The position numbers were made by a program, and so were the translations under genes. Positions 1 through 50,758 of a stretch of 50,758 nucleotides of DNA are shown here, piece after piece (within the stretch, counting starts at the first letter, position 1; every line of letters starts with the position of its first letter). Origin of the DNA: an uncultured Pyrinomonadaceae bacterium (GTDB taxonomy: Bacteria; Acidobacteriota; Blastocatellia; Pyrinomonadales; Pyrinomonadaceae); contig CADCUR010000275.1 of assembly GCA_902805935.1 (NCBI GenBank), positions 1 to 50,758 on the forward strand. The letters are read 5' to 3'. Under the pieces are notes generated by a model. That model worked only from the letters and a program-made list of their open reading frames with translations, did no database searches and was not told where the DNA came from.

Positions 1-94
1 GGCGTTGTTAGTCAGGACGAAGTGATTGATACTTGAAAATGAATAATTAACAATTTCCGTTTGGAGTAAACTGCGTGAAATTATTTTAGAAGTT

Positions 95-625
95 ATGAAT
101 GAGATTAATCTGAAAATCCGGCGCGGAACAGTCGGCGACGCCGAAACGCTCGCGCCTTTAGCAGTCAAAATTTTCAAAGATGCTTTTGCCGCTAATCCTT
201 TGAACAAGCCGGAAGATATGCGCGTTTATATTAAGGAAGCTTTCAGTTTAGAGCAGACGAAGCGCGAACTGAGCAATGCTGAGACGGTATTTTATGTTGC
301 CGAAATTGGCGTGGAGATGATCGGCTACGCGAAATTGCAGGAACGCTCGACCGAAGATTGCATAGCAGACGCCAGTCCAATAGAGCTTAGCCGACTCTAC
401 GTTCGGAAAGATTTTCACGGTCGCGGCATCGCCGAAAAATTGATGAACGAATGTTTCGACTACGCCCGGCGCAAAAACTACCGGACGATGTGGCTCGGCG
501 TTTGGGAATATAATTTCCGGGCGCAGAAATTTTACGAAAAATTCGGTTTCGCGCGAGTCGGCAGCCACGTTTTCCAACTCGGCAGCGACGCGCAGACTGA
601 TTGGGTGATGGAAAGGAAATTATAG
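95..625 (+). CDS. GNAT family N-acetyltransferase
   Basis: A 176-residue protein that is essentially one GNAT fold. The acetyl-CoA binding segment is visible in the second half: the beta-strand LSRLYVRKDFHGRGIAEKLM (about residues 98-117) contains the R/Q-x-x-G-x-G/A pyrophosphate loop as HGRGIA, and the C-terminal NFRAQKFYEKFGF stretch is the usual motif-B helix. It should transfer an acetyl group from acetyl-CoA to an unknown amine, such as a small molecule, peptide or antibiotic. No signal peptide, so cytosolic. It stands alone and is followed by a shared terminator facing the convergent protease gene. The 94 bases before it show no complete gene. Family confident, substrate unknown. Confidence 0.9.
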   Translation: MNEINLKIRRGTVGDAETLAPLAVKIFKDAFAANPLNKPEDMRVYIKEAFSLEQTKRELSNAETVFYVAEIGVEMIGYAKLQERSTEDCIADASPIELSRLYVRKDFHGRGIAEKLMNECFDYARRKNYRTMWLGVWEYNFRAQKFYEKFGFARVGSHVFQLGSDAQTDWVMERKL

Positions 626-687
626 ACTGAGAATTTGTTTGAAAATTTAAACTTTTGTTAGCCGAATTGCGAACGCTGTATTTCGCA

Positions 688-722
688 AAAAAAGCGCAGG
701 TCGGAAAAACCTGCGCTTTTTT
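688..722. terminator. Bidirectional intrinsic terminator
   Basis: A perfect 14-bp stem (688-701 with 709-722) around a 7-nt loop. It has a GC core and an A-run before and T-run after it, so it can end transcription both from the GNAT gene on the plus strand and from the metalloprotease gene on the minus strand. Confidence 0.9.
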
Positions 723-743
723 CGATTGAGTCTAATTTATGCG

Positions 744-3587
744 TTAATAAACGAAAGCATTCGGAACGGGTATGTCGGAAGTTGTCCCGAAAGCCACGCC
801 GGTAAAGCCCGCCTGACTTTGCTGGATATACCAAGTGCCGTTGCGGAACACGGCAACGTCGGCTTTGCCGTCGCCGTCGTAATCCGCCGCCGCCGGTAGA
901 TCGCCCGTCTGTCCGAAAGCGACAGCGACGTAACCGAGCTGGCTGCGCTGGATATACCAAGCGCCGTCACGGAACACAGCAACATCAGATTTGCCGTCGC
1001 CATCGTAATCCGCCGGAACTGCTTTGTCCGTTCCGAATCCGAATTGAATGCCGGTGAATCCAAGCTGGCTGCGCTGGATATACCAAGTGCCGTCGCGGAA
1101 CACGGCGACATCCGTCTTATTATCTCCGTCGTAGTCTGCCGGAACAGGTTTATCGCCCGTTTGTCCGAATTGAATTCCGGTGTATCCGAGTTGCGATTGC
1201 AACAGATACCACGTGCCGGTTGACGGACGGAACACGGCGACATCAGCTTTGCCGTCGCCGTCGTAGTCTGCCGGAGCGGGAATGTCGTCCGCCGCTCCGA
1301 ACTGGATGCCGGTGAAACCAAGTTGACTTCTTTGCAAATACCAAACGCCGGATCGGAAGACGGCTAAATCTGTTTTGCCATCGCCGTCGTAATCTGCTGG
1401 AACGATTTTATCGTTATTGGTTCCAAACTGGGCGCCAGTGAAGCCGTTCTGTGTCTGCAGCAGATACCAGATGCCACCCGCCTGACGAAACACCGAAACG
1501 TCGGCTTTGCCGTCGCCATCGAAATCGAACAATTTACGACTCGCCGTCGTTGACGCCGCGATGGTGAAATCCGCGCCCGAAATATCGAAAAAGATATTGC
1601 CGACCGCTTCGATTTTAATGCGGGCTTGACTGGTATTAACATTCGGCACGGTGATAGTTTCCGTGCCGTCATTGGCGGTCGAAGCCGCCAAAATCGTCGG
1701 GAAAGTTTGTCCGCCGTCGGTCGAAAGGGAAATTTTGACGTTCTGAGCGTTGACTGTCGCGTTGTCGGTTCCGGCGACGTTCCAACTGACGGTTTGCGCG
1801 GAATTGCCCGCCCACGAAACTGCCGTATCCGGCGTGGTTATGGCAAAAGGTCCGCTCGTCGCGTCAATGTTGACGGTTGCGGCACGGCTTCTGACGCCGC
1901 CGCCGTTAAAGCGGTTGTCGCGGACGATAACTTGAAAAATCATCGTGCGCGAAATGCTCGGCAAAATCTCGCCGGTGAGCCGCGAGCCGGTTAGAGTCGG
2001 CGGCACGTTAGCGTTATTCAAAATATATTGAAGGCGCGGAAACGTGCGCGTCGAATCGGTCGTTGGCAGGTACGGGCGGAAAATCGGTCGCTCCTGCCCG
2101 TCGCTGTCCGAGTTGTTAGCCGCGCTCAAGGCGGGCGCGCCCAAATCATACTCCTGCCAATCGTAGGTTAGCGCATCGCCGTTCGGGTCGCTCGCCGTCG
2201 CGGTCATAAAAAACGGCGTTTGTTTCGGAATCGTCAACCCCGTCTGCTCGATGGTCACGTCGGGCGGCGTATTGCCCGTCGAGGTCGCAACGGCGCAGAC
2301 GTTGCCCGTGCCGCTGCTGAACGAAACGATTTCTTCGATTGATTTAACGTGGAAAGTGTCAATGCTGTTACCGGCGAGATTTTGACCCGAGCAAATACCG
2401 GCGTAACCCATAATTGTGATGCCGCTGCCCGTTTCATACGCTGCGCCCGCCGAACGCTGCGCTCCGCAGCTCCCGTTGCCGACGTTGAAAGTGTGGCTGC
2501 CACCGAATTGATGCCCGATTTCGTGGGCGACATAATCAATGGCAAACGGGTCGCCGACCGGAAAGGGAAGTCCGGTGACGCCGCGCGCTTTGCCCGAACC
2601 GCACGGAACGCGGAGGCTGGCGACGCCGCCGCCGCCGGTCGAGAAAACATGACCGATGTCGTAATTTGCCGTGCCGATTACCGAGTCGAGATTCGATTGG
2701 TTTTGAGAGAGCATCGCCGCACCGTTTTCGTTCGTGTATGGATCGGTCGCCGGATCGGTATAGATAATCACGTCTTGATTGCCGACGAGACGCATCGTGA
2801 TCGAGACTTCGCGCTCGTAAACGCCGTTGACGCGGTTCATAATCAAAGCCATCTGCTCAAGCGCTCTGGCTTTGGCTTGCGCGTCGGTGTCGCCGCTTTG
2901 ACGAAACACGTTCGTATATTCGCCGGTCGCAGCCACCGCCAAGCGATAAGTCCGCAGATTCGCGCCGGAGACGACGTTCGGCGCGTCGCCGAACAAATCG
3001 GGAATCGAAGTAAATTCCCCGACGCCGCCGTCGTTTCTGACATCACAGGCGAATTCGCCGTTGCGTTCCGCGTCGCTCTTAAAATAGCTAATGTAATTGC
3101 TCGCGTCGCCAATCGCGTAAGGGTCAACTAAAATAGTTCCTTTTGTCGAAAGAACAATCGCGTGAAAACCCGTCGGCATAAAATCGAAACGCGCGGTTGC
3201 CGCCGGGTCGTCAATGCCTCGGGCGCGGTAAGTTTTAATTTCCGGGTATTTCGCCGCCGCGCCCGATTCAAAAATCGGAGATTCTTCGATGTAAAAGCGG
3301 GCAAACGCGCCGTCGGGCATTGGAATTGTCACGACCGGCAAATTGTTTCGCGCGGCTTCGGTAAACTCCATCGGAGCCTTCCGCAATACGCTGCCGAGCG
3401 CGGTTTTGTCCAGCGTAAAAGTGCGGTACGCGTCCGGAATAATCGGACGCGGCAATTGTCTGCGCTGCAAACTCGCGTCGTCAATTTCGCGCCATAACTT
3501 GTCGGCGGAAGCCGTTCGGTCTTGCCCGGCAGCGTAAACCGCGCCGGCGGTAAAAATCAAAAGTAACAAAAATACCGTCCGTTTCAT
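744..3587 (-). CDS. Secreted reprolysin-like zinc metalloprotease with FG-GAP repeats
   Basis: 947 residues. A Sec signal peptide covers about residues 1-20 (ending VYAAG). A propeptide-like region follows, then a metzincin catalytic domain: the zinc site is HEIGHQFGGSH (H355, E356, H359, H365) and the Met-turn is TIMGYAG (M393). This places it with the reprolysin-like M12B/M72 metallopeptidases. Residues about 430-680 look like beta-sandwich (PKD-like) modules with DPNGD calcium-type turns. The tail (about 685-947) is six FG-GAP/VCBS-type repeats with DxDGDGKxDxxVFR calcium loops, usually surface or adhesion propellers. Probably an extracellular, calcium-stabilised protease. The gene is monocistronic: AT-rich DNA lies upstream and a strong terminator downstream. 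Confidence 0.92.
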   Translation of the reverse strand: MKRTVFLLLLIFTAGAVYAAGQDRTASADKLWREIDDASLQRRQLPRPIIPDAYRTFTLDKTALGSVLRKAPMEFTEAARNNLPVVTIPMPDGAFARFYIEESPIFESGAAAKYPEIKTYRARGIDDPAATARFDFMPTGFHAIVLSTKGTILVDPYAIGDASNYISYFKSDAERNGEFACDVRNDGGVGEFTSIPDLFGDAPNVVSGANLRTYRLAVAATGEYTNVFRQSGDTDAQAKARALEQMALIMNRVNGVYEREVSITMRLVGNQDVIIYTDPATDPYTNENGAAMLSQNQSNLDSVIGTANYDIGHVFSTGGGGVASLRVPCGSGKARGVTGLPFPVGDPFAIDYVAHEIGHQFGGSHTFNVGNGSCGAQRSAGAAYETGSGITIMGYAGICSGQNLAGNSIDTFHVKSIEEIVSFSSGTGNVCAVATSTGNTPPDVTIEQTGLTIPKQTPFFMTATASDPNGDALTYDWQEYDLGAPALSAANNSDSDGQERPIFRPYLPTTDSTRTFPRLQYILNNANVPPTLTGSRLTGEILPSISRTMIFQVIVRDNRFNGGGVRSRAATVNIDATSGPFAITTPDTAVSWAGNSAQTVSWNVAGTDNATVNAQNVKISLSTDGGQTFPTILAASTANDGTETITVPNVNTSQARIKIEAVGNIFFDISGADFTIAASTTASRKLFDFDGDGKADVSVFRQAGGIWYLLQTQNGFTGAQFGTNNDKIVPADYDGDGKTDLAVFRSGVWYLQRSQLGFTGIQFGAADDIPAPADYDGDGKADVAVFRPSTGTWYLLQSQLGYTGIQFGQTGDKPVPADYDGDNKTDVAVFRDGTWYIQRSQLGFTGIQFGFGTDKAVPADYDGDGKSDVAVFRDGAWYIQRSQLGYVAVAFGQTGDLPAAADYDGDGKADVAVFRNGTWYIQQSQAGFTGVAFGTTSDIPVPNAFVY
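753..1533 (-). repeat. Six in-frame FG-GAP coding repeats
   Basis: Six tandem repeats of about 42-45 codons (roughly 126-135 bp) encode the tail of the metalloprotease. Each starts with a DGDGKxD calcium loop, runs through VAVFR and WYLxQSQLG, and ends with xxPADY. Copies 2-5 are the most alike, pointing to internal duplication or recombination. One copy has DGDNKTD instead of DGDGKxD. Confidence 0.9.
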
Positions 3588-4014
3588 ACAAATCTCCTGT
3601 CAATTAAATTTAAATTTTTAGGTAAATAGCCGCTTCGCAAAAAATATAAAATCTCGCCAAAGCAAATTAAAAAGCCGAATACTGATTTTTAGGGGTTGGA
3701 AAATTCTTTAACTGATGAGAATCGAGTGATAATTAGTTGCTTATTATTTTCCGAAAATGTCTTAAAAATCTCGGATACTTTTTTCAACAGATACAATAAC
3801 GCCTGTTTTCCGCCATAATCTGTTTTAAGTTTTGGAAAATGGATAAAATATACTAACTGAAATCGCCGCCGAAAAGCAACTAATTTTTTTTGCGGGAATG
3901 CAAAAATCGTATGTCAAATGTCCGGCATTTTGCAGCCCGAGCAGAGACGATACGATTTTTCGAGCGTTGAAATGATTTCCGTTGAGAGATTGGCGGTAAA
4001 TACAACCGATTGAG
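3588..4014. other. AT-rich intergenic region with a long hairpin
   Basis: 427 bp without a convincing gene. It holds the upstream region of the metalloprotease gene and the 3' flank of the next minus-strand gene. The one clear structure is a perfect 11-bp inverted repeat (3902-3912 with 3950-3960) enclosing 37 nt, which itself contains a small AAATG/CATTT hairpin. I found no consensus sigma-54 or sigma-70 promoter. Confidence 0.5.
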
Positions 4015-4575
4015 TTAAAGCTCGCTGGTCGGCGTTTTCTTCGGACGGTAAAAAGCGTCGCCGCGCTGCTGCATTTCCGCTTTGCTGCCTAAAGTTTGAA
4101 TGGCGGAAGTCAACATTTGCTGGGTGTCGAATTTGAAATTAACCGTTCCTTTGGCGTTCACTTCCGGGTCGTCGAAATTGACAATCATATAACGAATTTT
4201 GTCTTTCATAAAAATTCCGGCGATGCCCGCGCCCGGCAGCGGGATCTGTTGCATAACTTTTCCGCCGGTTGACTGAACCGATTTCGATTGCGGGTAGATA
4301 ATCTGAATCGCGTCGTAAGGAATACCGAACATTTCTTTATTATCTTTCCCGAAAAAAACCAGCCGTTGATTACTGCCGTCAAACTTTATCGTGCCGGTTT
4401 CCTTCTCGCTAAAACCGAACATTCCGCCTTCGTATTTCGCCTTAAACGAAACCGGAGCGAGCGTTGCCGTCTGCTGAGTTTTCTCCGGTTTCTTTTCGAC
4501 GATGCGCGGCTGCGCCGCAGCGAATGAGGCGCAACCGAATAAAACCATAACCGACAAAAACAATATATTTTTCAT
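4015..4575 (-). CDS. Small secreted protein of unknown function
   Basis: 186 residues with a Sec signal peptide (about 1-21, ending ASFAAA). I do not recognise the family. The mature part has alternating hydrophobic strands and reads as a small beta-rich fold, perhaps PH/GRAM-like: IKFDGSNQRLVFFGKDNKEM then IPYDAIQIIYP. A glycine-rich PLPGAGIAG segment sits near the middle and a basic tail at the end. It lies 65 bp downstream of the HAS-barrel-like gene on the same strand, separated by heptad-type repeats. It may be the last gene of that run or a separate unit. No function assigned. Confidence 0.75.
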   Translation of the reverse strand: MKNILFLSVMVLFGCASFAAAQPRIVEKKPEKTQQTATLAPVSFKAKYEGGMFGFSEKETGTIKFDGSNQRLVFFGKDNKEMFGIPYDAIQIIYPQSKSVQSTGGKVMQQIPLPGAGIAGIFMKDKIRYMIVNFDDPEVNAKGTVNFKFDTQQMLTSAIQTLGSKAEMQQRGDAFYRPKKTPTSEL

Positions 4576-4615
4576 AAAACCTCTTGAGACAATTTAATTT
4601 TTCGATTTAAAGTTC

Positions 4616-4645
4616 AAAATTGAAATCCAAAATCTCAAATCTAAA
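4616..4645. repeat. Degenerate 7-bp tandem repeat
   Basis: About four copies of an AAATCTA-like heptamer in the short gap between two minus-strand genes, running into the 3' end of the HAS-barrel-like gene. It belongs to the same class of degenerate heptamers seen near 13.1, 24.4, 25.9, 30.2, 32.6, 45.5, 46.4 and 47.3 kb. Confidence 0.6.
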
Positions 4646-5234
4646 GACGCATTCCGCCCAAGGTGCGTTGCCACGCCAAAGTTTGCTTTAGAACGCCTAA
4701 CCTTTGTTTATCCGAATTCGAACAATCCAATGACAGTTCTTCGATAATTGATTCGAGCAGCGGAGCGGCGAACAGTCCGGCGTGCGCGACGATTTGCGAG
4801 TAATAATGAATCTGCAAGCAATCGTTCGCGTCGGTGTGAAATTTCTTCGTCTCTTCGGCTTCGATTTTATAAACTTCCTGTCCGGCGGGAACAACGCGGC
4901 GCGGAACGCCGTGCGTGATTTTTTTTTGTTCGTCAATGGCGCCGAGCAACAGAATGCCAATCAAAAAACCTTGTTCGTTAAGGTAATCGGGACTAAAAGA
5001 GCCGAGTTCGGGTTTCGGGCTAAGGCGAGGTCCGAAGTTTGAATATTCGGGGTTGACCAGCATCGAATCGTAAATCACGCCGACGATTTCCGTTTCGTCT
5101 TCGAGCGGCAATTTGACGAACTGCGCAAAGCCGAAATCTTCCGACAACGGCGGACTGGCAGCGTCGAGCGCGTCAATCACGCGGGCAACGTAATCAATGT
5201 GCGAATTTGAACTGACGACGCGGGCGATTTTCAT
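4641..5234 (-). CDS. HAS-barrel-like protein, NurA partner candidate
   Basis: 197 residues from the chosen ATG (an in-frame GTG lies 24 bp further upstream). The N-terminus, MKIARVVSSNSHIDYVARV, followed by FAQFVKL, ETEIVGVIYDSMLVNPEY and FGPRLSP, resembles the HAS-barrel domain at the N-terminus of HerA-type DNA-repair helicases. There is no Walker A or B motif, so it is not the ATPase itself. The rest is mostly helical. It follows the NurA nuclease and a zinc-ribbon gene on the same strand, and NurA is the classical HerA partner. A stand-alone HAS barrel recruiting or regulating NurA is plausible. The domain call is by eye and should be tested. Confidence 0.6.
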   Translation of the reverse strand: MKIARVVSSNSHIDYVARVIDALDAASPPLSEDFGFAQFVKLPLEDETEIVGVIYDSMLVNPEYSNFGPRLSPKPELGSFSPDYLNEQGFLIGILLLGAIDEQKKITHGVPRRVVPAGQEVYKIEAEETKKFHTDANDCLQIHYYSQIVAHAGLFAAPLLESIIEELSLDCSNSDKQRLGVLKQTLAWQRTLGGMRL

Positions 5235-5300
5235 AACATCTTTTACCACGAATAACACGAATAAAAATTATGGAAATAGTTCGTGTTGTATAATTCGCAG

Positions 5301-5819
5301 CTAATTTCTTCCTAACTCGGGAATAATATAAAGAAGCCACCACAAAAAAATTTGAACGGCAAAAACTACGACGCTCAAAACGATGCTGTAGAGGGACGTT
5401 TTGCCGCCGCCCAAATAAGGTTTGCGATACGAGACGAAAATGCCGACGCCGCCCATTACAAACGCGCCCGGACAAAACAAAATTCCCAGATAAGGCACGA
5501 GCGAATAGACGAGAAAGGCGGCAGCGGTCGCAGAAGCCGAATTTTTATTTTCCGCGAATAAGTTTTCCTCGCCCCGTTCGTCCGATTTTTCAAATTGAAA
5601 ATTTTTCCCCTGCAGCCGATAAGAGGCGCGAAGCGTATCGAGCGGCTGATACTCTTCGAGCAGATGCTTTCCGCAAATGCGGCAGAATTTGGCGAATTCG
5701 CGCTCGACTTCCGCGCCGCAAGCCGAACAAATTTGCGGCGCGAAGACGCGGACAGTCCGGAACGCGGGGATTTTGTCTCCGTGTCTCGGCGTCTCGGCGT
5801 CTCGGCGTCTTTCTTTCAT
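5301..5819 (-). CDS. Zinc-ribbon membrane protein
   Basis: 172 residues. A zinc ribbon is visible at about residues 31-50: CSACG, then 11 residues later CRICG, i.e. two CxxC knuckles. After a charged linker come two to three hydrophobic segments (about 96-130 and 143-165), so it is probably an inner-membrane protein with a cytosolic zinc finger. The start codon overlaps the NurA stop (ATGA), indicating translational coupling. The first 12 codons are made of an 8-bp tandem repeat (5783-5810), giving an unusual basic N-terminus (RRRDAETPRHGD). Function unknown. Confidence 0.75.
   Translation of the reverse strand: MKERRRDAETPRHGDKIPAFRTVRVFAPQICSACGAEVEREFAKFCRICGKHLLEEYQPLDTLRASYRLQGKNFQFEKSDERGEENLFAENKNSASATAAAFLVYSLVPYLGILFCPGAFVMGGVGIFVSYRKPYLGGGKTSLYSIVLSVVVFAVQIFLWWLLYIIPELGRN
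5783..5810. repeat. 8-bp tandem repeat in start of zinc-ribbon gene
   Basis: About 3.5 perfect copies of GTCTCGGC (plus-strand sense) within the first codons of the zinc-ribbon gene. Because the unit is not a multiple of three, gain or loss of one copy would shift the frame directly after the start codon. Confidence 0.85.
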
Positions 5820-7027
5820 CTTCTTCTGCCCTTGCTCGCCGCTTTGCGCGAGACATCAAAGTTCAGTTTTTCACGCCGCGCAAAATCTTGTAAAGCGCGT
5901 AGGAAAACTTCGCGGTCGCGCATCGTGATCACGGCGGTTTGGTCAGCCGTCTCGAGCGCGTATGGATAGCCGAGACCGATGACGCATTCGGCTCGCACAA
6001 CGTCTAAAACTTCGTTCAAAAATCCCTTTTCGTAAATCCAAGCGGGAACGTCGAGCCGCGCCGGAGCGCCTTCGCCAGTCGTTTGCAGATAGGTAAACCC
6101 GACGAGCGGTTCGCCGGTGCTTTCGTCAAGAAACAAATTTAAGCCTTTACGCTTTGAAAAACAAAAACAGGTTCGGTCGCCCCAATTCGTTAAAGTCTGC
6201 GAAAAATTCGCGGTCGAAGCGTGAAGAATGTTCGCATCGTAAAGCGTTTGTTTATTCGATGTCTGCGCGCCCGCAAGCGCGTCGAGCAGATTCATCAAAT
6301 CGCGCGCGTAGCTGCGGTCAACGTAACCGACAATCGGAACTTCCGTTTCGCGCGAAAGTTTCACCAGTTTGACCATTCGCCTGATAAATGTTTCCTGCAA
6401 ATCCGTCTGCGGCAACGAGAAGGAAACGAGCAAAGTTCCATCGAAAAACGCCAGCGGCATTCGCTCGCCGCGCTTCTGCCAGCCTCTTTTTTTTAATAAA
6501 AACTCGCTCGCCTTTTCGACTTCGGCGTGAAAACGCCGCTCGCCGACGCGCGTTTCGGGAATAACCGGCTCTTCCTGTTCCTGAAGTAAAACTTCGGGCG
6601 AGAGTATTTCAAAATACGCGCTTTTTTCGTAACGCCGCGCCTGGTCGTGTGGATTTTCAAACCAGCCGATTTGAATCGCGCCGACGGGCAGGGAAACGTC
6701 GCGCTCGGAAAAAAGCTGGCTGCCGTCAGCCGCAAACGTCGTGCGGTTTTGCAAAATCTCGTTCGCCCAGCCGCGCGCCGCTTCGTGATTCGCCCAGCTC
6801 TCCGCAAACGCGACGGAGAAGGTTTTTAATCGGTCAAGTTCGTTCGACGGAATCGCGCCCGCGTTTTTGCCCGCCAATTCTTTTTGAAGCTCGACGTATT
6901 CGATTCCATTGAGTCGTTGTAACTTATGCAGATAATCGGTCAAATCGCTCGCCTGCGCGTCTGAGAAACGTCGAAAATCGTCGCGCTGTTTGTCGAGTTC
7001 GGTTGTGAGCAATTCGCGGTAAAGCAT
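5816..7027 (-). CDS. nurA: NurA-family nuclease
   Basis: 403 residues, a NurA-domain protein. The expected acidic motifs are present: FAADGSQLF (D101 of the DxS motif), MPLAFFDGTLL (D196) and IVGYVDRSYARDL (D237). NurA is a 5'-3' exonuclease/endonuclease that works with HerA in DNA end resection in archaea; bacterial relatives are known but less studied. It starts 2 nt after the Dph6-like gene and its stop overlaps the zinc-ribbon start. No HerA ATPase gene is in the window, although a HAS-barrel-like protein follows. Its N-terminal 95 residues are helical and probably mediate oligomerisation. Confidence 0.85.
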   Translation of the reverse strand: MLYRELLTTELDKQRDDFRRFSDAQASDLTDYLHKLQRLNGIEYVELQKELAGKNAGAIPSNELDRLKTFSVAFAESWANHEAARGWANEILQNRTTFAADGSQLFSERDVSLPVGAIQIGWFENPHDQARRYEKSAYFEILSPEVLLQEQEEPVIPETRVGERRFHAEVEKASEFLLKKRGWQKRGERMPLAFFDGTLLVSFSLPQTDLQETFIRRMVKLVKLSRETEVPIVGYVDRSYARDLMNLLDALAGAQTSNKQTLYDANILHASTANFSQTLTNWGDRTCFCFSKRKGLNLFLDESTGEPLVGFTYLQTTGEGAPARLDVPAWIYEKGFLNEVLDVVRAECVIGLGYPYALETADQTAVITMRDREVFLRALQDFARREKLNFDVSRKAASKGRRR

Positions 7028-7029
7028 CG

Positions 7030-7698
7030 TTATAAAATTAGTTTAGCATAATAAAAACTCCCCGACTCGCCCGATGGATAAACCGGCGCGTGGCGGTAAA
7101 TTTCATCAATTTTATACGGCACGGGATTTTTAAAAAGCGCGCCGTCGAAAACGAACGTATGAAACTCGCCGTTTTCGCCGCAGGCGTCAACGCCTTCGGG
7201 CAAATCCTCGATGAATTGTTCGTCAAAAACGCGCCCGCAAAATTCTTTCGGCAGATATTTTTCGTTTGTGCAAACGACGACCGAACGAAAACCACTCGCC
7301 AGAAATTCGTTGACCAAATCGAGACGGTCTTCATTCCACAGCGGCAAAACCGCTTTGATGTCCGCCGCCGCGCAAACCTTTTCCTCCCAATCGCGGTGCG
7401 CCTGTAAATCAATGTCGCCGAAAATCGCCGCCTCGATGTTTTGCGATTTTAATTTTCGGAGTTCTTCGATAAAGACTTTTTCGTAATCCTGCCACGAAGC
7501 GGCTGGCGCGATTAATTTCAAACCTAAACTCTCGGCTTGCGCCCGCATCAATCGGAGCGACACGGCGTGCGAACGCGACCGTTCGCCAGTTTCGTCGAAC
7601 ATCGTCAAAAGATGCGAGATTTCATAGCCGTTTTTAATCGCGCGGTTAAGTGCGAGACACGAATCTTTGCCGCCGCTCCATGAACAAAATGCTTTCAT
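7030..7698 (-). CDS. Dph6-like ATP pyrophosphatase (PP-loop)
   Basis: 222 residues from the ATG at 7698; an in-frame TTG at 7704 would overlap the previous stop. The PP-loop motif SWSGGKDSCLAL is at the N-terminus, followed by the LLTMFDETGERSRSH and AIFGDID segments typical of COG2102 (diphthine-ammonia ligase-like) enzymes. In eukaryotes and archaea the family amidates diphthine on EF2. Bacteria lack diphthamide, so the bacterial substrate is unknown; adenylation of a carboxylate followed by amidation is the likely chemistry. It is packed tightly between a small gene and nurA, suggesting co-expression. Confidence 0.85.
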   Translation of the reverse strand: MKAFCSWSGGKDSCLALNRAIKNGYEISHLLTMFDETGERSRSHAVSLRLMRAQAESLGLKLIAPAASWQDYEKVFIEELRKLKSQNIEAAIFGDIDLQAHRDWEEKVCAAADIKAVLPLWNEDRLDLVNEFLASGFRSVVVCTNEKYLPKEFCGRVFDEQFIEDLPEGVDACGENGEFHTFVFDGALFKNPVPYKIDEIYRHAPVYPSGESGSFYYAKLIL

Positions 7699-7700
7699 AT

Positions 7701-7940
7701 TCAATCGGCGGAAAACATTAAATAAGAATTTTCTTTTAATGCTTCATCACAAGCGTGAATTAGTTTTCGCAAAGGTAAATCAGCCGCCGAATCAGGCTTT
7801 GCAGCTTTCAGCTGCAAACACTCCTCGCGCAGTTTTCCGACTTCATCGGGAGTGAAAATATAATCGTCAAAAATATAGTTAATTCTGCCAAGCATCGGGT
7901 ATTCTGGAAATGCTTGTTCAAACCAATTTCCGGTTTTCAT
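7701..7940 (-). CDS. Small conserved-looking protein, possibly the 3' part of a split gene
   Basis: 79 residues from the chosen ATG; another ATG 33 bp upstream is possible. The sequence is acidic and well-formed (NWFEQAFPEYPMLGR, PDEVGKLREECLQLKAAKP, LRKLIHACDEAL), with no signal peptide or membrane segment. The family is not recognised. It overlaps the end of the preceding membrane-protein gene in another frame and stops 2 nt before the Dph6-like start. The overlap, the weak ribosome site and the missing N-terminal domain leave open that this and the preceding gene were one reading frame split by a +1 shift. Confidence 0.6.
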   Translation of the reverse strand: MKTGNWFEQAFPEYPMLGRINYIFDDYIFTPDEVGKLREECLQLKAAKPDSAADLPLRKLIHACDEALKENSYLMFSAD

Positions 7941-8394
7941 TTCGACTTTTGAGAATATTTTCCTCGCTCTCATACGGTTTTCTCGTTGATAAATGAAAAA
8001 TGCTTAACGAAATGGCTTCTAAGTCATCATCGTTAATACATATTTTGAGTCCGTAATCCGTGTCTGGATTGTAAACGTCTGGATTTTTAGCTAAGGACAA
8101 ATCAAGCACGCCGTTGCCGCAACCGCCGAAAATATCATTTGGGTATTCAAACTTTTGTTCTGAGCTTGTTTCACGAATTGATTCTGTTCGCGGTTTGACT
8201 GCGGCAGTGACAATAACGAGACCAATATTCAAAATTAAAAGTAAAACGATTAGTCCCGGCATTGCCACGACTAAGCCTAACCCTGGAAATAGAACATTGT
8301 CTATGCCACGCCACCAGCCAATTAAGGTAAGACACGCTAAAAACGACAAAACGATAGCGATTAAAATCAAAAATGATGCAATGATATTCATCAA
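7918..8394 (-). CDS. Small membrane protein of unknown function
   Basis: 158 residues. Two hydrophobic segments (about 5-27 and 36-65) are followed by a soluble, acidic C-terminal part (PDTDYGLKICINDDDLEAI). No family recognised. It starts 18 nt after the VWA-protein stop and overlaps the next small gene by 23 bp or more in a different frame. Spacing puts it in the same operon as the VWA protein upstream and the Dph6/NurA genes downstream. Confidence 0.65.
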   Translation of the reverse strand: MMNIIASFLILIAIVLSFLACLTLIGWWRGIDNVLFPGLGLVVAMPGLIVLLLILNIGLVIVTAAVKPRTESIRETSSEQKFEYPNDIFGGCGNGVLDLSLAKNPDVYNPDTDYGLKICINDDDLEAISLSIFHLSTRKPYESEENILKSRNENRKLV

Positions 8395-8412
8395 TTTATT
8401 GAAACTTAAATT

Positions 8413-9744
8413 TCACTTCACGCGGCTCGTGCGGCGTTTCATAAAATCCATCAAAACAAACTGCGTCAGATTATTCGGGTTCGCAAAATATGCTTTGCCT
8501 TTTGTCATCGCCGACATCTTTTTGACGAATTCGACGAGGTAATAATCGTCGGCGAGCATAAACGTATTAATCATAATGTTGCCTTTGCGACACGCCTGCA
8601 CTTCCTTCATCGTCTCCGCCATCACGAACGGGTCGCCGCCCATCGAGTTTTTATATAAGAGGCGTTTTTCGTTCGGGACGGTTTGCGAGCGGCGGCGGTG
8701 ATTGAAAAACGCGGCGTTCGACGGCTCGACGAAAGCGGCGGTCGGCTTGCCGTCAGTGACCATCACGATTTGCTTCATCTCTTTGCCTTGCGCGTTCAAA
8801 ATTCGTCGGGCGAGTTTCAAGCCTTCCGCCGTGTTTGTGTGATAGGGTCCGACTTGCGTGGTAGCTAATTTGGCGAGCGGCAATTCTTCCGCGCCGTCGT
8901 GGAATAAAACGATTTTCAGAGAATCGCCCGGATACTGCGTGCGAATCAAATGCGCGAGCGCAAGCGCGACTTTTTTGGCGGGTGTAAATCTGTCTTCGCC
9001 GTAGAGAATCATCGAATGCGAGCAGTCGAGCATCACGACGGTCGCGCACGACGATTGATAATCCTGTTGGTGAACGTACAAATCTTTGTATTCGAGATTC
9101 AGCGGAACGCCCAAACCTTCGCGCGAAATCGCCGAAAGAAGCGTCGCGTTCACGTCCAGATTTATCGTGTCGCCGAATTCGTATTGTTTGGAACTCAAAG
9201 CGGCTTCGATGCCCGTGTCGAGCTGCGGCGTTTCGTGTCTGCCGATGGATGATTTGCCCATCGAGCCGAGCAGTTTTTGCAGAGTTTTATAGCCGAGAAA
9301 ATCCAAGCCTTTTTCGGTGATTTCAAAACGCACGTCGCGCTGCTGCGCTTGCCCGACTTCGCCCTGACCGTTCCCGTTTTGCTGCTGCCCCTGCGCTTGC
9401 GGCTGTTCGACTTCCTTTAAATTCAAATAGCCTTCTTCGACTAATCTTTCAATCAATTGATTAAGCAATTCTTCGAGCAGCGAGCCTTTAAATTTTCCTT
9501 CATTATCGTCAAGCATTTGCTGAACGTCCTGCGCCGACAAAATTTCCTGTTCCATCAGCGCGCGCAGTAAAGCCTCGCGCAAGCCGTCGAGCGAATCGTC
9601 CGGTTCGTTGCGCCGCCGCGTCCAGTAGTAATCTTCGTTGAAGCCCGAATCGAGCAGCGAGTCCGACAGCGACTGCATTAAATCGCCGAGGTTCAAATCC
9701 GATACGTTAAAGCCCTTAAATTTTGAATAACGAATAAACTTCAT
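8413..9744 (-). CDS. VWA (von Willebrand factor A) domain protein
   Basis: 443 residues. Residues 1-115 are acidic and helical, followed by a Q/G/N-rich linker (about 114-136). The VWA domain occupies about 230-430, with a MIDAS site MLDCSHSM (D240, S242, S244), a later Thr in [10 protein letters not shown], and VMVTDGKPT. It resembles COG4867-type VWA proteins, which in other genomes often sit beside a MoxR/magnesium-chelatase-like AAA+ ATPase; no such partner is in this window. No signal peptide, so probably a cytosolic metal-dependent scaffold or chaperone-type factor. It is the first gene of a tightly packed minus-strand run. Confidence 0.82.
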
Positions 9745-9838
9745 TCTCTTAAAACTCCTTGTCAGCCTTCAACCGCCGTCGTTCTCTGGCGGAGAAATTT
9801 TGTAAATCAAATTCAAACCGAATCTCTTTCGGATTTAT

Positions 9839-9880
9839 ACCAAATTGTTCAGACGTAAACGATATGGTGCTTGAAAAAAT
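9839..9880 (+). promoter_or_regulatory. Candidate enhancer-binding-protein site, copy 1
   Basis: A 42-bp stretch that matches the element at 10558-10599 with only about eight differences, including a shared core ACGTAAACGATAT. It lies about 70 bp upstream of the -24 box of a sigma-54 promoter, the usual position for an activator (bEBP) site. The left part (9839-9848) and right part (9859-9868) form an imperfect dyad (8 of 10). Confidence 0.65.
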
Positions 9881-9935
9881 AATCTCAATAACAATAATTT
9901 CGCGTCAGCCGTTGAAAAACGCAAGGTTAATTTTC

Positions 9936-9950
9936 CGGCACGTTTATTGC
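9936..9950 (+). promoter_or_regulatory. Sigma-54 promoter for first glycine-zipper gene
   Basis: CGGCACGTTTATTGC: GG at -24 and GC at -12 with exactly 10 nt between them, and both TTGC and GGCACG consensus parts present. It is 117 bp before the start codon of the 10067 gene. A good match to the RpoN consensus. Confidence 0.85.
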
Positions 9951-10066
9951 CAACTCTGAAAATAAAACGTAGAGAAATTTTCTTTCAGGCAATTTTTACT
10001 CTCCCAAAAACTTAGCACATTTCTCTCTTCGTTTTGAAATCTAAATACAAGGAAGGTTATTGAAAG

Positions 10067-10459
10067 ATGAAAAAGTTTTTGGCAGGACTCGTCGTCCTAT
10101 TTATATTGATGGTTTCCGTTCCGCTTTCGGCGGAAGCTCACAATGGCTGCGAGCGTCATCGTAAAGCGCGTAAATCATACGCCAGCCGCAATTATCGCAG
10201 CCGAGCAGCTCAACCGCGGTATCAAAACTACGGCTATGTTTACGAAAAACCGAGCCTTTATCGTCGTCATCGCAACTTGATAAACTTGGGAGCTGCTACG
10301 GGCGGCGGCGCTTTAATCGGCGCTCTGCTCGGCGGAAAAAGAGGCGCTCTTATCGGAACGGGAATTGGCGCCGGAAGCGGCGCGCTCTACACATACGTTC
10401 TGAATAAGAAAAAAAGAAGATATACCTCCAGGTATTATCCGAGATACCAAAATCGTTAA
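10067..10459 (+). CDS. Secreted glycine-zipper protein (paralogue 1)
   Basis: 130 residues. Signal peptide about 1-24 (ending PLSAEA), then a basic, Arg/Tyr-rich segment and a glycine zipper (about 80-112) of GGGALIGALLGG and GALIGTGIGAGSG, and a very basic tail. Glycine zippers of this type form membrane-associated hairpins or oligomers in envelope proteins. An AAGGAAGG ribosome site lies 10 nt before the ATG. It is a tandem paralogue of the next gene, sharing RRHRNLINLG and the zipper. Both have their own sigma-54 promoter and terminator, so they are separate units under common control. Role unknown; envelope stress or surface function is an inference. Confidence 0.85.
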   Translation: MKKFLAGLVVLFILMVSVPLSAEAHNGCERHRKARKSYASRNYRSRAAQPRYQNYGYVYEKPSLYRRHRNLINLGAATGGGALIGALLGGKRGALIGTGIGAGSGALYTYVLNKKKRRYTSRYYPRYQNR

Positions 10460-10475
10460 GATTTAACGGTAAGTT

Positions 10476-10522
10476 AAAAAGAGAAAGCCTCGACGTTCAG
10501 CGCGTCGAGGCTTTCTCTTTTT
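10476..10522 (+). terminator. Intrinsic terminator after first glycine-zipper gene
   Basis: A perfect 20-bp stem (10476-10495 with 10503-10522) around a 7-nt loop, GC-rich in its upper half and ending in a T-run. It separates the two paralogous genes into independent transcription units. Confidence 0.92.
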
Positions 10523-10557
10523 TAGATTTAATGCGTTATTTTTAATATGAGGCTCAT

Positions 10558-10599
10558 CCCAAAATGTCCAAACGTAAACGATATAGTGTTTGGAAAAAC
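10558..10599 (+). promoter_or_regulatory. Candidate enhancer-binding-protein site, copy 2
   Basis: Second copy of the 42-bp element of 9839-9880, about 70 bp upstream of the next sigma-54 promoter. It includes CCAAACGTAAACGATATAGT followed by GTTTGG, so CCAAAC/GTTTGG arms flank the core. The same ACGATATAGT core recurs at 45494-45503. Confidence 0.65.
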
Positions 10600-10655
10600 G
10601 ACTTGAAAAACAGTTGTTTCGTGTAAATTGTTGAAAAAACAGACTCTTGTATTCT

Positions 10656-10670
10656 TGGCACACTCGTTGC
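10656..10670 (+). promoter_or_regulatory. Sigma-54 promoter for second glycine-zipper gene
   Basis: TGGCACACTCGTTGC: a textbook -24/-12 promoter (GG, 10 nt, GC) 61 bp before the ATG at 10731. Its presence downstream of an in-frame upstream ATG (10647) argues for the internal start. Confidence 0.9.
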
Positions 10671-10730
10671 CAAATACCGAAGCAGATGAAGGAAAGTTTC
10701 CTTCAAATTGTTCTAAGGAGAATTAAAGCA

Positions 10731-11054
10731 ATGAAAAAATTTATAGCAACTTTGATGATGATGGCGATGCTGGCGGTTGTGCTTCCGCTTTCGGCGAACG
10801 CGCAGACCAACGGCACCCGCTACACGAGAAATCGTACCAACACGAATCGCGTTTACAAAAGACCGAATTTTTACCAGCGTCACCGCAACCTGATTAACGT
10901 CGGTATCGGAACCGGGGCGGGCGCTTTGCTCGGCGGACTCATCGGCGGCAAAAAAGGCGCGCTAATCGGAACGGCGGTCGGCGCGGGCGGTTCGGCTCTT
11001 TACACTTACAAAATCAATCCGAAAACGAAAAGATATTACAGAGTTTATCGGTAG
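10731..11054 (+). CDS. Secreted glycine-zipper protein (paralogue 2)
   Basis: 107 residues from the ATG at 10731, chosen because AAGGAG lies 10 nt upstream, the signal peptide starts there (MKKFIATLMMMAMLAVVLPL, cleavage after SANA), and a longer frame would begin before the sigma-54 promoter. After a short basic region come YQRHRNLINVG and a glycine zipper GAGALLGGLIGGKKGALIG, matching the preceding gene. It is a duplicated envelope protein expressed from an RpoN promoter. The Arg/Tyr-rich insert of paralogue 1 is shorter here. Function unknown. Confidence 0.87.
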   Translation: MKKFIATLMMMAMLAVVLPLSANAQTNGTRYTRNRTNTNRVYKRPNFYQRHRNLINVGIGTGAGALLGGLIGGKKGALIGTAVGAGGSALYTYKINPKTKRYYRVYR

Positions 11055-11065
11055 TCGAAGAAATT

Positions 11066-11122
11066 AAAAAAGGAAAAGCCGCGATTGGATTTGTGTAATC
11101 CAATCGCGGCTTTTCCTTTTTT
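11066..11122. terminator. Bidirectional intrinsic terminator
   Basis: A perfect 25-bp stem (11066-11090 with 11098-11122), loop of 7 nt, with A- and T-runs at the ends. It ends the glycine-zipper transcript and, on the other strand, the lytic transglycosylase transcript. Confidence 0.93.
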
Positions 11123-11129
11123 CCGGCGG

Positions 11130-13655
11130 TTATTTCGATTTTAGATTTTCATCGTAAAGCATTTGATAAACGCGGTAGCCCGCTAACACTTTATAGACGT
11201 AATCCTTCGATTGCGAAAAAACGATTTCGGAAACGTAGCGATCCGGGTCGTTCGACTTTGAACGCGCCAGCCAGCGCAGCATATTGTCTTCGCCGCCGTT
11301 GTAACTCGCCGCGACCGCCGCTGGTTGGTTCGGAAAAACGACGAACAAATTTGCCAGATACTGCGAGCCGAAGAGAATCGCCGTCGGCGGATCGTAAAGC
11401 TCGTCCTGCCGAAAATTTCCGTGCGCGAGTTCACTGGCGATTCGCTCGGCAGTCGTCGAGATAAACTGCATCAAGCCGCGCGCCGCCGCGTAAGATTTCA
11501 CGTCGGCGCGAAAACGCGATTCCTGCCGCATAATCGCTAACAGAAAACGCGGATCAACCGCCCGCGGCGCGGCGTGTTTCAAAAGCGAATCGGCGTAAGG
11601 CGCCGGATAAAGCAATTCCAGATGCCCGCGCGGAACGAGTTCGATTTCGTAATCGGCGGGAATGTTTTTCCAGAGCGGTTCGACGTATGAAACGGCGCGA
11701 CTTGCCCGCTCGCCGCATTTATAAAAGACGGCTAAAGTGTAATTAAAATCCGCCTGGTTTTTAGTAGTTCCGAGACCCAAATTAGTTCCGAGTATTTTTA
11801 CCGCGTCTCCGCGTCTCTGCGTCGCCGTGTCGCTGTTCTCCAGTTCCGGCGCGGCTTCGTCGTATAAACCTAAAAATAATAATTCGTCGGCGAGCGTTTG
11901 GTGGTAATCGGTTGGCAGATTTGAGCGCGCTTCGGTCAAAACCGCTTTGCGTCCGAGTTCCAAAACTTTTCCGCTGGGGATTTTCTGATAATCGGGCAAA
12001 GTTGCGTAAGCCTTTCGCGCAATTTCCAGCATCCGCGCGCGGACTTCCGCGTTTTCCGTCAGGCGCAGAACGGCTTGCGCCGCTTTGCGCTGGGCTTCGG
12101 CATTTCTGGTTTCGATGTTTTTCGTCAATTCGTCGATTTTCTCCGAAGCGATGAACCGCGTTTTTTCCTCGCGCGCCAGCCGCTTTAATCTTTCGGTCGC
12201 GCGCCAGCCGTAATACTCGCCGCGCCCGTCGGGAATCGAAAGATAAACTTCAATCGCCTCTGCCGGACGATTGAGATTTTCGAGCGCGAAGCCTTTCAAA
12301 AATAAAATTTCCGCCCGGTTTGTGCCGCCCGCGACGCGCGTGCCGCCGGGGTCGGAAAAGTTTTGCAGATTATTTAAGTCGGCGAGCGCGCGTTCCCAAT
12401 CGTTCTGCGCGATGTAAATTCGCGCCTGCGCGAAAAGCGCGAGCGCTTCGGGCAGCTTGCCGCGAAACGTTTCCTGCGTCTTTAATGTCCATTTCAGGGC
12501 TTCCGCATTCGCGCCCGTGTCGCGTAAAACGTCTGTGATATTCAAGAAAGCGCGTTCGAGATTTTCTTCGCCCGCGTATTTTTCGATGTATTTTTGATAG
12601 CGCGAAATCGCTTCTCGCGGTTTGTTGACGCGCGAGTATGCCGCCGCCGTCTGGCTCAGAGCGTCTTTGGCAATCGGCTCGTCGGGAAATTCGGCTTGGA
12701 CGCGCTCGAACCAATTTATCGCCTGGTTAAAATTTCTTTCCTGCGCGAAACCGCGACCCGTTTGGTAAAGCGCGTCGGCAACGTAAACGCTCGCCCGATG
12801 CTTTTCGATAATCGCCTGGTAATGAAGCCGCGCCAGAGGAAAATTTCGGTTAAACTGATAAATCTGCGCCCGTCGAAAATGTTCCGTATCGGCGAGCGGC
12901 GTGGCGATTTTTCCGAAATTACCTTTGCCGACGGCGAGTTCGTCCAAGGCTTTAGCGCCCGCGAGCGCGTAGTCATCGGGCTGCGCCACATTCGGCAACT
13001 CGGTAATTAGTTTCGTGAAAATTTCCCGCGCTTCGTCTAATCGGTTTGTTTGCAGGTAGGCTTGTCCGAGCAAAACTAATTGTTCGCGGTTTTCTGTTTT
13101 CGGTTTTTGGTCTTCGTTCTTTGGATTCAAGTTTCGAGCTTGAGACTGTTTTTCACTGTCCGCTCTTGGCTCTTCTCCGTTCTGCAATAATTTAATGATC
13201 GTATTATAATCTTTGCTCTCGAAATAGCTTCGCGTCAGACGCGCCCGCGCCGCGCCGGTCAGCAGACTTTCCGGCGCCAAGGTCAAAAGTTTATGCAGAT
13301 AAATTCTTTCTAAAAATAAATTTCCGCTCGCGCGAAAAATCTCGGACAAGTGCAGCAGCGCGTATTCGCTCAAGACGGAATTTCGGTTGACGACCGCTTG
13401 ATAATTCGCCGTCGCCGCCGCGAAATCACCCCGCTTTTCCGCCGTCCGCGCCAGCAGGTAATCGTAATTGTTCAAGACAAAAATTTTTTCGTTCGTTTGT
13501 TCGAGCGTTTGTAATTCGGCGGCGGCAGTTTGATAATCTTTATTTTCGACGGCGGTGCGGATTTTTGAATGAGTTTCGGATAAACTTTGCGCTGCGGCGG
13601 CGAAGGAAAATAAAAGCGTGAGCAGAAAAAGTCTCGGTAATTCGGCGTAGAACAT
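11130..13655 (-). CDS. Soluble lytic murein transglycosylase (Slt family)
   Basis: 841 residues. A signal peptide (about 1-22) is followed by a long alpha-superhelical region with many TPR-like repeats. The C-terminal SLT domain (about 695-830) shows the catalytic Glu in IMRQESRF (E712) and the family motifs ARGLMQF and AASYNGG. It cleaves the MurNAc-GlcNAc bond of peptidoglycan with formation of 1,6-anhydro-MurNAc in the periplasm. It is longer than E. coli Slt70 because of the TPR region and two insertions made of short degenerate DNA repeats (QARNLNPKNEDQKPKTENR near residue 172-190, and DTATQRRGDAV further on). Single gene, convergent with the glycine-zipper pair. Confidence 0.9.
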   Translation of the reverse strand: MFYAELPRLFLLTLLFSFAAAAQSLSETHSKIRTAVENKDYQTAAAELQTLEQTNEKIFVLNNYDYLLARTAEKRGDFAAATANYQAVVNRNSVLSEYALLHLSEIFRASGNLFLERIYLHKLLTLAPESLLTGAARARLTRSYFESKDYNTIIKLLQNGEEPRADSEKQSQARNLNPKNEDQKPKTENREQLVLLGQAYLQTNRLDEAREIFTKLITELPNVAQPDDYALAGAKALDELAVGKGNFGKIATPLADTEHFRRAQIYQFNRNFPLARLHYQAIIEKHRASVYVADALYQTGRGFAQERNFNQAINWFERVQAEFPDEPIAKDALSQTAAAYSRVNKPREAISRYQKYIEKYAGEENLERAFLNITDVLRDTGANAEALKWTLKTQETFRGKLPEALALFAQARIYIAQNDWERALADLNNLQNFSDPGGTRVAGGTNRAEILFLKGFALENLNRPAEAIEVYLSIPDGRGEYYGWRATERLKRLAREEKTRFIASEKIDELTKNIETRNAEAQRKAAQAVLRLTENAEVRARMLEIARKAYATLPDYQKIPSGKVLELGRKAVLTEARSNLPTDYHQTLADELLFLGLYDEAAPELENSDTATQRRGDAVKILGTNLGLGTTKNQADFNYTLAVFYKCGERASRAVSYVEPLWKNIPADYEIELVPRGHLELLYPAPYADSLLKHAAPRAVDPRFLLAIMRQESRFRADVKSYAAARGLMQFISTTAERIASELAHGNFRQDELYDPPTAILFGSQYLANLFVVFPNQPAAVAASYNGGEDNMLRWLARSKSNDPDRYVSEIVFSQSKDYVYKVLAGYRVYQMLYDENLKSK
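11796..11840. repeat. 8-bp-type degenerate repeat inside slt
   Basis: A run of GCGTCTCC-like octamers (CGTCTCCGCGTCTCTGCGTCG) in the transglycosylase gene, encoding DTATQRRGDAV. It resembles the octamer repeats at 5783-5810, 14640-14725 and 15656-15734. Confidence 0.6.
13086..13196. repeat. Degenerate 7-bp tandem repeat inside slt
   Basis: About 15 degenerate heptamers (GTTTTCT, GTTTTCG, GTTTTTG, GTCTTCG and so on) in the transglycosylase coding sequence. They encode a charged, low-complexity linker between TPR segments and keep the frame. Confidence 0.65.
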
Positions 13656-13697
13656 AAAATGTAATAAAATCGGTGTCAGTAGAGCGAAAGCGCCTTT

Positions 13698-14639
13698 ATG
13701 ATAGCAGAAACGATGAAAAATAGCGCGAGGATTTTAAGCGGCGCGCAGATAGCCGAAGCGGTCAAACGCGAAGTCGCCGAAGAAATAAAAATTCTGGATT
13801 ACCGTCTGGGTTTGACGGTCGTGCGCGTCGGCGAAGACGCTGCCTCGGCGGTTTACGTCGGCAACAAAGTCAAAACTAGCGCCGAACTCGGCATCCGTTC
13901 CGAACACATACATCTTCCGGCAAAAACTTCGCAGGCGGAACTTTTGCGCGTCGTTGACGAATTAAACGCGCGCGCGGACGTTGACGGGATTCTCGTGCAG
14001 CTTCCGCTGCCGAAACAAATTGACGAAAACTTTGTTTTGGAACGCCTCAATCCCGAAAAAGACGTTGACGGTTTTCATCCGGTTAATGTCGGTCGGCTCT
14101 CGCAGGGACAAACTGCGCTCGCGCCCTGCACGCCCGCCGGAGTCATCGAAATTTTAAAGCGCTCCGGCATTGAAATCGCCGGAAAACACGCCGTCATCAT
14201 CGGACGCAGCAACATCGTCGGCAAGCCGATGGCGATGCTTTTGCTGCAGGAGAATGCGACGGTTACGATTTGTCATTCGCGCACCGTAAATTTAACGGAG
14301 ATTACGAGCCAAGCCGATATTTTAGTGGCGGCAATCGGTCGCCCCGGATTCGTGCGCGGCGAGCATATTAAGACGGGCGCGACGGTTGTTGATGTCGGTA
14401 TCAACAATGTTTCGGACGCGGATTTTGCCAGAGAACTTTTCGACGAAACCGAACTCGAAAAGCGTCTGGCGACAATCGAAAAACGCGGCTCGACGCTCGT
14501 CGGCGACGTTAACCCGAAAGAAGCGAAAATGAAAGCCGCAAACTTTACGCCCGTTCCCGGCGGCGTCGGACTTTTGACCGTCGCAATGCTGATGAAAAAT
14601 ACGGTTCAGGCGGCGAAGATGCGAAGAAAGACGGATTAG
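13698..14639 (+). CDS. folD: Bifunctional methylenetetrahydrofolate dehydrogenase/cyclohydrolase
   Basis: 313 residues. FolD interconverts 5,10-methylene-, 5,10-methenyl- and 10-formyl-tetrahydrofolate with NADP, supplying one-carbon units for purines and formyl-Met. Visible signatures: catalytic Tyr/Lys in AVYVGNKVK (Y53, K57), DGILVQLPLP, PCTPAGV, the dinucleotide-binding VIIGRSNIVGKPMA, and TPVPGGVGLLTVA. The length is slightly above the usual 280-300 because of an acidic insertion (ARELFDETELEKRLATIEKR). The start may be the Met at residue 6. It is divergent from slt with a 42-bp gap and probably leads a short operon with the MazG-like and coaE genes. Confidence 0.96.
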   Translation: MIAETMKNSARILSGAQIAEAVKREVAEEIKILDYRLGLTVVRVGEDAASAVYVGNKVKTSAELGIRSEHIHLPAKTSQAELLRVVDELNARADVDGILVQLPLPKQIDENFVLERLNPEKDVDGFHPVNVGRLSQGQTALAPCTPAGVIEILKRSGIEIAGKHAVIIGRSNIVGKPMAMLLLQENATVTICHSRTVNLTEITSQADILVAAIGRPGFVRGEHIKTGATVVDVGINNVSDADFARELFDETELEKRLATIEKRGSTLVGDVNPKEAKMKAANFTPVPGGVGLLTVAMLMKNTVQAAKMRRKTD

Positions 14640-14725
14640 CCGCAGAGCGCGCAGAGAAAATCCAGAGAAAGAAAAATCAGAAGAAATTTCATAGAATTTC
14701 TAAAACCTCTGTGTTCTCTGCGGCG
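14640..14725. repeat. Inverted repeat with octamer-like arms
   Basis: The gap after folD has GCCGCAGAGCGCGCAGAGAA at one side and TCTGTGTTCTCTGCGGC at the other, forming a long imperfect hairpin. Similar CGCAGAG units are seen in other short repeats here. It may act as a weak attenuator between folD and the MazG-like gene. Confidence 0.55.
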
Positions 14726-14732
14726 AAAAAAT

Positions 14733-15035
14733 ATGAACTTTAAAGAGTATCAATCGAAGGCGAGCGCGACCGCGCTTTACCCGAAACGCCTGAGCAATCT
14801 CGAATATCCGACGCTCGGACTCGCGGGCGAAGCGGGCGAAGTCGCCAATATCGTCAAAAAAATTCAGCGCGATTTCGGCGGCGCGATAACCGACGGGATT
14901 CGCGGCAAACTCAAAGACGAACTCGGCGACGTGCTGTGGTATATTTCCGCCTGCGCCGATGAACTCGGATTAACGCTCGAAGAAATCGCGCAATTTAATG
15001 TGGAAAAATTAGCGGCGCGTCATCAAAGAAAATAA
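14733..15035 (+). CDS. MazG-like nucleotide pyrophosphohydrolase
   Basis: 100 residues, a single small MazG domain. The magnesium-binding acidic motifs are visible: GEAGEVANIVKK (about residues 32-43) and KDELGDVLWY (about 61-70). Such proteins hydrolyse non-canonical or excess (d)NTPs to monophosphate and pyrophosphate. It is cytosolic and one domain only, shorter than two-domain E. coli MazG. It lies between folD and coaE with a 5-nt gap to the latter, so co-transcription with coaE is likely. Confidence 0.88.
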   Translation: MNFKEYQSKASATALYPKRLSNLEYPTLGLAGEAGEVANIVKKIQRDFGGAITDGIRGKLKDELGDVLWYISACADELGLTLEEIAQFNVEKLAARHQRK

Positions 15036-15040
15036 TTTTG

Positions 15041-15640
15041 ATGTTAAAGATTGGATTAACCGGCTCAATCGCCGTCGGCAAAAGCTACGTTTGCGAAGTT
15101 CTCCGCGAACTCGGCGCGTTCGTTCTCGACGCCGACCGGACGGCGCGGGAAGTCGTCGCGCCCGGCACGCTCGGCTGGCAATTGATTATTGAGAGTTTCG
15201 GTAGTAACATCTTGCTTCCGAACAATGAAATAGACCGTCCGGAGCTCGGCGCAATCGTTTTCGCCGACGAAACGAAACGACAACTTTTGAATTCCATCGT
15301 GCATCCGTTAGTCATCGAAACTCAAAACGATTGGTTGCGCCAGCGGGCGGCGGAAAACGCGGGCGGCATCGCCGTCATTGACGCGGCGTTGATGATTGAA
15401 TCGGGCGGTTATCGGCGTTTTGATAAAATGATCGTCGTTTGGTGCGCTGCTGCGATACAATTGCAACGGTTGATGGAGCGAAATAATTTGAGCGAAACGG
15501 AAGCCTTAAAAAGAATCAACGCGCAAATGCCGCAGGAAGAGAAAAAGCGTTACGCCGATTACACGATTGACACGTCCGAAGGATTCGATGCGGCGCGCCG
15601 GCAAACGATTGTAATTTTCGAGCAATTAAAACTTTTATAA
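15041..15640 (+). CDS. coaE: Dephospho-CoA kinase
   Basis: 199 residues from the ATG at 15041 (a TTG lies 3 bp upstream). P-loop GLTGSIAVGKS at the N-terminus, FVLDADRTAREVV, then FADETKRQLLNSIVHPLV and VIDAALMIESG, all typical of CoaE. It phosphorylates the 3'-OH of dephospho-CoA as the last step of CoA synthesis. The third P-loop residue is Ile-Ala (SIAVGKS) where Gly-Ser or similar is common, within family variation. The oligopeptide-binding gene starts 4 nt after its stop, suggesting read-through into the transporter operon. Confidence 0.94.
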   Translation: MLKIGLTGSIAVGKSYVCEVLRELGAFVLDADRTAREVVAPGTLGWQLIIESFGSNILLPNNEIDRPELGAIVFADETKRQLLNSIVHPLVIETQNDWLRQRAAENAGGIAVIDAALMIESGGYRRFDKMIVVWCAAAIQLQRLMERNNLSETEALKRINAQMPQEEKKRYADYTIDTSEGFDAARRQTIVIFEQLKLL

Positions 15641-15644
15641 GAAA

Positions 15645-17627
15645 ATGAAATCAAATCGAGACACGACGCGGCGACACGATGACACGGCGATTTCTTTTCA
15701 TCGCGTCATCGCGTCATCGCGTCATCGCGTCATCTTTTTATTCATCTGTTCGCTTCTTTCAATTTCGTGCAGTCAGTTTGAAAAGCCGAAAGCCGAACCT
15801 TTCTACGCGCAAACCGCGCCGCCGCAAAAAAAGGAATTTCGCTGGAGCAACGGTAAAATGCCGAAATCCTTTGACCCCGCGCTCGCCGCCGCGCCGCCGG
15901 AGACCGATATTGTCCGCGCGGTCTATGAAGGCTTGACCGATACGGACGCGAAAACTTTGCAACCCGTTCCGGCAATTGCTCTCGAATGGAAATCTTCCGA
16001 TGACTTTAAAACCTGGACGTTCGTTTTGCGAAAAGACGCGCGTTGGTCGAACGGTGAGCGCGTGACGGCGAAAGATTTCGTGCGTTCCTGGAAACGTCTG
16101 GCGGCGTTGGGCGAAAAAGTTTCGCACCGCGAACTGCTGCTTAACATCGTCGGTTTGAGATCGGCGGCGATTGGAAATTCTTTGACTGCCAAATCGGAGG
16201 ATGTCGAGGTTTTTTCAGGACAATCTTCGGCTGAAAACGAATCGCCGACTGGCGTTCAGACGAACTCGAATTCAGCCGCCTCCGCGCCGGTCGCGCCGCC
16301 GAACTCCGCCGCTGATTTGCCGATTGAACGCAAACCGATTAGCGAACCGCCAGTTGACGAACCGAAATTCGGCGTCGAAGCGACGGACAATTTCACGTTG
16401 CGGGTTTCGCTTCTCAAAGCCGACCGAGATTTTCCGGCGCTCGTCGCGCATCCGATTTTTCGCCCGGTTTACGGCGACGGAAAAATTTTTGAGACGGATA
16501 AATTGAACGCCGGTATCGTGACCAACGGCGCGTTTCGCATTGCGAGCGTCGGGTTGGAAGACGGCATCACGCTTGACCGCGCCGAAAAGTATTGGAACAA
16601 AGAAGCGGTCGAACTCGAACGAGTCAGATTCGTGCCGACCGAGAACGCCGAAAAAGCATTGCAGGCGTATCGCGCGGGCGAAGTTGACGCGGTGACGAAC
16701 GCTGATTTCGAGCCGCTCGCTCTCAAGCTGCTCGCGCCTTACGAGGATTTCCGGCGCACGACTTACAGCGCGATAAATTTCTACGAATTCAACCGCCGCC
16801 TGCCGCCGTTTGACGACCCGCGCGTGCGCCAAGCATTAGCGATTTCCGTCGAGCGCGAACGTCTGACCGAAGACGAGATGGACGGCGCGAGTATTCCGGC
16901 GCTCTGTTTTCTGCCGTTTGAAAAAGCGGGCGCCGCGAGACTTACGGAAAACGTTGCCAGAGCGAAAAGCCTTTTGGCGGAAAGCGGTTTTCCCGGCGGC
17001 GAAAATTTCCCGGCGGTGAAATTGCTCGTCAATCGGAACAATATGCAGCAGCGCATCGCGCGGCGCGTGGCGAAAATGTGGAAGCAAAATCTGAATGTCG
17101 AAACCGAAATCGTCGTTCAAGATTCGGGCGGGCTGGAAGCGGCGTGGGAAAGCGATGAATTTGCTTTGCTGCGGCGCGGCGTGGTTTTTCCGACGGCGAA
17201 TGAAACGATCAATATGCTGGCGATTTTCTACACGCGGGCGCAACCGCAAAGCGTCGTTCCAAACGATTCTTCTATATCATCTCCAACGGCTTCTTCTCTG
17301 CCAAATACCGCAGCCGCGCCGACAAGCGGAAACCCGAACGGCGATGTTTCCGTATCATCTAACGAATTGTCGGCACCCGAAAGCGATGCGTCGCCCGGCG
17401 GAAATTTAATTTTGCCGCCACCCAACAACGTGGAAAGCGAAGCGATTTTGACCGAAGAGAAGGCGCTCGCCGAGATGTCCGCGATACCGCTTTATTTTCC
17501 GACTTCCTATTCGCTCGTTAAGCCGTATATTCAGGGTTTCGAGACCAATATTCTTGATGCGCCGTCGCTCAAAGACGTGCGAATTAATAATAATTGGCAA
17601 CCGAAAACGGCAAAAGGCGAATCGTAA
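15645..17627 (+). CDS. Oligopeptide ABC transporter substrate-binding lipoprotein 1
   Basis: 660 residues, SBP_bac_5 (OppA/DppA) family. A lipoprotein signal is present (IFLFICSLLSISC, lipid-modified Cys at about residue 42), but behind an unusually long 30-residue basic leader encoded by octamer repeats. Core motifs: LTDTDAKTLQPVPAIALEW, FVLRKDARWSNGERVTAKDF, DDPRVRQALAISVERERL. Two Ser/Pro/Asn-rich low-complexity insertions (about 190-225 and 535-595) interrupt the fold. It should bind peptides in the periplasm and feed the OppBCDF complex encoded downstream. The insertions and weak conservation suggest it has diverged from the second binding protein. Confidence 0.88.
   Translation: MKSNRDTTRRHDDTAISFHRVIASSRHRVIFLFICSLLSISCSQFEKPKAEPFYAQTAPPQKKEFRWSNGKMPKSFDPALAAAPPETDIVRAVYEGLTDTDAKTLQPVPAIALEWKSSDDFKTWTFVLRKDARWSNGERVTAKDFVRSWKRLAALGEKVSHRELLLNIVGLRSAAIGNSLTAKSEDVEVFSGQSSAENESPTGVQTNSNSAASAPVAPPNSAADLPIERKPISEPPVDEPKFGVEATDNFTLRVSLLKADRDFPALVAHPIFRPVYGDGKIFETDKLNAGIVTNGAFRIASVGLEDGITLDRAEKYWNKEAVELERVRFVPTENAEKALQAYRAGEVDAVTNADFEPLALKLLAPYEDFRRTTYSAINFYEFNRRLPPFDDPRVRQALAISVERERLTEDEMDGASIPALCFLPFEKAGAARLTENVARAKSLLAESGFPGGENFPAVKLLVNRNNMQQRIARRVAKMWKQNLNVETEIVVQDSGGLEAAWESDEFALLRRGVVFPTANETINMLAIFYTRAQPQSVVPNDSSISSPTASSLPNTAAAPTSGNPNGDVSVSSNELSAPESDASPGGNLILPPPNNVESEAILTEEKALAEMSAIPLYFPTSYSLVKPYIQGFETNILDAPSLKDVRINNNWQPKTAKGES
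15699..15734. repeat. 8-bp tandem repeat in 5' end of binding-protein gene
   Basis: Four and a half perfect copies of CATCGCGT within codons 19-30 of the first binding-protein gene, preceded by related GACACGA/GACACGG units. The unit is not a multiple of three, so a change in copy number would shift the frame before the lipoprotein signal. Confidence 0.9.
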
Positions 17628-17839
17628 ATTTCAATTTATCAGGTCTCCGTCGCCGGTTCTCGGTTACTCGTCGAAATTAGACAGGAATCTTTATTTTAGC
17701 TGAGCCGACAACCGAGAACTTTTAACGGACAACTGCCAAAAAATGTGTTAAATTTATCGCAGTCAAGACGTTTTCCGTCGTTGCTCTCCCAAACCGACAA
17801 AGCAGGTTTTTAGCAGTCAAAAATCAGGAGTTAGAAATT

Positions 17840-19918
17840 ATGGCGCGAATCAGTTTAAATCAAACTTTTTTAGGCACTATGTTCGTCGTAGTGTCTTTAT
17901 TTTTGTCCGGCTGCACGAGTTCGGCGAACAATCGCTACTGGGGCAAAACCGTCGCGCCGACCGACAATGTGCTGCGATATATTTCCGGCAGCGAACCTGA
18001 ATCGCTCGACCCGGCGTTCGGCACCGGACAGCCTGAAGCGCGTGTTTACATGGCTCTCTACGAAGGCTTGCTCGAATATCACCCGAAAACGATGGAGCCG
18101 ATTCCGGCAATCGCCGAACGTTGGGAACTGAGTCCCGACGGCACGGAATATATTTTTCATCTGCGAAAAAACGCTAAATTTTCCAACGGCGATCCGATAA
18201 CGGCGAAGGATTTCGTTTACACTTTCCGCCGCGCGCTCTCGCCGGAACTCGCCTCACGCAATGCCAATCTCGGTTACTACATCAAATACTCGGAAGCCTA
18301 CAATTCGGGCAATATGTTTGTGAAGGACGGAGACGGTCAATTTCTTTTGGCGAAGGATTTCGTTAAGGAAACGGAAAAGAAAGCGTCCGACACGCCGGAA
18401 GCCGAACCGGAAACGAAGACCGAAAGCGCCGCCGCGAATTTCGGCGCGGCAACGGAATTTCAAACGTTTATAAACGCGCCTGAGCGTCTGGTCGTGAAAG
18501 GCAGCGAGAAAGAACGCGCCAAACAACTCGAAGCCGACCCGAAATTAAAAGCCGCCGTCGAAGGCAAGGAACTCGTTCCCGTCACAGCGGAAAATTTAGG
18601 CGTGGAAGCGGTTGACGATTACACTCTGCGGCTGAAACTTTATCAGCCCGCGCCGTATTTTGTTCAACTGATTCCGCACCAGCTTTTCCGCGTCGTGCAT
18701 CAGCCTTCAATCGAACGATTCGGCAAGGATTGGCAGCGCGTCGGCAACATTGTTGGCAGCGGCGCGTTTATGCTGTCGGTTCACCGACCGTATGACGAAC
18801 TCGTCGTGGTGAAAAATCCGAATTACTGGGACGCGCCGAACGTCCGGCTCGACGCGATAGAATTTTATCCGCTCGAAGAATCAACCACGATGATGAATCT
18901 CTACAAAGGCGGCAGCATTGATTCGGTTTATAACCATATCGTGCCGCCGGCTTGGTTAGATGAAATCAGGCAATACAAAAGCGAATATCAAGACCACCCG
19001 GAAGTGGCGAACGAGTATTACAGTTTGAGCGTTAAAAAACCGCCGATGGACAATTTAAAAGTCCGGCAGGCGCTCAGCTTGGCGATTGACCGCTACGCTC
19101 TGGCGCAGTTTCGCAAAACGCCGAAACCGCTCTCGAATTTTACGCCCGACGGAATTTTTCCGAAATATGACGAAGCCCGCCGAAAAGTTTTCGGCGAACG
19201 ATTAAAAGCCGAAAATATCTCGGTCGAAGAATGGTCAAAGCAGCGTTTGTTCGACCCGGAAAAAGCCCGGCGGCTGATGACCGAAGCCGGTTACCCGGTC
19301 GTCAAAGCGGGAAACGGTTGGATCTGCCCGACGTTTCCGGTTGACAAAGTAACGCTGAATTACAACACGGCAGAATCGAACAAAGCCGTCGCCGAATTTA
19401 ACCAGGCGCAGTGGAAACAAAATTTGGGCATTACGATTCCGCTCAAAAATATGGAATGGAAAACTTTTCTGCCATTTCGTTCGGGCGTGCAGTATGAAGG
19501 CATCGCGCGCAACGCCTGGGTCGGCGATTATATGGATCCGTTCACGTTTTTGAATCTTTTCTACTCGCCGCAAAACGATGGCGCGACCGGCTGGCACGAC
19601 CCAAAGTATGACGCGCTGTTAGATGCGGCGAACAAGGAACTCGACGAGCAGAAACGGCTTGAGATGCTGGCGACTGCCGAGTTTCAGGTGCTGCAGGAGC
19701 AACTTGTCATTCCGCTCGTGACGCAGGCGACGAACTGGATTAAAAAACCTTATGTCAAAGGTTTGTATCCGAATCCGGGAACGCTCCACGCCTGGAAGTT
19801 CGTTTACCTCGAAACCGACCCGAACAAATGGGACACGAACGCGGACAATCTGATGAAGGAATCCGACCCGCAGGTTGACGAACAAATAAGGCGCGTGATG
19901 GCGACGATGCAGAAGTAG
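17840..19918 (+). CDS. oppA: Oligopeptide ABC transporter substrate-binding lipoprotein 2
   Basis: 692 residues, SBP_bac_5 family. The signal peptide ends in a clear lipobox, LFLSGC (Cys about residue 25). Family motifs follow: LRYISGSEPESLDPAFGTG, LYEGLLEYHPKTMEPIPAIA, FHLRKNAKFSNGDPITAKDF, VGSGAFML and VRQALSLAIDR. One acidic insertion (about 175-205) is low complexity. It captures peptides at the outer face of the inner membrane for the downstream permease. It is 212 bp from the first binding protein; that gap has inverted GGTTCTCGGTT/AACCGAGAAC arms. This is the better-conserved OppA of the pair. Confidence 0.93.
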   Translation: MARISLNQTFLGTMFVVVSLFLSGCTSSANNRYWGKTVAPTDNVLRYISGSEPESLDPAFGTGQPEARVYMALYEGLLEYHPKTMEPIPAIAERWELSPDGTEYIFHLRKNAKFSNGDPITAKDFVYTFRRALSPELASRNANLGYYIKYSEAYNSGNMFVKDGDGQFLLAKDFVKETEKKASDTPEAEPETKTESAAANFGAATEFQTFINAPERLVVKGSEKERAKQLEADPKLKAAVEGKELVPVTAENLGVEAVDDYTLRLKLYQPAPYFVQLIPHQLFRVVHQPSIERFGKDWQRVGNIVGSGAFMLSVHRPYDELVVVKNPNYWDAPNVRLDAIEFYPLEESTTMMNLYKGGSIDSVYNHIVPPAWLDEIRQYKSEYQDHPEVANEYYSLSVKKPPMDNLKVRQALSLAIDRYALAQFRKTPKPLSNFTPDGIFPKYDEARRKVFGERLKAENISVEEWSKQRLFDPEKARRLMTEAGYPVVKAGNGWICPTFPVDKVTLNYNTAESNKAVAEFNQAQWKQNLGITIPLKNMEWKTFLPFRSGVQYEGIARNAWVGDYMDPFTFLNLFYSPQNDGATGWHDPKYDALLDAANKELDEQKRLEMLATAEFQVLQEQLVIPLVTQATNWIKKPYVKGLYPNPGTLHAWKFVYLETDPNKWDTNADNLMKESDPQVDEQIRRVMATMQK

Positions 19919-19923
19919 AATTT

Positions 19924-20280
19924 ATGGACGATAAAAAATTGGAAAAAACGATGGAGTTTATTTTGAATAATCAAGTGCAGTTCACAGTTGATATTCAAAA
20001 GTTGCAGGAATCGCAGAAAGAAGGCGGAAAGCTCTCCAATGTTTTAGAGCGCGTTTGCCTGAATTTGTATAACGCTTCGGTTGAGCAAAAAGACGCGATT
20101 GCCGAACAAAACCAAGCGATTGCCGAACAGACAAAAAACATTAACCAACTCAGCGCAGACGTTAAAGAACTGCGTGACGGGCAGAAGAAAACCGACGAGA
20201 GATTGAATGCCGTGATTCCAATGGCTGAGATATTTTTCAGCGGGAAAACGGCAATTCCAAGAAAAAGAAATAACCGATAA
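19924..20280 (+). CDS. Small coiled-coil protein in the opp operon
   Basis: 118 residues, almost entirely helical with heptad hydrophobics: EKTMEFILNNQVQFTVDIQK, then a repeated AIAEQNQAIAEQTKNINQLS and ADVKELRDGQKKTDERLNAV. No signal peptide or membrane segment. It begins 5 nt after oppA and ends 15 nt before oppB, so it is co-transcribed. The last residues (FFSGKTAIPRKRNNR) look unlike the coiled coil; another frame there reads QRENGNSKKKK and stops, so a recent one-base shift near 20237 is possible. Function unknown. Confidence 0.75.
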   Translation: MDDKKLEKTMEFILNNQVQFTVDIQKLQESQKEGGKLSNVLERVCLNLYNASVEQKDAIAEQNQAIAEQTKNINQLSADVKELRDGQKKTDERLNAVIPMAEIFFSGKTAIPRKRNNR

Positions 20281-20295
20281 ACGAAACTGAAAATT

Positions 20296-21213
20296 ATGTT
20301 GAGTTACATTATTCGCCGATTGATAATAATTATCCCGATGGCGCTGCTCGTCGTCACGGTCACGTGGATTTTAATTCGTATGGCGCCGGGCAGTTTTTAT
20401 TCTTCGGAAAAGAAACTGCCGCCCGCCGTCGAAGCCAATATCAAAAAGAAATACGGACTCGACAAACCCGTTTTGCAGCAATACGGAATTTTGATGGGCA
20501 ACATCATTCGCGGTGATTTCGGCGACTCTTTGAAATACGAAGGGCAATCGGTCAACGAAATTATCCGGCGGCATTTTCCGTATTCGGCGACTATCGGGAT
20601 TCTCGCCTATCTGCTGGCGTTAGCTATCGGGCTGACGGCGGGCATCGTCGCCGCGCTCAAACAAAATTCGGCGTTCGATTACGGCTCGATGTCGCTGGCG
20701 ATGCTCGGCTTGTCTGTGCCGAATTTCGTTCTCGGTCCGATTCTGGTTTTGATTTTTTCGCTCTGGCTGTTCTGGCTGCCGCCGGCGCGCTGGGGCGGCG
20801 CGTCGAGTTTGATTTTGCCGGTCATCACTTTGGCGGCAATATATGCGGCTTATATTGCCCGTCTGACCCGCGCCGGAATGCTCGAAGTGATGCGCTCGGA
20901 TTACATTCGCACGGCGCGCGCCAAAGGTTTGAGCGAATGGAAAGTTCTCTTAAAACACGCCGTGCGCGGCGGTTTGATTCCGGTCGTTTCCTTTACCGGT
21001 CCCGCGCTCGCCGCGCTGCTTGCCGGTGCGGTCGTGGTCGAAAAGGTTTTCGCCATTCCGGGTTTGGGCAATATTTTTATCCAATCAATTTTCAACCGCG
21101 ACGAGCCTTTAACGCTCGGCATCGTCGCTTTTCTTTCGATTCTGATTATGGTTTTTAATTTGCTGGTTGATGTGTCCTACGCATTTTTAGACCCGCGAAT
21201 TCGTTATGAATAA
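20296..21213 (+). CDS. oppB: Oligopeptide ABC transporter permease OppB
   Basis: 305 residues with six membrane segments, BPD_transp_1 family. The N-terminus MLSYIIRRLIIIIPMALLVV and the TWILIRMAPGSFY segment are typical of OppB/DppB. The cytoplasmic EAA loop is SDYIRTARAKGLSEWKVLLK followed by GGLIPV. It forms the inner-membrane channel with OppC and couples to OppD/OppF. The order oppA-x-oppB-C-D-F and gaps of 8-50 bp indicate one operon. Confidence 0.95.
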   Translation: MLSYIIRRLIIIIPMALLVVTVTWILIRMAPGSFYSSEKKLPPAVEANIKKKYGLDKPVLQQYGILMGNIIRGDFGDSLKYEGQSVNEIIRRHFPYSATIGILAYLLALAIGLTAGIVAALKQNSAFDYGSMSLAMLGLSVPNFVLGPILVLIFSLWLFWLPPARWGGASSLILPVITLAAIYAAYIARLTRAGMLEVMRSDYIRTARAKGLSEWKVLLKHAVRGGLIPVVSFTGPALAALLAGAVVVEKVFAIPGLGNIFIQSIFNRDEPLTLGIVAFLSILIMVFNLLVDVSYAFLDPRIRYE

Positions 21214-21263
21214 GCGGCTTTTTATCAGTTAATAAAGTAAGAGAATTTCAGGTTTGTAAGTTT

Positions 21264-22220
21264 ATGGAACAGCAACAAGAAGTCGTCAAAGGCGCGTCGT
21301 TATGGAGAGACGCTTGGAAGCGTCTGCTGAAAAACAAACTCGCCGTTTTCGGTTTGGCGGTGATGATAATTATGGTCGTTGCCGTTACCGTCGGACCGGC
21401 GATAATTCGCTGGACGACTGGCTACACATACGATTTTATTCCGCCCGACGGCGATTTGATAAAATCGTTTCCGCCATCACTGCAGCATCCGATGGGAACT
21501 GACGATTCGGGGCGCGACATTCTCGCCCGCGTTCTTCAGGGCGGCAGAATTTCCTTGATGGTCGGCGTTATTTCCACGCTTGTTTCGTTGGTAGTCGGCG
21601 TTTCCTACGGCGCGACCGCCGGATATTTGGGCGGCAAAATTGACAATTTTATGATGCGCGTCGTGGATATCATCTACGCGATTCCGTATATTCTGCTCGT
21701 CATCGTGCTGCTGTCGGCGTTCGGCGGACAAAACGCGCCCGGATGGATTCAGTCAATCTCCGGCGCGCTCGGCAGCGGGCAGGGTTTGAGCCAGATTATT
21801 TTATTGTTCTTCGCGCTCGGTCTGGTTTCGTGGCTGACGATGGCGCGGGTTGTGCGCGGGCAAATTCTGTCATTGAAAAATCAGGAATTCGTGATGGCGG
21901 CGCGGGCGACCGGCGTGTCTACGCCCGCAATTATTTTCCGTCATCTCGTCCCGAACGCTTTGGGTCCCGTGATCGTTTACGCGACGCTGACGATTCCCTC
22001 TGTGATGCTTTCCGAAGCGTTTCTGTCTTTTCTCGGAATCGGCGTGCAAGCCCCGTTCGCGTCGTGGGGAAGTTTGGCGGCGGACGGCATAAAAAACATT
22101 TCCGTCTTTCCGTGGCAACTTATTTTTCCTGGCGTGACGATGGCTTTGACTTTGTTTTCGCTGAACTTTTTGGGCGACGGTTTGCGCGACGCTCTCGACC
22201 CGCAAACGAGAAAATTTTAA
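21264..22220 (+). CDS. oppC: Oligopeptide ABC transporter permease OppC
   Basis: 318 residues. The OppC N-terminal segment SLWRDAWKRLLKNKLAVFG precedes the first membrane helix; five more helices follow. HPMGTDDSGRDILARVLQGG and the EAA loop EFVMAARATGVSTPAIIFRH are diagnostic. It pairs with OppB to make the translocation path. It ends 8 bp before oppD. A reading frame open through its second half in another phase is a shadow and not part of oppD. Confidence 0.95.
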   Translation: MEQQQEVVKGASLWRDAWKRLLKNKLAVFGLAVMIIMVVAVTVGPAIIRWTTGYTYDFIPPDGDLIKSFPPSLQHPMGTDDSGRDILARVLQGGRISLMVGVISTLVSLVVGVSYGATAGYLGGKIDNFMMRVVDIIYAIPYILLVIVLLSAFGGQNAPGWIQSISGALGSGQGLSQIILLFFALGLVSWLTMARVVRGQILSLKNQEFVMAARATGVSTPAIIFRHLVPNALGPVIVYATLTIPSVMLSEAFLSFLGIGVQAPFASWGSLAADGIKNISVFPWQLIFPGVTMALTLFSLNFLGDGLRDALDPQTRKF

Positions 22221-22228
22221 TTAAGCGA

Positions 22229-23287
22229 ATGATTGAAACAAACGGACACATATTAACGGTCAACGATTTGCGGACGTATTTTCAAACTGAAGACGGCGTA
22301 GTCAAAGCGGTTGACGGCATAACCTTTACATTGGCGAAAGGCGAAACTTTGGGCATCGTCGGCGAATCGGGCAGCGGCAAGTCTGTGACGAATCTTTCGA
22401 TTATGCGTTTGATTCCCGAACCGCCGGGAAAAATCGTTAGCGGCGATATTATCTTTGACGGCATTGATGTGAGAAAACTTTCGATTGATGACGTGCGAAG
22501 CATTCGCGGCAAACGAATTGCGATGATTTTTCAAGACCCGATGACTTCTCTGAATCCGTTTTTGAAAATCTCGACCCAATTGATGGAAGTTACCGAACTG
22601 CATCTCGGACACACAAAAGCGCAAGCTCACCGACACGCCGTAAAAATGCTCGAAACCGTTGGCATTCCCGACGCGGCGAACCGTGTGAATAGTTATCCGC
22701 ATGAGTTTTCCGGCGGAATGCGCCAGCGCGTGATGATTGCGATGGCTCTCTCATGCGACCCGGAACTGCTGATTGCCGACGAGCCGACGACCGCTCTGGA
22801 CGTGACGATTCAGGCGCAGATTCTCGAACTCATCAAAGACTTAAAAGCCAGAATGGGGACGAGCGTTATTTTAATTACGCACGACTTGGGCGTGGTCGCT
22901 GGAATGACCGATAAAATTATCGTAATGTATGCCGGAAAGGTTTTCGAGCAAGCGCCGACCCGCGAGCTTTTCGCAACTCCGGCAAATCCATACACCAAAG
23001 GATTATTGAAAAGCGTTCCCGACCCGGCGCACGAAGAAGGCACGGAGCTTTATCAAATTCCCGGACTTCCGCCCGATGTCGCTCATCTCCCGCCGGGCTG
23101 TCCGTTCTCGCCGCGCTGCGAACGCGCCGAAGACGTTTGTCATCGGGAATTTCCGCCGTTTGTGCAAATCAACGAAAATCATTGGTCGCTGTGCCATTTT
23201 GCAAAGGAAGTTTACGCCGAATCAGTTCGGGAAAGAGCCGCCGCGAATTTATCCGAAACGCAAATCGAATCGCATCCGCTCGCTTAG
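22229..23287 (+). CDS. oppD: Oligopeptide ABC transporter ATPase OppD
   Basis: 352 residues from the ATG at 22229, chosen because everything upstream in this frame overlaps oppC out of phase and is unlike any ABC protein. Walker [10 protein letters not shown]-loop [11 protein letters not shown], signature FSGGMRQR, Walker [13 protein letters not shown] and H-loop ITHDLG are all intact. The C-terminal oligopeptide-transporter extension has the conserved cysteines ([17 protein letters not shown] and LCHF). It hydrolyses ATP with OppF to drive peptide import. Confidence 0.95.
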
Positions 23288-23305
23288 TTTTTCTTTATCA
23301 AATTT

Positions 23306-24394
23306 ATGAATGAAAACGGAAACACTTTAATTTCGCTGCGTAATCTGCAAGTTCATTACGACCTCGGCGGCGGCACTTTGGTTGACAGAATCACCGGCGG
23401 AAGCCGAGTTCGCCGCGTCGTTAAGGCGGTTGACGGCGTGAATTTGGATATTAAGCGAGGCGAAACTTTGGGATTGGTCGGCGAATCGGGCTGCGGCAAA
23501 TCAACGCTCGGCAAAGCGATCTTGCGGCTGACCGAACCGACCGGCGGGCAGGTTTTCTACGGCGGCAAAGATTTAGCGCACGCATCGAGCGGCGAGATGC
23601 GCGAGCAGCGGAAAAACTTGCAGATGATTTTCCAAGACCCTTACGCCTCTCTAAATCCGCGAATGACGGTCGGGCAGATTATCGCCGAACCGATTCGCAC
23701 TTTCAATTTATCAAACGGCGGAAACGTCGAAGCCAAAGTGCAGGATTTGATGGAGACCGTCGGGCTGAACCGGCGTTTTACGAAACGCTACCCGCACGAA
23801 TTCTCCGGCGGTCAGCGCCAGCGTATCGGCATTGCCCGCGCTCTGGCGGTTGACCCGGAATTTATCGTCGCGGACGAACCGATTTCCGCGCTCGATGTTT
23901 CGATTCAGGCACAGATTATGAATTTGATGGAGCGACTCCAGCGGGAAAAAAATCTGACTTATCTTTTCATCTCGCACGACCTCCGCGCCATTCGTCACGT
24001 CGCCGACCGCGTGGCGGTAATGTATCTGGGGAAAATCGTCGAACTCGGGGACGCGAAAACCGTTTACGCCGAGCCGCTGATGCCTTACACGAAAGCCCTA
24101 ATTTCCGCCGTGCCGATTCCCGACCCGGAGATCGAAGCGAAAAGGGAAAGGATAACTTTAAAGGGCGATGTGCCGTCGCCGATCAATCCGCCGTCGGGCT
24201 GTCATTTCAACACGCGTTGTCGGTATGCCATCGAAGATTGCCGGCGAATTGACCCGGCGCTGGTCGAGATAAAACCGAAACATTACGCGGCGTGCATACG
24301 AATTTCGCCGGAACGCCCGCACATTGACGAAAATGATGCCGCCGGATTAGGCGCCATCGGCGAGGGAATCCCGGAAACCGAAAAAAGAAGCTAA
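23306..24394 (+). CDS. oppF: Oligopeptide ABC transporter ATPase OppF
   Basis: 362 residues. Walker [10 protein letters not shown]-loop [12 protein letters not shown], signature FSGGQRQR, Walker [13 protein letters not shown] and H-loop ISHDLR are present. The start [20 protein letters not shown], with an extra loop before [12 protein letters not shown], is typical of OppF. The C-terminal cysteine pattern GCHFNTRC and YAIEDC matches the family. It partners OppD; the last gene of the operon, followed by a strong hairpin. Confidence 0.95.
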
Positions 24395-24411
24395 CAATTA
24401 ACGCAAAAGCA

Positions 24412-24467
24412 AAAAGGCAAAAGACAAAAGTTTGGAATTGATCCTTCACTTTTGTCTTTTGCCTTTT
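24412..24467. terminator. Bidirectional hairpin terminator built from heptamers
   Basis: A perfect 20-bp stem (24412-24431 with 24448-24467) made of AAAAGGC/AAAAGAC heptamers. It sits between convergent oppF and the DUF2383 gene. Stem and position fit a terminator, although it is AT-rich rather than GC-rich. Confidence 0.7.
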
Positions 24468-24491
24468 GCCTGACTGATTTCGCCTTGCCGA

Positions 24492-24947
24492 TTAGGTCGT
24501 CGCTGCATTCGCCGAATCGCGTAAATCCCTGACTCTATCGTGTGCGGCTTTAACCTGCGTTGACTGTTGCTCGACGACGGTTTGAACGTTCGCCGGAAGA
24601 GTTTCTTCCAACGCTTTTTTGTAGGCATTGACTGCTACGTCTTCGCCGCGTTCGGCTTCGTTTAAAATCGCCGCGTCGTCTTGTCCGGTAATCGCCGATT
24701 TGATATTTATCCACCCGCGATGCAATGCAGCTGTCGTGCTGGAAGTCGTTTCCGGGTCGCCGCCGAGTTCTCTGACAAGGGCTTGCAGTTCGCCTGCAAA
24801 TTTAGCGCGTTGTTGTCCGAGTTCATAGAAAACCGATTTAACATCACTTCTCTGAATGCTTTCCGCCGCCAGCTTGAATCCTTCCTGTCCGTCCTTACAG
24901 GTCTCAATCAAATTATTTAATGTTGAAATTGTGTTATCGTCTGCCAT
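24492..24947 (-). CDS. DUF2383 (PA2169-type) four-helix-bundle protein
   Basis: 151 residues from the ATG at 24947, preceded by a strong AAGGAGG site 11 nt upstream; a longer frame starting at 25058 lacks such a site. The sequence (TISTLNNLIETCKDGQEGFK, VFYELGQQRAKFAGELQAL, LHRGWINIKSAI, NEAERGEDVAVNAYKKAL) matches the PA2169-family ferritin-like four-helix bundle. These are small soluble proteins often linked to stress or stationary phase, activity uncertain. A near-consensus sigma-54 promoter lies about 85 bp upstream. Single gene. Confidence 0.88.
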   Translation of the reverse strand: MADDNTISTLNNLIETCKDGQEGFKLAAESIQRSDVKSVFYELGQQRAKFAGELQALVRELGGDPETTSSTTAALHRGWINIKSAITGQDDAAILNEAERGEDVAVNAYKKALEETLPANVQTVVEQQSTQVKAAHDRVRDLRDSANAATT

Positions 24948-25032
24948 AACTCTAAAAATCCTCCTTAAATTTAAAACCTCGACCGAAAGCGATAACTTGA
25001 AAATGCTTCCGAGTTGTTTGAGACAAGCATCA

Positions 25033-25047
25033 ACAAAATGTGTGCCA
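25033..25047 (-). promoter_or_regulatory. Possible sigma-54 promoter (imperfect -12)
   Basis: Minus strand TGGCACACATTTTGT: perfect TGGCAC at -24 and TTG at -12 but GT instead of GC, spacing correct. It is about 85 bp upstream of the DUF2383 start. Weaker than the other five candidates. Confidence 0.4.
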
Positions 25048-25348
25048 GACACAGACAATGCCGAAATTGCAGGGCTTTCAAAACGTCGGCGATTTCAGCG
25101 TGAAATGTATCAAGACATTTTCCTGTATCGAATACGTCCAAGAATCAAGAATTGAAAATTTGTTTAGCGCGCTGTTAAATGGTCTCGATAGCAGTTTGTA
25201 TGACATAATTGTTTATCTCAGGAATTTGTTGGTCTTTTCTTGAAAATTCAAGCGATTGGGTATATTTAGTCTTGCAAGTATTCTCTAAACAAGAAAGTAA
25301 ATCTAGCGGGCGTTTTTGCGTAACGCGAAACTTTTACCGTATCTTTTG
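25048..25348. other. Intergenic region between divergent DUF2383 and GGDEF genes
   Basis: About 300 bp without a convincing gene. A possible plus-strand promoter is TTGAAA at 25240-25245 with TATATT at 25261-25266, but the 15-nt spacer is short. No riboswitch or repeat recognised. Confidence 0.35.
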
Positions 25349-27394
25349 ATGGAAACAGAAGCTCAAAAAAAGGAAGAATCATTCGCAGCGACATTCAATT
25401 CGTTAACCGAACGGCACGGTTTGGCGATTGTTCTGACAGATGAAAATTCGTCTGCGCTGGAGAAATCGAACAACAATTCGATGTGCGAGATTCTTTATAA
25501 CTCCGAAGAATTCGCGCCGCATTGCGAAAAGTTCTGCGGCAAGGCTTTCGCTGAGGCGATGAAAGCCGAAACGACCGTCGGTTATAAATGCTACGCCGGT
25601 TTGAATTGTCTGGCTGTTCCGCTAAAAAAAGAAGAAAAACAATTGGTCGCTATTGTCGGCAGAGCATTTACCAAAGCCGACGATTACCGCAACGCGACGA
25701 GCCGCGCCATCGAAGGCGACTGGCGCCGTTTTTCGGCAAACGAATTTTTCGAGAACGTGCTGCTCAGCAATTCAAATGAAAATTTGGAAAAACTGGCGCG
25801 GCAAATCGAAAAGATAAACGGCTTGCAAAAAGTCCAGAGTCCAAAGTCCAGAGTCCAAAGTCGGCAAACTTCAGCAGCGAATGACGAACAGCGGACGGCG
25901 GACGAAATAAACTTAAAGTCCGAAGTCCGAAGTCCGAAATCCAAACACTGGCGCTCTTTGCTCGGCTCGTTGCTCGATTTGAATTACCGGCAAGCGTGTT
26001 TTTTGATTCTGCAGTTTGTTGCCGAGCGTTTTTCGATTGAAAATCTGGCTTGGCTCGAACGCCGCGAAGACCGACTTGAGACAATTTTTGTCAAAGGAAA
26101 CTTAAAAAACAGCGAGATACGAATCAGTATTTCGGCGGACGACGAGCGGCTGCTCGAAGCAGTCAGAAGAGAAACCTCGCTTGAGCTGCGCGAGCGCCTG
26201 GCAGACAAAAACGCCGAAGATGAACCGCAGACGCTTCGGCTTTTCCCGATTACGGTCGGCGGCGAGATTCGGAGCGCGCTCGTCATCGCCGACGAAGTGG
26301 CGGGCAGGGAAAAGCCGCTCGCGCGGTTCTGCCGGAAAATTGCCTCGGATGTCGAGATTTTGCGTCTGCGCCAGCAGTTGACGCAGCGCAATTGGTTGGA
26401 GCGCGCCGTCATCAAATTTAAAGAGAGTTTGAAAACGATTGACTCGGAAGATTTCTGGGCGCACCTGACGAATATTTCCGCCGAACTGGTTCAAGCCGAA
26501 CGCAGCTCGCTGCTCGTCTTCGACGAGAAATCCGGTTCGTTCGTGGCAAAGGCGGCGACGGGCGCGAGATCGGATTTTATCAAAAAGATCGAAGAAAATC
26601 TGGGCGAAAGAATTTCAAAAAAAGTTTTAAGCGGCGGCGAGGCGATAGTCGTCGAGAACGTCGGCAAAATCGGTTTGTCGTCCGCCCCGGAAGATTGGCT
26701 TTACAAATCCGATTCGTTTATCAGTTATCCGATTGCCATCGGCGAGCGCAAAATCGCCGTTCTCAATTTAACCGACCGCGCCGACGGCGAAAGTTACAGC
26801 CATCTCGATTTGGAAATTCTCGATTCGATTATGCCGCAGCTCGCCGTCTTGATTGACCGCGCCAATTTGAAAAGCAAAGCCGGGGAATTTCAACAGCTAT
26901 CGGTAACCGACGCGCTGACCGGATTGCTCAACCGACGCTATCTGGAAGAACGCTTGACCGAAGAAATCAAACGCTCGAACCGGCACGCTTTTCCGCTGAG
27001 CTTTATGATGATTGACGTGGACGAATTCAAATCCTACAACGACAGCTTCGGACACATCGAAGGCGACAAGGCGCTGCAAATCGTCGGCACTTGTTTAAAG
27101 GAAACGCTGCGCGGCGCGGACGTAGCGGCGCGTTACGGCGGCGAGGAATTTTCGATTCTGCTGCCGCAAACAACTTCCGAGGAAGCTGCCGTGATTGCCG
27201 AACGCGTTCGTCATCGAGTCGAAAACGGATGTTTTACGAAACGACAGGTAACGGTCAGCATCGGCGTGGCGAGTTGTTCTTTGAGTTTGAACACGCCGGG
27301 AGATTTGGTTTCAGCGGCGGACAAAGCGCTTTACGAAGCGAAACGGCGCGGCAGAAACAATGTGCAAATTTATGAGCATTTGGAGAAGGATTAA
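25349..27394 (+). CDS. PocR-GAF-GGDEF diguanylate cyclase
   Basis: 681 residues. The first 110 residues contain a PocR-type sensory domain (MCEILYNSEEFAPHCEKFCG, VGYKCYAGLNCLAVPL, with its conserved Cys and YxCxAGL). A linker made of 7-bp DNA repeats follows (about 160-205), then a degenerate sensory region, a GAF domain (about 365-510, SSLLVFDEKSGSFVAKAATG) and a C-terminal GGDEF domain with an intact GGEEF active site (ARYGGEEFSILLP) and an upstream RGAD inhibitory site. It should make c-di-GMP from GTP, controlled by a small ligand or redox state and by product feedback. First gene of a four-gene signalling cluster. No membrane segment. Confidence 0.9.
   Translation: METEAQKKEESFAATFNSLTERHGLAIVLTDENSSALEKSNNNSMCEILYNSEEFAPHCEKFCGKAFAEAMKAETTVGYKCYAGLNCLAVPLKKEEKQLVAIVGRAFTKADDYRNATSRAIEGDWRRFSANEFFENVLLSNSNENLEKLARQIEKINGLQKVQSPKSRVQSRQTSAANDEQRTADEINLKSEVRSPKSKHWRSLLGSLLDLNYRQACFLILQFVAERFSIENLAWLERREDRLETIFVKGNLKNSEIRISISADDERLLEAVRRETSLELRERLADKNAEDEPQTLRLFPITVGGEIRSALVIADEVAGREKPLARFCRKIASDVEILRLRQQLTQRNWLERAVIKFKESLKTIDSEDFWAHLTNISAELVQAERSSLLVFDEKSGSFVAKAATGARSDFIKKIEENLGERISKKVLSGGEAIVVENVGKIGLSSAPEDWLYKSDSFISYPIAIGERKIAVLNLTDRADGESYSHLDLEILDSIMPQLAVLIDRANLKSKAGEFQQLSVTDALTGLLNRRYLEERLTEEIKRSNRHAFPLSFMMIDVDEFKSYNDSFGHIEGDKALQIVGTCLKETLRGADVAARYGGEEFSILLPQTTSEEAAVIAERVRHRVENGCFTKRQVTVSIGVASCSLSLNTPGDLVSAADKALYEAKRRGRNNVQIYEHLEKD
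25827..25942. repeat. 7-bp tandem repeats in GGDEF-gene linker
   Basis: Five heptamers of AGTCCAR at 25831-25862 and about three and a half AGTCCGA at 25917-25942, flanking 55 bp. In frame, they encode KVQSPKSRVQSRQ and KSEVRSPKSK, a hydrophilic linker between the PocR domain and the rest. They look like an in-frame insertion. Confidence 0.85.
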
Positions 27395-27474
27395 GTAATG
27401 TGAAAAAATATGGGCGCAAGAATTTTGCCGTGTCTTTTTCCGCGCTCGACGCGGCGGTGTTTTGAAATCAACAA

Positions 27475-29733
27475 ATGAGCGATTCACCACAAAATGAAAT
27501 TTTAGCGACCGTCGAGGCAAAAGATTTTATCGGCAGAACGCGCGAAACGGAAATGCTTTTGCGCCGCGCCGACGGCGAAGCGAAAGCCGCCGGGCTTCTG
27601 CTTTTGTCCGCGCCAGCCACCGGAGCCACAGAACTGCTCAAACAAATTTACGACCGGCTTTTTTCCGAGCAAAGCCAGTTGATTCCGTTTTATTTCGCCG
27701 TTCGGAAATCGGATAAAACGGCAAAAAACTGCGCCGTGCGTTTTCTCCACGCTTTTATTGCGCAAACCGTCGCCTTTCGGCATCGGGAGCCGAAGATTTT
27801 CGACCACGCGCCGGACATCCGCGAACTCAACGAATTCGTCGCGCCGGACGACGCTCAATGGGTTGACCGTCTCACGAACGCTGCCCGACGCCAACTTTCA
27901 AGCGAGTTGGACACCGACCTTGCTTTCGTTAAAAACTGTCTGAGCGCGCCGCTGCGCGCTGCCGCTCACGGCGCGAAATCCTTCGTGATGATAGACAATC
28001 TGCACGAAGCCGAATCGTTTTCCGGCGACGTTGATTTCGTCGAAGAACTCAAAGAAATTTTCAGCCGTTCGAGAGTTTCCTTCGTCTTGGCGGGCAGACG
28101 ACGCTTTTTAATAAACGCGGCGCAAACGGGAAATACGAAATTGACCAACGCCGAATATTTGCGGCTCGAACCGCTCGGCTTCTCCGAGGCGGGACTGCTG
28201 GCGGAAAACTTGGCGGAAAAATACGCCGTGCAAATCAACGAGCAAAGCCGCGATTTAATCGCCCGGCAGTTCGGCGGAAATCCGGCGTTTATAAAATTTT
28301 TGCTGCAGGCGGCGAGCGCGGCGGAAATGGATTTAGACAGTTTTCAAAAAGTCGAACGAGTTTATGCGGATGAACTTTTCGGCGGCAGAATCGGTGCGTT
28401 TTACGATTCGGCTTTACGGGAAATCGCGCCGGACACGGAAACGCAGAGAAACATCGTTCGGCTTTTAGATGACGCGCCGACAATTGAAAACGACACGCGC
28501 CGCCCGCTCGAAGATGTTTTCAAAAATTGGCGCGACGACGCGGTTTCGACGCGCGCAGATTTCGGGCGCCTGATGTCGTTCTTAAACACGAGCGAAATCA
28601 TTCGTCTTTCTTCAAACACAATCGAGGCGATGAGCGAAAACGACGTTTTAAGCGATTATCTCAAAGCGCGTTTTCGGCTGGAAAGCGCGGCGGAAAACCG
28701 CGCACGGATTTTTGGAGAAATGCTTTCGGATTTTCTGAAACGCGCGCCGCAGACGATGGCGAAATTTTATCGGCAAAAATCGGCAATCGGTTTGCGCGAG
28801 ATTCTCGCGGCTTTCAATTGTCAGGACGCGCCCGCCGCTCTGCTCGATTATTCGATTTACAAAGACAAGTATAAAAACGCGGCGGAAGATGAAATCTTCG
28901 CCTCAGTCACCGCCGAAACCGAAAAAATCCGTTTGCCGCAAATCGTCTATACGGCGCATACGGCGGCTTTTTATCCGCCGATCGGTCAAGTAACAGACGA
29001 GACGCGCTCGGCAATCGCCGTCGGTTTTCAGGAACTCGCTTATACGGACGCGGACGAAGTGGTTTGGATTGCGGCGGAAATTGATTCAAAACTCGAAGCG
29101 TCGAGCGAAATGACGGAATTTTGGTGCGATAGATTGGAGATGGTCGCGCTCGTGTGCAATTTTACAAAATATAAAATCTGGCTCGTCGCGCCCGAAGGCT
29201 TCGCGCCCGAAGCATTGGAAATTCTCAGGCAGCGAGACGCCTATGGCGCAAGCCGCCGACAAGCCGCGTTGCTGATGGAATTTTTGCAAGTCGAAACAAT
29301 TGACAGCGCAGAAAAAGCGACGGCAAACGAATATGAAATCACCGTGCCGATGGGCGGAGATACCGAACTAATCGCCGCCGGCGCGATTGAAGAAATCGCT
29401 CGCCGCCACGCATTCGAGCCGAAGGCAATCAACCAAATTAAAACCGCTGTGATCGAAGCTTGCATCAATGCTGCGGAACATTCTTTAAGTCCCGACCGCA
29501 AAATCTATCAGAAATTTACGGTCGAAGCAGACAAAATCATCATCACGATCTCCAATCGCGGCTTGCGCCTGACTGATAAAAAAACCGCTGAAGCCAATCC
29601 GGTCGAAGGACGGCGCGGCTGGGGTTTCAAACTGATGCAGTCTTTAATGGACGAAGTGAAATTTGAACAGGTTGACGACGGAACGCGAATCTCGATGACG
29701 AAATACCTAACTCCTTCAGCGAAAGAACAATAA
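27475..29733 (+). CDS. ATPase-like domain fused to RsbW-like anti-sigma kinase
   Basis: 752 residues. The N-terminal part (about 15-260) resembles an ORC/STAND-type AAA+ module starting with DFIGRTRETEMLLRRADGE. The Walker A position reads LLLSAPATGATELLK, lacking the Lys; a Walker B-like FVMIDNLHEAE and a sensor-like VSFVLAGRRRF are kept. A helical middle (about 300-600) follows. The C-terminus (about 625-745) is a GHKL ATPase of the RsbW/SpoIIAB type: N-box VIEACINAAEHS, and RRGWGFKLMQSLMDEV. Such kinases phosphorylate STAS antagonists, and a STAS gene follows. The fusion suggests a scaffolded, ligand-gated partner switch. Cytosolic. Confidence 0.82.
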   Translation: MSDSPQNEILATVEAKDFIGRTRETEMLLRRADGEAKAAGLLLLSAPATGATELLKQIYDRLFSEQSQLIPFYFAVRKSDKTAKNCAVRFLHAFIAQTVAFRHREPKIFDHAPDIRELNEFVAPDDAQWVDRLTNAARRQLSSELDTDLAFVKNCLSAPLRAAAHGAKSFVMIDNLHEAESFSGDVDFVEELKEIFSRSRVSFVLAGRRRFLINAAQTGNTKLTNAEYLRLEPLGFSEAGLLAENLAEKYAVQINEQSRDLIARQFGGNPAFIKFLLQAASAAEMDLDSFQKVERVYADELFGGRIGAFYDSALREIAPDTETQRNIVRLLDDAPTIENDTRRPLEDVFKNWRDDAVSTRADFGRLMSFLNTSEIIRLSSNTIEAMSENDVLSDYLKARFRLESAAENRARIFGEMLSDFLKRAPQTMAKFYRQKSAIGLREILAAFNCQDAPAALLDYSIYKDKYKNAAEDEIFASVTAETEKIRLPQIVYTAHTAAFYPPIGQVTDETRSAIAVGFQELAYTDADEVVWIAAEIDSKLEASSEMTEFWCDRLEMVALVCNFTKYKIWLVAPEGFAPEALEILRQRDAYGASRRQAALLMEFLQVETIDSAEKATANEYEITVPMGGDTELIAAGAIEEIARRHAFEPKAINQIKTAVIEACINAAEHSLSPDRKIYQKFTVEADKIIITISNRGLRLTDKKTAEANPVEGRRGWGFKLMQSLMDEVKFEQVDDGTRISMTKYLTPSAKEQ

Positions 29734-29914
29734 CTAAAAAATTGAAAGATTTGAAGAATTACCCGCAATATCAAACGAAGCGGCTCGATTGGCGATCAAA
29801 TGAACTTTTTCGCTTTTTTAATTTAAAGATGTTAAAAACAGTTGACATTTGAGCCTTAAAATTTTAATTTAACTTTCAAGTTCTTAATCTAACCGACAAC
29901 ACAGCGAAAAATCC

Positions 29915-30232
29915 GTGAATACAAATTATAAAGTTTCCGTCGAAACGTCGGGCGAAACGGCGATTGTTTATGCCAGCGATTATTTGAACAAATTGAGCGG
30001 CGAACGAATCGAGCGCGAATGCCGTCGGCAGATTGACGCGGGCTGTAGAACAATCGTCGTCAATTTCGGCGAAACCGAAATCGTCAACAGCATCGGCGTT
30101 TCGATTCTGCTCGGCGTCATTGACGCGGCTTCGGGCGCGGGCGCGCGAGTCGTTTTCTCAGATGTCAATGAAGATACGATTGAACTTTTCGAAATGCTCG
30201 GATTGACCAACCACGTTGCAATTCAAGGATGA
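29915..30232 (+). CDS. STAS-domain anti-sigma antagonist-like protein
   Basis: 105 residues, a single STAS domain starting at a GTG. The segment IVVNFGETEIVNSIGVSILL (about 47-66) is the switch loop. Where SpoIIAA/RsbV proteins have D-S-S-G with phosphorylated second Ser, this protein has N-S-I-G (S59, I60), so the classical phosphosite is shifted or lost. It follows an RsbW-like kinase fusion by 181 bp and precedes an HD-GYP gene. Likely binds the upstream kinase domain; whether it is phosphorylated is uncertain. Confidence 0.85.
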   Translation: MNTNYKVSVETSGETAIVYASDYLNKLSGERIERECRRQIDAGCRTIVVNFGETEIVNSIGVSILLGVIDAASGAGARVVFSDVNEDTIELFEMLGLTNHVAIQG

Positions 30233-30296
30233 AGGCGGAAGGATGAAGAATCAATGAAACAATTTGTTTCTGGTTCCGCCTTCCGCCTTCATCCTT
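30225..30296. repeat. Heptamer-built inverted repeat between STAS and HD-GYP genes
   Basis: Perfect 18-bp arms (30225-30242 with 30279-30296) composed of GGATGAA/GGCGGAA heptamers. The STAS stop codon lies inside the left arm and the HD-GYP ATG starts 10 nt after the right arm. It could attenuate transcription or affect coupling between the two genes. Confidence 0.75.
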
Positions 30297-30305
30297 CTAA
30301 CTCCT

Positions 30306-31568
30306 ATGCCGGAAAATCAACAAAAGCTAATCCATACTTTCGGCGCGCTTGCTGAACTCGGACACGAAGTTTCCCAGAAAAACAATTTTCAGGAAATGAT
30401 TCGCACGTCGCTTCATCTGTTGCTCGGCGCTCTCGGAATTATGCGCGGCGGCGTGGCGCGTTATTCGCGGTTCGGACACGAACTCAATATGCTCGCCGTG
30501 CGCGGCTTGGGCGACGAGTTTCCGCTGAGTTTAACAATCTGTAATGAAGACGAGCGACAGTTTTTAACGAACGGCACAGTTCCGATTGAAATCGCGCAGG
30601 CAAAGGTTCTGCCTTTTTTTCAAATTTACGACCGCAGTTTTGCGGCGAAAAAACTCGAATTGCTCGTGCCGCTGGTGATTCGTGATGAAATCGTCGGCGT
30701 GGTTCTGTTGGGCGAAAAAGCCAACGGCGAGCCTTACTCTTCCTACGACCGAGACATTATTTGCGCGATGACCCGGCACATCGGAGTCGGCATCGCGCAG
30801 AGAAATCTGATGGCGGAACTCGAACGCCGCGCCGAAGAAAACCGCCGTCTCTACGACGATTTGCGAATGACTTACAAAGACACTGTAAAAGCGTTTGCGA
30901 CGGCGATTGACTGCAAGGATAAATACACCGAAGGTCATTCGGTCAGAGTCGGCAAGTATTCGGAAATCATTGCGGCAGAACTCGGCTGGGACGACGAACA
31001 AGTCGAAGGCGCGGCGGTTGCCGGATACTTGCACGATGTCGGAAAACTCACCGTCGAGAGCAGCATCATCAACTCGCCGCATCGCATCAACGCCAAGGAA
31101 ACCGCCGCGCTGAACAAACATCCGGTAATCGGCTATGAAATTCTGCTGCCGATTCACCACCCATACGCCGACGTGCCGCTGGCAGCGAAATATCATCACG
31201 AAAGATTGGACGGGCGCGGTTACCCGGACGAACTCTGCGACCGCGACATTCCGTATATCGCCAAAATCGTCTGTCTCGCCGATTCGTTCGACGCGATGAC
31301 GACCGACCGACCATATAAACGCCGTCGCCCGGCGAACGAAGTCATCGAAGATTTGCAATATAACGCGGGCAGACAATTCGCACCGGAACTCGTCACGGCG
31401 TTCTGCCGCGCGATGCTGAAAGAGATTACTTTGGAAACGAAACAGAAAAAGTTTCGCCGACTGCTCGGCAGAGAATATCTCGAAGCCGACGGCATCGTGC
31501 CGCTTTTGAAAAACGCGCTCAACGGAATGAACGGAACTTCGAGTTTGACGTTGGTGAGTTTGGATTAA
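30306..31568 (+). CDS. GAF-HD-GYP c-di-GMP phosphodiesterase
   Basis: 420 residues from the ATG at 30306; a longer frame begins inside the inverted repeat. A GAF domain fills about 15-175. A coiled linker (MAELERRAEENRRLYDDLR) leads to an HD-GYP domain with EGHSVRVGKYS, YLHDVGKL (the HD pair), HPVIGYEIL, KYHHERLDGRGYP (HHExxDGxGYP) and LADSFDAMTTDRPYK, all intact. It should hydrolyse c-di-GMP to pGpG or GMP. With the GGDEF gene upstream the cluster encodes both synthesis and breakdown. The C-terminal 60 residues (KKFRRLLGREYL) are extra. Confidence 0.92.
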   Translation: MPENQQKLIHTFGALAELGHEVSQKNNFQEMIRTSLHLLLGALGIMRGGVARYSRFGHELNMLAVRGLGDEFPLSLTICNEDERQFLTNGTVPIEIAQAKVLPFFQIYDRSFAAKKLELLVPLVIRDEIVGVVLLGEKANGEPYSSYDRDIICAMTRHIGVGIAQRNLMAELERRAEENRRLYDDLRMTYKDTVKAFATAIDCKDKYTEGHSVRVGKYSEIIAAELGWDDEQVEGAAVAGYLHDVGKLTVESSIINSPHRINAKETAALNKHPVIGYEILLPIHHPYADVPLAAKYHHERLDGRGYPDELCDRDIPYIAKIVCLADSFDAMTTDRPYKRRRPANEVIEDLQYNAGRQFAPELVTAFCRAMLKEITLETKQKKFRRLLGREYLEADGIVPLLKNALNGMNGTSSLTLVSLD

Positions 31569-31639
31569 CGGTTAGGATGACGTGGGGCGAAACCGGTAAT
31601 CTCCATTTCGACAGCCGAAATATAATTCTGCATAAAAAT

Positions 31640-32545
31640 TTAGGCGGAATTAAGATTCGGCGATTTGTTCTCCAAAAGTTGAACGAATTTCTTTGCCGCA
31701 ATCGAAAGCGTTCGGTCGGTGCGGTAAACGACGCCGACGGGTCGAATCCAATCTTTTTCGGCTAGTTCGACGACCGCGAGCTGATTGTTTCGTTCTTCGT
31801 CAATCACCGACGGATGCGGCACGATTGCCACGCCGAAACCGACTTCGACCGAGCGTTTGATCGTTTCGATATTGTCGAACTCGGCGACTTTGCAAATGTC
31901 CACGCCGTAGGATTTTAAGATTTTGTCGGTCGCTTTGCGCGTCGGAATATCGCGCTCGAAAAGAACGAAATCCTGACCTTTTAACTCTGTCGCTTTGATT
32001 TGCGTCCGCTCGGCGAACTCGTGTTCGGGCGGGCAAATCAAAACGAGCCGGTCGCTTGCCATCGTAACGATGGTCAAACCGCGCCGTGGTTCGGGAAACG
32101 CCACCACACCGAGTTCAACCGTGCCGTTTAACACATCGCGCACGACGCGCGTGGTTCGAGAATACTCCAAATCAATTTTCGCCTGTGGGAATTTCGACAT
32201 AAATTCCCTGACCTTCGGCGGCAATTCGTGAAGTCCGACCGAATAAACCGTGGCGACTTTTACCGTGCCGCTGATTTTTCCGACCAGTCCGCTCATACTC
32301 TCGTTCAGATGGTCGAAACTTGCCAGAACGTTTTTACATTCGCGGTAAAAAATTTCGCCCGTCGCCGTTAATTTTACTTCGCGCCGCCCGCGCACTCTTT
32401 CGAGCAGGCGGCGTTTGAATTTTTCTTCGAGCGTGCGAATCTGCTGGCTTACCGCTGACTGTGTGATGAAATTCCGCTCCGCCGCGAGCGAAAAACTCTG
32501 CATATCAACCAGATCAACAAATACTTTTAAGGTTTCGATGTGCAT
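31640..32545 (-). CDS. LysR-family transcriptional regulator
   Basis: 301 residues. An N-terminal winged HTH (SFSLAAERNFITQSAVSQQI, then RTLEEKFKRRLLER) is followed by a linker helix and a periplasmic-binding-like effector domain (about 90-295). It probably acts as a tetramer on T-N11-A sites. It is divergent from the sdh operon with a 237-bp gap, the classic layout for a LysR protein regulating its neighbour, so control of sdhCA-uma2-sdhB is a reasonable but untested guess. The effector is unknown. Note the AAERNF in the HTH where many LysR proteins have AARxLx. Confidence 0.92.
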   Translation of the reverse strand: MHIETLKVFVDLVDMQSFSLAAERNFITQSAVSQQIRTLEEKFKRRLLERVRGRREVKLTATGEIFYRECKNVLASFDHLNESMSGLVGKISGTVKVATVYSVGLHELPPKVREFMSKFPQAKIDLEYSRTTRVVRDVLNGTVELGVVAFPEPRRGLTIVTMASDRLVLICPPEHEFAERTQIKATELKGQDFVLFERDIPTRKATDKILKSYGVDICKVAEFDNIETIKRSVEVGFGVAIVPHPSVIDEERNNQLAVVELAEKDWIRPVGVVYRTDRTLSIAAKKFVQLLENKSPNLNSA

Positions 32546-32782
32546 ATATTAACTTCCAGTTTCCAGTTTCAGGTTATTACGTTCTTAAACTTGAAACTTG
32601 AAACAAACTTAATAAGAATTCCTACACAATTCGTGCAAAAGAATTCATTTTATCTTATCAGGAAAAATTCGTAATATACTAAAGTGCGAATTACAGATTG
32701 CCGATTTGCGAAATCAGACTTAAGATTTCACAATATAAAACGCAATTCAAACAATCTGAAATCTGAGAGTTAAAATCTCGTT
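32546..32782. promoter_or_regulatory. Divergent control region between lysR and sdhC
   Basis: 237 bp. Near the lysR start are two facing sets of heptamers (AGTTTCC/AGTTTCA and ACTTGAA), forming a loose inverted repeat. A good -10 hexamer for sdhC, TATACT, is at 32675-32680, but no TTGACA-like -35 is at the right distance, which fits an activator-dependent promoter. Confidence 0.45.
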
Positions 32783-33508
32783 ATGGCTATTAAAATCAGC
32801 AGAAGTTTCGTGATGCGGAAACTGCATCAATTGACGGGCATTGTGCCTTTGGGCGCGTTCTTTTTCGTGCATCTGTTTACGAACTCGAAGGCGATGAGCG
32901 GCGCGAGCGTTTTTAACGATGCCGTCGCTGACATTCACCACATTCCGTATCTGCTGTTCGTCGAAGTTTTCGGCATTTTCCTGCCGCTGCTGTTTCATTC
33001 GGTGTACGGAGTTTTCATTTCGGCGGAAATGCGTCCGAACGGCGTGAATTACGGTTACGGGCGCAATTGGTTTTATATTTTCCAGCGCGTGACCGGCGTT
33101 TTTCTGTTTTTCTTTCTGCTGTTTCATATTTTGAATTTCCGTTTCGGAATGATTCCCGGCTTGAATCTAACGCCGGTCGCCGGAAATGCGGAACTAGCGT
33201 TTGCTATTGTGCAGAAGGAATTTCAAATCACCTGGGTTTTCATTTTGTATGTTTTAGGTGTGACGGCGACGGCGTGGCATCTCGCCTACGGATTCTTTTT
33301 ATTTGCAGTTGACTGGGGGATTTTAATCGGCGAACGGGCGCAGAAAATGGCTTTATACGCTTGCGTCGGCTTGGCGTTTTTCCTGTCGGCGGTCGGCATC
33401 AACGCGATGGTCGCGTTTAATAAAAAATGCGGCTTGTTGCCGTCGGCATTGTGCGAGGAAGCCGAGAAAAAAGGCATCGCCGAACCGGACGGCTCGCGTA
33501 GGTTTTAG
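32783..33508 (+). CDS. sdhC: Succinate dehydrogenase cytochrome b subunit (type B)
   Basis: 241 residues with five predicted membrane helices. Histidines suited to bind two hemes are in FVHLFTNSKA, IHHIPYL, LLFHSVYG, LLFHILNF and WHLAYGF. This single long cytochrome subunit, with no sdhD, is the type B complex II of Bacillus, Bacteroidetes and Acidobacteria relatives. It anchors SdhAB and passes electrons between succinate and quinone (often menaquinone). First gene of the operon; sdhA follows after 24 bp. Confidence 0.93.
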   Translation: MAIKISRSFVMRKLHQLTGIVPLGAFFFVHLFTNSKAMSGASVFNDAVADIHHIPYLLFVEVFGIFLPLLFHSVYGVFISAEMRPNGVNYGYGRNWFYIFQRVTGVFLFFFLLFHILNFRFGMIPGLNLTPVAGNAELAFAIVQKEFQITWVFILYVLGVTATAWHLAYGFFLFAVDWGILIGERAQKMALYACVGLAFFLSAVGINAMVAFNKKCGLLPSALCEEAEKKGIAEPDGSRRF

Positions 33509-33532
33509 ATTTTTTGGGTTCATCGAAAAATT

Positions 33533-35506
33533 ATGGCAACAGGAATAAAAATAGCGGTGGTGGGCGGCGGTTTGGCGGGCTTGGCGGCGGCTTTGAAAAT
33601 TGCCGAAGCCGGACACGATGTGGATTTATTGTCGGTCGTGCCGGTCAAGCGTTCGCATTCGGTATGCGCGCAGGGCGGAATCAACGGCGCGGTCAACACG
33701 AAGGGCGAAGGCGACTCGCCGCTCAAACATTTTGACGATACGGTTTACGGCGGCGATTTTCTGGCGAACCAGCCGCCCGTCAAAGCAATGTGCGAAATGG
33801 CGCCTTCGATTATCTACTTGTTCGACCGAATGGGCGTTCCGTTCTCGCGCACGAGCGAAGGATTGCTCGATTTCCGCAGATTCGGCGGAACGCTTCACCA
33901 CCGCACGGCTTTTGCTGGCGCGTCAACCGGACAGCAGCTTCTCTACGCTCTGGACGAACAAGTCAGGCGTTTTGAAACAGCCGGAAAAGTCAACAAATAC
34001 GAAGGCTGGGAAATGATGTCGCTCGTTTTAGACGACCACCAAGTTTGTCGCGGGTTGATTGCGATGAATCTGCAAACTTTGGAACTGCGCGCCTTTAACG
34101 CCGACGCGGTGATTATGGCGACCGGCGGACCCGGGCTGATTTTCGGGAAATCTACCAATTCGATGATTTGCACGGGCAGCGCGGTTTCGGCTTGCTATCA
34201 GCAGGGCGCGAAATACGCGAACGGCGAATTTATACAGGTTCACCCGACTTCGATTCCCGGCGAAGACAAACTGCGTTTAATGTCTGAATCGGCGCGCGGT
34301 GAGGGCGGGCGCGTTTGGGTGCCGCGCAATCCGCAGGACAAGCGCGGTCCGAAGGACATTCCCGAAACGGAACGCCGTTATTTTCTCGAAGAAAAATATC
34401 CGGCTTACGGCAATCTCGTGCCGCGCGATATTGCGACGCGCGAGATTTTTCAAGTCTGCATCGAAGGCGGCGGCGTGGGCGGCGAAAATCAGGTTTATCT
34501 CGATTTGACGCATATTCCGGCGAAAGTTTTGACGGAAAAGCTCGGCGCGATTTTGGAAATCTACGAAATGTTCGTCGGCGACGATCCGCGATTTATGCCG
34601 ATGCGGATTTTTCCGGGCGTCCATTATTCGATGGGCGGACTATGGGTTGATTTTGAACAGCGGACGAATATTCCCGGACTGTTTGCGGCGGGCGAATGCG
34701 ATTATTCGATTCACGGCGCGAATCGTTTGGGCGCGAATTCTCTGGTTTCCTGCGTTTACGGCGGATTCGTCGCCGCGCCGTCGGCGATTGATTACGCGAA
34801 AAACGTCGAACGCGGAAATTCAGAAACGAACGGCGTTCACCAAGCGGAATTAAAACGCCAGCAGGAAATCAACGACAATTTAATACGGCAGACGGGAACG
34901 GAAAATCAATATCAAATCCACGAGGAAATGGGCAAATGGATGACCGATAACGTTACCGTCGTGCGTTACAACGACCGTTTGAAGGCGACCGACGAAAAAC
35001 TGCTCGAACTGCAAGATCGGTTCAAACATATTTCGATAAACGATTCGAATCTCTGGGCGACGCAAGCCGTCCCGCACGCCCGGCAACTGAAAAATATGCT
35101 GGAACTGGCGCGCGTCATAACTTTGGGCGCGCTCAACCGCGACGAATCGCGCGGCGCGCATTACAAACCGGATTTTCCCGACCGCAATGACGAGCGTTTT
35201 ATGAAAACGACAATTGCCGAATGGTCGAGCGAGTCGCCGATTTTATCTTACGAAGCGGTTGACATCGGTTTAATCGAACCGCGAAAGCGCGATTACACGA
35301 GCGGCAAGGCGAAATCGGCAACCGCGCGGCAAGCGGAAAAATCCGGCTTGCCGGTGCCGGACGGCGCGGCTCAAGTTCCGACGCCGTACACCGAACAGAA
35401 GCCGCAAAACGTCGGGCGCGAAGCAACTTGGGTGAAAGACGGCGAAAAAATTGCCGAAGGCGAGTCGTTCAACGAGTTAAAAGACAAAGAGAGAAAAGAA
35501 CAGTAA
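33533..35506 (+). CDS. sdhA: Succinate dehydrogenase flavoprotein subunit
   Basis: 657 residues. FAD-binding VVGGGLAGLAAALKIAEAG at the N-terminus, SVCAQGGINGAV, the flavinylation-region sequence FGGTLHHRTAFAGASTGQQL, the active-site area HYSMGGLWVDFEQRTNIPGL and AAGECDYSIHGANRLGANSL. It oxidises succinate to fumarate in the TCA cycle on the cytoplasmic face of the membrane. The length and the SVCAQGG form fit type B enzymes. The C-terminal 60 residues are charged and less conserved. Its TAA stop overlaps the next ATG (TAATG), so the Uma2-like gene is translationally coupled. Confidence 0.95.
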   Translation: MATGIKIAVVGGGLAGLAAALKIAEAGHDVDLLSVVPVKRSHSVCAQGGINGAVNTKGEGDSPLKHFDDTVYGGDFLANQPPVKAMCEMAPSIIYLFDRMGVPFSRTSEGLLDFRRFGGTLHHRTAFAGASTGQQLLYALDEQVRRFETAGKVNKYEGWEMMSLVLDDHQVCRGLIAMNLQTLELRAFNADAVIMATGGPGLIFGKSTNSMICTGSAVSACYQQGAKYANGEFIQVHPTSIPGEDKLRLMSESARGEGGRVWVPRNPQDKRGPKDIPETERRYFLEEKYPAYGNLVPRDIATREIFQVCIEGGGVGGENQVYLDLTHIPAKVLTEKLGAILEIYEMFVGDDPRFMPMRIFPGVHYSMGGLWVDFEQRTNIPGLFAAGECDYSIHGANRLGANSLVSCVYGGFVAAPSAIDYAKNVERGNSETNGVHQAELKRQQEINDNLIRQTGTENQYQIHEEMGKWMTDNVTVVRYNDRLKATDEKLLELQDRFKHISINDSNLWATQAVPHARQLKNMLELARVITLGALNRDESRGAHYKPDFPDRNDERFMKTTIAEWSSESPILSYEAVDIGLIEPRKRDYTSGKAKSATARQAEKSGLPVPDGAAQVPTPYTEQKPQNVGREATWVKDGEKIAEGESFNELKDKERKEQ

Positions 35507-36090
35507 TGACGGCTCTACCGCAAAAGAAAAAATACACGCCCGCCGAGTATTTGGCTTTGGAAGAAGCGGCGGAATCGAAAAGCGAGTATTGGAACGGCGA
35601 AATCGTCGCTATGTCCGGCGCGCGGATTGACCATCAGCAAATCGTGTCGAATATCACGGAATTTCTCGGCGCAAAAGTTCGCGGCAGATGTCGAATATTC
35701 CCGTCCGAGATGAAAGTTTGGATAAAAAAACGCAATAAGTTTTTCTATCCTGATTTAACGATAATTTGCGATAAACCGAATTTCTATAAAAATCGCCGCG
35801 ACACGATTGATAATCCGCGATTGATAATCGAAGTTTTATCGAAAAGCACGGCGAGCTTTGACCGCGCCGAAAAGTTTTTGTCCTATCAAACGCTCGAGGC
35901 ACTCGACGAATACGTTTTGATTTCGCAGGACAAGGCTTTAGTCGAGCAATATATTAAGCGCGAGGACGGAAACTGGATTTATAAAGCGACCGTCGGAATC
36001 GAAAGTTCGGTTGACTTCTTCTCGGTCAAAACCGCGTTGAGTTTGAAAGAAATTTACGATTTGGTTGAATTTGAAGAAGAAATTTTATGA
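35506..36090 (+). CDS. Uma2-family (DUF820) putative endonuclease
   Basis: 194 residues from the ATG at 35506. Uma2/DUF820 hallmarks: YTPAEYLALEEAAESKSEYW, NGEIVAMSGARIDHQQIVSN, YPDLTIIC (catalytic Asp), PRLIIEVLSKSTASFDRAEK (the E-x-x-x-K region of the PD-(D/E)xK fold) and ALDEYVLISQ. These are small restriction-endonuclease-like proteins, abundant in cyanobacteria and soil bacteria, function mostly unknown. It overlaps sdhA by 1 nt and sdhB by 4 nt, so it is locked into the sdh operon. That position is unusual and probably results from insertion. All catalytic positions appear intact. Confidence 0.9.
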   Translation: MTALPQKKKYTPAEYLALEEAAESKSEYWNGEIVAMSGARIDHQQIVSNITEFLGAKVRGRCRIFPSEMKVWIKKRNKFFYPDLTIICDKPNFYKNRRDTIDNPRLIIEVLSKSTASFDRAEKFLSYQTLEALDEYVLISQDKALVEQYIKREDGNWIYKATVGIESSVDFFSVKTALSLKEIYDLVEFEEEIL

Positions 36091-36884
36091 ACGAAGCGAA
36101 CGTAGAAAAAAAACGATTGGAAAATCCGCCGCAGACGGTTGATTTTCGCATTTCCAGACGCGAGAAATTAGACGCGGCGCAATATACGGAAACTTTCACG
36201 GTTCCTTACCGGCGAAATTTGAACGTCATTTCCGCTCTGATGGAGATCCGCAAAAATCCCGTCACAAAAGAAGGGAAACAAACCACGCCGCCGGTTTGGA
36301 ATATGAGTTGTTTAGAGCAGGTTTGCGGCATCTGCACGATTGTCATTAACGGGCGCGTGCGGCAGGCGTGTTCGGCGTTGGTTGACGATTTGCTGCTGGC
36401 GTCAGGCGGCAACACAATCACTTTGGAGCCGATGTCGAAGTTTCCGAACGTGCGCGATTTGACGGTTGATCGCACGGCGATGTTCGATTATCTTAAACGC
36501 ACGAAAGTTTGGATTGAACTCGACGGCACGCACGATTTGGGTTCGGGACCGCGAATGTCGCAGGAAACCGTGCAGGAGCGTTACGCGTATTCGCGCTGTA
36601 TGACGTGCGGCTGCTGTCTCGAAGCGTGTCCGCAGTACTTCGATGACAATTACATTGGACCGCAGGCAATTGCTCAAGTCCGCTACCAAAATATGCATCC
36701 GTCAGGAAAGATGACGCGCGACGCGCGGCTTGAAGCCTTAATGGAGGAGGACGGCATTCAAAATTGCGGCAACGCGCAAAACTGCGTGCAGGTTTGTCCG
36801 ATGAGCATACCTTTGACCCGCGCGATTTACGAAACGAACCGCGAAGCGACGATCTACGGGCTCTTCGGCTGGTTGCGAAAATAG
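36087..36884 (+). CDS. sdhB: Succinate dehydrogenase iron-sulfur subunit
   Basis: 265 residues. The [2Fe-2S] ligands are in MSCLEQVCGICTIVINGRVR plus QACS. The C-terminal half has CMTCGCCLEACP and NCVQVCPMSIPLT, ligands for [4Fe-4S] and [3Fe-4S] clusters. It carries electrons from SdhA to the heme/quinone subunit SdhC. The start overlaps the Uma2-like stop (ATGA). Last gene of the operon, followed by a terminator. Confidence 0.95.
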   Translation: MNEANVEKKRLENPPQTVDFRISRREKLDAAQYTETFTVPYRRNLNVISALMEIRKNPVTKEGKQTTPPVWNMSCLEQVCGICTIVINGRVRQACSALVDDLLLASGGNTITLEPMSKFPNVRDLTVDRTAMFDYLKRTKVWIELDGTHDLGSGPRMSQETVQERYAYSRCMTCGCCLEACPQYFDDNYIGPQAIAQVRYQNMHPSGKMTRDARLEALMEEDGIQNCGNAQNCVQVCPMSIPLTRAIYETNREATIYGLFGWLRK

Positions 36885-36914
36885 AATAGTAAAAGGGAAA
36901 TAGTGAAGCGGAGT

Positions 36915-36955
36915 CGTCATTACTAAGCTGTTTGTTTAGTAATGACGGCTTTTTT
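36915..36955. terminator. Terminator after sdhB
   Basis: A perfect 12-bp stem (36915-36926 with 36936-36947) around a 9-nt loop, followed by GC and a long T-run on the plus strand. It ends the sdh transcript and lies in the convergent gap with the GGDEF-EAL gene. Confidence 0.85.
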
Positions 36956-36977
36956 GTTTTTTGCTTTCTTGCTTTTT

Positions 36978-39491
36978 TTATTGAATTCTCATTAATACCG
37001 AAACGTCTTCAAACCTGCTTTCGAGCGCGGTTGATGAAATGCCGGTTTTTTCGTTGAGAAATTCCCGCAAGTCTTCATAATTCATCGGTCGGGAAAAATA
37101 GAAACCCTGCGCGCCCTCACAGTTGAGCTTTTTCAACTGCTCAACCTGCGCTTCGGTTTCGACTCCTTCGGCGATGACCTTCATTCCCAAATTTCTCGCC
37201 AGCAGCACAATCGTTTCGACGATTTCCGTATTTTTGCCGTCTTCGGTGATTGGACTGATAAACGAGCCGTCAATTTTCAGCGTGGAAATCGGCAGCTGCA
37301 TCAAATAGCTTAAATTCGAATAGCCGGTGCCGAAATCGTCAATATACATTTCGATGCCGAAATCGCTTAACTGAGCGAGCATTTCGACCGCCTTTTCGCG
37401 GTGTTCAAAAAAAACCGTTTCGGTTATTTCGAGTTTCAGACGACTCGGCGAAAATTCCGTTTCGTCGAGAATCTGCTTGATTTTGCTCACCAGGTTTTTC
37501 TGGGCAAATTGTTTGCACGAAAGATTGACGCTCAAGGTTAACGGTGAATCAGCGAAGGCGGCGTCTTTGAGAAACCGCATTTGCGAACACGCCTTTCTTA
37601 AAATTTGCTCGCCGAGTCGGTCAATCAAATTAATTTCTTCCGCCAGCGGAATAAATTTGTCGGGCGACAAAACGCCGAACTCGCGGTGCTGCCATCTGGC
37701 GAGAGCCTCAAAGCCTTGCAGCTCGCCGTTTTCCAGCGAATGAATCGGCTGGTAAAAAACGCTCAACTCGTCGCGTTCAATCGCCCGCCGCAAATCGGTT
37801 TCGAGCTGCAACGCTTTTTTGACGGCTTCGTGCATCTTCTCGTTGAAAACTTCGTGGCGGGCTTTGCCGGCGCGTTTCGCCTGATACATCGCTGTGTCCG
37901 CGTCGCGCATTACGTCTTCGGGCGCGAGGTGCTTTTCCGACGCGTGCAGAATGCCGATGCTCGCCGAACTGTAAATTTCGTGTCCGCTTAAATCGAACGG
38001 CTGAACGAACTTTTCCCTCAGCCGTTCGGCGATGCCGACGACTTCGCTCGTTTCGTATCTTCCTTCGACTAGAATCGTAAATTCGTCGCCGCCCAAACGA
38101 GCCACAATATCGTTCGGGCGCAGGCATTCGCGCAGCCGGTCGGAAATGCCGATGAGCAATTGGTCGCCGACGAGATGTCCGAGACTGTCGTTGACAACCT
38201 TAAAGCGGTCAAGGTCAATGAACAAAACACTGACTTTGTAAAGCGGATTCGACTGCGCTTTATCTAACGCTTTGGCGAGCCGCGTCATAAAACAAGCGCG
38301 GTTGGGCAGCCCGGTCAGCGCGTCGTGCGTCGCCTCGTGCTGCAGTTTCTCTTCCGCCGATTTTTTATCGGTGATGTCTTGAATCTGGAAAATCAGACTC
38401 GGACGTTTTTCGTTGACCTCGCTGGCGGTCGAAACGCTCCAACAAGCCCAAACAGTTTTTCCCGTTTTATGAACGTATCGCTGTTCGAGCTGGCAGGTCA
38501 GAATTTTGCCCGTCAAAAGCTCGTGCAGCTTGACGAGCGTGCCGCCCAAATCTTCCTTAAAAAGCATTGACTGAAAATCGGCGGCGAGAAATTCCGCTTC
38601 CGTGTAGCCGAGGATTTCCGTCAGCGCGCGATTGACTTTCAGCCAGCGTCCGTCGGGCGACACGAGCGCGATGCCGATCGGCGCGTAATCGAACGCGCTG
38701 CGAAATCGCTCTTCGGATTCGCGCAGGGCAACCGCTTGTCTTTCGAGAACCCGCGCGTTGCTCTCGGCTTGTTCGGCTTGCGAGGTCGCCATCTCGACGT
38801 TTCTCATATACATCCGGTAGGTCAGATAAATGAAAAAGATAATCGGAAACGTCGCTATAACTACGCCGAAACCGATGTATCCGGTCGCTTTGACTAAAGC
38901 GCCCGCGCTGACTGCGCCGACGAAATAGGTGATAAAAGTCCACGCATACTTGGTCTTCCAAGTTTCCCAAAACGGCTTTTCGCTTTTGAGCGCGCCGTAA
39001 ACGGCGGCTAAAGCGGTATTCGAGAGAAACTGCGTCAGAGCCATCACCGATAACGTGACGAAAAAATTGTTAAAATTATCGGCGTATGTCTCCGCTTGAA
39101 TGTCGCTGTATAATCCGAACGATTTTAAGACCACAACCACTAAAGTTGTAGAGAACGCCATCGCCGCCACATTGAAAAAAACGGTTATTTTTTTATTGCA
39201 GAAACGCCAGGACGAACAAAACGCTTCGACCGCCGCCAGGACGATGGCGATTTTGCCGCCGTATAAAAGCAGGGCGAGAAAGATAAAAGTGTCGGAGACG
39301 GCGATGTGCGATTTGAAACGCGGAATCTCAAGCGTCACTCGTGAGCCGAAGCCGATGGTAAAGCAAAAAAGAATCAAAAAATAGAAATCGAGTTTCTCAA
39401 AGGGCAGATGATAGACAGCCGTCACCAGAGACACAAAACCCACAATGAGAACGCTCAACATGTATATTTTGGTTTTCAGTGGCGTGTTCAT
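36978..39491 (-). CDS. Membrane PAS-GGDEF-EAL protein
   Basis: 837 residues. About seven to eight membrane helices fill residues 8-228, a sensory membrane domain I cannot name. A PAS domain (about 258-375, YAPIGIALVSPDGRWLKVNR) follows, then GGDEF (about 385-550) with intact LGGDEF (467-471) and an RPND inhibitory site, then EAL (about 570-820) with FEALARW, KLEITET, IDDFGTGYSNLSYL, LKIDGSF and AEGVETEAQ. Both catalytic sites look intact, so it may make or degrade c-di-GMP or switch between them. It is a single gene, with its 3' end convergent to sdhB. Confidence 0.92.
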   Translation of the reverse strand: MNTPLKTKIYMLSVLIVGFVSLVTAVYHLPFEKLDFYFLILFCFTIGFGSRVTLEIPRFKSHIAVSDTFIFLALLLYGGKIAIVLAAVEAFCSSWRFCNKKITVFFNVAAMAFSTTLVVVVLKSFGLYSDIQAETYADNFNNFFVTLSVMALTQFLSNTALAAVYGALKSEKPFWETWKTKYAWTFITYFVGAVSAGALVKATGYIGFGVVIATFPIIFFIYLTYRMYMRNVEMATSQAEQAESNARVLERQAVALRESEERFRSAFDYAPIGIALVSPDGRWLKVNRALTEILGYTEAEFLAADFQSMLFKEDLGGTLVKLHELLTGKILTCQLEQRYVHKTGKTVWACWSVSTASEVNEKRPSLIFQIQDITDKKSAEEKLQHEATHDALTGLPNRACFMTRLAKALDKAQSNPLYKVSVLFIDLDRFKVVNDSLGHLVGDQLLIGISDRLRECLRPNDIVARLGGDEFTILVEGRYETSEVVGIAERLREKFVQPFDLSGHEIYSSASIGILHASEKHLAPEDVMRDADTAMYQAKRAGKARHEVFNEKMHEAVKKALQLETDLRRAIERDELSVFYQPIHSLENGELQGFEALARWQHREFGVLSPDKFIPLAEEINLIDRLGEQILRKACSQMRFLKDAAFADSPLTLSVNLSCKQFAQKNLVSKIKQILDETEFSPSRLKLEITETVFFEHREKAVEMLAQLSDFGIEMYIDDFGTGYSNLSYLMQLPISTLKIDGSFISPITEDGKNTEIVETIVLLARNLGMKVIAEGVETEAQVEQLKKLNCEGAQGFYFSRPMNYEDLREFLNEKTGISSTALESRFEDVSVLMRIQ

Positions 39492-39691
39492 AGACGAAAA
39501 GCGGTTTTATAAAAAACTACAAAATCTCAACCGCCTCGAATAGATGCTGATGAGATTTGACTGGTGCTGCAAGAGCTAAAAAATATAATTTTCCAATGTT
39601 GAAGTGAAACAGTTTAAAGAAAGAGGAAGGCTTAACTCTAAGCCCTCCATAATTATAGCGACCAAGAAACATTCTGTCTATGTTTTTTTAG

Positions 39692-40603
39692 TCAAACAAA
39701 TATGGTCTGGCAAGAGCCGGTATTCCTAAAACCAGCTTTCAAAAAACTGCGATGAGCGTTTACAAATTCAACGTTGCTGAGCAGGCAGACGTTTTCAAAT
39801 CGCTCGGTCAATTGCAAACCGAGATTTGCCAGACAACTCGAACCGACGCCTTGCCCGCGATATTCGGGCGCGACGTAGATTCCTTCCAGGTAAACCACGT
39901 CCGAAGTTTCGGCGGCAATATCGGCTTTGAAGACGAGTTTGCCGTTTTCAAAAACGACGAATGTGCGCCGTTGCTCGATTCGTCGCAGGCAGCGTTTCAG
40001 AAAACCCGCGCGGTCTTTCAAAAGCGGGCTGCTGCCGCTTTCGATAAAAGCCACTTCGTCGTGAACTTGGGCGATTTGCTCTAGCTCGCTCGCGTCGGCG
40101 AACCGCACGTTCCAGCGACATTTTTGCACCGGAAAAGGAAAAGTCAATTCAAAGAGCAGTTCCGGGCAGACAAGGCGCGGAGCACCGATGCCGCCCGCGT
40201 AATAGTTCCAAAAACTTTCAATCGTTTGACCGTCAGACATCATAAAATGAATCGGCGTTTCAGATTGTCGCGCGACGAGGGCGAGCGCCGCCAGAGAATC
40301 TTTTGAACGCGTTTCGATTAGCGTCGTGTGACCGATCAGCGCAACCGCTTCGAGCGTTCCCCTGACGTTGCGATAGCCGTAAAACTTGCCGCGATTATCG
40401 GCGCCTTCCATTCCGTTATCCCGTATAAAACTCGCCATCACGATTGTATGCACGGGACGGACGTTCAAGAATTCCAGAACTTCCTGTTCATTTGAGTTTT
40501 CGAGCAGCCGCAAACAGGACATTTCGGGAGCGGTTTGCGGGAAGATTTCCCGATCCGCGACGGCGTTGCGATGGGCGATGGATTTCGCGTTTCGGTAATT
40601 CAT
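39692..40603 (-). CDS. GNAT acetyltransferase with DUF4081-like N-domain
   Basis: 303 residues. The C-terminal GNAT domain (about 165-303) has VVYLEGIYVAPEYRGQGVGS with the QGVG acetyl-CoA loop. The N-terminal half (VLEFLNVRPVHTIVMASFIR, FYGYRNVRGTLEAVALIGHT) resembles the DUF4081 domain found fused to GNATs in actinobacteria and others. Substrate unknown. It starts 44 bp downstream of the subtilase gene on the same strand and may be co-transcribed with it, though read-through is not proved. Soluble, no signal peptide. Confidence 0.85.
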   Translation of the reverse strand: MNYRNAKSIAHRNAVADREIFPQTAPEMSCLRLLENSNEQEVLEFLNVRPVHTIVMASFIRDNGMEGADNRGKFYGYRNVRGTLEAVALIGHTTLIETRSKDSLAALALVARQSETPIHFMMSDGQTIESFWNYYAGGIGAPRLVCPELLFELTFPFPVQKCRWNVRFADASELEQIAQVHDEVAFIESGSSPLLKDRAGFLKRCLRRIEQRRTFVVFENGKLVFKADIAAETSDVVYLEGIYVAPEYRGQGVGSSCLANLGLQLTERFENVCLLSNVEFVNAHRSFLKAGFRNTGSCQTIFV

Positions 40604-40647
40604 AATCAGTTTCTCCTCTTGGTTTTTGATTCGGCAAACTCCTGCTG

Positions 40648-43254
40648 TTACATTCCAGGCGTAGCATCGCCCGCCAAAATTAAATGTGCCGTTGTCGCAT
40701 CGCTGATCAGCACGCCGTCACTGATTAAAACGCCGTCACTGATTAAAACGCCGTCGCCGATTACCATGCCGTCGGAGATTAACACGCCATCTGAAATTAA
40801 CACGCCGTCGCTTACCAAAACGCCGTCGGAGATTAGCACGCCGTCGCTGATTAAAACACCGAAGGCTATGAAAACTTCGCCGTCGCCCATTTCCGCGCCA
40901 TTGCTGATTAACGCTTTTGGAGCGAGCGTCAAAGCAGAATGGCTGGCGAAATTAGCGTTCAGAACGTATTGATGAGCAGAATCGTGCGAAACGCCTTTTT
41001 CAAACCACAAAGCATTGCGGTAAACGTTGTGGAAAGTGCTGGCGAGCGTTTGTCCTTTTAAATAAGCGTGGTCTGCCAGAATGCCTTGCGCCCAAGTGAA
41101 GCTCGAGCCGCTAAAAGTCGAGTTGACTGCCGGAAAGTTCGCGCCCGCCGCTAGCAAATTCATTCCCGAAGTTGCCGAGTTATTAAAATTAACGTCGCTT
41201 CGATAAGTTCGGGCGAGACGAACCGCGCCGTCGAGATTCAATTGTCCGGCGCCTTGTTCAAACATATTGGAGCCGCTCAAAGGCTGCGCGGTGTATTGGA
41301 GAATCATTTTGATCATCGAAGGCGTCAGTTTCGGATTAACCTCGTAAAGCAAAGCCGCCGCGCCCGCCACCGCCGGAGCCGCCGCCGATGTGCCGGACAT
41401 ATACATCATCGCGTTGGTTGGGTCGTTCGTATCGAGCGCCGGGGTGGATAAATTCGGATTCTCGGTCGCCAGCAAACAATCGAATTTCGATTTCGCCGAA
41501 ATGATCTTATTGCCGGGCGCAACCAAGTCGGGTTTGATAATGTTATCGTGAATTCGCTGACCGTTCGGGCGAGTGTAAAATGAGCGCGTTGGACCATGCG
41601 AACTAAAGGTCGCCAGTAAATCGTCATCACGGTTGTCTGTCCCGAGCGTATTCGAGGCGCCGACGGTCAAAACCGTCGGGTCGTTGCCCGGCGAGTGAAT
41701 ATGCCCGTATAGTTTTTCTCCATTATCGTAGTTTTTGCCTTCGTTGCCGGCGGCGGCGACCACTAAAATCCCGAGCGCGGAAAGCTGCCGAACTTTGACG
41801 CAAACCGGATCGTTCGTGTAAGTGTCAATCGCCGGACCGCCGAGACTTAAATTCACGACTTTGATGTTGTAGGCGGCGCGGTTAGCGATAATCCAATCAA
41901 GCGCGTTTAAAAGCCAAGCGGTTCTGCCCAAACCGTTGTCTGCCAAAACTTTCAAATTAACAATATCGGCTTTCGACGCAATGCCTTTATAGGCGCGAGA
42001 ATCTCTTTGCGCGTTGCCCGCGGCAATCGCGGCGACGTGGGTTCCGTGTCCGAAGTTATCGTCGGCAGTCGCGTCGGTCGTGAAATTCTTGCTGTAAACG
42101 ACACGGCTTCCGTTCGATGAGTCGGTAAAAGCCCGATGATTTGTTGTAATGCCCGAATCGAGAACGGCGATGCCGATTCCTTTGCCGTCGAGCGTGTAGG
42201 ACCAACGACCGTTAAATGCCGGTTGCGCGCGCATCGCTGCTGCGCCGGTTGTGTTTTCCAGATGACCGGATGTTCTCATTTCGCGGTCGGGCGACATATA
42301 GTTGATGATGCCGCTGCTCGCTAAAGTCTGCACCGCGCTCAAAGGCAAATTGACAATTATCGTGTCGCTGTCGCCGACGCGGTTTTTGAAACGAATTTGG
42401 TTTTGCGCCATTATTTCGCGCAAAATTTGGCTGTCCGCGTCTTTCGATTGAATAATTACGTCAACGCGTTTTTCGCCGCTCAAATCGTTCGCCATCATTT
42501 CGCGCAAATCCGGCGAAACCGTATCGCCGCGATAGCCGAGCGGATTTTCAACTGAATTCTTCTGTTCAACTTCTTCTGCATACGAGTTAGCGTCGCCGAT
42601 TGTAATCGGTTGGAAAACCGCCGCGAGTTCAACTGAGTTTTCGATTCTTTCGTTAAATGCGGCTTGCGAGCTGCCGCCGATGATACGCGCTTTTCCCTTT
42701 AGAAGAAGTTCGGTGAGGGCGTTGTTGATTTGCACCGAGCCGACAAAATTTGTTAACTCGTCAATGTATAAGATGACATCATTTTTTGAACCGGCGAGTT
42801 CTGCGAAAATGTCAGCAACAATCTTCGATGTTTCCGCTTTATCTTTTGGGTTAGAGAACAGCGAATCGAGTTCGAGCTGCAAAACGCGCTTATCTTTTAA
42901 CTGAGCCGGAACGTCGCCGGACGCGATGCGCACGGCGAGCGATTCGACGACGAGCGTTTGATTTTCACCATCTTCGTCCAAGATAACCGGCTGCCGAACG
43001 CTGCCGCTCGCTAACGCTTCGACGAGTCGAGCAACTTCGCGCTCGTAACGGGCGTTTCCGCCGAATCTGCCCGCGCGGGCGAGTTCGGTTAAATCGGTCG
43101 CGTATTGTCTGAGCGCAGGCTTTTTCACCGAATCTTTACTAGCGCTGAGCGTGAATGCCTGAATCGTCGAAACGTTCGAGAACACGAAAGAAGCGAGTAA
43201 GACGAAAGTCAAAACTTTTGTCGCAAAATTAAATTGTTTTTTGAAGAACATCAT
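40648..43254 (-). CDS. Secreted S8 subtilisin-like protease with ClpB-like and hexapeptide-repeat parts
   Basis: 868 residues. A signal peptide covers about 1-33. Residues about 50-222 read like the D1 AAA+ domain of ClpB/ClpC with a ruined Walker A (details in findings). An I9-like propeptide (about 262-325) is followed by the S8 domain, with catalytic D366 (AVLDSGI), H403 (FGHGTHVA), oxyanion N504 (AAAGNEG) and S623 (SGTSAAAP). The C-terminus (about 730-868) has nine GVLISD-type hexapeptides. It is expected outside the cytoplasm, degrading proteins. A perfect sigma-54 promoter lies 68 bp upstream. The combination of parts is unusual. The protease call is secure, the N-terminal origin is by eye. 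Confidence 0.93.
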   Translation of the reverse strand: MMFFKKQFNFATKVLTFVLLASFVFSNVSTIQAFTLSASKDSVKKPALRQYATDLTELARAGRFGGNARYEREVARLVEALASGSVRQPVILDEDGENQTLVVESLAVRIASGDVPAQLKDKRVLQLELDSLFSNPKDKAETSKIVADIFAELAGSKNDVILYIDELTNFVGSVQINNALTELLLKGKARIIGGSSQAAFNERIENSVELAAVFQPITIGDANSYAEEVEQKNSVENPLGYRGDTVSPDLREMMANDLSGEKRVDVIIQSKDADSQILREIMAQNQIRFKNRVGDSDTIIVNLPLSAVQTLASSGIINYMSPDREMRTSGHLENTTGAAAMRAQPAFNGRWSYTLDGKGIGIAVLDSGITTNHRAFTDSSNGSRVVYSKNFTTDATADDNFGHGTHVAAIAAGNAQRDSRAYKGIASKADIVNLKVLADNGLGRTAWLLNALDWIIANRAAYNIKVVNLSLGGPAIDTYTNDPVCVKVRQLSALGILVVAAAGNEGKNYDNGEKLYGHIHSPGNDPTVLTVGASNTLGTDNRDDDLLATFSSHGPTRSFYTRPNGQRIHDNIIKPDLVAPGNKIISAKSKFDCLLATENPNLSTPALDTNDPTNAMMYMSGTSAAAPAVAGAAALLYEVNPKLTPSMIKMILQYTAQPLSGSNMFEQGAGQLNLDGAVRLARTYRSDVNFNNSATSGMNLLAAGANFPAVNSTFSGSSFTWAQGILADHAYLKGQTLASTFHNVYRNALWFEKGVSHDSAHQYVLNANFASHSALTLAPKALISNGAEMGDGEVFIAFGVLISDGVLISDGVLVSDGVLISDGVLISDGMVIGDGVLISDGVLISDGVLISDATTAHLILAGDATPGM
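40699..40860 (-). repeat. 18-bp tandem repeat encoding GVLISD hexapeptides
   Basis: Nine 18-bp units near the 3' end of the subtilase gene: eight GVLISD or GVLVSD and one GMVIGD. Unit length is a multiple of three, so copy-number change would keep the frame. Period six with a small hydrophobic pattern fits a beta-helix or beta-roll spacer. Confidence 0.95.
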
Positions 43255-43321
43255 TATTTTTATGGCTGTTTATCAGCGGAAAAATTTGGCTTATAATACA
43301 CAACTTGCCGCAAGGGTTTTG

Positions 43322-43336
43322 GCAACGATTGTGCCG
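43322..43336 (-). promoter_or_regulatory. Sigma-54 promoter for the S8 protease gene
   Basis: Minus strand CGGCACAATCGTTGC: GG and GC exactly 10 nt apart with GGCAC and TTGC intact. It is 68 bp before the protease start codon. I did not find the ACGATATAGT upstream core near it. Confidence 0.85.
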
Positions 43337-43437
43337 GAAGACTAAGTGAAGCAATATTAAGGTTTAATTCGTTTTTAAGAATAGCGGCGACGGTTTTTTC
43401 AATCAAATTGAATGAATGATTCGGGCAGATTGAACGA

Positions 43438-43467
43438 AAAAAGGAAAGTCCGAAGACTTTCCTTTTT
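43438..43467 (-). terminator. Terminator after mdh
   Basis: A perfect 13-bp stem (43438-43450 with 43455-43467). On the minus strand the loop is TTCG closed by C-G, the very stable UUCG tetraloop, followed by a T-run. It lies 27 bp after the mdh stop. Confidence 0.92.
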
Positions 43468-43493
43468 AATTGAAAGATTTTGTTATAGGAAAA

Positions 43494-44438
<945 letters not shown>

Positions 44439-44593
44439 TTAGTTTTGATAGTAAATTTGAAATCTAAAATTAAAGGTTTTATTTTATGACGGTTGCGATT
44501 GGACGGCAAACAAAGGAGTCGTAAAAAGTTACAGGAACAAATCTGAACGTCTGATTCCGGCAGATGCGCCATTGGAAAATCTATTCCTAAAAC

Positions 44594-44637
44594 AAAAAGA
44601 GCCTTACGCGCTCTCCCCTTCGCGTAAGGCTCTTTTT
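44594..44637. terminator. Bidirectional terminator
   Basis: A perfect 17-bp stem (44594-44610 with 44621-44637), loop of 10 nt, A-run before and T-run after. It ends the minus-strand glycine-zipper gene transcript (stop at 44696) ahead of mdh. A second GC-rich hairpin (GGTCGC/GCGACC) follows at about 44640-44668. Confidence 0.9.
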
Positions 44638-44695
44638 CTGGTCGCACGGGCTTGCGCGCGGGCGACCAAACTTAATACTGTCAACTATAAAATGT

Positions 44696-45313
44696 TCAGA
44701 AATCCTGCACCGGCAGATTGACGTTTCTCGTCAACTTTATTTCAAATTTTTCATCGGCTTTTATTTTTACGTCTTTGCCCTTTTTCAAAAAAGCAAAGCC
44801 CGTTCCTGCGCCAGCGCCGACTCCGGCTCCAATCAACGCTCCGTTTTCAATTCCTGAAACCGCGCCGACGATTCCGCCGAGCGCCGTTCCGCCGATAACC
44901 GTTAAAACATCTGCGGTCGGCGAAGATTCGATTTTCAACTCATTGACTAAAACGCCTTCGATGTCTCGCTTGACGCCGTTCGCCAGTCTGAGTGTTTGAA
45001 AGGAAACTTCAAGAGTTCCGCTTCGTCCGCCGTAGGATGCACGCCTGACTTTCGTGACGCGTCCTTCGATTGTTGTTCCAATTGGCAGCAAAACCGTTTC
45101 CTGAACCAGAAGCGGCGCAGCAAGCGTCGTCGTAAAAGTATCATTCACGCTGGCGACACGGGAATTGATTTCGTTATCCATCTGAACGCGAATCGTGGTT
45201 CCCGCCCGAAGTTGATAAATGTTCGAATCGGGTTGAGCATTCACGGAAATAAAACTTGCAAAGAGCGTAAAAATAAACGCAAAGATTTCGGTTTTCATAA
45301 ACCGTAAGTTCAT
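44696..45313 (-). CDS. Secreted protein with beta-barrel-like domain and glycine zipper
   Basis: 205 residues. GGAGGT lies 5 nt before the ATG at 45313, supporting that start over the Met five residues later. A signal peptide ends near SVNAQ. The mature part has IYQLRAGTTIRVQMDNEINS then LLPIGTTIEGRVTKVRRAS, a beta-rich module that resembles conjugation/TrbI-like or envelope beta domains. It continues with a glycine zipper (about 145-175: GTALGGIVGAVSGIENGALI, GAGVGAGAG) and a basic tail. Probably an envelope protein. It has a perfect sigma-54 promoter and a dyad operator upstream, like the glycine-zipper pair near 10 kb. Confidence 0.85.
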   Translation of the reverse strand: MNLRFMKTEIFAFIFTLFASFISVNAQPDSNIYQLRAGTTIRVQMDNEINSRVASVNDTFTTTLAAPLLVQETVLLPIGTTIEGRVTKVRRASYGGRSGTLEVSFQTLRLANGVKRDIEGVLVNELKIESSPTADVLTVIGGTALGGIVGAVSGIENGALIGAGVGAGAGTGFAFLKKGKDVKIKADEKFEIKLTRNVNLPVQDF

Positions 45314-45368
45314 AGCCGACCTCCATCTTCGCGGATTTTATCAAACTACGACATCCGCGAAGCATAAA

Positions 45369-45383
45369 GCAATGGTTGTGCCA
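45369..45383 (-). promoter_or_regulatory. Sigma-54 promoter for glycine-zipper gene
   Basis: Minus strand TGGCACAACCATTGC: perfect -24/-12 spacing and consensus, 56 bp before the ATG. Confidence 0.9.
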
Positions 45384-45472
45384 TTGTCGAAAATTAAATT
45401 AAAAGTTAATAAAACACGGATTTTCTAGCATTCTAAGCGGAAGGCTTGATATTTGTCTATCTCCGGACGGTA

Positions 45473-45503
45473 ACAATATCGTTGAGCCGTTGCACGATAT
45501 AGT
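45473..45503 (-). promoter_or_regulatory. Dyad operator sharing the ACGATATAGT core
   Basis: ACAATATCGT (45473-45482) and ACGATATAGT (45494-45503) are an inverted repeat matching at 9 of 10 positions, with centres 21 bp apart, i.e. two helical turns. It lies about 90-120 bp upstream of the sigma-54 -24 box. The right half is identical to the core of the element at 10558-10599, suggesting the same activator. Confidence 0.6.
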
Positions 45504-45514
45504 TTAGAAAGGGG

Positions 45515-45595
45515 AAAAATGAAAAAGGTTAAAAGTGGAAAAGTCGGTTGATGATGTTCACACTTACTTTTCCACTTTTTCATTTTTTCATTTTA
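45515..45595. repeat. Heptamer-built imperfect hairpin
   Basis: AAAAATG/GAAAAAG/GTGGAAA-type heptamers on one side and their complements on the other form a long, AT-rich imperfect stem. It overlaps the stop of the next minus-strand gene and could terminate it. Confidence 0.65.
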
Positions 45596-46187
45596 AAATA
45601 GGATGTCCGCCGCCCTGACTGTGATCGGCAGTTTTTTTGTAGAGTTGGCGGTCATTGTGATAGAGAACGAGGTGTTCGCCTTCGTAGCGCACGATTTCGG
45701 AAACGCGCTGGAAGTCTTTGGTGTGTTCGGCGAAAACGAACGCGCACGGATTGTAAGCTAAAACCATTCCCGCCGCGTAAACAAAACCGCCCTGGTCATA
45801 GACGCTTCCCGCATACTGCGCCGAGCCGACGGCAATATCGGGCGAGTAATTCTTGTCGCTGTTCGTCGTCCGATCGGCTCTGGCGATAAAAATCGTGTAA
45901 TCGGGATAACTCAAACGATTCCGATAATTATTCTTTTGCGCAACGGCAAATAAATCGGCGAGTCCCTTATCAATCGCGTTTAGCATACTTGCATTTGGCT
46001 GATTGACGGCAAAAACGCGCGCACCTTTCGGCGTTTGCCCCGCAAATGAAAAATTATCTTTTGTAATTCTGACCGCTTGATTTATCAAATCGCGGTCGGC
46101 GCGGCTTTGCGCGTCGGCAGTTTGATAAAACATAAAGCCGACGGCGAACATCGAAACAATTCGCAATAAAGTTTTTAATTCTTTCAT
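45588..46187 (-). CDS. Secreted protein of unknown function
   Basis: 199 residues from the ATG at 46187. An upstream ATG (46241) lies before the sigma-54 promoter and so would not be transcribed from it. Signal peptide about 1-26 (FMFYQTADA). The mature part has no recognised domain. It shows RDLINQAVRITKDNF, GLADLFAVAQKNNYRNRLSY, YPDYTIFIARADRT, GGFVYAAGMVLAYNPCAFVF and a C-terminal HSQGGGHPILK. It has one Cys only. The RpoN promoter groups it with the other envelope genes in the window. Function unknown. Confidence 0.78.
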   Translation of the reverse strand: MKELKTLLRIVSMFAVGFMFYQTADAQSRADRDLINQAVRITKDNFSFAGQTPKGARVFAVNQPNASMLNAIDKGLADLFAVAQKNNYRNRLSYPDYTIFIARADRTTNSDKNYSPDIAVGSAQYAGSVYDQGGFVYAAGMVLAYNPCAFVFAEHTKDFQRVSEIVRYEGEHLVLYHNDRQLYKKTADHSQGGGHPILK

Positions 46188-46221
46188 AATTAACCCCGTC
46201 AAAAAATCATAAATTTGAGGG

Positions 46222-46236
46222 GCAAACGTTATGCCA
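46222..46236 (-). promoter_or_regulatory. Sigma-54 promoter for 45588-46187 gene
   Basis: Minus strand TGGCATAACGTTTGC: GG and GC 10 nt apart, TGGCA at -24 and TTGC at -12. The start site would be near 46210, about 23 nt before the ATG at 46187. Confidence 0.75.
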
Positions 46237-46255
46237 GCCATCTCGACGCAAAAAT

Positions 46256-46284
46256 AAAAAGCCCTGATTCATTCAGAGCTTTTT
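46256..46284 (-). terminator. Terminator after tRNA-Leu
   Basis: On the minus strand AAAAAGCTCTGA and TCAGGGCTTTTT form a 12-bp stem (one G-U pair) around 5 nt, ending in a T-run. It lies 12 bp after the encoded CCA of tRNA-Leu. Confidence 0.85.
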
Positions 46285-46296
46285 GTAAATTGCAAG

Positions 46297-46661
46297 TGGT
46301 GCTTAGGGCGGGAATCGAACCCGCACGTCCACAAGGGACACAGGATTTTCTTACCAACTACGACTTTCGCCGCCCTGCTCGATTTGCGATTTGGATTTTG
46401 GGATTTTATTTCAATCACAAATCTAAAATCGCAAATTCTTGAGGTTTGTGGTCTGGACGATGCCTTTGTCTTTTACTAGAAAAGCAGTCAGACAGGAGCC
46501 GTCTCGTCTCTACACTTTTTCAAAGCAGTTTGCTTTGAACTTAGCTCGGCGTTGTCATTTCAAAGATTTCGCCGAATTTGACTCCATCCACACAAGAGTT
46601 TCCAACCTGTGCGCTCAAATTTATTTAAGTCCTGTGCGTCTACCTATTCCGCCACCCAAGC
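46297..46661 (-). tRNA. tRNA-Leu(UAA) interrupted by a group I intron
   Basis: Two exons on the minus strand form an 88-nt class II tRNA. Exon 1 is 46661-46627: acceptor strand GCTTGGG, D-arm GCGGAATAGGTAGACGC, then anticodon stem CAGGA with CTT. Exon 2 is 46349-46297: AAAA, stem TCCTG, variable arm GTCC/GGAC, T-arm GCGGG-TTCGATT-CCCGC, acceptor CCTAAGC, discriminator A and encoded CCA. Joined, the anticodon loop is CUUAAAA, anticodon UAA, reading UUA/UUG. Acceptor pairing is complete with one G-U pair. The intron lies between anticodon positions 34 and 35, as in cyanobacteria and plastids. Boundaries could slide by up to three A residues. Confidence 0.9.
46350..46626 (-). ncRNA. Group I intron (IC3-like) in tRNA-Leu(UAA)
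   Basis: 277 nt. It begins AAATAAATTTGAGC after the exon U and ends in G, as group I introns do. Core elements in order on the minus strand: P (AATTCGGCGAAATC, 46578-46565), Q (AACGCCGAGCTAA, 46553-46541), R (GTGTAGAGACGAGACGGC, 46515-46498) and S (GGCATCGTCCAGACC, 46464-46450). CGGCG of P pairs with CGCCG of Q; GACGA of R pairs with TCGTC of S (P7, the guanosine site). GAG of the internal guide pairs with the exon CUU, with the required G-U at the splice site. No homing endonuclease gene. It should self-splice. An outer loop near the 3' end carries heptamer repeats (46381-46436). Confidence 0.88.
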
Positions 46662-46797
46662 ACGAGAAAAAGATTAGCACGAGAGGGTTTCAAATTCAAA
46701 GAAGCCGGTCGGAATAACTCAGGAAAAATGCGTGATGACAAATTTGAAAATTACTGCGATACTAACAGCGTAAAATCAAAATTTGCGGGGAAAACCG

Positions 46798-47283
46798 ATG
46801 GAACAGTTGGCGTGGATTCTGTGGATTGTTTTGGGCGTGGCTTTAATAATCGCCGAAATTTTCACATTCGGATTCGTGTTGTTTTGTTTCGGCGTCGGCG
46901 CGCTCGCGGCGGCGCTCGTCGGCGGGCTGGGTTTCGGATACGCCTTGCAGTTTCTGGCTTTCGCCGTCGTTTCAATCGTTTTAACCGTGATGTCGCGCAC
47001 AATCTTTGCCAGGTATTTTTCACCCGATGATGAGAATTCGGTGAAGATGGGAATGGACGCGCTGCCCGGACAAATCGGCACGGTTTCGATTGGAAGCCGC
47101 GGCGCGCTAAACGAAGGCGCGGTTAAAGTTTACGGCTCGACGTGGACGGCTTTTCCCGTTGATAGCGGAATGCCGCTGCTTGAAGGTGAGAAAGTCGAAG
47201 TTGTCCGTGTGCAAGGCTCTTCGATTTACGTGCAGAAAATCGAAGATTTTAAAACGCTTCCCGAATGGCGTGAAGAAAGATAA
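46798..47283 (+). CDS. NfeD-family membrane protein
   Basis: 161 residues from the ATG at 46798; GGGG lies about 8 nt upstream. Two to three membrane helices fill residues 5-72 (WILWIVLGVALIIAEIF, ALQFLAFAVVSIVLTVM). The C-terminal 70 residues form an OB-fold (GQIGTVSIGSRGALNEGAVK, TWTAFPVDSGMPLLEGEKVE), typical of short NfeD (YbbK-like) proteins that work with stomatin/SPFH membrane proteins. No stomatin gene is adjacent here. Single gene. Confidence 0.87.
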   Translation: MEQLAWILWIVLGVALIIAEIFTFGFVLFCFGVGALAAALVGGLGFGYALQFLAFAVVSIVLTVMSRTIFARYFSPDDENSVKMGMDALPGQIGTVSIGSRGALNEGAVKVYGSTWTAFPVDSGMPLLEGEKVEVVRVQGSSIYVQKIEDFKTLPEWREER

Positions 47284-47371
47284 AAAGGCAAAAGGCAAAA
47301 GTATGAAAGCCGTCTCTCTAAATTTGAGTGTTCAGCGATGACGGCTGTCAGTTTTTCCCTTTTGCCTTTTT
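47282..47371. terminator. Nested hairpin after nfeD, heptamer type
   Basis: Outer 14-bp arms (47282-47295 with 47358-47371) of AAAAAGGCAAAAGG type and an inner AGCCGTC/GACGGCT stem (47308-47314 with 47340-47346). It lies between convergent nfeD and the PP2C gene and likely terminates both. Confidence 0.7.
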
Positions 47372-47375
47372 ATCT

Positions 47376-48317
47376 TTAGAAAATCTCTGCCGTGTCGGTT
47401 TCCTCTGCCGTGTCGTGAATATTTCCTAAATTTAATAACTCCAGTTTAATCTTTTCTTCGTTCGGCTCAGGTAAGGCATCTCCAGTGAGTTTGACTAAAA
47501 TTAAAGTGATGTTGTCTTCGCCGCCGCGTTCGTTGGCTTCTTTGACGAGCTCCGCCGCGGCGATTTGTAATTGAGAGAAATTCTCGCAGATAATTCGCTG
47601 CATATCCGAGCCGCCGACTTTGTTCGATAAACCGTCGCTGCACAAAAGCAAAACGTCGTTGCGCTGCGGATAAAGCCGCGCCGACACCGGATAAATTTCG
47701 TTCTGCGCGCCGAGCGCCTGCAAAATCACGTTTTTGAGCGTGTGCGTTTCGGCTTCTTCCGGCTGGATTTGCCCGGCGTCTATCAATTGCTGAACGAGCG
47801 ATTGGTCTTTTGTTACCTGATAAATTTGCCCGCTGCGCACAAGATACGCGCGGCTGTCGCCGACCTGTATTAAATCAACCGCCTCGGGCGTGATGCCGAT
47901 GCCGGTAAAAGTCGCGCCCATTCCCTGAAACTGCGGATCGGTGCGTCCTTGATGATGAATCAGATGATTGGCGTAAACTGTCGCGCCGTAGAGCTTTGAA
48001 ATCAAGGAATGATTGGCGTTTTCAGCGGGGATAGTGATGTCCGTATCTTCCTCGTCAATAAATCTTTGACTGACGGTTTCGACCGCCATTTTGCTGGCGA
48101 CTTCGCCCGCCAGCGCGCCGCCCATTCCGTCGGAAACGGCAAGGACGATTCCGTTTTCGTCAATCTCAAACTTTTGCGATTCGATGACGAATTCGTCGGC
48201 TTCCTGCGAACTCATCCAGGTTTTCGCCTCGGAGATATTCAGCAAAAGATAATTGTCCTCGTTGCCTTTCCGAACGCGCCCGATATGCGATGTAGCGTGT
48301 GTTTCAACAGTTAACAT
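47376..48317 (-). CDS. PP2C-family serine/threonine phosphatase
   Basis: 313 residues. All PP2C (PPM) motifs are visible: SHIGRVRKGNEDNYLL, VSDGMGGALAGEVAS, GATFTGIGI, LIQVGDSRAYLVR, LLCSDGLSNKV and GGEDNITLILV. The Asp residues bind two metal ions. Cytosolic; removes phosphate from Ser/Thr, typically countering Hanks-type kinases or anti-sigma systems. No kinase gene is adjacent. It follows the cystathionine gamma-synthase gene on the same strand after 79 bp that include an inverted repeat. An acidic C-terminal tail (NIHDTAEETDTAEIF) is extra. Confidence 0.93.
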   Translation of the reverse strand: MLTVETHATSHIGRVRKGNEDNYLLLNISEAKTWMSSQEADEFVIESQKFEIDENGIVLAVSDGMGGALAGEVASKMAVETVSQRFIDEEDTDITIPAENANHSLISKLYGATVYANHLIHHQGRTDPQFQGMGATFTGIGITPEAVDLIQVGDSRAYLVRSGQIYQVTKDQSLVQQLIDAGQIQPEEAETHTLKNVILQALGAQNEIYPVSARLYPQRNDVLLLCSDGLSNKVGGSDMQRIICENFSQLQIAAAELVKEANERGGEDNITLILVKLTGDALPEPNEEKIKLELLNLGNIHDTAEETDTAEIF

Positions 48318-48325
48318 AATTAAAA

Positions 48326-48393
48326 AAGTCTGGGGAGTTTAGAGAGTCTGGAGAGTTAACTAGATTTTCGACTCTCCAGACTCCCCAGACTCT
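48326..48393. repeat. Inverted repeat of AGTCTGG/GGAGAGT units
   Basis: Arms at 48326-48356 and 48369-48393 of short AGTCTGGGGAG-type units, matching over about 24 bp with an insertion. It lies between the cystathionine gamma-synthase and PP2C genes; no strong T-run on either strand. Confidence 0.65.
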
Positions 48394-48396
48394 TGA

Positions 48397-49530
48397 CTAT
48401 CCAAGTGCCTGGTCTAAATCTTCTATAATATCTTCAACGTCCTCGATACCGACGGAGATGCGCACCAAGCCGTCAGTTATTCCGAGCTGCGCGCGTTTTT
48501 CTGTAGGAACCGAGGCGTGCGTCATCGTCGCCGGATGTGAAATCAAACTTTCAACGCCGCCCAAACTCTCGGCTAGAGTGCAAAGTTTGACGCTCTCCAA
48601 AACTCTTTTCGCATTTTCCAGAGAGCCGGTTTCAAACGCCACCATTCCGCCGAAACCCTTTTGCTGACGGCTGGCGAGCGCGTGCTGCGCGTGCGATTGC
48701 AGCCCCGGATAATAAACCCGCTCGACTTTCGGGTGTTCATCCAAAAACGCGGCGACCGCTCGACCGTTTTTGTCGTGCGCTTCCATTCTGACGGCGAGCG
48801 TTTTTGTGCCGCGTAAAACCAGAAACGAATCGAACGGCGACAAAATCGCGCCGATGCCGTTCTGCACAAAACGTATCCACTCGGCGTCTTCTTCGTTCTT
48901 GAGCGCGACAAAACCGCCGATGCTGTCCGAATGTCCGTTCAGGTATTTCGTCGTTGAATGCACGATAATATCAACGCCGAACTCAAGCGGCTGCTGCAGA
49001 TACGGCGACATGAAAGTATTGTCGCACACGACCCGCGCGCCGCTGGCGTGCGCGATGTCCGACACTGCCTGCAAATCCGTCACGTTCATAATCGGGTTAG
49101 TCGGCGTTTCGACGAAAACCATCCGCGTATTAGGTTTGAACGCGCATTCGACATTGGTCGCATCCGACGTATCAACGTAGTCGAACTCGATTCCATAATT
49201 GGATAAAATTTTGCTGAAAAGGCGAAAACTTCCGCCGTAGGTGTTGTTGCCGACAATCACGTGGTCGCCCGCTTTGACGAGTTTGAGAACGGCGTCGGTC
49301 GCCGACATTCCCGAAGCGAAAGCGAAACCGAACGGCGCGCCTTCGAGCGCGGCGATGTTTTTTTCAAGGGCGAGGCGTGTCGGATTCTGCGTTCTGGCGT
49401 ATTCAAAGCCTTTGTGTTTGCCGAGCGCCTCCTGCGCGTAAGTCGAGGTTTGATAAATCGGGACGCTGACCGCACCGGTCGCTTGGTCGGGTTCGTTGCC
49501 CGCGTGAATTGCAATGGTTGAAAAACCCAT
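48397..49530 (-). CDS. metB: Cystathionine gamma-synthase/PLP trans-sulfuration enzyme
   Basis: 377 residues. The PLP Lys is K195 in HSTTKYLNGHSD, with FASGMSATDAVLKL, GNNTYGGSFRLF and VFVETPTNPIMNV as family marks. Full length for the Cys/Met-metabolism PLP family. The N-terminus MGFSTIAIHAGNEPDQATGA fits gamma-synthase/gamma-lyase. The reaction is most likely gamma-replacement on an O-acyl-homoserine with Cys giving cystathionine; sequence alone cannot exclude a gamma-lyase. The 5' leader shows no SAM riboswitch I can recognise. Confidence 0.88.
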   Translation of the reverse strand: MGFSTIAIHAGNEPDQATGAVSVPIYQTSTYAQEALGKHKGFEYARTQNPTRLALEKNIAALEGAPFGFAFASGMSATDAVLKLVKAGDHVIVGNNTYGGSFRLFSKILSNYGIEFDYVDTSDATNVECAFKPNTRMVFVETPTNPIMNVTDLQAVSDIAHASGARVVCDNTFMSPYLQQPLEFGVDIIVHSTTKYLNGHSDSIGGFVALKNEEDAEWIRFVQNGIGAILSPFDSFLVLRGTKTLAVRMEAHDKNGRAVAAFLDEHPKVERVYYPGLQSHAQHALASRQQKGFGGMVAFETGSLENAKRVLESVKLCTLAESLGGVESLISHPATMTHASVPTEKRAQLGITDGLVRISVGIEDVEDIIEDLDQALG

Positions 49531-49979
49531 AAAAATGATTGCCTAAAATAAAAAATACTGTTGATTTTGGCTTGCCTCAGTAAACGATAGGCTTGTAAAG
49601 TCTCGCTAAAACGAGACTTTATGGTAACTTGCCGAAAGGAAATTTGCAACCGCCAAAAACTCGGCGAAAAATCGAAAAACCGATAGTTTGACGATGACAA
49701 TCAAATTTGATTTTCCAATTTCCGAAAACCGCAAAGCCTCCTCCGTAAAACGACATCCGCGGCATTTTGGCAGCCGGGCTGATGTGCCGTCGTCATCCGC
49801 CGAAAGCACAGCCGTCGCCCGCGCTCCGGCGATATGCCGCAAACTGATTACCGGTTAACAAAGTTTCAAAGAAAAAATGCGCAACTGTTATGTAAATCGG
49901 AAAATAACTTTTTCATATTCTTAAAAAATAGATAGAATAATAAAGAAGTTTTTCAAATCAAAAATCAGAGAGAGTATCA
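49531..49979. other. Divergent region with GEMM-like fragment upstream of PilZ gene
   Basis: 449 bp without a gene. A 10-bp hairpin lies at 49596-49621. On the plus strand CGCAAAGCCTCC (about 49730) and GGCAGCCGGG (49769-49778) resemble two conserved parts of the c-di-GMP-I (GEMM) riboswitch, and GATGAC/GTCATC could close an outer stem. The upstream GGCAAACC strand needed for the GEMM fold is absent, so this is only a resemblance. AT-rich DNA precedes the PilZ gene; no sigma-54 site. Confidence 0.3.
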
Positions 49980-50312
49980 ATGCTACCAGAAGAAACGGAT
50001 GAACCGCTCGTGTTTAAGGAGAGACGACAGTCGGATCGTAGAAAATTGATTGTCAGCGTGAATTATGAAGGCAGCGACACGACCGGCATTGCCAGCACGC
50101 GCGAGATCGGCATCGGCGGATTGTATCTGGTAACGAACGCACCTTTGGAGACGGGAACGCCGCTCTTTATGCGGATGACCATCGGCGGCGAGGAAGTCGG
50201 CTTAAACGGCATGGTCATCTACACGAATCCGGGTCACGGAGTCGGCATCCGTTTTCAAACAATATCGGAAAAAAACGAAGCGTTACTTAAACGCGAATTG
50301 AATTTAGAATAA
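49980..50312 (+). CDS. PilZ-domain protein
   Basis: 110 residues, one PilZ domain. The N-terminal arginine motif is present as FKERRQSDRRKLIVSVNYEG. The second motif, normally (D/N)xSxxG, reads STREIGIGGLYL, with Gly where Ser is usual, so c-di-GMP affinity may be altered. TGTPLFMRMTIGGEEVGLNG and GHGVGIRFQTIS complete the beta-barrel. It is a likely c-di-GMP receptor in a window rich in c-di-GMP enzymes. It is followed after 101 bp by the ligase gene. Confidence 0.88.
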   Translation: MLPEETDEPLVFKERRQSDRRKLIVSVNYEGSDTTGIASTREIGIGGLYLVTNAPLETGTPLFMRMTIGGEEVGLNGMVIYTNPGHGVGIRFQTISEKNEALLKRELNLE

Positions 50313-50413
50313 AATTCGTCGTTCGTTTTTTGTCATGTGTCTTTAGCAAATTGAATGTCGCTCGAAACTTCAGCTAAAGATTAACAAAGGACAAAGGGCG
50401 ACGGACTAAAATT

Positions 50414-50758
50414 ATGTTCGACCAATTTACACTCGGCATCGAAGAGGAGTTTCAGATTGTTGACCCGCAAACGCGCGAACTGAAATCGCACGTTTCGGAA
50501 ATTCTGGAAGAAGGCAAATTAATTCTCGGCGAAAAGCTGAAACCCGAAATGATTCAATCAATGATTGAAGTCGGCACGGGCATCTGCCACAACATTCAGG
50601 AAGCGAGAGAAGACATTTCGCGTCTGCGCTGCATCATTTCCGGTTTGGCGCGAAAAAAAGGTTTGGAAATCGTCGCCGCTTCGACGCATCCGTTTTCGCA
50701 CTGGGGCGATCAGGAAATTTTCGATGACGAGCGTTACGCTTTTCTCGTCGTAGAGCTA
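50414..50758 (+). CDS. Glutamate-cysteine ligase family 2 (YbdK-like), partial
   Basis: The first 115 codons of a gene that runs off the end of the window. MFDQFTLGIEEEFQIVDPQT, with GIEEEFQ being a metal/ATP-site signature of the GCS2 family, then SMIEVGTGICHNIQEAREDI and AASTHPFSHW. This matches carboxylate-amine ligases of the YbdK type, which make gamma-glutamyl or related amide bonds. It starts at the ATG at 50414. The C-terminal part is missing here, so completeness cannot be judged. Confidence 0.87.
   Translation, partial: MFDQFTLGIEEEFQIVDPQTRELKSHVSEILEEGKLILGEKLKPEMIQSMIEVGTGICHNIQEAREDISRLRCIISGLARKKGLEIVAASTHPFSHWGDQEIFDDERYAFLVVEL

Follow-up and report, generated by a model that had tools for sequence, protein, structure and literature searches.

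A degenerate ClpB D1 domain lies ahead of the pro-domain in predicted secreted subtilases of Pyrinomonadaceae

The window, the whole stretch of 50,758 nucleotides of Pyrinomonadaceae DNA analyzed here, contains a minus-strand ORF that encodes a subtilase with an embedded D1 domain (Table 1). The S8 domain is matched by Pfam PF00082 (Peptidase_S8) with E=9e-51. Asp366, His403 and Ser623, the catalytic triad of S8 proteases, and Asn504, the oxyanion residue, are invariant in 25 of 25 aligned family proteins. With the domain and all active-site residues present, the protease is a predicted active S8 subtilase. The region assigned as the pro-domain has the order beta-alpha-beta-beta-alpha-beta in the full-length model, whose best PDB fold match is 3afg, a subtilase with an N-terminal propeptide. 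The Pfam family Fervidolysin_NPro-like is matched by 4 of 25 relatives in this region (best 0.0007); the window protein itself does not match it. In the window gene, the hexapeptide-like GVLISD repeats are encoded by 18-bp tandem repeats at 40700-40861. Several relatives also carry C-terminal repeats, each with its own near-uniform unit (e.g. GITMAD, GVLLSD, GILMSD), which suggests homogenization within genes. The D1-protease gene belongs to a block at 36900-43430 that also holds a GGDEF/EAL gene and an acetyltransferase (GNAT) gene. Elsewhere in the window, 747-3587 encodes a Reprolysin-like metallopeptidase of 947 aa with FG-GAP repeats.

Table 1. Features of the D1-protease gene and its product; positions are those of the window.
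Feature	Residues	Position	Strand	Basis or remark
Whole gene: signal peptide, degenerate ClpB D1, pro-domain, S8 subtilase, hexapeptide-like repeats		40648..43254	-	868 aa
Signal-peptide-like N terminus	about 1-33	43156..43254	-	basic start and hydrophobic stretch in sequence; model helix 10-36
Degenerate ClpB D1, large AAA+ subdomain	46-221	42592..43119	-	profile and PDB homology, model fold
Former Walker A loop, DEDGENQT vs ClpB GEPGVGKT	93-100	42955..42978	-	
Former pore loop, aromatic gone	136-140	42835..42849	-	
Walker B strand, ILYIDEL, retained	161-167	42754..42774	-	
Former arginine-finger site, AAVF vs ClpB ERRF	211-214	42613..42624	-	
Linker and conserved junction GDTVSPDLREM	222-252	42499..42591	-	
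Subtilisin-type pro-domain	about 246-325	42280..42519	-	model secondary structure, relatives' Pfam matches, PDB fold match
S8 catalytic domain, Asp366, His403, Asn504, Ser623	357-670	41245..42186	-	Pfam
C-terminal hexapeptide-like repeats	about 795-852	40699..40872	-	18-bp tandem repeats, unit GVLISD

Sequence and structural analysis identified the segment between the signal peptide and the pro-domain as a degenerate ClpB D1 by descent. This identity is near certain; its function we infer below. A sequence-only reading of the window had recognized ClpB/ClpC D1 motifs almost in order across residues about 50-222 (42589-43107). The motifs it quoted are found in the translation, and the match to ClpB is colinear. 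The NCBIfam ClpB profile TIGR03346 matches residues 36-245 of the window protein with E=6.3e-27 (profile positions 151-336 of 853), and a phmmer search against the PDB found ClpB 4hse with E=2.5e-24, colinear across the D1 large subdomain. Of the two profile matches proposed as a check, the one to ClpB is significant; Pfam AAA is not reached by the window protein alone, and no Pfam family was assigned to its D1 segment. Pfam AAA is reached by 11 of 25 family members (best 8.5e-7). An AlphaFold2 model of D1 built from 24 aligned D1 sequences has a mean pLDDT of 90.1, and Foldseek aligned it to ClpB NBD1 (1jbk) with a TM-score of 0.88 and an rmsd of 1.6. The best 50 of 1313 Foldseek matches (E<=10) are all ClpB, ClpC, ClpA or Hsp104 entries. 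Neither of the refuting outcomes named in the sequence-only reading was obtained, since the Clp matches are significant and the model has the AAA+ fold, and chance similarity to ClpB is ruled out by the TIGR03346 and 4hse E-values and the model fold. The match is limited to that part of the ClpB profile, the S8 protein follows, and the small subdomain of ClpB D1, the middle domain, D2 and the N domain are absent. The D1 fold is retained in the full-length model (pLDDT 67.6). The placement of D1 relative to the enzyme is not fixed by this model, because its pTM is 0.52 and residues 222-242 have pLDDT below 50.

The motifs that drive ATP binding and translocation in ClpB are mostly lost. The Walker A glycines and Lys had been reported as gone, and the loop indeed reads DEDGENQT in place of GEPGVGKT; Walker B had been reported as present, and IDEL is retained. 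Substitutions in the window protein have likewise removed the pore-loop Tyr (ClpB AKYRG) and both finger Args (ERRF). Among 106 family ORFs, none has a Walker A GK[TS], a pore-loop aromatic or an RR finger. Any Arg is found at the finger site in 17/106, and GK is kept in two ORFs, as GETGVGKA in G025 and GETPYGKA in G083. With its P-loop, finger and pore loop gone, the window D1 should be unable to bind ATP normally; the two members that retain GK might still bind it. Walker B DE is found in 19 ORFs, the window protein among them, two acidic residues occupy this site in 49/106, and the sensor-1 T/N is found in 41/106.

Conservation within D1 peaks at core positions common with ClpB (F214, Y/F200, Y51, P116, D54, A107, P89, L119, L81 and T56). 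Compared to the D1 mean of 1.59 bits, most columns of the P-loop (6 of 8), the pore (4 of 5) and the finger (3 of 4) are less conserved, and every column of Walker B (7) and sensor-1 (4) is more conserved. Drift is therefore not uniformly allowed across the old active site, a point against the nucleotide-free reading preferred below. Walker B and sensor-1 are located on core strands, and the fold might account for their conservation; this conservation also leaves room for some use of that edge of the pocket. An extreme form of D1 is found in L047, in which the P-loop region is missing.

A signal peptide had likewise been proposed, and the N terminus of the window protein is signal-peptide-like as judged by its sequence. 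A simple heuristic placed a hydrophobic stretch, with K/R before it, ahead of D1 in 104 of the 105 ORFs scored; the remaining one of the 106 had too short an upstream region and was omitted. An AxA site is found in no more than 54/105, which weakens the case for export. D1 would thus be located outside the cytoplasm, which argues against a cytoplasmic hexamer.

A search with the full protein against 59 relatives revealed D1-bearing homologues across many genera of the window's family; among the matches listed, those to residues 44-222 alone were Clp-sized frames. With a profile of D1 plus pro-domain, 106 full-span rows were found among the matches listed, in 75 of the 119 genomes of the window's family within 162 class genomes. 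The survey suggested by the sequence-only reading thus shows that the architecture recurs. The other 43 genomes of the class, from other families, had none among the matches listed, which reach about E=4e-59; weaker full-span members in any family may lie beyond. These yielded at least 106 distinct full-span D1-protease ORFs, all from one family; they come from 75 genomes in 20 genera, each genome with 1-3 copies. Across 396 genomes of the window's own phylum (368 outside the family), with up to five candidates scored per genome, the listed full-span matches are only inside the window's family.

Since a ClpB match could mask a weaker fusion, the whole protein was also used as a query. Subtilase matches listed from outside the family all start after D1. 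Their first matched residue is 231 or higher in 23 genomes (among the matches listed), 245 or higher in 20 genomes (all 25 rows), and again 231 or higher in the 368 genomes, where up to two candidates per genome were scored, at E<=1e-75 only. One contig of a genome outside the family (G156:C613:28642-44547) carries seven consecutive D1-less subtilase matches. A D1-profile search of 17 genomes showed no recognizable other fusion partner of D1, as judged by frame lengths and known loci. Among the odd rows of this search, those of G036 and G099 were opened, and stretches from G071 and G110 were left out. G036 (L160 2854-12712) contains three adjacent large double AAA+ Clp-like proteins of 768-1108 aa with unusual N-terminal regions. 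A broken clp-like D1 remnant is found in G099 (two contigs; L161 1637-2184). Of 1607 matching plasmid records, not one reaches 80% coverage of the query (D1 plus pro-domain), and the ten shown are clpB. A scan of genome contigs gave one partial match, to residues 64-125 at 34%, in a SAR86 genome.

To place the origin of D1, we analyzed a tree of 59 sequences, 45 protease D1s and 14 Clp proteins, in which some branches are long. A branch supported at 100/99 sets the protease D1s apart, and they join among ClpB-type sequences with moderate support. Bit scores with the family D1 profile are 209-223 for ClpB-type D1s, 174-178 for ClpC-like ones and 156 for ClpA. In one genome (G010, L040 1342-5999), the D1-protease gene is adjacent to and divergent from a ClpC-like gene. 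The ClpC origin hinted at by this neighbor was not favored, since the tree, with its moderately supported attachment, and the profile scores are nearer ClpB. The near-intact P-loop of L019 may or may not be ancestral, as the tree does not resolve the base of D1.

A quick S8 tree of 61 rows contains six changes of D1 presence, two of them forced by well-supported branches; L012 is scored as D1-less there solely because its contig ends within the gene. One origin together with six presence changes indicates several losses of D1. In D1-less relatives, a similar signal peptide leads straight to a GDKVSPDLR-type junction. Since both elements are common to the two forms, D1 reads as a cassette between them. 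D1 is absent in many close relatives, so such proteases can manage without it. Two tandem adjacent subtilases, one with D1 and one without, are found in G014 (L042 2959-8808). In the window's genus, 1 of 9 genomes (G000) has the D1 form among the matches listed. The 36900-43430 block is absent in the sisters G001 and G003, in which its flanking genes (36.9 and 43.4 kb in the window) stand next to each other. The D1 pattern in this genus fits either gain or loss. The site of the block is a variable spot, with about 2.9 kb of other sequence in G004.

D1 is under purifying selection, as judged from codon comparisons. In 9 of 12 hand-chosen pairs (those with finite dS), its dN/dS is 0.10-0.31, similar to that of the neighboring pro-domain. 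D1 evolves faster than S8 in most pairs, and at about the rate of the pro-domain or faster. Because dS is near saturation in most pairs, these values show constraint and not its exact size.

The D1-subtilase is a new architecture made of known parts. It shares with ClpB/Hsp104 NBD1 (1jbk, 4hse) a colinear homology and the AAA+ core fold. Unlike ClpB/Hsp104, it lacks Walker A, the pore aromatic, the finger Arg pair and the small subdomain, D2, middle and N domains, and it is predicted to be exported and is fused to a protease. Like the S8 subtilases ProN-Tk-SP (3afg) and pro-subtilisin E (3whi), its pro-domain precedes a catalytic domain that carries Asp/His/Ser and the oxyanion Asn, whereas the folded AAA+ module before the pro-domain and the hexapeptide-like C-terminal repeats are additions. 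ClpAP/ClpCP, FtsH and Lon are ATP-driven AAA+ proteases of the cytoplasm or membrane with other protease folds. They also bring AAA+ and protease together in one system; here the protease is a subtilase, and functional ATPase motifs are missing.

The closest precedent comes from eukaryotes. LAP1 and LULL1 are degenerate luminal AAA+ proteins of the ER and nuclear envelope that lack Walker A/B and do not bind nucleotide (PMC4999309, PMC5425593), and they supply an Arg finger to Torsin (PMC4999309, PMC5425593, PMC7175109). They resemble D1 in having a degenerate AAA+ scaffold outside the cytoplasm without the C-terminal small domain or helix bundle. In contrast, LAP1 and LULL1 are eukaryotic membrane proteins and finger donors, and D1 is bacterial and fused to a protease. 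The RR pair for activation of this type is found in 0/106 ORFs; the LULL1 finger sits elsewhere in its fold. Torsins are also Clp/Hsp100 kin in a secretory compartment without aromatic pore loops, but they bind ATP and hydrolyze it with a cofactor (PMC7175109). A preprint survey of Acidobacteriota genomes counts peptidases, and its excerpted text does not mention the D1-subtilase layout (PMC11245096). Searches of open PMC papers did not turn up any account of a secreted subtilase that contains a Clp domain.

In subtilases, the pro-domain assists folding, inhibits the enzyme and is cleaved away. D1 is located ahead of such a pro-domain and is expected to leave with it, because subtilases shed their pro-domains. 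On balance we lean towards D1 being an exapted, nucleotide-free Hsp100 D1 that serves as an extra module of the zymogen pro-region and is shed with the pro-domain. The sequence-only reading had suggested that a Clp D1 without Walker A acts as an accessory or propeptide-type domain, and our analysis supports it for identity, placement and family conservation. From its place upstream of a subtilisin-type pro-domain, D1 would be part of the cleaved pro-region, and it is probably removed at maturation. In an ancestor belonging to one bacterial family, the D1 large subdomain of a ClpB-like Hsp100 was inserted, apparently once, into a secreted subtilase, behind the signal peptide and ahead of the pro-domain. 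It was then inherited together with the protease and later lost in places. The AAA+ fold was retained under purifying selection, and the features for nucleotide binding, hydrolysis and substrate translocation were lost. After export, D1 would fold and could support or shield the enzyme or the pro-domain during export and folding. Given its position and subtilase biology, D1 and the pro-domain would be released together upon self-cleavage at the pro/catalytic junction, at residues about 326-357. D1 may in this way aid export, folding or the timing of activation. The scarcity of ATP outside the cytoplasm would favor loss of the ATP site while the fold stays useful.

Other explanations are less likely. 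D1 could persist on the mature enzyme, or associated with it, and serve to bind or anchor it to a partner, a substrate or the cell surface. It is folded and constrained and is followed by a disordered linker, and the enzyme works without it in some relatives, as would be expected with an accessory domain. However, D1 is N-terminal to a pro-domain of the kind that subtilases are established to remove, 1 of 219 columns is invariant, and the conserved columns contain no strong surface motif of D1's own. We regard such retention as a real but minor possibility. It is distinctly unlikely that what used to be the nucleotide pocket now works as an acidic site for a cation, e.g. Ca2+, and stabilizes or times the extracellular zymogen. 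The former P-loop columns are 33% D/E compared to 13.6% across D1, with K/R unchanged, and they rank second among 168 eight-column windows for acidic excess. DExGENQE-type loops occur in one subclade, ENQ is found in 16/106 ORFs, and the paired acidic residues at Walker B could contribute. The loop is variable across the family, however; a net acidic excess of at least 2 is found in 63/106 loops and wanting in 43/106, and the window with the top acidic excess is located elsewhere and is already acidic in ClpB. A related proposal is similarly doubtful: the Hsp100 pocket would have been rebuilt after export into an acidic cation site that controls when the zymogen folds or becomes active, which would make D1 an extracellular pseudo-AAA+ switch in bacteria. 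We would be as hesitant to read GETGVGKA of G025, the acid-reversed DExGENQE and L047 without a P-loop as the living intermediates of such a switch.

The rapid change of D1 compared to S8, its extreme forms such as L047 and its absence from many relatives might instead mark it as a passenger, a decaying but tolerated relic of an accidental fusion. This is quite improbable, as dN/dS is well under 1, at least 106 full-length ORFs remain open in 20 genera, and the predicted fold is confident. A remaining role in ATP chemistry, either independent or through complementing an AAA+ partner's active site in the way LAP1/LULL1 serve Torsin, would be consistent with GK in 2/106 ORFs, with the conservation of the Walker B and sensor-1 columns and with that precedent. 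It is very improbable indeed given the absence of GK[TS] and RR from all 106 ORFs, the absence of the small subdomain, the predicted export and the fact that no partner is known. The window genome is a 317-contig assembly, which might point to a chimera or a mistaken gene start. Either is virtually out of the question: the same layout is found in 75 genomes, including G099 (2 contigs), G071 (3) and G110 (7), and a start codon downstream of D1 is rejected by the hydrophobic stretch with K/R before D1 in 104 of 105 ORFs.

An exapted D1 in the pro-region has several implications. Similarity-based annotation may mislabel D1-subtilases as ClpB-like ATPases. Subtilases, enzymes in wide use, would gain a novel type of pro-region, and D1-subtilases are a bacterial counterpart of the degenerate AAA+ domains of LAP1/LULL1. 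In this bacterial family, an AAA+ motor of the cell interior has become part of a protease that is predicted to leave the cytoplasm, and it was seemingly kept for its shape. AAA+ motors are otherwise ATP machines of the cell interior. Relatives are found at several stages, so the change from motor to scaffold becomes testable.
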